DNA of 64,000 bases from Halichondria panicea (lineage: Eukaryota > Porifera > Demospongiae > Suberitida > Halichondriidae): contig NC_087389.1 in NCBI RefSeq assembly GCF_963675165.1, forward strand, positions 4,634,620 to 4,698,619, read 5' to 3'. Made by a program: the position numbers and the translations under genes. The notes beneath the pieces were generated by a model, which saw nothing but the letters and a program-made list of their open reading frames with translations, was not told where the DNA came from and made no database searches. Positions 1 to 64,000 of the stretch are shown in pieces. Position 1 is the first letter of the stretch, and each line of letters opens with the position of its first letter.

Positions 1-3000
1 CGTCAAATCACAGATTTGTGACTAATCCGAAACAGAAAGATCTTAATCAAACGGCGAACAGTACGCTGTTTCATACACGGCCTGGCTTCTTTTAGTTGCC
101 GAATTGATTATTGGGCTTTACCTGGGATCATACTTGACCCTTAGTTATAGTTATTCTATAGACAGCAGTGTTGAGTATAGCCAGCTACAGCAAGAGAACA
201 ACAAGACTACTCACAGTGAAAGAGAGAGCTCTAAGATGCGTGATTTACTGTTTGGAATAGAAGGAATAGGACGTGGAGTTGAATATTTCATTGGACCAGG
301 TATAGTTATAAAGGAGCTAGCCTTACTAAATAAGTTAAGCTATTTTACTACGTAAATGCATCAGTCCTTGTGTACTTTTTCGTTCAATGTATATACAATT
401 GTCCAAGACATATACATACACGTCATACATATACAAGTCATACATACATGTCATAGGGGCATATACTTGAAGCATTCACCAATTATACACCTATGCAGTA
501 TCATAATAGGAGCATGGCTTACACTACATAATATTATTCACTTACAGGTATTGGCGTATTGATGTCTTATTTTTCTGTTGACCAATTTCGATCAGTTGGT
601 TGGCTAAACGCAGCTCTGAGCTTGTGCACTCTTATTCCATTCATCTTTTTGTTTCGTGGAGAGAGAAGCTGCAAAGTTAAAAATTGTCAAGTGAACTGCA
701 GTTTCAAACATACATGTCATTCCAACATGGCTATGAGCAAGCTATCCGTGCTTATAATATCCTTACACATAATTATACACAAACAGTGATTACAGTGCAT
801 GGAAGGAACCATTTTATATAACGGACACTTTTGTAAAATTTTTTTGGCTGTTATTAGGTGGCCTTTTGAAGAGTTCTGATTATTTGGGACCCCCTACATA
901 GGTCCTTATTTAAAGTTTGCTTTCTTCAGGGGTGGCCGCTATAAAAGAGGTTTCACTGTAAACACTTGTACTGCTAATCATGGCGTTAATAGCCATGCAG
1001 TAATCCATGGCTATTAGCCATAGGAAAACCTTAACAGTGACTTCAGCACATAATTTCAATGCACCTACTAGCATACCTGCTAGCCATTGGATGGGGAGTG
1101 TTCAATACATTATTGGCCCCAGTTCTAACTGACTCTTTTGGTTTTGACATAAACTTGACAGCTTACTTTATTCTGGCATTCACTATTCCAAGAGTCGTTG
1201 GATCTATTCTTTTGTAAGTATATACAATCAATTTTATGCATCAACTGTGCTGTAAATGTAGAGCCTTCATTGACAATTTTGATAATGATATTGTTAATCA
1301 TTCAGGATACTCCTTCAAAAAATTGGAGTAAGTGTTCAAGTGGTTGGCATTATTGGAATTTTGATTACCATTTGCGGCTATCTGGTAATGACAGACTGGC
1401 AAACTATACCATATGACCCCTGTACCGAGTACAGTCCCTACCACCATCCAGAACTGCTACAGAATGTCACAGCAATAAACTATACAAGTCGCTATTCAAC
1501 AGCTGCTACTAGCAGCAGTCTTCTATTGCAAAGCTCTATCAAATTCAATTTTGAAAATAACAGAACACAATCGTTGTCACTTCAATTGCCTATTCAAATG
1601 TTTGAACGTTGCATGCAAACTGCACATTGTGACTGTAACAGGGACAAATCAAAGTGCCTCACTTTTGACATTGCAGATGAAAACATTTTTACCATACAAA
1701 ACACTGTGCAAGACGAAATAAAGCAGCTCGAAGCATTCAACTGTTCCATCCACCCATACACAATATGTTTGAAGCGACCAATCAATTATTTAGAAACTCT
1801 AAATGTTGAAGCTCAAAGTGTGCAAGTCCTCACAAATAATCAGTTCAATACAGCAAGTAATGTTTGTATTGAGGCAATCATACCTCACCATCGTTGTCAT
1901 TGGATACCGATCACAATGTTGACAGGGAAGAAATGTGCAGATTGCCCACCTATCTGCAGAAGCACTCACCAAACACTAACTCTGACTCAGTTTGTTGTCG
2001 GAGTGTCGTTGTTTATGATTGGCTGCTCAGTTGCCTGGGTAACAGTACTGGCAATCTCCTCAAATGTGACACCAAAACCACTACAGGTACGCAAGTATTA
2101 TAATTATGATGTATCTAAAGCCCTGTTTACACTAGCACTGATCCATAATTCTTTCTGAGTAAGTGGGAATAGTAAACTGACAACTAATTGCATTTGCACC
2201 ACAAACGTTGGTTGATAGGAAGCTACAGGTTTACTCTAGGAAAACGACAAACAGGTACAACACTTCAGAATTAGTACATGTACTTCGTGGCAGGAGTCAC
2301 AGATAGGCCTTGCCCAATTATGCTCAAAATTTTGCCTATTAGTTTACATTTGTGGTCTCCAAGTCTCATGCACTGTACCTACTAGTCTTTAATTCTTACC
2401 AATTAGTCTTTAATTCTTACCAATTAGTCTTTAATTCTTACCTATTAGTCTCAATAAAAAATCATCCACGAGAATTTGCAACAGACGCTTCTATATAATA
2501 TTCTAAGGAACTATATTGGTGATAGAAAAAAGTCAACTGATCTAGTAGTACTACTAGCACCTTCCATACATTACTAATAGCAAGAGTACCGTATTACTAG
2601 GATGTTTTGCAAGCATCAAACCAAGAGGGTTGATCAATTCGCAACAATAAAATTCGCAAAACCTAACTAGTTAATACACACGATCCTTGCCAGAACGCAA
2701 GAGTTAGATCACAAAGGGTCAAAATTTCTGCTGATTTGGCTCATTCGCAAAGGTTTTTCACCCGCAAAATATTCTAGTAATACAGTATATGATAGAGAGA
2801 CTAGATTACATCACCCACACTTGGATTGGTCAGTGTACAAATTCCAAGCTTGTGACAGATACAGGAAGTCACATTACTCTCCAGGCTTAGTGCACTTTTT
2901 CTACCAAAATTTGGTAAAAATTACAGCTAAAAACCACTACTGACCAAGTCCAACCCACCTCCAGAGGTATAGGTTGGGCTAAATGTAATCTATAGAACCA

Positions 3001-3822
3001 GGATTATGCCCGTTTAAACAAGGTTAATAGTAGTAATACTTAATAAATAGGTTTAATCCGGATTCCAACCGGATTACCAGCTCTATACTAAGGTGCACTT
3101 AGCCTGTATGAGGTTGCACTATATAGAAACTGACTTTTGTGTTTTGTCATTGAGTCAATAATATTTTTTACGCATATACTCTAACCTTCCGATTCACAGG
3201 GGATTGTGATGGGCACTCTAAATACAGTCAGCACTCTTTCGGAAGCAACAAGTCCAATTTTCCGTAAGTAAATGTACGTACTACTGCATGTCAGTTAATT
3301 ACCAATGTACTAACCAGTGGCGTAGGAAATTTTGAAAGTAGGGGACACTACAGAATGAGCAAAGGGAGCTCTAGATAAATGTGGGTGTGAGAGTAGGGTA
3401 AACAACTACCGTGGTCCCCACCTTCTTTTCCTATATGCCACTGCTGTTAAAAGAGCAGAAAACAATACTTTTGTCATTGACAACGTGCAATTACCTTGAC
3501 AGGTAATTTTCACGCTGTCAATGACGACGTGCAATTACTGGACCGGATGTGATTGCATCATGCCTTGTACACTCTGCAGTCACTAATAGCACATCATGCG
3601 ATTATGCCCATGCATACACCATACCATAATTATGCAGTGGATGCAGCTTATGAGGGGATGCAGAAACGATTATTTGTCTCCACAATAACAGTTGCGATTC
3701 TGTTTATGCCATTCTTGTTGGAGCTACTATTGCTTCGTCACCAAAACATTGACTCACCTAACAACAAAGAGGGCAAGACTGGAGACACCACTGCCATGCT
3801 GGAAGGACTAGATAATGATTAA
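1..3822 (+). pseudogene. MFSD8/CLN7-like transporter copy 1, 5' deleted
   Basis: First of four tandem transporter copies. Inferred exon remnants: exon 1 tail (1-about 60) fused directly to the middle of exon 2 (to 299), then 548-675, 1047-1213, 1306-2086, 3200-3263 and 3638-3822. Relative to copy 4, the end of exon 1, all of intron 1 and the first part of exon 2 are missing. The fusion shifts frame and meets TAG within about 12 codons, so no full protein can be made from this start. Exons 4-7 remain open, including the Cys-rich luminal loop and the last membrane helix. A repeat insertion of about 620 bp lies in intron 5. The 5' part of the gene lies beyond the window edge, so an alternative upstream start cannot be excluded. 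Confidence 0.7.
2298..2925. mobile_element. Repeat insertion in intron 5 of transporter copy 1
   Basis: Not present at the same place in copies 2-4. It contains AGGCCTTGCCCAATTATGCT, three tandem AATTAGTCTTTAATTCTTACC units and GTCAACTGATCTAGTAGTAC, all shared with 41,930-43,640. Confidence 0.7.
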
Positions 3823-4187
3823 ATTGAGTCATTCATAACCAAAATCAATATAATACTCTGCTCATGAGCTCATATATAAACTGTTTGTTGCAAGCACCTT
3901 GAAATGCATGCTTCAGCACTGGCACATATCTTAGTCTGATAGTGGTTCAATAGCTAGCCTATTAGATCTAATAAAATTATGATCTTTACCCAAGATCAAG
4001 AGGCACACAGTACATGCATGCTTACAGAAGTTTTTGCTTGTATGCTGTGCTGACCAGAACCTGTAAACGTATTTGAAGTTCGAAAGAGTCGAACGACAGA
4101 CTATTAGTGCATATGTTACATATGTCAATTCTTGAAGATATAGATCTACATGAATATAATTATAATTATAGTGCACACAGTGTATAA

Positions 4188-4600
4188 TTATTGTGCATAA
4201 ATGAACAAAAAGGACAGCATATAAAATATACTTGTCGACATCGTAGCTTGAGGAGTTTGAATCGAGACGTAGAGGGTGTGGTTCACAAAAGCTGGTGGGG
4301 AAGGTAGCTTGATGGACAGGTGTTCGATTAAATCAATATGGCACCATTTTTTAACCCTTAGATCGCTAGGAGCAGCAACAGACGGAGAGTAATGTTCGTC
4401 CTTTGCATTTCGACAGACATACAGGCCATAATTTGTCAGGTGCACTAGGTGTGGTTTCGCTTGCATGCTGACTGTGTCTCGTATATGCAATTCTTCGACC
4501 AATAGCATCACTTGAGCAGAGAGAACATGCATACTCATTGTGATGTTTTCCATTGACGTATTCATGCTGATCAAGATCTTCTTCAATTTGTCAATAAGTA
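4188..4600 (-). pseudogene. Nischarin 3'-end fragment behind transporter copy 1
   Basis: The minus strand encodes 132 aa, mostly colinear with the C-terminus of the nischarin protein at 30,293-33,173: shared strings include SMENITMSMHVLSAQ, HIRDTVS and SPSVAAPSDLRVKKW. A short stretch before SMEN (the SITRNS segment) is missing, and homology stops near 4,600. It ends in an unrelated tail after TPQATMST. It is a duplicated last-exon piece without promoter or upstream exons, convergent with transporter copy 1. Confidence 0.8.
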
Positions 4601-4845
4601 ATTTCAGTTGGTGCTATCTTATTTAGTTCCTTCGTGCACCCATTTTTGTATGTTTTCTCGCCAGCACTGTTTTATTTGGCCATCTTGTGTGTGCTTAGAG
4701 AAAGAGCTGAGAAAGAGTTCGGTGATTCCAGATAGAATAGAAGTCATGAATAGTGGCTTCTTCAATGCAAAATTTCTCTAAGGATAGTCTCACGTGATAC
4801 AGCTTTAGACAGGGCCCCCCCCCCAGCCCCCTTCAGAGCAGTTCT

Positions 4846-5020
4846 AAAATCGATTATCAAAAATTGAATTTCAATAATCGATTAAAAAATCGAATCAATA
4901 ATCGATTATCAAAAATCGATTATCAAAAATCGATTATCAGATCGATTGTCAAAGATCGTTCACGTGTAAATCGAAAATCAACAGGATTATTAAAAATCGA
5001 CTTCAAAAATCGATTGTATA
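4846..5020 (+). repeat. AATCGATT minisatellite
   Basis: Irregular tandem repetition of (A)AATCGATTATCAAA, with many TCGA palindromes. Confidence 0.8.
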
Positions 5021-5365
5021 TTAGATGCACACACCTATTACATTCTGCCTGAATTTTGTCGCAAACGGCGTTCCATAAATTATAACCGGACAATTTCCAA
5101 AATAATTATTTTTTGCTGTCCAAAGATATACGGTACTATCAAGGGCATATATGCCCTTGGTACTAAACACCGCGGCGATAATTATAATGAAAACCGTAAT
5201 GCGCATGCGCGTAGTCAAAGGCCTCTGGCTGAGCGTAGCAACAAGACGGCTTCCCAGCTGCTGCAAGAGATGTATTGAGTGTAATAGAGGAGCCTGGGCC
5301 TTCAACAACGGTCGGCAGAGGACAGCCAGCTCTAAATGACCTTCTGACATATTGTACTGGAACAT
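5021..5365 (-). CDS. Unassigned exon-like ORF
   Basis: A 114-codon minus-strand frame. The part after the second Met (MSEGHLELAVLCRPLLKAQ, then LLHSIHLLQQLGSRL) is Leu-rich, amphipathic and CpG-richer than its surroundings, and looks more protein-like than other ORFs nearby. I recognise no family and see no partner exons. It may be chance. Confidence 0.15.
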   Translation of the reverse strand: MFQYNMSEGHLELAVLCRPLLKAQAPLLHSIHLLQQLGSRLVATLSQRPLTTRMRITVFIIIIAAVFSTKGIYALDSTVYLWTAKNNYFGNCPVIIYGTPFATKFRQNVIGVCI

Positions 5366-6959
5366 TGTGTGTATAATCGTTTTGTATTTGTTAAGTAAAT
5401 GTATTTACCTTATGTTGAGTAAATGTTGGTTACGCTTCGAACCGGTGATTGGCAATCAGCGTAATACCTCAAACTACCCATCAGCTTTATGGAGAGTTGG
5501 AGGGGTTGAACAGCGTAGGAGGAGGCCATCAATGAATATAATTAGCTGCAAATTCCCAGCGATTAATTTGGGTCAATGAATATCATTAGCTGCGAATTCC
5601 CTGCGGTTAATTTGGGTTAATGAATATCATTAGCCCCAGGACGAGGGAATAAAATAGGTGAGTAGCTGGGTACGAGCCCCCTCCAATGAGAATAAATTTA
5701 TCTGAGTCCATGCAAGGAGTACTTGTAACTCGATTAAGTATGGATGTAAGTCACATATAAGTATACACATGAATTTACTGCGAGTCTACAGTATGGGGCA
5801 CAAATCTCGTTTGGAGAAAGGATGCCTGTCCGCGACGAGTAGAAATAGAAGCAGCCCTGCTGCTGTCGCTGGACAGACACAAACTCTGAGGAAGCTTTTA
5901 ACTGACCCAGTCGACAGACACGTCGTTAAAACCGAGGAGAGAGGCTCCGACGGGATGGTCATTTCACCCAATCGCGTGAATTAAGGCAAGGCATGTGCAT
6001 ATGATGGCGCATGAGGGAGTGCCCTGTTTGAGGAGTGTATTTACCGTTTTGGGGAGGATGTTTCGCAGCATGCCCATTGCGTTTTTATGCCCTTTCCAAT
6101 TTGTGATTGAGAGCTATTTGCGGTCAAATGGTGTGTGCGACTGCTGTAATGGAAACCGTATCGACAGGCCCTGCCGATTATTATTATTATTTATTTTGTT
6201 GGTATCGCGGCGATGAGAATAGCTATCATTTTTTGCCTGAAATGTTCTGCGGATGGGGGCTGGGAACCATACAGAGTGCTGCGCACCCCACGGGTCCGTG
6301 TAGTTGTGTAGCATGGAAATGCACCAGGTGGTGTCGGAACGAGCTTCAATGCTTAGGTGGACAAACTGATAAAGTGGTTGACTACCGTGGCGAGCATGCG
6401 CAAGTGAGATATACGGTGTACTCTGTATGTGTGTCTGTGCCGATTGCTACCGCTGCTCAAGGATCAACAAATCCAGCTACGCCTTCCTGGCTCGTGAACA
6501 ATGTTTGGTTGCTTAATTGGAGTGCCATTGCTGTAGCAAAACTTGTTCAACGAGTGTTGCTACTCTACCTAACAGCCGGTTAGCTCTGCACCAGAACGCT
6601 AGCTGCTGCAAGAGTGCATGAGGAAGTTGCGTGGTGAATGTATTTGCGTAGTCCAGCGCCTAGTTTACCCAAGTCGGCTGCCTGTCGAAAGCAGCTAGGT
6701 TGGCCTGCGAAATCTATGTTCTCCTGGTATAGCATTGCGTTTGGGGTTATGGGTTAGAAGTGAGTTGTGTAGTGGGCGTAGACCTTAGATTATCCACCAA
6801 GAGTCCGCATGGACTCCAGCTAATACCAATAATATCTGTAGATATGGCATACACCCCAGCGACATTAGCGTAGTAAACTTGTCCATGGAGTGTTTCTACT
6901 ATATATACTTAGCTCTGTACTAGGTGCAAGAGTGAGAAGAGAGCTCTACTGACGAAGCC
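5366..6959. other. Intergenic stretch without recognised gene
   Basis: It contains three near repeats of GAATATCATTAGCTGCGAATT...TTAATTTGGGT at 5,530-5,640. Open frames of 71-158 codons at 5,769-6,583 show no recognisable motifs and overlap open frames on the other strand. Confidence 0.5.
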
Positions 6960-8560
6960 ATTACTGGTCCCGAGCTTTTGGTTTTTAAGTAATAATCGTG
7001 GTCAACCATTACCCATTCTTAGAGTTTTTGCATGGTGCAAAATACTCATCATAAAAATTACAATGTGTGATGATTACAATGTGTGTAAGTAAGTGCCTGC
7101 CTTCCTGATAAAATGAGAGGGTCCGCGTGGATCCTAGCTACCATTAGTGTGGTGATGCGTTCACCAGGTGTCTGTGTGGACTGAACCTACCCCTCGATGC
7201 TTGAGGTGCGTGCAGGTGCATTGGTTTCGTCCATTGCCATCGACCGAAGGAGGTGCAGATTGTTATTAATAATCATGGTCGATCATTTCAGAGTTTGCAT
7301 GCGGCAAACAAAATACTCATCATAAAATATATAATGTGTGTAAGTAAGTGCATATGCACTCCGAAAAGGGTCCACGCGGTGGTGATGCGTTCACTAGGTG
7401 CCTGTACCTACCCCTAACTGCTTGGGGGTACGTGCTTTTGTATCACTGACTTTTGCCCATTGCCATGGACAGAAAGAGGTGCAGATAATCATGCATGGTC
7501 GGTCATTTTCCACTTTTGGAGTTTGAATTTGGCAAACAAAAGACTCTAGCTATACCATTAGTGGTGATGTGTTCACCAGCTAGGTGTCCGCGTGGACTGT
7601 ACCTACCCCCAGCTGCTGGGGGTGCGTGCTTTTGTATCAAGATGCATTGGCTTAGCTGGACAGAAAGAAGTGCGGATTGTTAATAATAATCACGGTCGAT
7701 CCGTACCCACTCGTAGAGTTTGCATGCGGCAAACAAAGTGAGAAGGGTCTGCGTGGACCCTAGCTATCATTAGTGGTGATGCGTTCGCCAGGTGTCCGCG
7801 TGGACTGTACCTAACCCTAGCTGCTTGGGGATGCATGCTCTTGTATCAAGATGGATGTATTAGCTTAGCCCCTTGCCGTGGACGGAAAGAAGTGCACTTC
7901 GATCATTACCCACTCTTAGAGTTTGCATGCGGCAATGCTCATTATGATAAATTATAATGTGTGTAAGTCCTGATAAAAGTGAGAAGGGTGGTACGTGATG
8001 CGTTCACCAGGGGTCTGCGTGGACCCTAGCTACCATTAGTGGTGATGCGTTCACCAGGTGTCTGTGTGGACTGTACCTGCCCCATGCAGCAAATTATACT
8101 TAATGCTCATCATAATAATTATAATGTGTGTAAGTCCTGATAAAAAAATAAGGGTCTGCGTGGACCCTAGCTACCATTAGTGGTGATGCGTTCACCAGGT
8201 GTCCGCGTGGACTGTACCTACCCCTAGCCTCGGTCCCAGGCCGATTTTTTTTTAATAGAACGAAGTTGAACCATGCAGCAAATTACTTAATGCAAGAAAT
8301 ACTCATCATGATAATTATAATGTGTGTAAGTCCTGATAAAAGTGAGAATGGTCTGCGTGGATCCTAGCTACCATTAGTGGTGATGCGTTCACCAGGTGTC
8401 CGCGTGGACTGTACCTGCCCCCAGTTGCTTGGGGGTACGTGCTCTTGTATCCAGATGCATTGGCTTAGCCCACTGCCATGGACAGAAAGAGGTGCATATA
8501 TATATATATATTTTTTTTTTAATAGTAATCATGGTCGATCATTACCCACACTTCTATAAA
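6960..8560 (+). repeat. Tandem satellite, units of about 200 bp
   Basis: The landmark GGTGATGCGTTCACCAGGTG recurs near 7,151, 7,380, 7,562, 7,776, 7,986, 8,040, 8,180 and 8,380. Each is followed by TCCGCGTGGACTGTACCT, a G-rich CTTGGGGGT box, CATTGGCTTAGCCC, AATCATGGTCGATCATT and GTTTGCATGCGGCAAACAAA. Units vary by internal deletions. Confidence 0.85.
8226..8262 (+). repeat. Solo MULE-like end inside the satellite
   Basis: CCTCGGTCCCAGGCCGATTT matches the terminal sequence of the 8,728 family, with no partner nearby. Confidence 0.5.
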
Positions 8561-8727
8561 GTTTGCATAATTTTTAATTGTTTTGTAAAATTAATTGCAT
8601 AATAAATAGATTGATTATTATTGTATAATACATTGTTATAACATTGTACAACAATTTCTTTCTGGGTCTCTGGGAGAGGCTTGTCATTGATAACTCCTCT
8701 GAATCACAAAATTAACACAATACGTAC

Positions 8728-9811
8728 TAGCCTCGATCCCAGGCCGAGTTTTCGCTTTTATAACGGTTAGGCGAACAACTGGGCCTGGTACTAGTTGTCT
8801 GCGCATGCGTCAAATTTTCATTGTATATTTGTGGTCGGCAAAAATATTTAATAAATCAATAATAGAAATTTGTACACAGAAAATGCACAGAGTGAGTACA
8901 CAAAAGATGCACATAGGGAGCTGCTTCACAAAGGCCTGGGGAGTTGCCAGTTGTGCTGCAGCACAATTACAGTGACCCAGGGCAACTTCAGGATGATTGA
9001 ATGCCTTCAAATTACGTTTCAAAAAGATTTAGCAGGCTGCTGGACTTCTCTGATTCTAGGCCCCAACTCGTAACTCATTGCTTGAGAAAACGTAGATTCT
9101 CTTGATGTCTCTGAGCTACCCAGCAACGCTCGAATGAGCAGGTCATACTCCAGTCCTGTGTCTGTGAGTATAGGACAATGTTAAAAGAAACCAAAGACGG
9201 TTAAACCCTTACCTCAAACTGTCCAGTCTCGTCCGTTAGTATAGCCAAGAGGAGCACTGTTGGGATAGCTGGATATTAGCCATTGCTCCTGTACAGAGAA
9301 GTAGACATTTTAAATACGTGTAGATCTATACATATTAAATTTCTCGGTTATAGTGTCATTGTCGACGAGCTGATGATGGCAGCACCAAGTTCTCTAGCTC
9401 ACACTCTTCACTTGATCCACCATATTAATGATGAAACTATAGTCTACCTACATTCTTGCCAAACATGAACAAGACTTGATAGCATAGCCATAGGGCCCAC
9501 ACAAAAATATCTGACCTTAACAAGCTTGACAAAGCTTTATACCTCTTCCCTTGTTGTTCAGTCTTCAGAATAAGCTTCAGAGAAGAGAGAAGCTTCAGCT
9601 AAGAGCCATTCCAATCGATTCCAATAATGATAAAACGGGAACTGACTTCTAGTACACGATAGTACACGAATATAAATGTCACGAAAGTGAACGAGAATAT
9701 CCATTCGTCAGAATCTGACGAACGACTGACGCATGCGCAGACAACTAGTACCAGGCCCAGTTGTTCGCCTAACCGTTATAAAAGCGAAAACTCGGCCTGG
9801 GATCGAGGCTA
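8728..9811. mobile_element. MULE-like element with TIRs of about 85 bp and 9-bp target duplication
   Basis: The left TIR (TAGCCTCGATCCCAGGCCGA and on to the GCGCATGCGTCA region, 8,728-8,812) is mirrored almost perfectly at 9,727-9,811. AATACGTAC flanks both ends (8719-8727, 9812-9820). Long TIRs plus 9-bp duplications fit the Mutator superfamily. There is no transposase ORF, so it is non-autonomous. Confidence 0.85.
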
Positions 9812-9820
9812 AATACGTAC

Positions 9821-11103
9821 AAACATGACATAGTTATAATCATTACAAAGTATATACACACACAGCGTCAAAAATATATGTATATAATGCATGAAAGGCA
9901 CACATGGCTCATATCCAAGTATTAAAGCAATACCCCAAAAAAAATGTCATATTCCTATTCTACTATGCATAAACAATTAGAAAACACATTAAACGCTACT
10001 CACGCTAACTTAGAAGTCACTGTGGAGGAACGGAAACATGATAGAGAAAATTTACTACAAGTAGTTACCAATTATTGTTTTTATAATAGAATGTTCCAGC
10101 ATTGATGGCTATTCCCATTCTATTGAATATGGGCTTTCATATAATGCAGCATTCAGTAAGTAATAGACTTGCAAAAGTGAGATATAGGAACAAAACCTTG
10201 CTATTTTGAGCACAAATCCAAGCACAACTGCCAGTGAGCGTACTAGAACATCATGCAGCTGGAGCTATCTGGGAAACCATGTGGATGCTAGAAGCCCAGT
10301 ACATACCTGGATTTCCCCCTGTATAGAGATCTCAGCTGAAGAGAAAAGTGGGCAGAGCTCAACCAGTGCATATATTCTGGAGCGTAACAAGCCTATTCTG
10401 AGGGTGTGACGTCACACGTTGAGATTGCAATGGATCATGTGAGGCGTTTTCAATCCCTTTCTGTTTGTTTATCTATGGTTTAACTTCATTAAACTCCATT
10501 TCCTTATGTTTAACTTTTGTGACGTAATGCCAGCTTAGTTTTATGATTGATGAGTTTTGTGAGAGACCTCATGGAGCACTAGAACTCTGTATGCCTGTAA
10601 TTTGTGTGTTGTTGTTGATTTTCTTGTAAACCATTCAAGCTACTGGTATAGCTAGTCCTACCTATAGAGAAGGATCCACTCGGTGACACAGATGAATTGT
10701 GAAGAAACAAGACAAACCAACTCTGCTGAGGTGAATGAGTTGCAACGGTTAAGGATATGACCAGGAATCTCAATACTGCAAGAACAACAAGCACCTTGGT
10801 GAACCGTTTTGAAGAATGGAGAGTAGCCAGAAGTTTTCCACTTCCATGCATTCGAGAAAATTGAAAAAAAATCTGGATGGAGTGTTGCAGCTATTTTTTA
10901 GCACTCTTAAGAAAGAGAATGGAGAGAGCTATGAACCATGCAGCTTGAGAACGATGCTAGCATGCTTAGACAGGTTTCTAATTATATAAGAGAAAACAAG
11001 AAGCCCTTCCGTATTCTGCATGTACAGCCTAAGACCTACCATGGGTCTCTTTCTTCGTTTCTGTTCCTTCTCAGTGCCAACATTGACCGAACAATTGTGA
11101 CTT
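9821..11103. other. Intergenic stretch, nothing recognised
   Basis: AT-rich. The only open frames are of 60-90 codons without known motifs. Confidence 0.5.
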
Positions 11104-11161
11104 AGCCTCGAGACCAGGCCGATTAAAATACGTACTTTAATCGGCCTGGTCTCGAGGCTAA
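11104..11161. repeat. Perfect hairpin made of two MULE-like ends
   Basis: TAGCCTCGAGACCAGGCCGA...TTTAA and its exact reverse complement are separated only by an ATACGTAC-type centre. The arm matches the ends of the 8,728 and 62,520 elements. Confidence 0.8.
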
Positions 11162-11284
11162 CTCTGACTCTGACTCTGCCTATAGTCAACTTCATATAAT
11201 GATATATTGACTTCTTTATATATTCTTCACTGATATTATTTCTTAAACACGCGCATCATTATGATTAGAAATCAATAGCATGGT

Positions 11285-11400
11285 TTACTCGTGCAATATG
11301 GCACTCATAACAAGCACTGGCAAGGTAAATTGCACTCGGCTACACCTCGTGCAATTACAACCCTTGACAGTGCTTGTTACTCGTGCCATATTGCACTCTT
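11285..11400. repeat. Foldback repeat
   Basis: CTCGTGCAATATGGCACTCA, then AACAAGCACTGGCAAGG, is mirrored by CCTTGACAGTGCTTGTTACT, then CGTGCCATATTGCACT. A related foldback occurs at 29,222-29,400. Confidence 0.75.
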
Positions 11401-11671
11401 AACAATACTACTAATAATTATAAAACATCCAAAACAATTGAATAGCACTAGACTACCTAAAAGACGTTGAAAATTTTCGCAGCTATATAATTATTATAAT
11501 ATAATTATTAAAATATAATTATTATAAAAGAGGAGTAGTATGCTATAAATAGGAGGTGGAGAAAAGGATTATAACACAGGTGGTATTTCCTCACAGATAT
11601 TTGATGCATATAGCAGCTATGTTGAGGTGGGTCATAGTGCATTTACTTATATATACAGCCTAATTCAAGAT

Positions 11672-13055
11672 TACATTATTTATGTATTAGTTATTGCCCA
11701 GCCAGAGTGCAATATATGGCATGTTGCACGAGGGCGCTAACTTGTTGCCCAATGACGTTAAACTCGTCTGACTGGTCATATAAATCGTAATAAAAGACAT
11801 AATTATGTTTTGGTGTATTCATTAGTTTTGCTGAATTCTATAGTAAATTTTTAGGTTTTCTTCCCACTACATGTAGTAGTTATAAAAGTAGTAGCCTATA
11901 AAAGGGACCAAATGAGTTATCTCTTTCCTTGGCAATCTGTTGTAGAAATTACAACAACGGTAACGAATCGTTATGATGAATTAGATGAAGTTGTATGTGA
12001 GCTCCTCCCTGACAAACAAACTGTAGTCTAGGTAATGGCCTTATCAGTCAAGTAGGCTAAAAATCTGTGTCCTTTGATGTAAGCTTTGATGTCTCTTTGT
12101 GCATATGTAGTTAAAAAAAAAAAAAAAAAAAAAAGAAACCTTTGACTAGCTAGGAAGAGTAGCAGTAGTAGTAGGAAGAGTAGCAGTAGTAGTAGCAGTG
12201 CAAGCAGGACTAGACTAGATTAAAAAGTTGGTGGAACGAATAACTGACCGTTTGGACGTCACCTGGCTGCCAGACTTTCATCTCGACTCTTCCCCCTGAG
12301 TAGCTGGCCTTTCTCTAAGCCACAAAACTGAGCAAGAAGCTGAAGAAGCAGCTAGACAGAGACATGTACCTAGCCTTGAGAATTGGGAGGCGTGGCTCAA
12401 CTAGTTAGCCCAGCCCAAAGGAATTGTTACCGTGGGTACTGAACAACTGTAGAAGTAGGGCTACCCCTGGCTTTACTGAATTAACTAGCTGTGTCTGCTG
12501 TCTAGTTGGACCAGATTTAGCTAGATAATGGGGTAGAGAATAGTTGAGCGGTGCTGTGTGTAGCTTGAACTGTACTGGCTGGCAAGAATCTAGTAAGCAC
12601 CCTATGCACTGATAACTCGTCAGAATGGAGGGTATGTTCTAGGGATCTGGACAGCTGTACATCCAAAGGAGCCAAGGAGTGCCAATCATCTTCTCCCAGT
12701 CTCTGACACGCTAAACAAAACGAGCTAGAACTGGGAGTCCCAGCTAGAATTGCTAGCCGGATCTAGACTAATAGAATGACATGGAGGCGTGGTGAGGCCG
12801 GATCCACACTAATTGATCGACCTAAAGACGCTCCTGTTCCAGATTTCACGAATGGCAAGGAAAGGGTTATAGGGTGGGATGGTGGGGCATAAGTCCCAAA
12901 AAGATATCTCTTAAAGAAATCTACTGCATATAATCCAGTGCATTATGCCATATAATGCAGTGCAATATATGGTAGCCATGGCAGTGATGCAACATGCCAT
13001 ATACTGAGCACTGGATTGCTTTGATCTGCCCACTCACTGGGCAACAAATATACAT
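11672..13055. mobile_element. Insertion in the 5' flank of transporter copy 2
   Basis: Copies 3 and 4 run straight from GATTACATTA to ACATTACACTAT, while copy 2 has about 1.37 kb in between. It starts TTATTGCCCAGCCAGAGTGC and ends CACTCACTGGGCAACAA. It contains poly-A (12,113-12,134) and AGTAGCAGT repeats. No transposase was seen. Confidence 0.75.
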
Positions 13056-13174
13056 TACACTATAATTATAAGCTTACAGCTTCCACATTACTCCCACTCT
13101 ACTATGCATGTCACACATCTAAAATTGTGTCTAGAAGTAAGTAGTAGAAGTAATAATTATAACTACATGTAGAG

Positions 13175-16100
13175 ATGAAGAAGAAGCTGGGAAATGAAAT
13201 TTGGAGACTGAGGATAAACTGGACTTTCTCAGCATTTTTGCTATCAGTGCTGTGGACCAGTACATTCTTAGATCAAATGTCGTCAAATCACAGATTTGTG
13301 ACTAATCCGAAACAGAAAGATCTTAACCAAACGGCAAACAGCAACAATGTAAGTTAGCTACTTCACTTATCATAAGTCTCATGCATGTACAATCATAACT
13401 GTACAGGTTGAGGCAGGATTAGGAGGTTCTGAATTATTTTACTCAATGGTATCAGGCTCGATTCAATTTGGTGCTGTTATCGGAAGTCTATCAATGGGTC
13501 TTCTTGTCAAGTACCTACCCTACTGGTATCTGTTTAACGCCTCTCTATGTGCACTCATAATTGGAAACATCTTGTATGCTGTTTCATACACGGCCTGGCA
13601 TCTTTTAGTTGCCGAATTGCTTATTGGGCTTTACCTGGGATCATACTTGACCCTTAGTTATAGTTATTCTATAGACAGCAGTGTTGAGTATAGCCAGCTA
13701 CAGCAAGAGAACAACAAGACTACTCACAGTGAAAGAGAGAGCTCTAAGATGCGTGATTTACTGTTTGGAATAGAAGGAATGGGACATGGAATTGGATATT
13801 TCATTGGACCAGGTAGTTATGAAGGACTAGCCTTACTAAATAAGTTAAGGTATCTTACAATAACATAATGTAAGTCCTTGCGTACTTTTTGTGAGATGCA
13901 TTCACCAATTATACACCCACACAGTATCATAATAGGAGCATGGCTTACACTACTTGCTGCCCAGTGAGTGGGCAGATCAAAGCAATCCAGTGCTCAGTAT
14001 ATGGCATGTTGCATCACTGCCATGGCTACCATGGCTACCATATATTGCACTGCATTATATGGCATTGTTGCATTTTGAGTGGGCAGATCAAAGGAAACAC
14101 TGGTCCAATATCTGCCATATGCCCCACCCAATAACTCATTTGGTCCATTTTATCATAGATTGAAGAGTTAGAGGGATAGGAAACGGTTTGTATCTCGAGT
14201 AACATCCGCGCTACGCTGCGGTTTAATTGAGGCCATCACAACAATATCTATTTCTACACTCAGTGCATAATAAACTACAAGTAACTGTGCTTAGTCCGTG
14301 CAACTCACTTATTATTAATTATTTCAAGGTCTATACCTATTGTAGTAGTCATAACCAGCACGCTTACACGTTATATGTTCCAATAGCTCTAAAACAGCCT
14401 TGGGAACATATAACTTTATTGGAAAGTCTGGGTGTGGTCAGACATTAGCAAGTACTACATGTGGCTCATGGACTAGGCGTGTTATAAATTGCTGAAAGAG
14501 ATGATGTCTCGAGGAAACACAGCTTTGGGAGTTACCCGGCAAAAATGTGCTTAATAGCCTCGTAACGCGGATATTTTTCGAGGCTCCACTGCAGATTCAA
14601 TGTAAAATCATCATGTGCATCACTCCGTTTCATATCCCTCTAACTCCTCAATCTATGATTTTATAAAGAAAACCTAAAAATTTACTATGGAATTCAGCAA
14701 CACTAAATTCCTTCAAAACACATGTCTTTTTATTACGATTTATATAACCAGTCAGACAAGTTTAACGTCATTGGGCAACAACTTAGTTATTGCAGGCGCC
14801 CTCGTGCAACATTCTATATATTGCACTGGATGTTGCTCCAGTGCAATATATGGCATGTTGCACTCTGGCTGGGCAATAACTAATACATAATATTATTATT
14901 CACTTACAGGTATTGGCGTATTGATGTCTTATTTTAATGTTGACCAATTTCGATCAATTGGTTGGCTAAACGCAGCTCTGAGCTTATCCACTCTTATTCC
15001 GTTCATCTTTTTGTTTCGTGGAGAGAGAAGCCGCAAAGTTAAAAATTGTCAAGTGAACTGCAGTTTCAAACATACATGTCATTCCAACATGGCTATGAGC
15101 AAACTATCCATGCTTATAATATCCTTACACATATACACTAATAGTGACTACATGCAGTGGAACCTTTTTATATAACAGACACCTTTTGATTATTTTTGGC
15201 CGTGGCCTTTTAGGAGTTCTGATTATTTGGGACCCCCCTACATAGGTCCTTATTTTAAAGTTTGCTTTCTTCAGGGGTGGCCGCTATAAAAAAGATTTCA
15301 CTGTAAACACTTGTACTGCTAATCATGGCGTTAATAGCCATGCAGTAATCTTGCTATTCTATGCATGTATATGTATTAGCCATAAAACGAATGGAAAACC
15401 TTAACAGTGACTTCAGCACATCATTTCAATGCACCTACTAGCATACCTGCTAGCCATTGGATGGGGAGTGTTCAATGCATTATTGGCCCCAGTTCTAACT
15501 GACTCTTTTGGTTTTGACATAAACTTGACAGCTTACTTTATTCTAGCATTCACTATTCCAAAAGTCGTTGGATCTATTCTTTTGTAAGTACAATCAATTT
15601 TATGCATCAACTGTGCTGTAAATGTAGAGCCTTCATTGACAATTTTGATAATGATATTGTTATTCATTCAGGATACTTCTTCAAAAAATTGGAGTAAGTG
15701 TTCAAGTGGTTGGCATTATTGGAATTTTGATTACCATTTGCGGCTATCTGGTAATGACAGACTGGCAAACTATACCATATGACCCCTGTACCGAGTACAG
15801 TCCCTACCACCATCCAGAACTGCTACAGAATGTCACAGCAATGAACTATACAAGTCGCTATTCAACAGCTGCTACTAGCAGCAGTCTTCTATTGCAAAGC
15901 TCTATCAAATACAATTTTGAAAATAATAGAACACAATCGTTGTCACTTCAATTGCCTATTCAAATGTTTGAACGTTGCATGCAAACTGCACATTGTGACT
16001 GTAGCAGGGACAAATCAAAGTGTCTCACTTTTGACATTGCAGATGAACACATACGAAACACTGTGCAAGACGAAATAAAGCAGCTCGAAACATTCAACTG

Positions 16101-17624
16101 TTCCATCCACCCATACACAATATGTTTGAAGCGACCAATCAATTTAGAAACTTTAAATGTTGAAGCTCAAAATGTGCAAGTACTCACAAATAATCAGTTC
16201 AATACAGCAAGTAATGTTTGTATTGAGGCAATCATACCTCACCATCGTTGTCATTGGATACCGATCACAATGTTGACAGGGAAGATGTGTGCAGATTGCC
16301 CACCTATCTGCAGAAGCACTCACCAAACACTAACTCTGACTCAGTTTATTGTCGGAGTGTCGTTGTTTATGATTGGGTACTCACTTGCCTGGGTAACAGT
16401 ACTAGCAATCTCCTCAAATGTGACACCAAAACCACTACAGGTACGCAAGTATTATATGATGTATCTAAAGCACAAGTACTGAACAGAATTCTGGTCAGAT
16501 TATTCCGAGTAAGTGGGAATAGTAAACTGACCACTAATTGCATTTGCGCAAACATTGGCTGATAGCCAGAAGCTATACAGGCTTACTCTAGGAAAACCCA
16601 CACACATGTACAATTCAGAGTTAGTACTTTGTGTTTACTCGCAAGAGTCACAGACTCACAGTCACAGCTAAAAACCACTTCTGACCAAGTCCAACCCACC
16701 TCCAGAGGTATAGGTTGGGCTAATCCAGATTAGAACCAGGATTAGGCCCGTTTACACGAACGCGGATCCGTAGATTTAATCCAGATTCCAACCGGATTAT
16801 TTGACGGACATAATCTAATAGGCATCACTTTTTCAGGCTTTTTCAGGCTCTGGAACCAGTTCTATACCAGGTGCACTTAGTATGAGGTAGCACTAGAAAC
16901 TGACTTTTGTGTTTGTCATTGAGTCAATAATATGTTTTACGCACATACTGGCTAACCTTTCAATTCAAAGGGGATTGTGATGGGCACTCTAAATACAGTT
17001 AGCACTCTTTCGGAAGCAACAAGTCCAATTTTCCGTAAGTAAATGTATTGCATGTCAGTTAATACCAATGTACTAACCAGTGGTGTAGGAAATTTTGAAA
17101 GTATAGGGGACATTACGGAGTGAGCGAAGGAAGCTCTAGATAAATGGGGGTGTGAGAGTGGGGTAAACAACTACCAGCACTTGTGAGCCCCACCCTTTTT
17201 TCCTATGCCACTGCTGTATACAAAGAACAAATGTGTTATTAAAAGAGCAGAAAAAACAATACGTTGTCATTGACAGCATGCAATTACTTGACAGGTAATT
17301 GCACGCTGTCAATGACGACGTGCAATTACTGGACCGGGTGTAATTGCATCATGCCATGTACACTCTGCAGTCACTAATAGCACAACATGCGTTATGCCCA
17401 TGCATACACCATACGATAATTATGCAGTGGATGCAGCTTATGAGGGGATGCAGAAACGATTATTTGTCTCCACAATAACAGTTGCCATTCTGTTTGTGCC
17501 ATTCTTGTTGGAGCTACTATTGCTTCGTCACCAAAACATTGACTCACCTAACAACAAAGAGGACAAGACTGGAGGCGCTGAAGACACCACTGCCATGCTG
17601 GAAGGACTAGATAATGATAAATGA
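13175..17624 (+). CDS. MFSD8/CLN7-like major facilitator transporter, copy 2
   Basis: Seven inferred exons: 13175-13348, 13407-13812, 14910-15037, 15417-15583, 15672-16440, 16971-17034, 17428-17624 (about 634 aa). Exon phases agree at every junction; the exon 3 donor (AAA|GTTAAA) and exon 7 acceptor are the least certain. The protein has a short N-terminus, about six helices, a short central loop, a second half with an N-glycosylation-rich, Cys-rich luminal loop (CADCPPICRS), and a GPKPQG-like motif (TPKPLQG) before the last helices. The order and the second-half motifs resemble human MFSD8/CLN7, a lysosomal membrane transporter; this copy is longer because of the luminal loop. The exon 6 acceptor is AAAG rather than ACAG. 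Two inverted-oriented transposons sit just upstream and in intron 2. The substrate is not predictable. Confidence 0.72.
13950..14893. mobile_element. Insertion in intron 2 of transporter copy 2
   Basis: Absent from copies 1, 3 and 4. It is the same family as 11,672-13,055 but reversed: TTGCTGCCCAGTGAGTGGGC at the left, GCACTCTGGCTGGGCAATAA at the right. It contains an inner inverted pair (CATAGATTGAAGAGTTAGAG and CTCTAACTCCTCAATCTATG). Confidence 0.78.
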
Positions 17625-18066
17625 TAAATAGAGTCATTCATAACCAAAATCAATATCATAATTATAATACTCTGCTCATGCATAATAATCATTTATTTAT
17701 AAACTGTTTGTTGCAAGCACTTGAAATGCATGCTTCAGCACTGGCACATATCTTGGTCTAGTATAATTCATAGTATTTTAATGGTTCAATAGCCTATTAT
17801 ATATAGATCTATGATATTTACCTGAGATCAAGAGGAACACATGTACATGTATGCTCACAGAAGTTTTTGCTTATGCTGTGCTGTATAAGTTGAAGAAGTT
17901 CGAAAGAGTCGAACGACAGACTATTAGTGCATAATTTATTTTACATACTTCAATTCTTGTAGATACACGACTATAATTATAATTATAAAGTGCACACGTT
18001 GTATAATTATTGTGCATAATAGGACAGCATATAAAATATACATCATGTGACGACATGTTACTATAA

Positions 18067-18797
18067 TTATAGACAGCACAAATCAACGGGTAAATATTTT
18101 CCTGTTCTTACGGACCAAAGATTGGACAGTAAATGAACAAAGAAATGCAACAGTTCACTGTTCTTTACTGTCGACATCGTAGCTTGAGGAGTTCGAATTG
18201 AGACATAGAGGGTGTGGTTCACAAAAGCGGGTGTGGAAGGTAGCTTGATGAACAGGTGTTCGATTAAATCAATATGGCACCATTTTGTAACCCTTAGATC
18301 GCTAGGAGCAGCAACAGACGGAGAGCTAGTAATATTTGTCCTTTGCATTTCGACAGACGTACAGGCCACTAGGTGTGGTTTCGCTTGCACGCTGACTGTG
18401 TCTCGTATATGCAATTCTTCGACCAATAGCATCACTTGAGCAGAGAGAACATGCATACTCATCGTGATGTTTTCCATTGACGAATTCCTCGTAATACTCG
18501 AGCTAATGCTGATCAAGATCTCCTTCAATTTGTCAATACTGATATCCGGGTGAGGAATACATTCAACGTCCATTTTTGAGCCTTTCTTGATCTTCTGCGC
18601 GGCCATAGATTCAGAGACAAGGTCACAGAAGTCAAAGTCGGAAATTTCTTCTTTGGCAGAGTTTTGGAGGTTCAAAGTGCACGATAGGGACTGAGTAGAC
18701 TGATAGTGGCAAACTAGTTGTCCGTGTGTATGGTAATGGACAGACTCGAAGAACTGCTTTTAGCAGATGCATACAAAATGGTTGCTGAGAGATGAAA
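18067..18797 (-). pseudogene. Nischarin 3'-end fragment behind transporter copy 2
   Basis: Minus-strand copy of roughly the last 750 bp of the nischarin terminal exon. The reading frame is largely open and includes DFCDLVSESMAAQKIKKG and the C-terminal LLSNLWSVRTGKYLP. A small deletion removes the HLTNYGLY segment. Homology to the intact gene breaks at GATGAAAC near 18,797 (matching about 31,060); beyond it the sequence is the transporter 5' flank shared with 25,028-25,680. This break marks a duplication-unit boundary. Confidence 0.82.
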
Positions 18798-19469
18798 CAA
18801 AAAAATGACGCGAAACTTCGCCAGATGCAGGAGAAATCAGTTGGGGAGGGACAATCCTGATAGGTATGTGCAGGATTTTTCTCCTGTGTGCCAAATTCAA
18901 TTTTTATTTGAGAATGGCTCCACACTTTAATAATACGAAGTCGATTTTACCAGCCTAAGGAATGGGTGCACAACGCTGGTAGGATGCCCTCCCATATTCT
19001 GTGCAGCTGTTCAACTGAAATGTTTTGATGTGTATGTTGACTCTCAAATGTCAAATTGGAGTTGAGTAAATCGATGGTTAACTCTATAGGTGCTGCATGC
19101 ATGTAGACTGGACTGTCAAAGCAGTAGCTCACTACAAAAAAACTTCACTATTATGAACACAGGATTTATGAAACCACCCAACAAACTTTTAAGAATGCAG
19201 ACACTCCGTTTACTGACATGATAAACATATTTTGAGATGCTTACAAAGAATTTCTCCTATTTAACCCATTTGCATTATTATTGTGAGGCAGCTTAATTTC
19301 CACCTGTAATCTTGAATTCGGAGAAGAAATTTCCTTCTGCATTTAATACATGTACTCCAAAATAATTAAATAGCACTAGACTACCTAGCTATCTAAAAGA
19401 CGTTGGAAATTTTCGCAGCTATAATTATATAATTATAATTGCTACTTTAAAAGAGGAGTATTTATGTTA

Positions 19470-20290
19470 TAGTTATAACACGGGCACAAGGGATGTATGG
19501 AATATATTGCACTGAAGCACGAGGGCGCCAGCCCCGAGGGCTGAGTGCAATATATGCCATGCAGCCCGAGTGCACGTGTTATAACTAGTAGGGCATAGCA
19601 ACATAACACTGTCCTAGTAACACAATATAAACTGCACAAAAAAAGACAGAGACAACTCTAGACACAGCTCCATCTCTTCTCTCTTCTAGACGCCAGTATC
19701 TGCAGCGTGTAAGATTGGCATGACCGACGAATGGCTTGACACAAAATTGTTGGAGTTCCAACGCTGAAATTTGCAAAACAGCCCCGCCCCACTTATTGCT
19801 GCTGCAAAGAAACAGCCCCACCCCACTGTACTACTCAGTGAATACATGTGTATTAGCTGCTGGTCTACGCTCGGCCTCATAACCAAGCCAAGAAAGCTCG
19901 CTTCTACACTGCTGCAAAACAGCTCATGCCCCCAGCAAAAAGAGCCACTTCTAGTGTTAGGGTGAAGCAGAATTGACATGCATCACGAGGTCAAGGACTA
20001 GGTCGATCTAGGAACACAGAATCTTCCAAAATGAATCTTGGACAATTTTAAAACCTGCATGGTTAGAAGAAGAAACTCCAGCAGTGTTGAACATTCATTC
20101 CTGCATGGCTGGACATACTTTGATACTTGTTATTTCTCATGCGTATTAAATTAATTTAATTGTCTGTCTAATGCCAGAGGGGTGTTTGTGGTTAGTGCAT
20201 TATGACTTTGCGGTCAGTGCAATATGACTTTCAGCAGTGCATTATGCTGCATATTGCACTTGGCAACAACGTAGCAACGGGATATAAAGT
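19470..20290. mobile_element. Insertion in the 5' flank of transporter copy 3
   Basis: Copy 4 reads TTATAGTTATAAAATAGGAGG without interruption (25,676-25,700). Copy 3 has about 0.8 kb between these parts, with several GTGCAATATATGCCATG-type boxes. Confidence 0.65.
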
Positions 20291-20551
20291 ATGCTATAAA
20301 ATAGGAGGTGGAGAAAAGAATTAACACAGGTGGTTTTTCCTCACAGATATTTGATATGCATAGCAGCTATGTTGAGGTGGGTCATTAGTGCATTGCACTT
20401 AGCCTGATTTAAGATGACATTACATTACACTATACAGCTTCCACATTACTCCCACTCTACTTAGAGCATGTCACACATCTATAGAATTCTATAATCAGTT
20501 AGAAGTATAGATCTATACAGTTATGTAGAAGTAATACAGCTACATGTAGAG

Positions 20552-23500
20552 ATGAAGAAGAAGCTGGGAAATGAAATTTGGAGACTGAGGATAAACTGGA
20601 CTTTCTCAGCATTTTTGCTATCAGTGCTGTGGACCAGTACAGTCTTAGATCAAATGTCGTCAAATCACAGATTTGTGACTAATCCGAAACAGAAAGATCT
20701 TAACCAAACGGCAAACAGCAACAATGTAAGTTAGCTACTTCACTTATCATAAGTCTCATGCATGTACAATCATAACTGTACAGGTTGAGGCAGGATTAGG
20801 AGGTTCTGAATTATTTTACTCGATGGTATCAGGGTCGATTCAATTTGGTGCTGTTATCGGAAGTCTATCAATGGGTATTCTTGTCAGGTACCTACCCTAC
20901 TGGTATCTGTTTAACGCCTCTCTATGTGCACTCATAATTGGAAACATCTTGTATGCTGTTTCATACACGGCCTGGCATCTTTTAGTTGCCGAATTGATTA
21001 TTGGGCTTTACCTGGGATCATACTTGACCCTTAGTTATAGTTATTCTATAAACAGCAGTGTTGAGTATAGCCAGCTACAGCAGGAGAACAACAAGACTAC
21101 TCACAGTGAAAGAGAGAGCTCTAAGATGCGTGATTTACTGTTTGGAATAGAAGGAATGGGACGTGGAATTGGATTTTTCATTGGACCAGGTAGTTATGAA
21201 GGACTAGCCTTACTAAATAAGTTAAGGTATCTTACAATAAGTCATTGCGTACTTTTTGTGATGCATTCACCAATTATACACCCACACAGTATCATAATAG
21301 GAGCATGGCTTACACTACATAATATTATTCACTTACAGGTATTGGCGTATTGATGTCTTATTTTCCTGTTGACCAATTTCGATCAATTGGTTGGCTAAAC
21401 GCAGCTCTGAGCTTGTCCACTCTTATTCCATTCATCTTTTTGTTTCGTGGAGAGAGAAGCTGCAAAGTTAAAAATTGTCAAGTGAACTGCAGTTTCAAAC
21501 ATACATGTCATTCCAACATGGCTATGAGCAAGCTATCCGTGCTTATAATATCCTTACACATAATTATACACCAACAGTGATTACAGTGCATGGAAGGAAC
21601 CATTTTATATAACGGATACCTTTTGTAAAATTTTGTTGGCTGTTATTAGGTGGCCTTTTGAGGAGTTCTGATTATTTGGGATCCCCTACATAGGTCCTTA
21701 TTTAAAGTTTGCTTTCTTCAAGGGTGGCCGCTATAAAAGAGGTTTCACTATAAACACTTGTACTGCAAATCATGGCGTTAATAGCCATGCAGTAATCTAT
21801 GGATGTATATCTATTAGCCATAGGAAAACCTTAACAGTGACTTCAACACATAATTTCAATGCACCTACTAGCATACCTGCTAGCCATTGGATGGGAAGTG
21901 TTCTTTACATTATTGGCCCCAGTTCTAACTGACTCTTTTGGTTTTGACATAAACTTGACATCTTACTTTATTCTGGCATTCACTATTCCAAGAGTCGTTG
22001 GATCTATTCTTTTGTAAGTACAATCAATTTTATGCATCAACTGTGCTGTAAATGTATAGCCTTCATAGACAATTTTGATAATGATGATGTTATTCATTCA
22101 GGATACTCCTTCAAAAAATTGGAGTAAGTGTTCAAGTGGTTGGCATTATTGGAATTTTGATTACCATTTGCGGCTATCTGGTAATGACAGACTGGCAAAC
22201 TATACCATATGACCCCTGTACCGAGTACAGTCCCTACCACCATCCAGAACTGCTACAGAATGTCACAGCAATAAAATTAAACTATACAAGTCGCTATTCA
22301 ACAGCTGCTACTAGCAGCAGTCTTCTATTGCAAAGCTCTATCAAATTCAATTTTGAAAATAATAGAACACAATCGTTGTCACTTCAATTGCCTATTCAAA
22401 TGTTTGAACGTTGCATGCAAACTTCACATTGTGACTGTAGCAGGGACAAATCAAAGTGCCTCACTTTTAACATTGCTGATGAACACATACAAAACACTGT
22501 GCAAGACGAAATGAAGCAGCTCGAAGCATTCAACTGTTCCATCCACCCATACACAATATGTTTGAAGCGACCAATCAATTTAGAAACTTTAAATGTTGAA
22601 GCTCAAAGTGTGCAAGTCCTCACAAATAATCAGTTCAATACAGCAAGTAATGTTTGTATTGAGGCAATCATACCTCACCATCGTTGCCATTGGATACCGT
22701 TCACAATGTTCACAGGGAAAAAATGTGCAGATTGCCCACCTATCTGCAGAAGCACTCACCAAACACTAACTCTGACTCAGTTTGTTGTCGGAGTGTCATT
22801 GTTTATGATGGGGTACTCACTTACCTGGGTAACAGTACTAGCCATCTCCTCAAATGTGACACCAAAACCACTACAGGTACGCAAGTATTATAATTATGAT
22901 GTATCTAAAGCCTTGTTTACACTAGTACTGAACCAGAATTCTGGTCAGATTATTCCGAGTAAGTGGGCATAGTAAACTGACCACTAATTGCATTTGTGCA
23001 AACATTGGCTGATAGCCGGAAGCTATACGGCTTACTCTAGGAAACCACAAACATGTACACCACCTCAGAATTAGTACTTCGTGTTTACTCGCAGGAGTTA
23101 CAGACTCACAGTCACAGCTAAAAACCACTTCTGACCAAGTCCAACCCACCTCCAGAGGTATAGGTTGGCAGATTCAGTAGAACCAGGATTAGGCCCGTTT
23201 ACACGAACGCGGACCCGTAGGTTTAATCCTGATTCCAACCGGATTACCAGTTCTATACCAGGTGCACTTAGTATGAGGTAGCACTAGAAACTGACTTTTG
23301 TGTTTGTCATTGAGTCAATAATATTTTTTTTACACACATACTCTAACCTTCCAATTCACAGGGGATAATGATGGGCACTCTAAACACAGTTAGCACTCTT
23401 TCGGAAGCAACAAGTCCAATTTTCCGTAAGTATAATTGCACTGCATGTCAGTTGATACCAATGTACTAACCAGTGACGTAGGAAATTTTGAAAGTAGGGG

Positions 23501-23854
23501 ACACTACGGAGTGAACAAATGTGTTATTAAAAGAGCAGAAAACAATACGTGCAATTACTGGACCGGATGTAATTGCATCATGCCATGTACACTCTGCAGT
23601 CACTAATAGCACATCATGCGATTATGCCCATGCATACACCATACGATAATTATGCAGTGGATGCAGCTTATGAGGGGATGCAGAAACGATTATTTGTCTC
23701 CACAATAACAGTTGCCATTCTGTTTGTGCCATTCTTGTTGGAGCTACTATTGCTTCGTCACCAAAACATTGACTCACCTAACAACAAAGAGGACAAGACT
23801 GGAGGCCCTGAAGACACCACTGCCATGCTGGAAGGACTAGATAATGATAAATGA
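20552..23854 (+). CDS. MFSD8/CLN7-like transporter, copy 3 (splice-site defect)
   Basis: Exons matching copy 2: 20552-20725, 20784-21189, 21339-21466, 21847-22013, 22102-22876, 23362-23425, 23658-23854. Reading frames are open and phases fit, which would give about 636 aa. However, the exon 4 acceptor, CTTCAG in copies 1, 2 and 4, reads CTTCAA here (21841-21846), and the next upstream AG leads straight into an in-frame TGA. Exon 4 also carries substitutions at otherwise invariant residues (WGVFN becomes WEVFF, ACA-GCT becomes ACA-TCT). The copy may be mis-spliced and on the way to becoming a pseudogene. Its 5' flank carries an insertion of about 0.8 kb absent from copy 4. Confidence 0.6.
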
Positions 23855-24300
23855 TAAATAGAGTCATTCATAACCAAAATCAATATCATAATTATAATAC
23901 TCTGCTCATGCATAATAATCATTTATTTTATAAACTGTTGCAAGCACTTGAAATGCATGCTTCAGCACTGGCACATATCTTGGTCTGGTATAATTCATAG
24001 TATTTTAATGGTTCAATAGCCTATTATATAGATCTATGATCTTTACCTGAGATCAAGAGGAACACATGTACATGCATGCTCACAGAAGTTTTTGCTTATG
24101 CTGTGCTGTATAAGTTGAAAGAGTCGAACGACAGATAGTGCATAATTTATTTTACGTACTTCAATTCTTGTAGATACACGACTATAATTATAATTATAAA
24201 GTGCACACGTTGTATAATTATTGTGCATAATTGAACAAAAAGGACAGCATATAAAATACATCATGTGACACCATATTACTATAATTATAAACAGCACAAA

Positions 24301-25154
24301 TCAACGGGTAAATATTTTCCTGTTCTTACGGACCAAAGATTGGACAGTAAATAAACAAAGAAATGCATGCAACAGTTCACTGTTCTGTACTGTCGACATC
24401 GTAGCTTGAGGAGTTCGAATCGAGACATAGAGGGTGTGGTTCACAAAAGCGGGTGGGGAAGATAGCTTGACGGACAGGTGTTCGATTAAATCAATATGCA
24501 CCATTTTTTAACCCTTAGATCGCTAGGAGCAGCAACAGACGGAGAGTAATATTCGTCCTTTGCATTTCGACAGACGTACAGGCTATAATTTTTGAGGTGC
24601 ACTAGGTGTGGTTTCGCTTGCACGCTGACTGTGTCTCGTATATGCAATTCTTCGACCAATAGCATCACTTGAGCAAAGAAAACATGCATACTCATCGTGA
24701 TGTTTTCCATTGACGAATTCCTCGTACTATCCGAGCTAATGCTGATCAAGATCTCCTTCAATTTGTCAATACTGATATCCGGGTGAGGAATACATTCAAC
24801 GTCCATTTTTGAGCCTTTCTTGATCTTCTGCGTGGCCATAGATTCAGAGACAAGGTCACAGAAGTCAAGATCAGAAATTTCTTCTTCTTTGGCAGAGTTT
24901 TGGAGGTTCAAAGTGCACGATAGGGAGCTGAGTAGAGGCAAACTAGTTGTCTGTGTGTATGGTAATGGACAGACTCGGAGAACTGCTTTTAGCAGGTGCA
25001 TACAAAATGGTTGCTGAGAGATGAAACAAAAAAATGACGTGAAACTTCGCCAGATGCAGGAGAAATCAGTTGGGGAGGGACAATCCTGATAGGTATGTGC
25101 AGGATTTTTCTCCTGTGTGCCAAATTCAATTTTTATTTGAGAATGGCTCCACAC
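24301..25154 (-). pseudogene. Nischarin 3'-end fragment behind transporter copy 3, with chimeric ORF
   Basis: The minus strand contains a 222-codon open frame (25154-24486). Its first third comes from the transporter 5' flank, and its remainder is nischarin C-terminal sequence (DLDFCDLVSESMATQ, IPHPDISIDKLKEIL). One missing base (CAATATGCACC against CAATATGGCACC) shifts the frame near 24,500, so the final nischarin residues continue in another frame (24504-24301). It has the same breakpoint as copy 2. It is most simply a duplicated fragment, though the chimeric ORF could be translated if transcribed. Confidence 0.75.
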
Positions 25155-25946
25155 TTTAATAATACAAAGTCGATTTTACCAGCCTAAGGAATGGGTGCAC
25201 AACGCTGGTAGGATGCCCTCCCATATTCTGTGCAGCTGTTCAAAATGTTTCGATGTCTATGTTGACTCTCAAATGTCAAATTGGGGTCGAGTAAATCGAT
25301 GGTTAACTCTATAGGTGCTGCATGTAGACTGAGTAAGCAGTAGCTCACTACAAAAAAACTTCACTATTATGAACACAGGATTTATGAAACCACCCAACTA
25401 AGAATGCAGACACTCCGTTTACTGACATGATAAACATATTTTGAGATGCTTACAAAGAATTTCTCCTATTTAACCCATTTGCATTATTATTGTGAGGCAG
25501 CTTAATTTCCACCTGTAATCTTGAATTCGGAGATGAAATTTCCTTCTGCATTTAATACATGTGTACTCCAAAACAATTAAATAGCACTAGACTACCTAGC
25601 TATCTAAAAGACGTTGGAAATTTTCGCAGCTATAATTATATAATTATAATTGTTACTTTAAAAGAGGAGTATTTATGTTATAGTTATAAAATAGGAGGTG
25701 GAGAAAAGAATTAACACAGGTGCATGGTTTTTCCTCACAGATATTTGATATGCATAGCAGCTATGTTGAGGTGGGTCATTAGTGCATTTGCACTTAGCCT
25801 GATTCAAGATTACATTACATTACACTATACAGGCTTCCACATTACTCCCACTAGCACTCTACTTAGAGTACTGTGCATGTCACACATCTAGAATTCTATA
25901 ATCAGTTAGAAGTACATCTATAGAAGTAATACAGCTACATGTAGAG

Positions 25947-28900
25947 ATGAAGAAGAAGCTGGGAAATGAAATTTGGAGACTGAGGATAAACTGGACTTTC
26001 TCAGCATTTTTGCTATCAGTGCTGTGGAACAGTACAGTCTTAGATCAACTGTCGTCAAATCACAGATTTGTGACTAATCCGAAACAAAAAGATCTTAACC
26101 AAACGGCGAACAGCAACAATGTAAGTTAGCTATATACTTCACTTATCATAAGTCTCATGTACGATCATAACTGTACAGGTTGAGGCAGGATTAGGAGGTT
26201 CTGAATTATTTTACTCGATGGTATCAGGGTCGATTCAATTTGGTGCTGTTATCGGAAGTCTATCAATGGGTCTTCTTGTCAAGTACCTACCTTACTGGTA
26301 TCTGTTTAACGCCTCTCTATGTGCACTCATAATTGGAAACATCTTGTACGCTGTTTCATACACGGCCTGGCTTCTTTTAGTTGCCGAATTGCTTATTGGG
26401 CTTTACCTGGGATCATACTTGACCCTTAGTTATAGTTATTCTATAGACAGCAGTGTTGTGTATAGCCAGCTACAGCAAGAGAACAACAAGACTACTCACA
26501 GTGAAAGAGAGAGCTCTAAGATGCGTGATTTACTGTTTGGAATAGAAGGAATAGGACGTGGAATTGGATTTTTCATTGGACCAGGTATAGTTATAAAGGA
26601 GCTAGCCTTACTAAATTAATAAGTTAAGTCCTTGCGTATTTTTTCGTACAATGTATAATAATTATACAATTGTCTAAGACTATATAATAGGGGCATATAT
26701 ATACTTGAAGCATTCACCAATTGTACACCCACACAGTATCATAATAGGAGCATGGCTTACACTACATAATATTATTCACTTACAGGTATTGGCGTATTGA
26801 TGTCTTATTTTTCTGTTGACCAATTTCGATCAGTTGGTTGGCTAAACGCAGCTCTGAGCTTGTGCACTCTTATTCCATTCATCTTTTTGTTTCGTGGAGA
26901 GAGAAGCTGCAAAGTTAAAAATTGTCAAATGAACTGCAGTTTCAAACATACATGTCATTCCAACATGGCTATGAGCAAACTATCCATGCTTATAATATCC
27001 TTATAACGGACACCTTTTATTAAAAAATTTTTGGCTGTTATTAGGTGGCCTTTTGAGGAGTTTTGATTATTTGGGACCCCCCTATATAGGTGCCTAGCTG
27101 TTTTATGAAGTTTGCTTTCTTCAGGGGTGGCCGCTATAAAAAAAGATTTCACTGTAAACACTTGTACTGCTAATCATGGCGGCGTTAATAGCCATGCAGT
27201 AATCATTCTATATTGATATTCTTCATGTATATCTATTAGCCATAAAACGAATGGAAAACCTTAACAGTGACTTCAGCACATCATTTCAATGCACCTACTA
27301 GCATACCTGCTAGCCATTGGATGGGGAATGTTCAATGCATTATTGGCCCCAGTTCTAACTGACTCTTTTGGTTTTGACATAAACTTGACAGCTTACTTTA
27401 TTCTGGCATTCACTATTCCAAAAGTCATTGGATCTATTCTTTTGTAAGTACAATCAATTTTATGCATCAACTGTGCTGTAAATGTATAGCCTTCATAGTA
27501 GCTACCAAGCACAAAATGATAATGATATCGTTATTCATTCCAGGGTACTCCTTCAAAAAATTGGAGTAAGTGTTGAAGTGGTTGGTATTATTGGAATTTT
27601 GATTACCATTTGCGGCTATCTGGTAATGACAGACTGGCAGACTATACCATATGACCCCTGTACCGAGTACAGCCCCTACCACCATCCAGAACTGCTACAG
27701 AATGTCACAGCAATGAACTATACAAGTCGCTATTCAACAGCTGCTACTAGCAGCAGTCTTCTATTGCAAAGCTCTATCAAATTCAATTTTGAAAATAACA
27801 GAACACAATCGTTGTCACTTCAATTGCCTATTCAAATGTTTGAACGTTGCATGCAAACTGCACATTGTGACTGTAACAGGGACAAATCAAAGTGCCTCAC
27901 TTTTGACATTGCAGATGAACACATTTTTACCATACAAAACACTGTGCAAGACGAAATAAAGCAGCTCGAAGCATTCAACTGTTCCATCCACCCATACACA
28001 ATATGTTTAAAGCGACCAATCAATTTAGAAACTCTAAATGTTGAAGCTCAAAGCGTGCAAGTCCTCACAAATAATCAGTTCAATACAGCAAATAATGTTT
28101 GTATTGAGGCAATCATACCTCACCATCGTTGTCATTGGATACCGATCACAATGTTGACAGGGAAGAAATGTGCAGATTGCCCACCAATCTGCAGAAGCAC
28201 TCACCAAACACTAACTCTGACTCAGTTTGTTGTCGGAGTGTCGTTGTTTATGATTGGGTACTCACTTGCCTGGGTAACAGTACTAGCGATCTCCTCAAAT
28301 GTGACACCAAAACCACTACAGGTACGCAAGTAATTATGATGTATCTAAAGCCTTGTTTACACTAGTACTGAACCAGAATTCTGTATTCCGAGTAAGTGGG
28401 AATAGTAAACTGACCACTAATTGCATTTGCGCAAACATTGGCTGATAGCCGGAAGCTATACAGGCTTACTCTAGGAAAACCCACAAACATGTACAATTCA
28501 GAATTAGTACTTCATGTTTACTCGTAGGAGTTACAGACTCACAGTCACAGCTAAAAACCACTTCTGACCAAGTCCAACCCACCTCCAGAGGTATAGGTTG
28601 GGCTAATCCAGATTAGAACCAGGATTAGGCCCGTTTACACGAACGCGGATCCGTAGGTTTAATCCAGATTCCAACCGGATTACCAGTTCTATACCAGGTG
28701 CACTTAGTATGAGGTAGCACTAGAAACTGACTTTTGTGTTTTGTCATTGAGTCAATAATATTTTTTTACACACATACTCTAACCTTCCGATTCACAGGGG
28801 ATGATGATGGGTACTCTTAACACAGTTAGCACTCTTTCGGAAGCAACAAGTCCAATTTTCCGTAAGTAAATGTATTGCATGTCAGTTAATACCAATGTAC

Positions 28901-29841
28901 TAACCAGTGACGTAGGAAATTTTGAAAGTAGGGGACACTACGGAGTGAGCGAAGGGAGCTCTAGATAAATGGGGGTGTGAGAGTGGGGTAAACAACTACC
29001 AGCACTTGTGAGCCCCACCCTCTTTTCCTATACCACTGCTGTATACAAAGAACAAATGTGTTATTAAAAGAGCAGAAGACAATACTTTGTCATTGACAAC
29101 GTGCAATTACTTGACAGGTAATTTTCACACTGTCAATGACGACGTGCAATTACTGGACCGGATGTGATTGCATGTACACTCTCAATCCAGTCACTAATAG
29201 CAGATCATACGATTAGTATAATTAATAGTATGGCTAAGAGTGCAATATGGGATTAATAGCATGACTCGAGTAACAAGCAATGGCAAAGATACTAACTGCA
29301 CGAGGCGTAGCTGAGCTATTAACCTTGCCAGTGCTTGTTATGAGTGCTATTAATCCCTTATTGCACGAGTAGCCATACTATTGATTGTTAATCGTTTGTG
29401 ATGCAGTTTTAAGGACATTTTTAGCTGCAGTTTCAGTAAAAAAATTATCCGCGGCCGTTATTTGAACGTGCGGTCGTCAAGGCAGTAATTGCACGTCGTT
29501 AATGACAACGTGCAACTACTGCCTTGACGACGTGCAATTACTGATACGCGATTAATCACTGTACAAATCACAGTGAATAATGACAAAATGCAATTATGCC
29601 CATGCATACACCATACGATAATTATGCAGTGGATGCAGCTTATGAGGGGATGCAGAAACGATTATTTGTCTCCACAATAACAATTGCGATTCTGTTTGTG
29701 CCATTCTTGTTGGAGCTACTATTGCTTCGTCACCAAAACATTGACTCACCTAACAACAAAGAGGACAAGACTGGAGGCGCTGAAGACACCACTGCCATGC
29801 TGGATCCGGAAGGACTAGATAATGATAAAATTAATAAATAG
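25947..29841 (+). CDS. MFSD8/CLN7-like major facilitator transporter, copy 4 (intact)
   Basis: Best-preserved copy. Inferred exons: 25947-26120, 26179-26584, 26786-26913, 27277-27443, 27544-28321, 28798-28861, 29630-29841, about 642 aa. The start ATG opens a conserved basic MKKKLGNE leader common to copies 2-4. Helices of the first half include GSIQFGAVIGSLSMG and the LLFGIEG...GFFIGPG stretch, which matches the motif around helices 4-5 of MFSD8. The luminal loop has several NxT/S sequons and paired cysteines. The tail after the last helix is acidic and polar (DKTGGAEDTTAM). Intron 6 holds a foldback insertion at about 29,220-29,400. The gene converges on nischarin, whose stop codon is 452 bp away on the opposite strand. 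The family call rests on remembered similarity; the substrate is unknown. Confidence 0.75.
29222..29400. repeat. Foldback insertion in intron 6 of transporter copy 4
   Basis: AGTATGGCTAAGAGTGCAAT, then ATGGGATTAATAGCA, is mirrored by GCTATTAATCCCTTATTGCA, then CGAGTAGCCATACTA. Related to 11,285-11,400. Confidence 0.75.
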
Positions 29842-30292
29842 AGTCATTAATTCATAATATCATAATTATAATACTCTGCTCATGAGCTCATAATTATATA
29901 TACAATATTTATAAACTGTTTGTTGCAAGCATCTTGGAATGCATGCTTCAGTGACACATATCTTAGTCTGATAGTGGTTCATAAACATAGCTAGCCTATT
30001 ATAGATCTAATAAAATTATGATCTTTACCCAAGATCAAAGAGGCACACAGTACATGCATGCATGCTTACAGAAGTTTTTGCTTATAATTATACTGTGCTG
30101 TAAACGTATTTGGTTCGAAAGAGTCGAAGGACAGACTATTATTAGTGCATATGTTATATACATAATACATACGTTAATTCTTGAACTATAAAGTGCACAC
30201 ATTGTTATAGTGCAATAATCATAATTGAACAAAAAGGACAGCATATAAAATATACATGACGTGACGACATGTGACTACATAAACAACACAAA

Positions 30293-33200
30293 TCAACGGG
30301 TGTTAATTGGTAAATATTTTCCTGTTCTTACGGACCAAAGATTGGACAGTAAATGAACAAAGAAATGCAACAGTTCACTGTTCTGTACTAGGAAAGTCAT
30401 TCCACTGTCTTTTGTCGACATTGTAGCTTGAGGAGTTCGAATTGAGACGTAGAGGGTGTGGTTCACAAAAGCGGGTGGGGAAGGTAGCTTGATGGACAGG
30501 TGTTCGATTAAATCAATATGGCACCATTTTTTAACCCTTAGATCGCTAGGAGCAGCAACAGACGGAGAGTAGTATTCATCCTTTGCATTTCGACAGACGT
30601 ACAGGCCATAATTTGTCAGGTGCACTAGGTGTGGTTTCGCTTGCACGCTGACTGTGTCTCGTATATGCAACTCTTCGACCAATAGCATCACTTGAGCAGA
30701 GAGAACATGCATACTCATCGTGATGTTTTCCATTGACGAATTCCTCGTAATACTCGGGCTAATACTGATCAAAATCTCCTTCAATTTGTCAATACTGATG
30801 TCCGGGTGCGGAATACATTCAACGTCCATCTTTGAACCTTTCTTGATCTTCTGGGCGGCCACAGATTCAGAGACAAGGTCACAGAAGTCGAGGTCGGAAA
30901 TTTCTTCTTCTTCAGCAGAGTTTTGGAGGTTCAAAGTGCACGAGAGGGAGCTGAGTAGACTGACAGTGGCAAACTGGTTGTCCGTGTGTATGGTAATGGA
31001 CGGACTCGGAGAACTGCTTTTAGCAGGTGCATACGAAATAGTTGCTGAGAGATGAAACAGGCCTAGCTTGATTTCTTTTACCTCGCTGAGCCAAATTCGA
31101 TGGAAGCATCTGACGTCTGAGGAATCTTTCTTACTGAGGAGTGACATGCGCTGAAAAGAAAAGGCACCTCCATCGTCCATCCATTTTCGAATTGAATCGA
31201 CATCAGACAGTAGATAAATGGCATAGTTGCTGGTCAACAAGCACACTTCAATCTCAATATGGTCCTGTGTTGGGCTGGAAGTTGAGCAGTGAGCGAGAAA
31301 TGTGCATAAGGGAATTTCATCTGACTTGATAAACTCGGCTTGTGCCACATGTTTCTTGAAAAACTTTCCTCGCTGGTAATTAGATTGTTTGGCAAAATCG
31401 AGCAGTACCTCACTCTGAAAAAACACGGGGTTTCGGCTTTTTCCTCCATTCACTTTCGGCACTGAGATTTTTCTCGATTTTGAGACTGGCTGTAGAGACA
31501 GAGTGTCAGTGATAGAATCAGTGGCGTGCACAGTCTTCAATTCTTCTTGTCTCAAATCTTTTGAGAAATTCGTCAAATTCACCATAAATTGATCTAAACA
31601 CTCGCGGTCCTGCACACACAACTTCCATCGAAACACACTTTTCTCCGTTCCGGGGACCTCGTTGACAACCTCAAACTTGATCACAAACTCGTACACAGGG
31701 TCGGCGTGTGCAACAACGTGCTGAGCCCGGTCACAGATCTTTATCTTGCTCACAAATTTGAGAGGGTGGGAGTCCAACACGACCGTACGGGGGAGTGGGA
31801 ACTTGATGGACCCACCCTGGGGCCAAGACAAGAGAGATTCAATGCACAGATAAATGGTGTCGTTGGTGAGAATTAAAGTTCTTGTTCGGAGGTGCGGTTG
31901 ACCTATACTTAGAGGGAGGACATCGGTACATATCTCTCCCACCATCACGTGCTGGACAATTTCAAACTTTTGTGCTTGGTCTTCTGAGATTCGTTTCACT
32001 TCAGTTTCGAAATGACTTGCGAGTACAGTTTCGCTTTTGGACGTGACAGCAATGAAGTTACCAACTTGAGCGATAGTTTTCGGCCAGATGAGGTCTTCCT
32101 TGAGCCTTAGAAGGTCTGAACTGTCTGAGGTTACAAACAATGCTCCGTCTGCTTGTTGAGGAGCTATGATCGTTTCTCTTGTGGTCATAACACAGTGATA
32201 GATTTTCAAGTTATCCATGACAGCTTTGATGTTTTCGGTGATAGCAACCATCTGATCGTACTTTCTCGGTAAAAGTGCAAACGATTTGAGAAGTCCTTTC
32301 TCGATAAATTCCAGACAAACGCTCTGATCAAATACTCCAGTTGCAACCCTTGTCACAGTCGCTAGTGGGCAGCTCATTATACAGGCCAATGGCAGGTTGT
32401 CCGTTTCCCAAGATAAGTTCCTCGTTTTGTGCTTGCATGGATCCAGGACCTCCATAAGATACACGGCTTTGTCGCTGACAATCAGCCCCGTTTCAATCTC
32501 GCAAGACGGAGACGATGTAATGCAGCACCCTCCCCACACCACACTCACAATCACTTCACTACAGTCACTAGCAACCAAACCGCTGAAGAAATTCGCTAAC
32601 TGTTCATTTTCAAGTCCAGGCTTTTTAACTGTCTTTGGAGTGACATTTTTCGACGGAATCAAATCCTGCCCGGGGGGTGGATCGAAAACTCCAGATTCAA
32701 GGAAGTCTCGAGAGGCTCTTGAGATTTCTACGGCAGATGAGATAGCTGTTTCGTCTTGACGATCTCGTCTCACCTCTTGGTGATACTGTACGTTTGGTTC
32801 GGGGGTGACGGACCTTTCGTTCAGGTGTATCGGAGATTTGCGAGAGGTGGGTGTGCTACAATTTGACAGTGGCTTTATCGAAGACTCTATGGTTAGTATA
32901 TCGGAATCCAAGCTACTGTTTTGTTTCAAGCTGCTATTTGGAGATTGTGTTAGATTCAGTGAGCTTTGCGTTGACCCTTTACTGTTGGTAGACTCGAGGC
33001 TCAAGGCAGGCCTGCCGTCTTTGATATCAGACAATGAAAAGGTTTGTTCTGCACTGCTCATCGATTCGGTGATCTCAAGTTTTGGGCTGAGCGTATCGGA
33101 GGGTGGACTTGTCGGCGATTGAGGACTGACGATGCTCGTGATTTCGAGGAGGGCCAGTGATGCCTCAGGAGTCCTGTATACATGTACGGGGAAAGGGGAG

Positions 33201-36200
33201 TTAGCGTATTGTAGAGTGTGAACAAATATCACGAAGGCTTGGCTATAATTATATGTACATTGTATATCAATCAAGCTCTTATTTCTTACAGGCATGCATG
33301 CACATGATAAGGTGGAGAGAGGGTCAGGACTACTACCGAACACAATACTAAACAAGGAAAATACACTACCACTTTCGTACAGCTAAAGATGACAACACAT
33401 GTGCATGTAGATCCACACTCGCCTCCCTACTTACGTTGATCTGCTCCGCATGGTGGCCCGTACACAGCTGTACATTCTCACGAGAGCGTCCATTGTTGGG
33501 ACACAATAAACCACCCACATGGAGGAGGAGCCTAAGGTCATGAACTGGAGACACAGAGCCAATCGCTTGCCCTCGTGAACCTTCATATTCATCAGTAGGG
33601 CTGCAGTGGAGGATGGGGGGAGGCGGTAAATTGAGCCTAATGTACACACATGTACACGCACAATTTGCAAAACTATGTAAAACTAAATTCACTAAACACT
33701 ACTATTTGAGGAGACAAAATCTGAAGAAAGAAATAAAAAGCTACAGTATACATGTAAGCTTTGCCAGTTTGAAATATGAGGCACTTTACTGGCTAACTTG
33801 GTAGGCCATAACATGTACAGTATCTTTGTAAAAGTTACGTTCTAATGATAATACCGGACTAACCTAGGTCCCTCTGCGCCCGTGTCCTGTTGGCTGCCAT
33901 GACGACCTCTAGAATCTTGTTGACGGTGGGGTCAACGCTGACGGTGGCCTCCTCCAGACGACAGTTGAGCAACAGCTGGTCCATGTCCCCCGTCGAGAAG
34001 GTCTGTAGGGACCCGACGTACTCGTGAACCGTGACCAGGAAGTTAATGGACGTGGTCAGGCTGAAGAGCAAAGAAATGAAACGTAAAATTCTACAATGCC
34101 CACATTGGTCAGTAGTGATTGGTACTACAGGGCTGCATTGAGGGGGGGGTGAGGGGGGTAATTCTCCCCCCCTGGGCACAGTTTCGCCCCCTCTAGGATC
34201 TGGAAGATTCATTTGTACTGCTATAATTCTGATGACTTCGCCCCTCCTACATTTTTAATTAGCCCAATTCGCTCCCCCTCCTGATCCGGATGCAGCCCTG
34301 TTAACTATAACCACCTCTAAACAAAGTACATGTATGTAGTCTATTTGAGTTGAGTTGGGCCATCATAATGTTGTCACAACTTTGTCATAGTTTCTATCTA
34401 CATGTACAGTAGAGGTGATATTTAGGCTTCAACCGGTTAAAAGTTAGCATTTTTCATGTAGAAGTCTCTGGTATACTTGTCAACCACATAAAGCCCATAA
34501 TCAACCACATAAATTCCGGGGGGGGGGGGGGGGGCTAATTACTTTAAATACTAGTGCTGAATTGAGATTGATGATTGAAAATAGCCACCTGGGCATATCA
34601 CTGTACATCGCAAATTCGTAGACATCTGTTGTAACAATACCACTCCATTAACTAATAGTAGGAGTATCTTATTGCAAAAAGATGTACGTATGTACGTGTA
34701 TGTTATTTGCACTTACTTTTGAGGAGAGTCTGTTTCCTGTTTGGCTGCCACCATTTGAGCCATTGCTGGAGACATGTTCACCTCTAGGTCAACGAGGGAT
34801 GCCTCCACATTCAGGGATCTGTAGGGTGGGGGAGGGAGAGAGTGCTGGTGTGATACGTGTATACTATAAGCTTGTACATGTACATCAGCTAGCATGGCAT
34901 GGTTGTATTATTCCACTGTACACTTCACTTATAATATGGCACACGCACATTCACACACACACGCACACGCACACGCACATTCACACACACACGCACACGC
35001 ACGCACACACACACACACGCACACGCACACACACACTGGCTACATGTACATTGCAAGTACTGAGTGATGTATGGTTTATACATGTATGCAATGGTGAGGT
35101 GTGGTGGGAGATTGTTCAGCTTCATGCAATCCATGGGATATACCTAAACCTCTACGTACCATTTGTACAAATCTGTAGTTGAACTACTAAACTCTCTACA
35201 GGTTATACATGTACAATGTACAATATCTACTACTAGTCAGAGCACAAAGAGATTTGCTAATAGTAAATCTACTAAACGCAGCACTCTAGGACGTGAGTGG
35301 GTTGGTAATACATGTAGGTAGACTCACGCTTCAGGAGTTGTTCTCTTCTTGTCTCTGTGAGTCTTAGTAGACTTTCTCTTTTTCTTCGTTGGACTTCTTC
35401 TCAAAGAGACTACCTCGTTCTCAGACTGTGTGGGAGGTAACAAACAATCCATCATTACGATTCAAATTGGATCACCAGAAAATAACTGTTTGAAGATGCT
35501 ACACTAGAAGCTGAGCGAGTAATTATCTCTCTGGTCTAATATGGATACTTAGAATTCTCAGTTTTAGCTTGTGCATTGTAACTCTAATAAGTATTGCAAT
35601 GGGGTTTGATTGTAGAGCCATGTAAGTAGTTTGGTGTGGTTGGTCTCTAGCTCTGGGAAACAATTTCGTAGTATTATGGTATTAATTGTGTACATGTACA
35701 CTGTTAGAACCTTTTTCTTGTCAGCGTTGAGTATGGCCAGCCATTTATCTCCGCCCTCTTTCCGCAGTTCCTCCAGCTGATTGGTCAGACTCATACCCTC
35801 CTCCACCTCCGAAGCGGCTGTGTGTGTGGTGTGTGGGTTGAACATATTTGGTACAGCACTAGACTAAGTTCGTGTTGTGGTTTTTAAGTGGCTGAGTATT
35901 ATGCGTACCTTCCTTGGTCTCCTGTTCGTCAGTGTCTAGGGAAATGTCCGCAGTCCTGGAGGGAACCTAGACAATGAATAGTGATGTAGTGTGTGTACGA
36001 ATAATGATACTGTACACGTGTACAGAAGCATTGTTTTGCATTGTAAGAAGGCTATAATTATGTATATACAGTTGTACACACGGTGGAGAAGAGTTAGGAG
36101 AGGGATAGTCAGTGTACACACAGTAGCAAAGCAGAGTGTTAGCTAGGTTACACTCTCACCCTCTTGTGGCCCAGAGTGGGTGTGTTCAGGGAGATGCTGA

Positions 36201-39200
36201 TGTACTGCTCGTCGATGGACGCTTTCTTCCCATCCAATGCCACCTGAAATAGTGAGGGTGTGTAAATACAGATCTGTACATTTGCCAGGGATCAAGCTAC
36301 GTACAGAGAGTTAATAAGATTTTTTAACTACGTACAATGCTTATAGCTTAATGGATATAATCTGCACTTTCTATACCGGACCACAGGTATTTCGAAGGGC
36401 TACAAAATGCACCTACATGTAGTTATGAATATCCAAACTCAAGCCCTCCAACTAAGTTATCAAAACAGGCCCATATCGAGAGAAAAATCCCCTTGATTAT
36501 AGAGATCCCATGACTTTTCTTTGAAAATGAAACATTTCATCCGAGTGCAATTAATGACTGATCACTAGGTACTCCACCCACCCTTTCGTCTGTCTTGGGC
36601 AGCTGACTGAAGACCTGCGATCGATAAGAAGGGGACTGTTCGAGCGGGTTGCCTTGGAGGATCAGATAGTTTAGGTTGGCTAGTCGTGACAGCCTCCCAA
36701 CTTCAGCCACCTGTGGGGGGGGGGGGGGCAACACCAGCTGGTTAGAATTGGGCCATTGAGAAACATAACACAACCAACTATAAGGCTATGAACAGAAGTG
36801 AAGAAAATGCATTTCTATAGCATGCAGCTTTGGGAAAATTAATGATGACCCACCAACTTCATTTTTTTATTTTTGTCTAGTAGTTGGTTATTTTAATATA
36901 CATGTATAGAGGTAGTTTGTATCTCCTTGTCTAACAACTTGACTTACGTCTGAAATGTGATTGTTCCCCAAGTCGAAATACTCGAGTGAGAATGTCTTCT
37001 CCACTCCTGCATGGGACGGTAATACACAGTGGTGTGAGCTTAAGCCAAAGTAGCTAAGCAAAACACATACCGTACAGCTGACACACAACCAATTTCAAAT
37101 TACTGTACAACCTGGTATATTTAACTCGCTGACAATGTCAACCCCCGGGCCAGTGATGTGCCCAGATTTTTTGAAGTGGTGGCTATTTTTAATCCTAAAT
37201 TTCAATTCACTTTTATGCAGTAAACTACATGTAGGCCTAAGAGGTAGTTATTTTTTGTCTAGAACTGCCAACGACCAGTGTGGGCACACTGCTCTTGATT
37301 TATTACTCCTCACCTTCGAGTGAAATGATTGAGTTGCTGGAGAGACTGAGTTTCTTGACATTGCCCATTTTCTTGTGTAGGTTGCTCAGGTCAGAGATCT
37401 TGTTGCGGGAGAGGTCAAGCACTCGGAGGTGGGGCAGCTCCTGTGATTAATAAACACTAGTTACAGGATACCGTATTACACAGCACAATGTACATACACA
37501 ATAAAGAATCTACATGTATAACAAACAGACAAAACCGACACACATTCAATACTGCACACGAGAATTGAAAAGGGAAGATTCGTCTATTATTAAAAGGTCA
37601 AATACAACAGTGTGTGTATACATGTATACATGTAGTTGTTCTGAAAGTCTCTTTCAAATGGCGTACAGGGACACACACACCCACACACACCCACATCCAC
37701 CTACCCACACACACCCACACACACCACACACACACACTTACAGTGAGGTTCTCGATATCTTCGATATAGTTGAAACTCAGATCCAGTTTCTCCAGATAGG
37801 GCAAAAGTTTCTGCATGGTACGATACAGTGTAATATTTGGTAAAACAAATAAATATCTTGGTTTTATAAGGGTCTCAGAATAGCGTCACCACTGGTCTCA
37901 ATGGTGTCTATAGTATGTCCTCATTGACCCACTAAACCAACAGCCTTCTTTATAGTCACACATACCACATACCACATCCACTCCACTAGTGGTCTGCAAT
38001 ACAGTGTGAGATTAGCTCAGCAAATGCCTTTGATAGTTAAGCGTATAGACTTGAGGTCATTTAAATGAAAAGCACAATGATACGCATGCAAACAATAAAT
38101 TATGTAGTAGTTATACATGTAGCAATGGTAAAATAAATTACTAATAGGTCTACATGTAACAATACCCAAATGACCAAAAGAGTAGATAGCCAGGAATTTG
38201 CCCATAATCGTCTCTAGACAATATCAACCACCTCTTTTAGGCCTACATGTAGTACTCTTAGTTCAGAATGAGTGTACATGAACACGAACATGTACTTCCT
38301 CTCACCAAACTATCGTCGATTTTGGTTAGCTGGTTTAGTTTGAAGTTGGCATGCCTCAAGTAATTCCACCTCAAGGCTCGACTGTAATCTGGTTCAGAGA
38401 GTGACGGCTTCGGCTTCGGCATTGGCTTGGGAACGTAGTTAGGCGGAGCTTCAAACATGGACGCCTCGTCACAATACTCGACATCGGAGGGAGAGAACAC
38501 AACTAGTATCTCCTGTAGTGCATGGTGGGGGAATAGGATTCTTAAAAAAAAACACACACCATATTGTAGGAGCAGGTAACTTGTAGAGATCACATAGAGC
38601 TAAGATTAGATTGAATGCATCCCTCAGTGTTTTAGAATAAAATACTCTAGGCTTAAAATCCCCGGGGTCATGGGCTAAGTACCTTCAAGGAGGCGATGGT
38701 TCTGCGAACTTCCAGAGCTTGTAGTTGCCCTGGGAACTGATGTCTCCCCTGGAACTGGTGCATGCAAATACTGTCCACAAAAAGCACTGTGATGGACTTC
38801 ATTAGTGATAGGTCAAAAGTCAACTGGCCGGGTTCACGTATTGCAAACAACTCTTCAGCTGGCGGTGCTATCTGTGCGTGTGTGTGTGTGTGTGTGTGTG
38901 GTGTGTGTGCGTGTGTGGGTCTTCAACAGAAACCAAAGGCACTAATAAGACATCATCGTTATGATTCTGTACAGGTGTGAGTGTGCGTACATGTACATTT
39001 TCAACCATTCTCAGCGTACAGCTACATGTACCTTGAGCTTCTTGAGGTTCTGAACAAAATCTAACAGATGTCCGAAATCATCCTTCATTTTGCCACTTTC
39101 TGTACAGGGTAATCAAAAAGAAGCACAATTACGACCGGTCCTGGTATAGATATGTAAATAGTAGGCCTACACTTTCCAATCTACATGTACTGGTTGTGCT

Positions 39201-41609
39201 GTCACCCACCCTTGGGCAGACTAACAATGGCTGTAGTAAAGAGGTGGCCTAGCTGCTGACACAGGTCCAAACACTGTCACAGCTGAGGACACTTAAGGGC
39301 CTACACGTATTATATTATAGAGGGTGGCCTGCTTATAAATGAATGTAGAGACGGGTTCCTCTTATACACCAGAGGCTCACCACTCGAGGCCATGGGTAGG
39401 AAGAGTCTCCGATTCATACAGTGCAGCTGTAGAGGGCTCATCTGAACTGCCTTGTCCTGGGCAATCACAACATCTCCTATATAGGGGAGGGAGGAGGGGG
39501 GTAAGAATTGGTAACAGGGTATGGTGAAAAATGTTTCCACACACCCCAAAAAATAATGTACTAGATTGATGAATAGAGTTGTACCTACATGTAATGCCTG
39601 ATATACAAATGTACATGGGAAGGAAGGATACAATATTCCAGCACATAATTATATACATGTATTATTCTAACACATTACAAGTTCATGCTAACATTTCATG
39701 CCTGATGGGTACATACAGCACATACAGTACAGCAACGTGCACAGGTCATGGCTTTAATCACAACCCCACCTGCTACTGATATGAATCTCATCCTCTGAGG
39801 TACAGTACCAGGATATTAAAGGTCAAACCCACTAGCCAAATTCATGAACCCTCTAAGCATTTTCACACGTGCAACCAACTGGCAGAGGAGTATCACATTC
39901 ATACAGGGGAGAGGCAGTGAGTTTCATTGTACATGTAGTACAATGATAACAGGAAAGCTTTGTTTTGATTACTGAACAGGATTTTATTACACAGAAAATA
40001 CTCTCTTTTTTGTAACAAAGTGTATTTGTAATCATAATGCACTATACAACCTGTACCTTGCTGATAGAAGAAGCGGGCCAGGCCCTGGGTCACACTCAGA
40101 ACGTCCTGTGTGTGTGTGTGTGTTGTTTGTACATGATGAAAACAGTTCATTGTTTGTTCAAGACTCGCTTGTTTTGAAAATCACAATTGTGATTTTCAAA
40201 ACCAACCAGGTTCATTGTTAGATCGTGGCTGTAATAAAGAGGTAGCATGCTAACACAGGTCCAAACACACGCTTTGGGTCCACTAACCTGGCTGTGAGGG
40301 CAGCCTGCTTATTATGGTGAACAGGTTTTAACAATCATTGACATGCACTCTCAATAATTCTCAATCTTTCCTACCAAGCCGACTAAAACCGCCTACAAAC
40401 TCCCGACAAGAATCCTAGATCCGCCACTGATTCTGGTGCAATTTTAGCTCACAAGTCACATAATAGCAGTACAAATGCCTTGTACTATAGACGGGTAGTA
40501 ATTTTAGCGTTTTCAGATTTTTCTCTGTTTTTAGACTACCTGAACAAGCACTATAGAGACTACACATACACACACACACAAATGATCCACTCACACAGAA
40601 CGGGTACTCCAGAAACTTGAAGAGCTCTGTCGGAGCGACTGGACAGTTCTGTACCACGGCCATGAGCATGCCCTCCAGCACACCCTGGGTTTCCATTAGT
40701 TCCCCTTTCTTGAGCTTGGCAAAGAAACCGAGCACTCCTCGCGATGGGAGGAGCTGACGGTCCACTCCGTACAGACTCACTAGCTGTGTGTGTGGTGTGT
40801 GGGGAGAGGGGGTGTGGTCGGATTCGTATGTATAGAGGTGGCAAATCAATAGAGTATTAATTTTACACCATGTCCTGAATGCTTGCTTGTACATTCATTG
40901 TTTCTTTTTTACAATATAGGATTGTACAGGGCCCAGCTGTTGTATATTATAGCGCTAGCAACAATTCTAGTGAAATAATGAGAACTATACATGTAAATAC
41001 AGGTAGAGAAAGGGACTCACCACTTTGTGCAGATCCACAAACTGTTGGTAGGTCCGCAACACTGTCCATTGGAACCCTCCCAGCACAGGACACACCGTGA
41101 AGTACTGCAAGAGAGAAGTATATAAGCAGACGGTGTAAATGATACATGCATGTACATGTAATATACGTACATGTACATGTACATACATGTAGCTTAAGCT
41201 TAGAAAGACCTTAATTCAGCCCTGTATAAAATGAAGTGTGTACAAGCTTCAAACAAGAGCTTGTAAATGGCTTGTAGCATACTATACTAAACAATACATT
41301 GTTAATAATTTCTAAATGCAAACTTATGTTCCACCCCATCAACTCGGGACAACTCACAGTGATTCCGTTCTTCTCCACAAAGCCAGTCACGCGTACACTG
41401 CTGAGCACTGGAGAGTCAAACAGCGGCCACTCTTTGGGCAGACCAGACACACTCTCTTCAATGTCCCCCATAGTTGCACCTGTTGTCTCACTTGTGTGGC
41501 TTTTCAAGTCACCTCTGTCAAAAGCTTGTCTCTCCTCTTCTGAGAGCCACTCGCGGCTGATACTGTCGTACAGAAAGCTGCCGCAGTTTTGCCTTAGAGC
41601 GTGAGTCAT
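30293..41609 (-). CDS. NISCH: Nischarin (imidazoline receptor candidate), PX + LRR protein
   Basis: Exons, minus strand: 41609-41358, 41104-41021, 40783-40595, 40105-40057, 39476-39381, 39099-39032, 38871-38683, 38512-38306, (optional 37993-37973), 37810-37742, 37440-37314, 37006-36948, 36710-36582, 36243-36160, 35966-35909, 35817-35711, 35425-35328, 34818-34717, 34060-33864, 33600-33435, 33173-30293. All phases agree, giving about 1,736 aa (1,743 with the microexon); individual boundaries may be off by a base or two. A PX domain comes first (exons 1-3; VLRTYQQFVDLHKV, then LLPSRGV), then a nischarin-like linker and several LRRs (LDLSFNYI, LDLSRNKISDL, LSLSSNSI, FDLGNNHISDV, LILQGNPL). A Lys-rich linker and a long single C-terminal exon follow; the end LLSNLWSV..GKYLP resembles the human terminus. 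Nischarin is an endosomal, integrin alpha5- and Rac/PAK-interacting scaffold in mammals. An in-frame TAA lies upstream of the chosen ATG. Confidence 0.88.
34930..35036 (+). repeat. CA/CG-type microsatellite in nischarin intron
   Basis: CACACGCA-type tandem repeats. Similar simple repeats are at 37,670-37,738 and 38,876-38,915, with poly-G at 34,517-34,533. Confidence 0.9.
37973..37993 (-). other. Possible 21-nt microexon of nischarin
   Basis: A 21-nt segment flanked by AG (ATTGCAG) and GT (GTATGTGG) on the minus strand. It would add TTSGVDV in phase 0 between exon ends DDSL and KLLPYL. The human protein joins these segments directly, so inclusion is optional at best. Confidence 0.35.
39190..40330. 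repeat. Dispersed repeat in nischarin introns 4 and 5
   Basis: TGGCTGTAxTAAAGAGGT, then CTAACACAGGTCCAAACAC and a GCCTGCTTAT end, occur at about 39,225-39,335 and 40,224-40,320 in the same order. Confidence 0.6.
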
Positions 41610-41879
41610 AAGGAAGAACTGTAGGTGAGCTAGGCTAGCGACTTAATCATAAATCATTTCAGCAAGACTTTGCACCATGTTTACTCCTCAGTGGTGTAAA
41701 CAAGCCACGCCCCTTACAAAAAAGGGATGTGGTTTGTGATGAATCTCGAATTAGCGCCCTTCCTAGGGCCAGGAAGAGACCGTCTGAATTACAGTTTTAT
41801 TTCACAGGCTGAAATTCCAGCGGCTCCATCAGATTGAGTCATATAGGAGGTACATACTTAAAATGTAAATATCTTTCGA

Positions 41880-43640
41880 TTGCAACATTAAAAAAAATTG
41901 TGCTACAAACCACACACGCTGCCCGTAGTTAGGCCTTGCCCAATTATGCTAGCATAATTTTGAGACTAATAGGTGCGGTGGAGCATTGAGCATTATATAT
42001 GCTAAGGTAGAAAGAAGTTCAATAGTATGAATAATACCAATAGTTAACCTTTACACGTACTTCTGAGCACATGGTCCACGTCGTGGCTAGACTGAGTATA
42101 CGTATGGAAGGTGCTAGTATAAGTAGTACTACTAGATCAGTTGACTTTTTTCTAAGATTTCTTTCACCAATAATACTTCTTTATATACAGGGTTTTGCAA
42201 AATCCTTGCAACAGGGCTAAACAGACACTGCAAAGACTCCCATATATGGAAGTCAACTGCTGACTATAATATTTTGGGTACAGGGTTTTGCAGAGTTCTT
42301 GTAACAGGGCTAAGCAGACACAGCAATGACTTCCATATATGGAAGTCAACTGCTGACTTTTACTATTAATTTTATTATTACTTTTATTATTGTACATGTG
42401 CAGGTATCTGTATTTTGAATTGAAAGATGTCCTGGAGCCTTAAGAGAGCATCAGCTTATTCACAAGATTTAATTAAGGTGGTGGGTGGTGCACCATGGAA
42501 ATGCTTATCAGGGTGTCATTGAAAATAGCAACAGTTCTGCACACAGTTGAAGCAAATTGTCTTGTCACCAACTTTACGACATTTCCACCTGGTACACCGT
42601 CCATGCACCACCTTAAATCTTGTCAGGATGTCCTCCTGATCTTGTGATGCTCTCTTTTAGGCTCACAGGACAACTTTCAATTCAAGCCATTCAAATAATT
42701 ATACACATACCAGAGTGTCATACAATTGCAATTAGAGAGGGGACACATTACCATTTGAAACATCACCAGAACATAAAAAAACAGGTCAACAGTTATTTCG
42801 ATACCCTACCGCTATGGACACTCAAATACAACTGAGTACCTAAATGCACATTTTAGGGGGGGGGGGGGATTGGAGCCAGAGGAGGGATATAATCATATCC
42901 CTCCTCTGTATGAGCAGTATGACACCCTGCATAGTACACACAATATTTTAAGTCAGCAGTTGACTTGACTTCCATATATGGAAGTCATTGCTGTGTCTGT
43001 TTAGCCCTGTTGCAAGAATTCTGCAAAACCCTGTAGAAGTGTTTGTGATGTTGCAGTATAATTCTCGTTTGATTTTGAGACTAATGGGTAAGAATTAAAG
43101 ACTAATAGGTACTATAATAGAAGCGTTTGTGATGTTGCAATATAATTCTCGTTTGATTGAGACTAATGGGTAAGAATTACAATGCATGAGACTTGGAGAC
43201 TAGGCCTTGCCCAATTATGCTAGCATAATTTTAAGACTAATAGGTGCGGTGGAGTGAGCATTATGCCAGCCTAATAGGCAAAAAATATTAGCACATTAGG
43301 CATGATTTTCTAGTACAGTTAACTCTTCACAAATCTTAGGAAAGCCCAATTATGCTCAAAATATTGTTTATTAGTCTAGTCTCCAAGTGACATGCATTGT
43401 ACCTAATTCTTACCCATTAATCTCTAAGTATTACCCATTAGTCTCAAAATCATCAACGAGAATTATACTGCAACATCACAGACGCTTCTACATAATCTTC
43501 TAAAGAAGTATTATTGGTGAAAGAAATCTTAGAAAAAAGTCAACTGATCTAGTACCGGTATTGTCTTTAATTCTTACCCATTAGTCTCAATAAAAATCAC
43601 CAACGAGAATCATCACAAATATCCTGCTCAAGTATACATC
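41880..43640. mobile_element. Nested MITE cluster replacing most of the left UTP23 copy
   Basis: Two AGGCCTTGCCCAATTATGCT elements (41,933; 43,203). GGGTTTTGCAAAATCCTTGC / TCCATATATGGAAGTCAACT blocks occur in both orientations (42,190-42,360; 42,957-43,040). ATTCTTACCCATTAGTCTC-type sequence is also present. An unrelated inverted pair (AAGAGAGCATCA...CTTAATTAAGG against GATGCTCTCTT) spans 42,440-42,660. No ORF of note. Confidence 0.7.
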
Positions 43641-43970
43641 AATAGCCAATAATTAACTTTGAAATAAATACTTATTAGAGGGTAACTAAGCTAGCCTTGT
43701 CACAGTGTTTTTAGTATGTTCATGATTCTGTGAAGGTTTGTGCATGTAATGTACATGTATGGTAATTAACCACACTAGTACCCCCTATCTTACAATGATG
43801 CTCATACTTTCAGAAAAAGAGACAAAAAATTCAGCAGAAGAAAGCGTTAGAGATTTTGGCTGAAGTGGTAAAGTCTAAGAACTTGTCAGAACTCAGAACA
43901 GCTAATAACAATATCTGTAGCCCTGATGTCTCGACGGGTTTGCTATAATCAAATTATTAATTCCTGTGGT
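43640..43970 (+). pseudogene. UTP23 last-exon relic (left duplicate)
   Basis: Sequence from about 43,640 matches UTP23 intron 5 at 51,900-52,040. From about 43,815 it matches UTP23 exon 6 (KKRQxIQxKKALEILAxVVKS). Exons 1-5 have no counterpart to the left: intron-1-like flank (41,755-41,860) is followed by MITE sequence. A deletion of about 10 nt in the exon relic changes the frame and removes the usual stop. Confidence 0.8.
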
Positions 43971-44352
43971 TCTACATCATTTCAATCTGCATATATAGCT
44001 GATCTCCTGACCACCATTGCAAATCATTTACCACTTCATGCATTCTTGGGTTGATCTCACATGGCTGTACACCATATATTGGAGTGAACTTATGTAAACT
44101 GATACATTGTAATAAAACATGCATAATGTTATAAAAAACTAAAAAAAAAAAATGATAATAATTTGAATTCCATACTTTACTAATTCAATTTACAGAATGT
44201 TAACAATTTATTGCAATTCGCTCGCTCGCCCCAAACATTCTCCTAGTTATGATAATAGAACATGAATAAAACATAAAATTATTTGATATTTTAGCATATA
44301 ACGTTGTTTATACATAGCTAGCTGGTACTACAAAACAACCGTCATGTGATAA

Positions 44353-45649
44353 TCAATATTCATGTATTGCTTTTCCTACGATTTCCCTCCATGAGGTTTC
44401 ATCCACCCACCCCAACTCTTTATTTGCCAGATCTGGGAGAGCATTGAAGGCTCTCATAAATTCAACTTGCATCGTACACATGGGAAGGATAGCCAGTCCT
44501 GTAACTACGTACAACCAGCGATTCAAGCGAGTGATTGGAAACAGCAGAGATAAAGGAATACCAAATGGTCTCGGAAGTCCACGTATTTTGGAAACGTGCT
44601 CCATTAGCTCTTTTTGTGAGCATTTTTCTCTCATAGTGATCATGTACACCTTACCACTAATTGTATTAATCTTGACGTGTCCATTCTTGTGTGTTCCACT
44701 TGTCACGCCATTTTCATGGATTCTTTGTACGCCTCCTCCTTTCTTTTGTTCATTGTTCAGCTTCTTCTCTGCCAAAACGTGTGCTTCTACAGCAGAGTCG
44801 ATGTGGACGTAGTCAATCTTAAAGTTCCCGTCTCCAACATACGCTACAATCGGCTTGCAAAAACTCTTCGAAACTTGATTGCTTTTACCACCCAGTAGCC
44901 CTGCCAGCCTAAGAGCAATAGTGTTGAGTTGACCACTACCATCAGCTTCACGAACCATTAACTCAGCCTTGCCTTTCGACTCAACGTATGCGTTTAGTGG
45001 AATCTCTGGGAAGGGGTCCGACTCTTGTATCAGGTCATCTGGTTTGTCCGGGAACTTGCTCATAGTTACAGAAATTGAACTCGTATAAATTAGTCTTTTT
45101 ACTCCTTGTGCTTTGCAGGCGTTTACAACATTTCTTGTGCCGTCTATGTTAACTCTTCGCATTTGGTTATTTGAAAATTTCACAGATGGTTGCAGACTAG
45201 CTGTCAAAAACACTGAATCCATTCCTTCCAGGGCCTTCAAAACATCCTTTTCGTTTGTGATATCCGTCTGTATATAGCTAGCCACACCTTGCAAGCGGCT
45301 GCTTTCAGATGGGATATACAAATCCAACGAGTGTATTGTGTAGGATCCATCTTTAACTAAGCTCTGAACCAATTTCTTTCCAAGTAGACCTTGCCCGCCG
45401 ATCACTAGAGCATTGTTTTCCCCTCCCTTCTCCTGCATATATTAAATGAGCATCACACTATTAGTATCATACTACAAGCATGTACGTATACACATGTACT
45501 ATAAGGTATCTTACATTCAATTTCTGCAGTTTTGATAATTGAAGCCTCTTGAATGGAATTGTCCTCTTTACCCTCAGCAAGACAGAGAGAATCCTTGCAG
45601 AGATGAGAATTGCTACCACAGCTGTAGCAAAGTAGACCAGATACGCCAT
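44353..45649 (-). CDS. Membrane-anchored extended SDR, 3beta-HSD type (SDR1a)
   Basis: Two exons: 45649-45515 (MAYL start, a hydrophobic N-terminal anchor, then a basic stretch) and 45432-44353, 404 aa. The Rossmann motif GGQGLLG (GxxGxxG), the IYTSSISV strand and the YVESK catalytic Tyr-x3-Lys are all present, so the enzyme should be active on a sterol or other hydrophobic alcohol/ketone using NAD(P). Family: 3beta-hydroxysteroid dehydrogenase / NSDHL-like. The exact substrate cannot be read from sequence. The start is chosen because the right-hand paralogue begins at the same Met. It lies in the left segment of the tandem duplication, directly after the UTP23 relic, and its paralogue at 52,587 differs at only a few residues. 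Confidence 0.85.
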
Positions 45650-45850
45650 GGCTGATTTTGAACTAGTACCAAGCACAGAAGATCTAACAGTATGTTTGTT
45701 TGTTTGCCGCTCACAACTCATTGAGTTTCACCATAGATATAATTATACTTATAATTATACTATAAATTTATAGTATCTATGGTTTCACCACAGAAACCGG
45801 GCGACGCCCCACTGGTTAGCCTCGATTGCAGCATAGATTGCAAGTAGGCT

Positions 45851-45990
45851 CGTATGGCAAGCCAAGTGTAACAAAATCACCTACATAAACTTATCCTTCA
45901 CCCCGGGATAAGGTCCCTACCCCGGCGTAAGGGTGACCCTCACCCCGGGGTAACGGTTCGGTAATTTTGTTACACTTGGCTTGCCATACG
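45851..45990. repeat. Foldback with GC-rich core between SDR1a and the SDR2 remnant
   Basis: Perfect 27-bp arms CGTATGGCAAGCCAAGTGTA... and ...TACACTTGGCTTGCCATACG surround a C/G-rich core (CACCCCGGGATAAGG, CACCCCGGGGTAACGG). It is missing at the equivalent site in the right duplicate (about 53,985-54,010). Confidence 0.8.
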
Positions 45991-46339
45991 GTCGGGCCAT
46001 GCCCAACTACACTACCACTACCACCACTACCACTACCACGGTACCACCGTTGATCTCGATTGAACCTAGCACGATTATAGCCTCGCTTCGCTCGAAATTA
46101 GGTGGGTGGTATTCTTAATCTCAGAAAATTCACAAGTATTCTTCATGATCAATCACAAGTTTTAACATCAAAATAGGGAACAAATTGGGATTACATGTAC
46201 TCACTAAACTCGCTAATTAACCATCACATCTCAAATTTAACATCAGATCAACATCCGAAATCCAAAACTACTACATGTACATAATCGAATTGTTTCTTTT
46301 GACTTATTGTTTTTCTTTGATTCTTTGCCTTCAGCTCTC

Positions 46340-46592
46340 TAATCACTTCCTTTGAGCTCCTCCCAGCCAATTTCTTTCTTTCCCAGAGCACCAGTAAACC
46401 TGAATGTACGAGTACACATCGTCATTTCGATCTTTTTCAGCTGGAATGAACAGGTCGAGGGAGTAGATCAGATAGTTTCCATCTTCTATGAGGCAGCGAA
46501 CAATCTGTTTGCCAAGACTTCCACTTCCTCCAGTAACAACAGCTTTGATCTTGCCCTCAGATTTCAATTCTTGGGCGAAGTCATCAGAATTA
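46340..46592 (-). pseudogene. SDR2 remnant with large internal deletion
   Basis: The minus strand carries the Rossmann part (ELKSEGKIKAVVTGGSG to DDVYSYIQ), then jumps directly into the last part of the gene, out of frame (VYWCSGKERN against TGALGRKEIGW). Compared with 54,200-55,230, about 740 bp are missing between CAGTAAAC and CTGAATG. Homology stops at TTCTTGGGC near 46,580, where the N-terminal membrane anchor would begin. Confidence 0.85.
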
Positions 46593-46667
46593 TAGCAGTA
46601 TAAATGAATCTGCCTGATCCTAGGGGGGCGAATTGAATGCATGCATGCATGCTCATGCAGCCCTGAC

Positions 46668-46927
46668 TCACAGCGATTCCGCTCTTCTCCACAAAGCCAG
46701 TCACGCGCACACTGCTGAGCACTGGAGAGTCAAAACAGCAGCCATTCTTTGACACACTCTCTTCAATGTCCCCCATAGTTAAGTTGCACCTGTTGTCTCA
46801 CTTGTGTGGCTTTTCAAGTCACCTCTGTCAAAAGCTTGTCTCTCCTCTTCTGAGAGCCATGCCACTCGCGGCTGATACTGTCGTACAGAAAGCTGCCGTA
46901 GTTTTGCCTTGGAGCGTGAGTCATAAG
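46668..46927 (-). pseudogene. Nischarin exon 1 relic (right duplicate)
   Basis: This matches nischarin exon 1 at 41,358-41,609: the segments MGDIEESV, DSPVLSSVRVTGFVEK and FLYDSISREW are recognisable on the minus strand. Insertions of 5 bp (ATGCC, and AGTTA near the MGDIEE codons) and a deletion near the KEWPLF region break the frame. No later nischarin exon follows. Upstream sequence also matches that of the intact gene. Confidence 0.83.
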
Positions 46928-47229
46928 AAATAACTGTAGGTGAGCTAGGCTAGTGACTTAATACACCGGTGCAGACAGCCCAGCAAGACTTTCTACTCAT
47001 CCTGCAGTGTATTTACAAGCCCCTTACAAATAAGGGGTGTGGTTTGTGATGAATCTCATGTTCTTGGTTTCATGACCCTTTTCTTTTGCAGTAAAGATCA
47101 TCACACAAATAATACCATAACGTGCATGAGATAGATAAAGGGTCGATAAAGGTGCTGACTTGGCCATAGGTTTAGGAGATCGAGAAGGCATGTATCAAGA
47201 AGGCCTGGCCTAGCTTAAAGAGAGGAGCA

Positions 47230-50200
47230 ATGAAGATCAAGAGAAATAAACAGGCCAAGAAAATCTTAACCTTCTACAAGCGTAACTTTGGACTACGTGA
47301 ACCATTTCAAGTTATAGGTATAAACTCGTGTACGTGCGTGCGTGTTAGTCTCATGAATTAGCTGCCCTTTCTAGGGCCAGGAAGAGACCGTCTGAGTTAC
47401 AATTTTATTTCACAGGCTGGAATTCCAGCGGCTCCATCAGATTGACTTATTCTAGCCATACCTTAAGGCAATAAAGAACTGCACGTTGCTGAATGCATTT
47501 GAATAACCATTTTACGCATGCATATTTGGTAAACACTTCACACGTAGAAGCTGCGAAACATAAGCAAGCCAAGCAGGGGTCCTTGGGCACAGAGGTAGCA
47601 CCACAGGCAAAACAAATAGGTTCTTGATCTTAGCCTAGCCTGCGCTTGACACTTTGTACAATTAATGTGGCTTAAGGTCACGAATTTGATTACATTCCAT
47701 TGGTGTTGTGAGCAATATCAACACATTCCTCATTGTGAAATGACCTTAAGACAAGAGTGTTCTCTGACCCTCTCCCACAAGGAGGGCAGCTGATTCATGA
47801 GACTTTACGTGTGTGCAGAGTTGGAAAGCACATAATTACGATCACATGGATTCTGTAGATTGTACGGCATCCCCCGTCTCAAGTAAATTTTCATAATTGT
47901 GAATTTACGTCTCTCCTTACCCAGTTGATGGCACGTTCAGTCAAGCTGCTCTCGTGGGCAAGATCCTGATCAAGGAACAGCTACCAAAGTACCTGGGGGG
48001 AGAAGTACAACTAGGTACATGACATTGTGTGGTTAATCGTGTTACGACATGTACATATCTCATTGAGTATTTTATTATTAACCAACAAACATATCCACTG
48101 CTGTACTAATGATTTTACAGCATACAGTACCTACACTATCCTAACACAAGTACACTACCCCCCCCCCCCCCCCCCTACACTAACCTCCTACACTACCCCT
48201 AACACACTACCCTTACAGTAACAACCCGCTGTGTGATATCAGAGCTGAGTTCCTTGGGTAATAAACTGAGTGGAGCCATGCACATTGCGAGGAGGTTCAA
48301 ACTGAGAAAGTGTACCCACAGTGGAACACTACCTGCTGCCGACTGCATACTTGCACTAATCGGTGAGACATCTAGTTGCTATGGCTCAATAAATTAGACA
48401 CCTGTGCTTAGTTAATTGTGGTGGTTAATAGTAAAGTGTTGTTATAGAGAAAGTGTGGGCAGCCATAGGTATGTAGTGGTTACCCGAGGCGCGCGTGGGC
48501 GGCCACGGGTATAGTAGTCCGTTGGTCTGTTTGTTTGTTTGTTTGTAATGTGTGAGTCTACTCACCTGCATGCCATGGCACTGCGTTTACAGCATGGATA
48601 GCCTTCATACAACAAGTTATTAATTTTAATAGTGGCAGAATTTCATGTTAAACCTTCGTTGTCAAATAAAAACGAGCAAAAGCTAAGAAGCTTGTGACTG
48701 GGTCTGCTTACCTGGATGCTCTAGCACTGCGTTTACAGCATGGGTAGCCTCCACACAACAAGTCAGTACTTCTAATAGTGGCAGCTTTCGGTGTTAAAGC
48801 TTCGTTGTCTAATAAAAGCGAGCAAAATGTAGCTTGAACAGAACTTGCACATGCGTTACTTATAACTGAAGTGATCCTGTACCAGGTCCAGAAACAATGG
48901 AACAGGGTCACTAACGTAGAAAGCTGTATATACCAGGAACAATATTGGAACAGGGTCACTAAAGCAGAAAGCTTGCTTTAGCTGACTGGGATCCATGCAG
49001 GACCTGGAGCCATACTTCTCTGAGACTCCATGCTTGTTTGCTGTGATCCTAATCCACAGTGCATATATTTATAGTACTACTACCTGTTCTCAAATGTTTC
49101 AGCATGCCTCCCAGTCTGGTTTAGTTTTATTGCTCCTGAGTTGCTGTGCAAGTCATGCATGATGATGATAACAACATCACTATATGCACTGCATTATATC
49201 AGTCTTCTGGTTTCTTTATAATCATGTCACCAGCCGAGGGTTTGCACTTTAGTGCTCTAGTTGGTTTGTCTGTCTGTTTGCGACATCTGTGAGCCTGCTG
49301 CTCACCTGGATGCCAGAGTGCTGGATGCCAGAGTGCTGCGTTTACAGCATGGATAGCCTTCACACAACAAGTTATTAGTTTTAATAGTGGCAGATTTTGA
49401 TGTTAAAGCTTTGTTGTCGAATAAAAGCGAGTAAAAGCTAATTACTTCTAAAAAAAGTAGAATTATAATTTGTTGCTTGTATAACTGAACACTCCTCTGG
49501 TTTTTATGAATCTATTTAGCAGTACAAATGCCTTGTATTATAGACGGGTAGTAATTTTAGCATTATATAGCGTATAAAGAGCCTTTAAGAAAATGTTGTT
49601 GGCCGCTTTAAATACTGTTTGTATGTGACAAAGATAACAGCTAGCACTTAACCAAACATTTATGCTTCATATATACGACATACATAATTATGTACATTCA
49701 CAATTCATATATACATGTATATGCATACGTACATAGTAATTATATGTACGTGCATGTGGGCTGCTTAGTAACTAATTGCATTGTGCACATGTTGTCTGTG
49801 CAGGTAGTGATAATCCTCATCATTATTTGGTGGCGAGCCAAGACCAGGACATGAGAAGGAAGTTACGTCACCTACCTGGAGTCCCTCTAATGCATATCAT
49901 CAGAAACACCATTGTTCTCGAGAAACCATCAGACTCCACACTAGACAAGGCTGAAGATGTGAGCTGTGCAGTTTACACAAGTATAATGAAGCCTGAAATA
50001 TTTGTCCTTTGTTGAGGTTTATTATGTAAATTTGGTGAGGGCTTTGTTGAGGTTTTATTGTGTGAATATGGTGAGGGCTTTGTAGAACAGCCTTTTGTGT
50101 TCTCAGGTAGGTTGAGAGGGAATGCTGCAGGTTGAGAGGGAATGCTGCAGAGTGGTTTTAAGTTATACTCTTACGGTAATTTAATTATTTATGTACATGT

Positions 50201-52144
50201 AGACACTCCTACATGTACATAAATAATTAAATTACTGGTGAGTGACTTCCAGCACATGGTATGTAGCACACCCACAAGCAATTTAATGCATGAGTACCTT
50301 TACACTTTAATGCATGAGTAACTTTACGCTCTGAGGCATTCCTACCTGAAGAACGTCTGTGTACACATATCCTCGTCCCCCAGGCTTTACTTAAACCAGG
50401 ATTACATTTATTGTACTCCTGTTGAAACTTGTAAGCATGCAATCTTTGAAGGCGACACAAAAAGTTTTCTAATCGTTAGATTCCCCGATTTGTGATTATG
50501 GTAAAAAAGCAGTTATCTTATCCATTTCGATGAAGCTCAACGCACGGGGTGAATGCTCTACTAAGCATCTTGTTTGTCAATTATGTTAGCAGTAGGTACA
50601 CAGTACATGAACTCCTGCAACACTTCCCAGAAACCACACATGGCCTACCAGCTGTGCTACAAACCACAGACCACTGTTTTACTCAACAAACTCACTGACC
50701 AGATTTTGGTAACTGCAGTTCTCCTTTACTGTAAAGCAGTTCACTCTTACATGTACTCTTCATGACTGTCTACCCATTTTGTACTAGCTATGGCCTTGTG
50801 CATGCTGTATTGTTATCAGAATCTGTAATGAACCCCCCCACACACACACGTCACACAGCTCACTATGGTGAGCTATGGCAGCCACTGGAGGACCCAAGGT
50901 TCTTGGTAATAGGTGCATTGTATCTCGGTGTAATTGTTGACTTGATGACCTCAAGAATAGATAGACACATCACTAATAGTAATGTGTACTAATTACCCCA
51001 TGCGTGCATGCACCCACCAGCACAGCACAGCACAGCACCTGCAAGGGCACACTAATTACTCTAATTGGTATGTGTGTGGACACAAAGATTAGCTGTTTGA
51101 TACACAGTCACACTGCTAATAAGACAGTGGTTGAACAATAATAGGTTACTGAAACTTGTAAACAATCTTCGAAGGTGACAAATAATCGTTGCTTTATACA
51201 TTCCCGATTTACGATTACAGTAAAAAGCAGTTATCTTAATATCCATTTGTGCGATGAAGCTCAACGCTGTGTGATGAATCTGAACGCGCACAGGGTGAAT
51301 GCTCTACTGAGCATCTTGTTATCTTGTTTGTTACATGTACATGTAGCAGGAACATGATAACTCTTGCAACACTTCCCAGAAACCACACACGCTGCCTGGT
51401 AGTGCTATAAATCACAGTTTCCTCAAGAACACTAAACAGTTTACTCAACACTGACCAGATTTTGTTTACTGTTAAAAAGTCTACCCATTTTGTACTAGCT
51501 ATGGGCCGCCTTGTGCTGTATTGTTATCAGAATCTGTAATGAACCCCTCCCCCCCACACACACACACGTCACACAGCTCACTCAGTCTAAGATGGACTCC
51601 AGTTCGCAGGTCCTTGATCGCCTCACACCCACCTCTGAGCAAACTAAACCGACAGTCCGACAAAGAAAGAAAATAACCAAAGGCCCCAACCCCCTCTCTG
51701 TTAAAAAGAGCAAGAAGAAGCCAGCTGGTAGTGGTGCTGTTGGCGGTGGTCTGGTTAGCAAGAGTAAGGTCTGTCCTATTGTCGTTACGTAGGTTGTGTG
51801 GTCGTTTTGAGGGTGTAGTTTTGGCAGGCAGTTCAATTCAAATGTATTCATGCCTATGCCTATAGGTGTGCCTCTGAGCTAAACTTTATTAGGAGGTCTT
51901 AATTGTTATTGTCCTGCTCAAGTACACCACGTATTAGGGTACCTAAGCTAGCCTGTTACAGTGTTTAAAGTGTGTTTATGATTCTGTGAAGGTGTGTGTG
52001 TGTGCATGTATTGTTACATGTAATAATTATCTTTGCTTGCAGAAAAAGAGACAAAGAATTCAGCGGAAAAAAGCGTTGGAGATTTTGGCTCAAGTGGTGA
52101 AGTCCACAAATTCACAAGAACTTGTCCGAACTCAGAACAGCTAA
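47230..52144 (+). CDS. UTP23: rRNA-processing protein UTP23
   Basis: Six exons: 47230-47317, 47925-48014, 48219-48362, 49804-49958, 51586-51768, 52043-52144; 762 nt, 253 aa, all phases consistent. It starts MKIKRNKQAKKILTFYKRNF, close to the family N-terminus. A PIN-like domain follows (DGTFSQAAL, TTRCVISEL, NPHHYLVASQDQD, PGVPLMHIIRNT), then the family signature KGPNPLS with a Lys-rich tail. UTP23 is a nucleolar small-subunit processome protein needed for 18S rRNA maturation and snR30/U17 release. The first Cys of the presumed CCHC finger is Phe here (ARRFKLRKCTH). It starts head to head with the nischarin exon 1 relic and ends 442 bp from the convergent SDR1b stop. Confidence 0.93.
48556..49440 (+). 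repeat. Three copies of a repeat of about 130 bp in UTP23 intron 3
   Basis: Copies at 48,556-48,690, 48,709-48,830 and 49,302-49,440 share CACTGCGTTTACAGCATGG, TAGTGGCAG and TTCGTTGTCxAATAAAA. Between the last two are paired GGAACAGGGTCACTAA units (48,897-48,962). Confidence 0.75.
50176..50235. repeat. Perfect 27-bp hairpin in UTP23 intron 4
   Basis: Arms 50176-50202 and 50209-50235 are exact reverse complements (GTAATTTAATTATTTATGTA...CATGTAG), with a 6-nt loop ACACTC. Confidence 0.9.
50390..51590 (+). repeat. Internal duplication in UTP23 intron 4
   Basis: Sequence 50,390-50,870 recurs at 51,145-51,590, with shared strings such as AAGCAGTTATCTTA, GGTGAATGCTCTACT and ATCAGAATCTGTAATGAACC. 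The second unit carries the exon 5 acceptor; the first carries a matching CACACAGCTCACT relic. Confidence 0.75.
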
Positions 52145-52586
52145 TAAACAACATCTGTTGCCCTAATCCCTTGACCATGATTGCACTGTTTCGCTATTAT
52201 TCCTGTGGTTCTAAGCTAGTGATATCTTTTGGCTTTGGGCCTGATAAGCTAATCTCTTAATTGACCACCATTGTTAATCATTATACCACTTTATGCATTC
52301 TTGGGTTAATTGTGATCACGTACACTGTATTAATCAAGAATTCATGCACTACTGTGGACATGCAGTCAGTGAAGTTGTGTAAACTGGATATAATAATTAT
52401 TATAGAACACACATAAAACATTGCATAAAAATAATGATAAATATAACTGGGTACACAGATACAATACAACATGCATAAAATAATATAAATTGCATATACA
52501 TGCATAGCTGTATACACACACACGATAATACGATAGCTACACTATAATTATTATAATAAAATAACCATCATGTGATGAAACCACAA

Positions 52587-53896
52587 TCAATATTCATGTA
52601 TTGCTTTCTCCATGATTTCCCTCCACGAGGTTTCATCCACCCACCCCAACTCCTTATTTGCCAGATCTGGGAGAGCATTGAAGTCCCTCATAAATTCAAT
52701 GTGCATTGTACACACGGGAAGGATAGCCAGTCCTGTAACTACATACAACCAGCGATTTAAGCGAGTGATTGGAAACAGCAGAGATAAAGGAATACCAAAT
52801 GGTCTGGGAATTCCACGTATTTTGGAAACGTGCTCCATTAGCTCTTTTAGTGTACATTTTTCTCTCATAGTGATCATGTACACCTTGCCACTAATTGTAT
52901 TAATCTTGACGTGTCCATTCTTGTGTGTTCCACTTGTCACGCCATTTTCATGGGTTCTTTGTACGCCTCCTCCTTTCTTCTGCTCGTTGTTCAGCTTCTT
53001 CTCTGCCAAAACATGTGCTTCTACAGCAGAGTCGATATGGACGTAGTCAATCTTGAAGTTCCCGTCTCCAGCATATATCACAATCGGCTTGCAAAAAAAC
53101 TCCGAAACTGGATTGCTTTTACCACCCAGTAGCCCTGCCAGCCTAAGAGCAATAGTGTTGAGTTGACCACTACCGTCAGCTTCACGAACCATTAACTCAG
53201 CCTTGCCTTTCGACTCAACGTATGCGTTTAGTGGAATCTCTGGGAAGGGGTCCGACTCTTGTATCAGGTCATCTGGTTTGTCCGGGAACTTGCTCATAGT
53301 TACAGAAGTTGAACTTGTATAAATTAGTCTTTTTACTCCTTGTGCTTTGCAGGCGTTTACAACATTTCTTGTGCCGTCTATGTTAACTCTTCGCATTTGG
53401 TTATCTGAAAATTTCACAGATGGTTGCAGACTAGCTGTCAAAAACACCGAATCCATTCCTTCCAGGGCCTTCAAAACATCCTTTTCGTTTGTGATATCCG
53501 TCTGTATATAGCTAGCCACACCTTGCAAGCGGCTGCTTTCAGATGGGATATACAAATCCAACGAGTGTATTGTGTAGGATCCATCTTTAACTAAGCTCTG
53601 AACCAATTTCTTTCCAAGTAGACCTTGCCCGCCGATCACTAGAGCATTGTTTTCCCCTCCCTTCTCCTGCATATAATGAGCATCACACTATTAAAACATT
53701 AGTATCATACTACAAGCATGACGTATACGCATGTACTATATAATACTATAAGGTATCTTACATTTAATTTCTGCAGTTTTGATAATTGAAGCCTCTTGAA
53801 TGGAATTGTTCTCTTTACCCTCAGCAAGACAGAGAGAATCCTTGCAGAGATGAGAATTGCTACCACAGCTGTAGCATAGTAGAACAGATACGCCAT
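52587..53896 (-). CDS. Membrane-anchored extended SDR, 3beta-HSD type (SDR1b)
   Basis: Exons 53896-53762 and 53666-52587, 404 aa, with the same structure as SDR1a. It has GGQGLLG, YTSSTSV and YVESK, so the catalytic residues are present. Differences from SDR1a include FSDNQ for FSNNQ, PVSEFFCKPIVIYAGDG for QVSKSFCKPIVAYVGDG and MHIEFMRDF for MQVEFMRAF, clustered around the substrate-side region. The two copies therefore arose recently and may differ in substrate preference. It is convergent with UTP23. Confidence 0.86.
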
Positions 53897-53939
53897 GGCT
53901 GATTGAACTAAACAGTATGTTTGTTTGTTTGTTCACAAC

Positions 53940-54199
53940 TCATTGAGTTTCACAGAAACCGGGCGACGCCCCTTTGGTTAACCTCGATTGCAGGCTCATA
54001 ATTGCCACGGGTGGTATTCTTAATCTCACAAGTATTCAATCACAAAGTTTTAACATCAAAATAGGGGGATTTAATACATGTACTCACTAAACTCGCTAAT
54101 TAACATCACATCTCAAATTTTAACGTCAGATCAACATCCGAAATCCAAAACTACTACATAATCGAATTGTTTCTTTGATTCTTTTTTGACTTCCGAAAT
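53940..54199. other. Spacer SDR1b-SDR2
   Basis: Matches the SDR1a-SDR2 remnant spacer (ATTCTTAATCTCACAAGTATT, CATCAAAATAGGG), minus the foldback. Confidence 0.7.
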
Positions 54200-55376
54200 C
54201 TAATTGTTTTTCTTTGATTCTTTGCCTTCTTGGATAAGCTCTCTAATCACTTCCTTTGAGCTTCTCGGGTCCTCCCAGCCAATTTCTTTCCTTCCCAGAG
54301 CACCAGTAAACGTCTGAGTCTGGGTGTAAAAGAAAAGGATATCGGGACGCAAACCACGAGCAACAAGAATTTTGCCAGTTATTTTGTAGAAGATGACATT
54401 GGCATACGCCGTAACGGTCATTATCCACAACGGCGTGGAAGTAGCTTTTACTCCGAGTTCTTCTGCAATCAATTCCGATTTTTCCTTATGTGTGAAGGTA
54501 TCTTCTCGAGTCAAGATGTAAACTTTTCCAGCCAGCTTGCATGATTCACCTTCAGCCTTCAACTTCTTTTCGGCAAGAATGTGAATTTGGGCAGTGGTTC
54601 GCATGGTTATGAATTGCATTTTCTTAGAGCCATCGCCATAATATTGACTCTCACCCATAACCCGTTTAGCATCGTAGATATGATGGGGACGAAGAGAGCA
54701 AGTAATAAAACCATCTCCATTTGCACCAAAGAACACACCTTTCGCCCATTGCTTTCGTAGTCCCGTAGTCATCTCGATTTTGTTCTGGATACGGTGTGGA
54801 TTCGTCCAACATCTCCACAACTTGAGAAGGGTCACTGCTAATCATTGTAGCAATACTGCTCGTGTAGATTAGCCTCTTCACTCCAACTTCTTTAGAAGCT
54901 GCTACGACGTTCTTTGTTCCAGTGACATTCACATCGAAAAAGTTTTGATAAGTGAAACCGATGAACGAGGGCACAAGACCGGCATTGTGGAAAACAACTT
55001 CAGCGTCCTTCAGTGCTGATCTCAAACTGTCCATATCGAAGATATCGGCCTGAATGTATGAGTACACATCGTCATTTCGATCTTTTTCAGCTGGAATATA
55101 CAGGTCGAGGGAGTAGATTAGATAGTTCCCATCTTCTATGAGGCAGCGAACAATCTGTTTGCCAAGAGTTCCACTTCCTCCAGTAACGACAGCTTTGATC
55201 TTGCCTTCAGATTTTAATTCTTGGGCTTTTTTCGATTCCACAGTTTGGTAGCTAATTGGTTTCCTTTCCTTGGTCTTTCTCATCCTGTAAATGGCGTAGA
55301 TGGTTGCAAAGAGTACAGCAACAATGAGGATGTTGGAGAGGCTGCAGCACCCTTCGATATCAAATGGAAAGCCCAT
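54200..55376 (-). pseudogene. Extended SDR (SDR2) with a single-base frameshift
   Basis: The frame 55376-54666 encodes an N-terminal anchor (NILIVAVLFATIYAIY), GGSGTLG, YTSS and YGTTK. A second frame continues to 54200 and ends in GRKEIGWEDPRSSKEV. The switch lies near 54,728-54,735: one extra T in the run after GAAAGGTGTGTTC moves the reading away from the GANGDG segment conserved with SDR3. It is either a recent pseudogene or an assembly/sequencing error. Without the insertion the protein would be about 390 aa. It follows SDR1b on the same strand. Confidence 0.82.
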
Positions 55377-55773
55377 ATTTTTGTGCCTCTCTCAATTTTT
55401 TTATATGTTGTAGATGGCTTGGCTTGTAGATGCTTGCACTAGCTGGATTATTGCAGAGACTCAGAAGAGAAGAGGTGATACGCACACAGCTACAGCGCAG
55501 TGGAAACAGCCCTTGTGGAACGTGCTCTCTTCGATTTGACCAGGGAACCTTGTGTGATTGTGGTGACACGTAGATCTACTTCAGTAGCTATGTAAACACA
55601 CCGCACCCTGATTTGTTTATAAACTATAGACTATAGACATGTGTATACAGTACAATGTAACTGGTTCATCCAGTAAAACTGCGCATGCGCCAATAAGTGG
55701 CCAGATCACATAGTCTACATTGTAAAATTTTCTTTATAGAGCTTACTTAGCAATGTAAATTCACAGTCATAGA

Positions 55774-57006
55774 CTAATTGTCTTTTTTTGATGCTTTAAT
55801 GAGCTCTCTAACCACATCCTTCCAGCTTCTCGGGTCCTCCCAGCCAATTTCCTTCCTTCCCAGAGCACTTGAATACGTGTGAGACTTGGTCATGAGGTCA
55901 AACATATCGATTCTAAGCATTGGGCTGATAGGGGCTTTTCCAATCACTCTGTACACATACTCATTGAAGTAGACCATAAGCTTCAAGACCCATATTGGAA
56001 TGGAACCACCAACTTCTCCATCTTTCTCAGATGCTACAAATTCGGCAAACTCTCGGTGTGTAAATGAATCTTCGAATCCAACAATGTAAACCTTTCCAGC
56101 AATTTTAGAGGCCAAACCTTCCGCTTGTAACTTTTTCTCGACAAGAAGGTGAATTCTAGCTGCAGTGTCGTTTGGAATAAGCATTTGTTTGTAAAGTCCA
56201 TCACCAAAATACAATAACCCAAAACCTTTGATTGATTTACTGTCAGCAATAAAACAAGGTCGCAAGGCACAGGTTAGAATTCCATCCACGCCATTTGTTC
56301 CAAGTACATTTTTTTCGGCAACTATTTTAGCACTTCCGTAACTCTCCCTAGGTTCTTCCGGATAGGGGGTGGTCTCGTCCAAGTTGTCAACAGTTTGATT
56401 TTTTCGCAACATGGCGTTCACACTACTTGTGTAGATTAGTCTCTTCACTCGAAGTTCCTTACAAACCGATACAATGTTATCTGTTCCAGTGGCAATGACG
56501 TCATAGAAGTCCTGTTTGGTATAGCCGACAAAAGTTGGAATTATGCTTGCAGTGTGGAAAACGACTTCAGCGTCCTTCAGAGCTATTCTCAAACTGTCTT
56601 TATCAAGGATATCGGCTTGAATGTACGAGAACACATCGTCATTTCGAACTTCTTCATCGGGAATGAACAGGTCGAGCGAGTAGATTAGATAGTTTCCATC
56701 TTCTATGAGGCAGCGAACAATCTGTTTGCCAAGACTTCCACTTCCTCCAGTAACAACAGCTTTGATCTTGCCCTCCGATTTCATTGCTTCTGCTTGTTTC
56801 GATTCCACAGTTCGGTAGCTAACTTCTCTTTTTCCTTTGGTCTTTCTTTGTCTGTACATGATGTACATGACTGCAAAGAGCACAGCAAAGAGGAGGATGT
56901 TGGAGAAGCTGCTCAGGGCCCAGCTCCAGGGACGGTAGAGCGGCTCAAACGGATACTCAGTAGTACTCTCTTGACGAGGATTTTTTTTACCCATAGGGCA
57001 AACCAT
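55774..57006 (-). CDS. Membrane-anchored extended SDR (SDR3)
   Basis: Intact single-exon frame of 410 aa. The N-terminus is followed by a hydrophobic helix (SNILLFAVLFAVMYIMY) and a basic flank, suggesting ER or other membrane anchoring with a cytosolic catalytic domain. Motifs: GGSGSLG cofactor loop, IYTSSVNA, and YGSAK as the catalytic Tyr/Lys. The C-terminal region has a hydrophobic segment (IPIWVLKLMVYF) and the family-like end GRKEIGWEDPRSWKDV. It is most similar to SDR2 and more distant from SDR1. Family: 3beta-HSD/NSDHL-type extended SDR; substrate unknown. Confidence 0.86.
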   Translation of the reverse strand: MVCPMGKKNPRQESTTEYPFEPLYRPWSWALSSFSNILLFAVLFAVMYIMYRQRKTKGKREVSYRTVESKQAEAMKSEGKIKAVVTGGSGSLGKQIVRCLIEDGNYLIYSLDLFIPDEEVRNDDVFSYIQADILDKDSLRIALKDAEVVFHTASIIPTFVGYTKQDFYDVIATGTDNIVSVCKELRVKRLIYTSSVNAMLRKNQTVDNLDETTPYPEEPRESYGSAKIVAEKNVLGTNGVDGILTCALRPCFIADSKSIKGFGLLYFGDGLYKQMLIPNDTAARIHLLVEKKLQAEGLASKIAGKVYIVGFEDSFTHREFAEFVASEKDGEVGGSIPIWVLKLMVYFNEYVYRVIGKAPISPMLRIDMFDLMTKSHTYSSALGRKEIGWEDPRSWKDVVRELIKASKKDN

Positions 57007-57744
57007 CTTGTTTGATTTGTCTTATCTTCTTTTACTTAATCTCAAAACTTTCAGAAACGTCGATATTCAGAAGAGGTCAAAGTTGTGCACAGGAAGCTCA
57101 GCCCTTGTAACTTGAAGCCACGCCCATATTTTTCTAGAGGCGTTGCCCATAAATTACTAGTATAAATTATATAGTATCTATGCGTTGCCTTTCTAATGAC
57201 AATGTCATGGCCCCTTATTTGCCGCACAAGATGTACAATCATAGATAGTAGTCCATAGACACTATCTATGGTAGTACAATCGACGGCCGGCTTGCGAGTG
57301 TATCTAGATCTACGTATATAAAATCTCTGTCAAAAAAAGAAATTGCCAAAGACAAAGTACTAGATCTATGGAGATGGGCTTCTCTTCCTGGATTGAACAA
57401 GAGTAGATCATCTTCTGGATTTTTACTGCTTCTCTCGAGCTCTTGTGCACACAACTAAACTGCTGACTAGTCTAGACACAAAAATCTGCGCCAACTCAAC
57501 ACATTTTTAGAGCGTTCAATGGTATTATTTTTTGCACGTGATCTCAACACAACTTCCTGCATACAAGATAAATTGTAAGTCAAAGTATAAGGATATCTCT
57601 GGTCTGATACAGTGAAGTGAGATCTGTTTATTACATATACTACCTTTCCAAGCACCAAGCCCGTCATTTAGATACATTTATGATTGCCTGCCTATACGAT
57701 TATAGTAAAAATACAGGTGCATGGACATTGGACTATAATTATTA
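57007..57744. other. Intergenic, no gene recognised
   Basis: AT-rich. Contains TAGTATCTATG-type motifs also found near 45,740-45,785. Confidence 0.5.
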
Positions 57745-57746
57745 TA

Positions 57747-58045
57747 CAGTAGAACCTCGATTATCCGGACACCTTGGTTCCAGAAGCAGACCGGATAAGT
57801 GAATATGCCGGATAATCGAATATATAAACCACGCCTTGATCCAACCACTTTATTGATAAACAGCAGTGCAGCATGGTTGTCTGCGCATGCGCAGAAGATA
57901 AGCAGGCATGTCTCCATGGTAACAGCTGCAACGCGCATGCGCATTTGGGGGAAACGCCCATTTTCTGATCTGATAAAAAGAAAACTCCCAAGCCGGATAA
58001 TTGAGGTTCCGGATAATGGAGGGCCGGATAATCGAGGTTCTACTG
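57747..58045. mobile_element. Pogo/Tigger-type MITE
   Basis: It begins CAGTAGAACCTCGATTATCC and ends with its reverse complement, GGATAATCGAGGTTCTACTG, flanked by TA on both sides (57745-57746, 58046-58047). This is the typical terminal sequence and target site of pogo/Tigger elements. It is 299 bp and non-coding. Confidence 0.88.
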
Positions 58046-58922
58046 TACTAATTAGGCCTATAAAATATCTTCAGAAACTTGAATTGTACTCTGATATCCA
58101 AGTCTTCTGGGTCAGCTGCTGAGAGTGTAACTGACAGCCTCTTGTCTATGATTATAGGCAGAGTGAAACACAGAAGTCAAGGTGAGTATCTTCAAAAGAC
58201 ATTCAATTTATCACGCGAGTACAGTACCTGTAAAAAAGGGCAGTATAGATATAGAAGTATACTAGCACTACATATAATTTTTTATTGTAAAAGTCGTTTT
58301 GTTTACTGAAGCTTAGTGTATCAAGAAGAGTATGCGACTCCCACGCACATTCCATTCTACATATCGGACTGAATCGTCACTAACACTTGTAGAGTCAGTG
58401 ATCAATAATCGGAGCGATCAATTATCATCAACTTTTTCTCGTGCAAGAGTGACTTACAACAAACACTGGTGCTATACAGAGGTGGACCTGGGTCTAAGCA
58501 GCAGGGATCCCAAAGAAGGCCGCTCAGATTCCTTTACCTCGAAAATAGCATACGCTAGATTGCAAAAACTGGTAATATCAATAGTCACACGATAACGATC
58601 TATCTTCGATTAGCTGCTATAACTTGGCACTCAGTCAGAAACAAAGAATATTCCCTTGCACAAAGATAGAGTAGATACTAAGCTAGCCCTGCACAAAAAC
58701 TGTTCTCCTAGTTTTCAACTTGCTTGCTATTAGAAGCTTTTAAGGTCAACCAGAGTTCATATCATTTTTCGTTCACGCATGCGCACTAAGAAATAAACAC
58801 TCTTTTGTAAATCACTTTTATGGAAATCAGTAAACAGGGGTGAAGCTCCAGCTTAACAGCAAGTCAACAATTCAGCAAATGAACAATTCATGACAACAGT
58901 TTTATCATTACAAAAATACGTT

Positions 58923-59950
58923 TTAAAGTTTGCAGTTTACACATAAAAATGATATTGATGCAGCTGATTTTGATGATACCTTCACACAAATACAATGGTA
59001 CCATTTGGAACATGTATCACAGCTGATCCACTTTTGGGCATTCAAATGGGAACACTTGGCTTGCTCGCAAGGAGAAGCTGCACGGTGGAATGTAATAGTT
59101 ACATACTTTACTCTTTAGAATCATTACCTTTAGTACCACTTAAAGTATGTACACCACTTCGTGCACCCTTGCTCCTAGTTGTGGGAAGTTTCGTGACAGC
59201 ATCAGCTTGCTGACCCTCTATAAAATAGGCAATGCATTCAGTGAAGCACCCTCAAAAAAGAATTACAAATTACCTTTAGTATCACTTGAAGTATGTACAC
59301 CACTTCGTGCACCCTTGCTCCTAGTTGTGGGAAGTTTCGTGGCAGCATCAGCTTGCTGACCCTCTATAAAATAGGCAATTAATGCATTCAGTGAAGCACC
59401 CTCAATAGAATTACAAATTACCTTTAGTACCTCGTGCCTTAATCATAGGGGCAGGATTTTTCAGAGACAATTCAGGATGTCGCCTAGAAAAGGATGTCCA
59501 CCATCCATCAGTCACAGTGCGTGCTACGTCTTTGTAATCTAATAGTCGTTGCACAATAGACATTACTTGCTTCCTAGTTTTTGGATATCCTATTTTTGCA
59601 CAACGAAGCAAAAATGCTTGAAGTTCTTTCTCCTCAACATCACTTAAATATTTTGCTGGCCCACTCTTCGTTCCTGGCTTCACTCTATTGTATACTCTGT
59701 CTCCGAGTGTAGATTTAGGCACATTATACTCTGCTGCTGCCTGAGCAAGTGGAATACCTTTCTCTACAGCTCCAAGGGCGCTTCTCATACTCTCTTCGGT
59801 CCAAAGTTTGTATTTTCCATATCTTGCTTGTGGTGTGACTTTCGGAGGCGTATGAAAATGTCTATTGTGAGATGCACGAAAAATTCTTAGGCGTAGGGGT
59901 TCATCAGTTGATAGGACTTCCATCCAGTCTACATTAAAGGAAAAGAACAA
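58923..59950 (-). CDS. Transposase-derived HTH_psq/CENP-B HTH protein with C-terminal PHD finger, DDE domain absent
   Basis: Inferred exons: about 59950-59422, 59363-59274, 59217-59128, 59077-58923, all joined in phase 1. Exon 1 carries a pipsqueak-type HTH (KYKLWTEESMRSALGAVEKG, PLAQAAAEYNVPKSTLGDRV) and a Tc5/CENP-B-type HTH (LSDVEEKELQAFLLRCAKIG, GWWTSFSRRHPELSLKNPAP). Two near-identical 30-codon exons (EGQQADA..KLPTTRSKGARSG) follow. The last exon gives a PHD-like finger: CEQAKC, WISCDTCSKWYHCICV, FLCVNC, then stop. The region where pogo/Tigger transposases carry the DDE nuclease is absent. A TAG just before the exon 1 Trp-Met-Glu could be an acceptor, so a 5' exon may exist. It could be a non-autonomous transposon gene, an internal-deletion product or a domesticated DNA-binding/chromatin-reader protein. 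Confidence 0.68.
59128..59363 (-). repeat. Tandemly duplicated 90-nt exon
   Basis: Exons 59363-59274 and 59217-59128 are each 90 nt. They share TATAG acceptors and AAAG|GTAAT donors and nearly identical coding (one A/V, one S/L and one D/G change). The flanking intron pieces are duplicated too, in a direct repeat of about 146-150 bp. Confidence 0.8.
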
Positions 59951-59998
59951 TAGCTAATTAGTTTTGTAGCGTCAATGTGACTTTGGGGGATTGTAAAG

Positions 59999-60218
59999 GC
60001 CTGTGTTAGTTGAAAACGTGTTTCTGGTCAGCCACCCGCGTACTCATTTTAGGCCCGCCATTAATGACCATTATTGCCGATGTCAGCTATTATTTAATGA
60101 TGTCATTAACAAACTCCACCCAGAAGGAAGCAAGCAATGGAATAATGGGTAATGACTGCCACCCGCATGCTATTTTGAAAAGTCTTTGACCAGAAACATG
60201 TTTGCAACTAACATAGGC
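59999..60218. mobile_element. Short inverted-repeat MITE nested in the HTH-PHD element
   Basis: The left end GCCTGTGTTAGTTG...GTTTCTGGTCA is mirrored at the right end TGACCAGAAACATG...CAACTAACATAGGC. It is about 220 bp with no ORF. Confidence 0.65.
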
Positions 60219-61073
60219 GCAGCCTAACTTAGTTCCCAGTCAATGTGAGCACCTTAGGGAATTGTAGTTTAACTTAACTTTAACTTAGTTCACACCCATT
60301 TTCTCTACTGCATGCTAGGCCTCCAATTTTATAATGAGAGACTCAGAGTAGGGCCTAGGGGGGATGGGTGGTAAGCCTTAATGTTTAATGTCACAATGAC
60401 ACTATAGATCTACTAGCTAGGACTCTGCTTGTGGTCACTGTTTTCCAAAAACACTCTAGAGAAGTTTATCACTTACCACACTGTTCAGTGATAGATCTGT
60501 GTCAAATACCAGAGATTCTGCTAGGAACTGGACATGGAATGGATTTCTTTATGCCACGAGGCTAGACCAATCTACTACGCATGCGCAACGAAAAATGATA
60601 TGCACTCTGGTTGACCTTAAAAGCTTCTAATAGCAAGCAAGTTGAAAACTAGGAGAACAGTTTTTGTGCAGGGCTAGCTTAGTATCTACTCTATCTTTGT
60701 GCAAGTGAATATTCTTTGTTTCTGACTGAGTGCCAAGTTATAGCAGCTAATCGAAGATAGATCGTTATCGTGTGACTATTGATATTACCAGTTTTTGCAA
60801 TCTAGCGTATGCTATTTTCGAGGTAAAGGAATCTGAGCGGCCTTCTTTGGGATCCTTGCTGCTTAGACCCAGGTCCACCTCTGTATAGCACCAGTGTTTG
60901 TTGTAAGTCACTCTTGCACGAGAAAAAGTTGATGATAATTAATTGCTCCGATTATTGATCGCTTACTCTAGTTGTGTAAACCATAGCAGACCATATGCGT
61001 GTATGCTGATATCTAATTAATACGCACCCACTTAAGATGCGGTCTGATAGTGACGTGGTATGACATACTCCTA

Positions 61074-61804
61074 TAGAGGTTAATTATGCAGATCCGGCCA
61101 AAACTCTCTAAAACTCATTAATTAGGGGGCGTGGTTACATACGTCCGCCATTTTGAGTGGCAAAAAGCACGAGTGGCAAGCAGTAGCAATGTTATTTGCA
61201 AAAGTTTGCAGCTCTACTATGGCTGAGTGTGATGCAGGGAGAGTCTCCAACTACTTTTAAGAACTAGAATAGGGTGCTATAAAGCTATCATGTCAAGAAA
61301 AGGAGCATAAACAACAAGAGAATGGATAAACCATGCAAACCAATTGACTGAATTGTAGATTTATAGAGCTGCACACACATGAAAATGTTTGTCTATATTG
61401 CACTGATTTCTGTTTCCATATATCATGTTTATGTTCAGTATCTCTGCATGGAGAGAGAGCGTCTTGACTCTTTCTGCTTGTGATAGAGTGAATAACAAAA
61501 CGGTAGTTTTGCAACTTTTGTGCTCCCCATTCTTTCTCTTGACTTGCAGCTACCCATCAACTATGGCGTTCTAGATATAGAAGAAAGCAATACAATGAGA
61601 GTCTTGATCCTTTAGAGTGTCTGATTGCATTACCAACAGTGTAGCAGCTCTAACCGTAGCTCAACTTTTAGCATTTAGCCTAGGTATCAAGGTACTTTTT
61701 GCCACTCAAAATGGCGGACATATGTAACCACGCCCCTTTTCCAAGAGTTTTTATGTGGCCACACCCCTTTTTGGCCGGAAGTGGGCGGATTTGCATAACC
61801 TCTA
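61074..61804. mobile_element. TA-flanked MITE with YY1-like motifs in both ends
   Basis: The ends TAGAGGTTAATTATGCAGATC and GGATTTGCATAACCTCTA are inverted, with TA duplications at 61072-61073 and 61805-61806. Inside both ends lie inverted GTGGTTACATAcGTCCGCCA and CCATTTTGAGTGGCAAAAAG blocks. It is 731 bp with no recognisable ORF. Confidence 0.75.
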
Positions 61805-62519
61805 TACCGTAACCTGGTTTACACTACAACTTCTACAGTTGGAGACTCCTCTTAATTAATTCTTAATACACTCCTGATAAAGCCTATAACATGCACCTCA
61901 GTAAAAAGACCGTCATGATAAGAGTCGAGTGAATATTGCTTTAAATGATTGAGAGTATAATAATGATGCATAGTTAGGGGCATGTTGCATCAAAGATAGC
62001 ATCATGTACACTGTTCGCATACAAACACTCCATTTTTTCTGTACACCTTAGGCAAAAGACATCAGTAATGATATGGACGAGCGGATCGATATGTTATTAC
62101 TAGACTATCATGCAAAGGTTTGATGTATGATGGGTACTGATACTGATTATCACATAGGTGACCTCCAAAAAAGAAAAAAAAATTAGGAGACACTTGAGGA
62201 GATTTATTATTATAGCAGTTGCTTTCTGCGCATGATCATCTGGAGAGCCTCACCCACAAAACCTGCAAAACAGTATACAGCAGCCCTACCCCTCTTTTCT
62301 AACCAAAGAGTTTGATCCTATAGCGATAGACGGACAGCATAGTTCAGGAGCAGCAACCTTTAAAATCCGGGACATTTCAGGTAAATAGCAATTTCCGGAC
62401 AGGACACAGGACAGAGCCTCCAAATCCGGGACTGTCCCGGGAGTTTTAAAACAGTTGGCACCTATTTTATCATGTTGATATTCATATAATTATAGTATTC
62501 ATCTATTTTGGGATGCACC

Positions 62520-63040
62520 TAGCCTCAGTCCCAGGCCGATTAAGATAATTATGGCCTGGTATCTATGCATTGGGTGATAGTAATACGCAAGCCTAACATA
62601 GGCGTGGTTCGTCCACGCGCATCTACTATATATACATGTTGATATTGTATGGTAAAGCAGCTTACCTGTGGCTTATGCCCTCTATTTCGTTGTCGAGAAG
62701 GCTTGCACACGAGTCTGAGCTATGCAGAAGAGGCTCTCAAACGATGATGCCTGAGCTTGGTTCCTGTACAGGCTATAGCAAGTCTTTTTTTGCTTCCAAC
62801 TGCAAAATAACCCGACCATGCATACGACCATGCATACGACCATTGTAGAGGTAAAAGAGAGCCTCTTCTGGCTTCAGACTAGTGTCAGCCTTCTCGACAA
62901 CGCAGTAGAGAGTATGAGCCAATTAAGCTTCACAAGAACTGTCACAACGTAATTGTTAAAATTAGCTCATGTGCACTGTCACCCATGCATGCATGCAATA
63001 GACACCAGGCTGTATTTTAATTGGCCTGGATTCGAGGCAA
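62520..63040. mobile_element. MULE-like non-autonomous element, 9-bp target duplication
   Basis: It starts TAGCCTCAGTCCCAGGCCGA and ends TTGGCCTGGATTCGAGGCAA. The flanks are GGATGCACC at 62511-62519 and again at 63041-63049. The interior holds a second inverted pair (TTCGTTGTCGAGAAGGCTT against AGCCTTCTCGACAACG). Same family as 8,728-9,811. Confidence 0.8.
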
Positions 63041-63616
63041 GGATGCACCTATGTACAGGCATGTTATATCAGGGGCGTAGCTTAATGGTTTCCTAGTTGC
63101 CCAGAAACCCCCTTGCTTGCTGAAAAATGGGTGGGGCTGATCATGTGCTGAAGTTAATATTGACCACGAGTAGATTAATATCCAGTCTGTATTTATTGTG
63201 CCTATTAGTTACCTTCTGCAATCCAAGATAAGAGACCAAGATCAGCCCAGTTCCTCTACTACTGCTCAGAGTCAGACTCCAGACTGTATTTTACAGTGTA
63301 TACTGCTAATGGCTGGAGACTAGCAAGAGTATGGATTGATATCTAGCCTGGATTTATTTCAATGCCTATTATTAATACTAGTTTAGCTTCTGCAATCCAA
63401 GATAAGAGACCTGATTGTCAGCCCAGTTCCTCTACTGCATGCTCAGACTCCAGACTGCATGTATATGCAGTCTCACCACAATCTGATTCTCAGCCACCAA
63501 CCTCAGAGCTCATGCCCACTGTCAATGTCAATGGTACTGATCTCCTGGTAGTATATTTGTACTTACAACTATAAAGTTTAGGAGATGAGGCCGAGGAGAA
63601 CTGAAGCTGCTGCTAA

Positions 63617-63891
63617 GGCCACTCCAAGTGACACTCTGGTTTCTGGTCCTAAAGTTTTTCTAATTGCATGCGGGCGGGCGGCTTTTCTCATTATGTCATT
63701 ATCAATTTCACCTTATGAATCTCATTATTTTGCAAATGAATATCATTATCACACTATTTTGTACCACATGGACCATTATGCGCATGCGTAGAAGAAATAA
63801 TGGGATAGAAATCCAATAATGAGATAGAAATCCAAGAATAAAATCTGATGCGGGCGGTGGACCAGAAACCAGAGTATCACTTGGAGTGGCC
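63617..63891. mobile_element. Harbinger-like MITE
   Basis: Inverted ends GGCCACTCCAAGTGACACTC and GAGTATCACTTGGAGTGGCC are flanked by TAA on both sides (63614-63616, 63892-63894), as in PIF/Harbinger elements. It is 275 bp and non-coding. Confidence 0.78.
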
Positions 63892-64000
63892 TAAGACTTA
63901 TCAGCCATAAGGGGTGTAACCGGCATAATTAAGGGGCGCGGCACCGGAAGTGGGCGTGGCCTCAAAAAATTTTGCGGCGCTATCGCGCCGCCTTATTTCT

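Follow-up and report, generated by a model that had tools for sequence, protein, structure and literature searches.

Ordinary non-autonomous transposons (MITEs and Ds-like elements) keep their inverted ends and obtain transposase from elsewhere. Transposon-encoded repressors of the KP type are best known from one fly transposon. Two marks of such repressors are described in PMC12393704, namely, a transposase that is interrupted and a DNA-binding domain that is kept; PMC7776569 treats the KP protein (207 aa) and truncated P proteins as repressors, and also has a truncated P protein binding the element. Within the pogo superfamily, most Fot and Fot-like elements have ends of 40 to 60 bp, and ends of 392 to 856 bp are assigned to some unclassified insect pogo elements only (section 8 of PMC7386202). 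The same paper presents POGZ, POGK, CENPB, and TIGD as pogo-derived host genes with DDE_1 sequence, defined by their lack of inverted ends and target-site duplications (TSDs).

The locus described here lies in a 64,000-nt stretch of Halichondria panicea DNA (the window). It is a DNA transposon at window positions 58392 to 60968, with a TA dinucleotide at either side and inverted arms of 391 nt that are 97% complementary, and it descends from a pogo-superfamily transposon by internal deletion. Its features are as follows.

58390..58391, no strand: left TA flank (target-site duplication), the GAGT-adjacent TA being common to 4 of 4 family A copies
58392..58783, plus strand: left terminal inverted repeat, ~390 nt, starting GAGTCAGTGATCAATAATCGG
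58923..59077, minus strand: exon 4, PHD finger and stop (from Pfam PHD, PHD matches, and the four-copy alignment)
59123..59431, minus strand: remnant of a tandem exon array with a unit of ~146 bp
59128..59217, minus strand: exon 3, the second of two linker exons of 90 nt (phase 1-1)
59274..59363, minus strand: exon 2, the first of two linker exons of 90 nt (phase 1-1)
59422..59431, minus strand: deletion junction (59431) and the last 9 to 10 nt of a linker exon, with the donor GT at 59421-59420
59422..59923, minus strand: exon 1, HTH region, with the ATG at 59923 (from Pfam and the joined CDS)
60578..60968, minus strand: right terminal inverted repeat
60969..60970, no strand: right TA flank

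An earlier note on this DNA had placed a gene of four open, phase-1 exons between inverted arms of about 385 bp, and both parts of that description hold: the exon borders are GT/AG sites at precisely the coordinates named there, the internal junctions are all in phase 1, and the four minus-strand exons join into an 837-nt CDS that encodes 278 aa with no internal stop. The predicted protein is ordered HTH_psq, weak HTH_Tnp_Tc5, a basic linker of 30 residues present twice, and PHD. Among the domains named in that note, HTH_psq (E = 2.2e-7) and the C-terminal PHD-like finger (E = 6.5e-6; 26.5 bits against a cut-off of 24) score above the Pfam cut-offs, whereas the CENP-B-type HTH, matched as HTH_Tnp_Tc5, scores below (E = 0.015; 15.7 bits against 22.2), leaving the second HTH (CENP-B/Tc5 type) a weak candidate. 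Exon 4 has the Cys4-His-Cys3 ligands by eye (C-x4-C, C-x2-C, H-x2-C, and C-x2-C), with the first pair read by eye only, as the Pfam PHD alignment begins at profile position 4. The closest matches of this finger are the PHDs of MLL3, KDM5B, KDM5A, and AL1, and it has Trp at both positions aligned to the KDM5A Trp residues, which we take to form the methyl-lysine cage; H3K4me3 is the mark read by the PHDs of KDM5A and AL1. AlphaFold models from single sequences, with a pLDDT of 63.6 for the HTH exon and 69.4 for the PHD, gave no usable Foldseek match, and the PHD model was too poor to bear on the ligand assignment. Searched against PDB sequences, the HTH exon had a single, chance match.

Other features lie close to the transposon, which sits upstream of a minus-strand, 415-aa open frame (55774-57021) that by eye has the look of an NAD-dependent 3-beta-HSD/epimerase with an N-terminal membrane segment. 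A palindromic element at 57745-58049, with ends like TACAGTAGAACCTCGATTATCCGGA, is probably a short non-autonomous element of pogo/Tigger type (by eye), and two more inverted-repeat elements occupy 61126-61736 and 63613-63895 (arms of 45 and 37 nt, respectively).

The window copy aligns to the C9, C16, and C3 copies of the same family (family A) up to window position 59431, where the alignment breaks. At this junction, the parent runs from GCACGAG into CCATAG and the window copy from GCACGAG into GTACTAAAG^GTAATTTG, with one base shared; the new sequence is the last 9 to 10 nt of a linker exon together with its donor. Measured against the C9 copy, the deleted stretch is ~2.1 to 3.4 kb long, its length varying with the array unit that is taken as the counterpart. 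The deletion took the whole DDE region and left the HTH exon running in frame into the end of a linker exon, whose splice donor was kept. Neither a similarity search with the family A DDE nor a DDE_1 profile search finds DDE in the window element, and the earlier note's account, in which the catalytic domain is skipped, has to be replaced: because the alignment to fuller relatives breaks at 59431, the domain was deleted from the DNA, and its removal by splicing is ruled out. The junction pattern has one match in the searched assembly (131 Mb in 39 contigs) with up to three mismatches allowed.

A left-arm search of that assembly returned at least 11 matches, including four two-armed elements (the window, C9, C16, and C3 copies); match counts from searches of this kind are lower bounds. 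All four have TA at both sides, consistent with a TA target-site duplication, and TA+GAGT was seen at the inspected ends of two further families, B and C, described below. Arm divergence among the family A copies is 0.7 to 2.9%, and the HTH exon of the window copy is 98.6 to 99.3% identical to those of its relatives. It differs from C9 by seven substitutions over a 492-nt stretch (six nonsynonymous), from C16 by five over 487 columns (two nonsynonymous, with a 2-nt insertion in C16 besides), and from C3 by one, nonsynonymous, over the 134 nt of HTH retained there. Relative to C9 and C16, two substitutions are private to the window copy, both nonsynonymous and too few for a selection test; a third site, with a different letter in each of these three copies, is synonymous.

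In the C9 copy, a single open frame of 607 aa encodes both HTH and DDE_1; linker exons come next, and then a PHD exon that is damaged. Its DDE_1 match is strong (Pfam E = 1.9e-23), and the catalytic residues, identified by motif, are D210, D316, and D352, with 35 residues between the latter two (DD35D); no HTH_Tnp_Tc5 is listed in this protein at E = 0.01. By eye, the 607-aa frame ends ahead of a donor-like site in another frame, so this copy may not be whole either. Among the four family A loci found, the PHD exon is unbroken in the window copy only (C9 lacks 53 columns, C16 has a 2-nt insertion, and C3 has gaps of 22 and 1 nt), none combines an unbroken DDE with an unbroken PHD exon, and C9, C16, and C3 are each broken in at least one part. 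The C16 copy also holds a nested insertion (L013 4758-7054) with frames of 195 and 501 aa that appear hAT/ZMYM-like by eye. Elsewhere, C12:3245113-3245327 (L009, L015) matches the arm at 68% identity, has no listed HTH or DDE match from the group alongside, and possibly represents a related family with its own ends.

Outside family A, a PHD match lies 3 to 7 kb downstream of a same-strand HTH match at 11 further loci (three on C1, two on C15, and one each on C3, C5, C12, C13, C14, and C16), with 35 to 57% identity to the window PHD. Since DDE is present at all 11, HTH-DDE-PHD is, as judged from these sequences, the usual order in the group and the window copy is the exception; fuller relatives with DDE, which the earlier note had proposed to look for, do exist, the domain lying between HTH and PHD. 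HTH_psq, a weak HTH_Tnp_Tc5, DD35D, and a TA target site together point to a pogo/Fot-like assignment, such that the parent type matches the pogo superfamily and appears closest to the Fot-like elements. The DDE_1 domain with DD35D that belongs to pogo/Fot-like elements is present in the C9 relative and absent from the window copy, which we therefore file as a derivative rather than as a full member.

Family A copies carry a tandem array in which each ~146-bp unit can contain a 90-nt exon (phase 1-1) complete with acceptor and donor sites; units bearing this exon with its donor number 2 of 2 in the window copy, 4 of 6 in C9, 3 of 6 in C16, and 8 of 8 in C3. As such, the basic linker that had been described as duplicated does consist of two units, but these are what remains of a larger array (eight units in C3). 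Other sequence, probably another repeat, interrupts the array of the C9 copy (L012 1681-2461). Array units measure ~275 to 290 bp in family B and ~409 to 423 bp in family C, and the linker exons found by pattern in these two families are 33/36, 111/117, 90/96, 69, and 36/45 nt long, the variants differing by multiples of three. There are two exceptions to this rule (in a decayed copy, an exon of 113 nt that contains stops, and a 131-nt exon in the last unit of family B, which ends in phase 0 ahead of a phase-0 exon), and two family C linker exons have no donor by pattern. Because lengths change in steps of three, these data support the view that the linker units are real exons. Sequence conservation lends no such support: an apparent excess of conservation in exons over introns (3.8% versus 18.5%) proved to be an artefact of array-edge units, the 15 complete family A units showing divergences of 3.6% in exons and 3.1% in introns, and the linker exons of 17 units contain 3 synonymous and 12 nonsynonymous variants.

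Querying the assembly with the HTH exon produced 54 matches, which merged into 51 loci, 15 of them DDE-poor (the 8 kb downstream matches the family A DDE over less than 240 nt); a DDE_1 profile search listed nothing at the 12 loci that have no DDE match at all. At nine of these 15 loci (the window copy, six in family B, and two in family C), the HTH exon is fused in frame just before an array splice donor. The array-exon sequence kept ahead of the donor amounts to 9 to 10 nt in the window copy, 1 to 2 nt in family B, and 1 nt in family C, always in phase 1, and the HTH-side end points differ. The family B loci (C10:2663288, C3:981351, C8:4951355, C5:7311757, C6:782342, and C14:2134050) have the junction GAT G^GTGAGT, read directly at C10, C6, and C14 and from unbroken alignment to C10 at the other three. 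Those of family C are C1:13894476 (TGT ACT TTT G^GTAACG) and C2:7813962 (GAA TAT TTT G^GTAACG), read against a C6 parent whose fetched 3′ part gave no array match; the family C array does occur with a DDE-bearing element at C16 (DDE at 2071790-2072558; array from 2074947, 81%). The fetched family C sequence yielded no PHD motif. Using the family B HTH as a second query (56 matches) added no further donor-fused locus, and the few new places adjoin DDE matches.

The remaining DDE-poor loci were rejected as derivatives of this kind. C12:2333937 keeps a 222-nt DDE match and then passes into other sequence with no donor at the break, and was counted as a disruption; the sequence after the break looks by eye like a small element with inverted repeats, and 779 nt beyond lies a stretch with 76% similarity to window 63610-63798. 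C1:11333042 and C1:12891801 are broken inside the DDE, again with no donor at the break, and are probably the product of one event, as their 5′ flanks are 98% alike. C7, C12:2986009, and C13:3876499 are partial fragments.

Family B is represented by six DDE-less and three DDE-bearing loci among those found. Its C9 parent has a 541-aa HTH-DDE_1 frame and a final 272-aa exon with a C-terminal PHD (E = 1.7e-8). The region ahead of this PHD looks, we presume, like a Ulp1-type cysteine protease (H, D, Q..C motif order); the 272-aa exon has a weak OtDUB match (E = 0.38), and Pfam reports PHD families only, up to E = 0.1. The joining of a protease-like region to a PHD in one exon of a pogo-like transposon (L024 2426-3241) may be of interest in its own right. 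The DDE-less derivative is predicted to encode a 492-aa HTH-linker-protease-like-PHD protein, and the predicted exons are open at four of the six loci (C10, C3, C8, and C5), with C6 and C14 damaged; the C6 copy has two synonymous and five nonsynonymous changes in its HTH and protease-PHD exons, plus a stop. The C3, C5, and C8 copies are 97.9 to 99.96% identical to C10 over ~2.66 kb, with the C3 and C8 elements nearly identical to each other. Because the 5′ flanks of the five loci compared (C10, C3, C8, C5, and C6) differ save for those of C3 and C8 (90% alike over 558 nt), it is very likely that this DDE-less form has transposed since its origin.

We give a probability of roughly 0.5 to the reading that the window element is a deletion derivative able to make a DNA-binding, noncatalytic repressor of the KP type. 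Both marks of that type are found in the window copy, whose transposase coding is interrupted by the internal deletion and whose DNA-binding domain is retained. The element would produce a spliced, 278-aa protein of HTH, linker, and PHD that would bind the inverted ends through its HTH region, would be unable to cut, and would be a competitor of the full transposase, in the manner of the KP protein and the Drosophila P element. Any movement of the element itself would depend on the transposase of fuller copies. The PHD may tether the protein to (methylated) histone H3 tails, and binding to methylated H3 is plausible given its resemblance to the MLL3, KDM5B, KDM5A, and AL1 PHDs and the Trp residues at the KDM5A positions. 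What favors a function is the recurrence of donor-fused junctions across families, and because two related families lost DDE similarly, such DDE-less leftovers may act as brakes on their parent transposons. Several observations count against a repressor: the window copy has no sign of selection (both of its private HTH-exon substitutions are nonsynonymous), the family A linker exons are no better conserved than the introns, and two of six array units in C9 and three of six in C16 are without the 90-nt exon and its donor. The sub-threshold second HTH, the lack of a constraint signal in family B, and the lack of a PHD motif in fetched family C sequence weigh in the same direction.

The strongest alternative for this single copy, to which we assign rather less than an even chance, is that abortive gap repair after excision removed the DDE, that nothing but the recency of this event has kept the frames open, and that any protein made has no role. 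The single junction match, the youth of the element (judged from its arms), and the other three family A copies, each broken somewhere, are all in line with such a neutral origin, as are junctions that by eye share 0 to 1 bp, as in end joining, and the absence of purifying selection from the window copy and over the whole coding sequence of the family B derivatives. It accounts less readily for three families in which the fusion is in frame and falls at a splice donor or close to one, the chance of which is ~7e-6 (10/146 × 4/289 × 3/409) if array-side ends are uniform, a figure with post hoc thresholds and HTH-less copies uncounted; nor does it sit easily with family B derivatives at six loci, four with open frames. 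The earlier note had taken a random deletion product with decayed frames as the outcome that would tell against its proposal: the element did arise by deletion, yet its frames show no decay.

It is improbable, in our estimation, that the DDE-less PHD protein instead helps a fuller transposase, or its own element, to pick sites with methylated H3, with copies that keep it spreading better. The resemblance of the PHD to those of MLL3, KDM5B, KDM5A, and AL1 and its two aligned Trp residues would suit such a partner, as would the excess of DDE-less over DDE-bearing family B loci (six to three among those found). So would a contrast between the C10 and C5 copies, which are free of substitutions over the 1,315 nt of their HTH and protease-PHD exons and differ at 8 of 1,142 noncoding sites; this contrast, however, is post hoc and omits two linker exons with 8 substitutions in 164 nt, and with these included, the comparison of whole coding with noncoding sequence gives a p of 0.62. 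Neither C6 (p of 0.16 against C10) nor C14, in which coding sequence is the more diverged (16/930 versus 8/1,156 noncoding; p of 0.037), shows a contrast of this kind. Constraint on the family B derivatives thus gains no support from whole-coding versus noncoding divergence from C10 at C5, C6, or C14, and purifying selection is suggested by the one post hoc contrast only. Domestication as a host regulator, the other possibility raised in the earlier note, is very improbable despite an open gene that joins DNA-binding and chromatin-reader domains and has no catalytic domain, since both inverted ends and the TA flanks are intact, the HTH exon is nearly identical to those of mobile relatives, and the private changes alter amino acids.

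Returning to the repressor reading, a broader version of it can be put forward only tentatively, and we regard it as less likely than not: pogo-like transposons with a tandem array of symmetric small exons placed between DDE and a C-terminal PHD would repeatedly shed DDE at array donors and so give rise to a selected class of “enzyme-less reader” elements (HTH, array, an optional Cys-protease-like region, and PHD), spread by their parents' transposase and encoding a chromatin-tethered repressor of those parents. The array offers a possible structural reason for in-frame deletions, in that one end falls in a repeat of phase-1 exons with donors. The new non-autonomous class suggested at the outset fares unevenly, as the family A junction is single in the assembly, but the kind recurs at six family B and two family C loci. 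One genome thus holds three related families having DDE-less copies of similar design, with the PHD kept in two; this would make it a testable question whether transposons repeatedly build their own brakes.

Compared with described systems, the element shares HTH_psq and a weak HTH_Tnp_Tc5 (window copy), a DD35D DDE_1 (C9 relative), and a TA target site with pogo/Fot-like transposons. It departs from Fot and Fot-like elements in having ends of ~390 bp rather than the 40 to 60 bp given in PMC7386202, in a tandem linker-exon array and a C-terminal PHD that section 8 of that paper does not mention, and, for the window copy, in having no DDE. With POGZ, POGK, CENPB, and TIGD it has in common a pogo-type DNA-binding region, in some of them joined to other domains, yet it is their opposite on two counts, being without DDE and having inverted ends and TA flanks. 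Unlike MITEs and Ds-like elements, it keeps a complete multi-exon, protein-coding gene model. Our search of the open-access literature returned nothing on point about PHD fingers in transposases of the pogo or Tigger type, which argues weakly for novelty; set against the sources consulted, what is new is the PHD and tandem exon array in pogo-type transposons and the donor-fused, DDE-less derivatives in three families. Another close parallel is the Drosophila KP element, which likewise has an internal deletion, keeps DNA binding, has lost the catalytic part, encodes a short protein, and has fuller relatives. The window copy differs from it in belonging to another superfamily, in that repression by its protein is presumed, and in keeping the C-terminal PHD by way of a downstream splice donor, which predicts a new domain order rather than a simple truncation.
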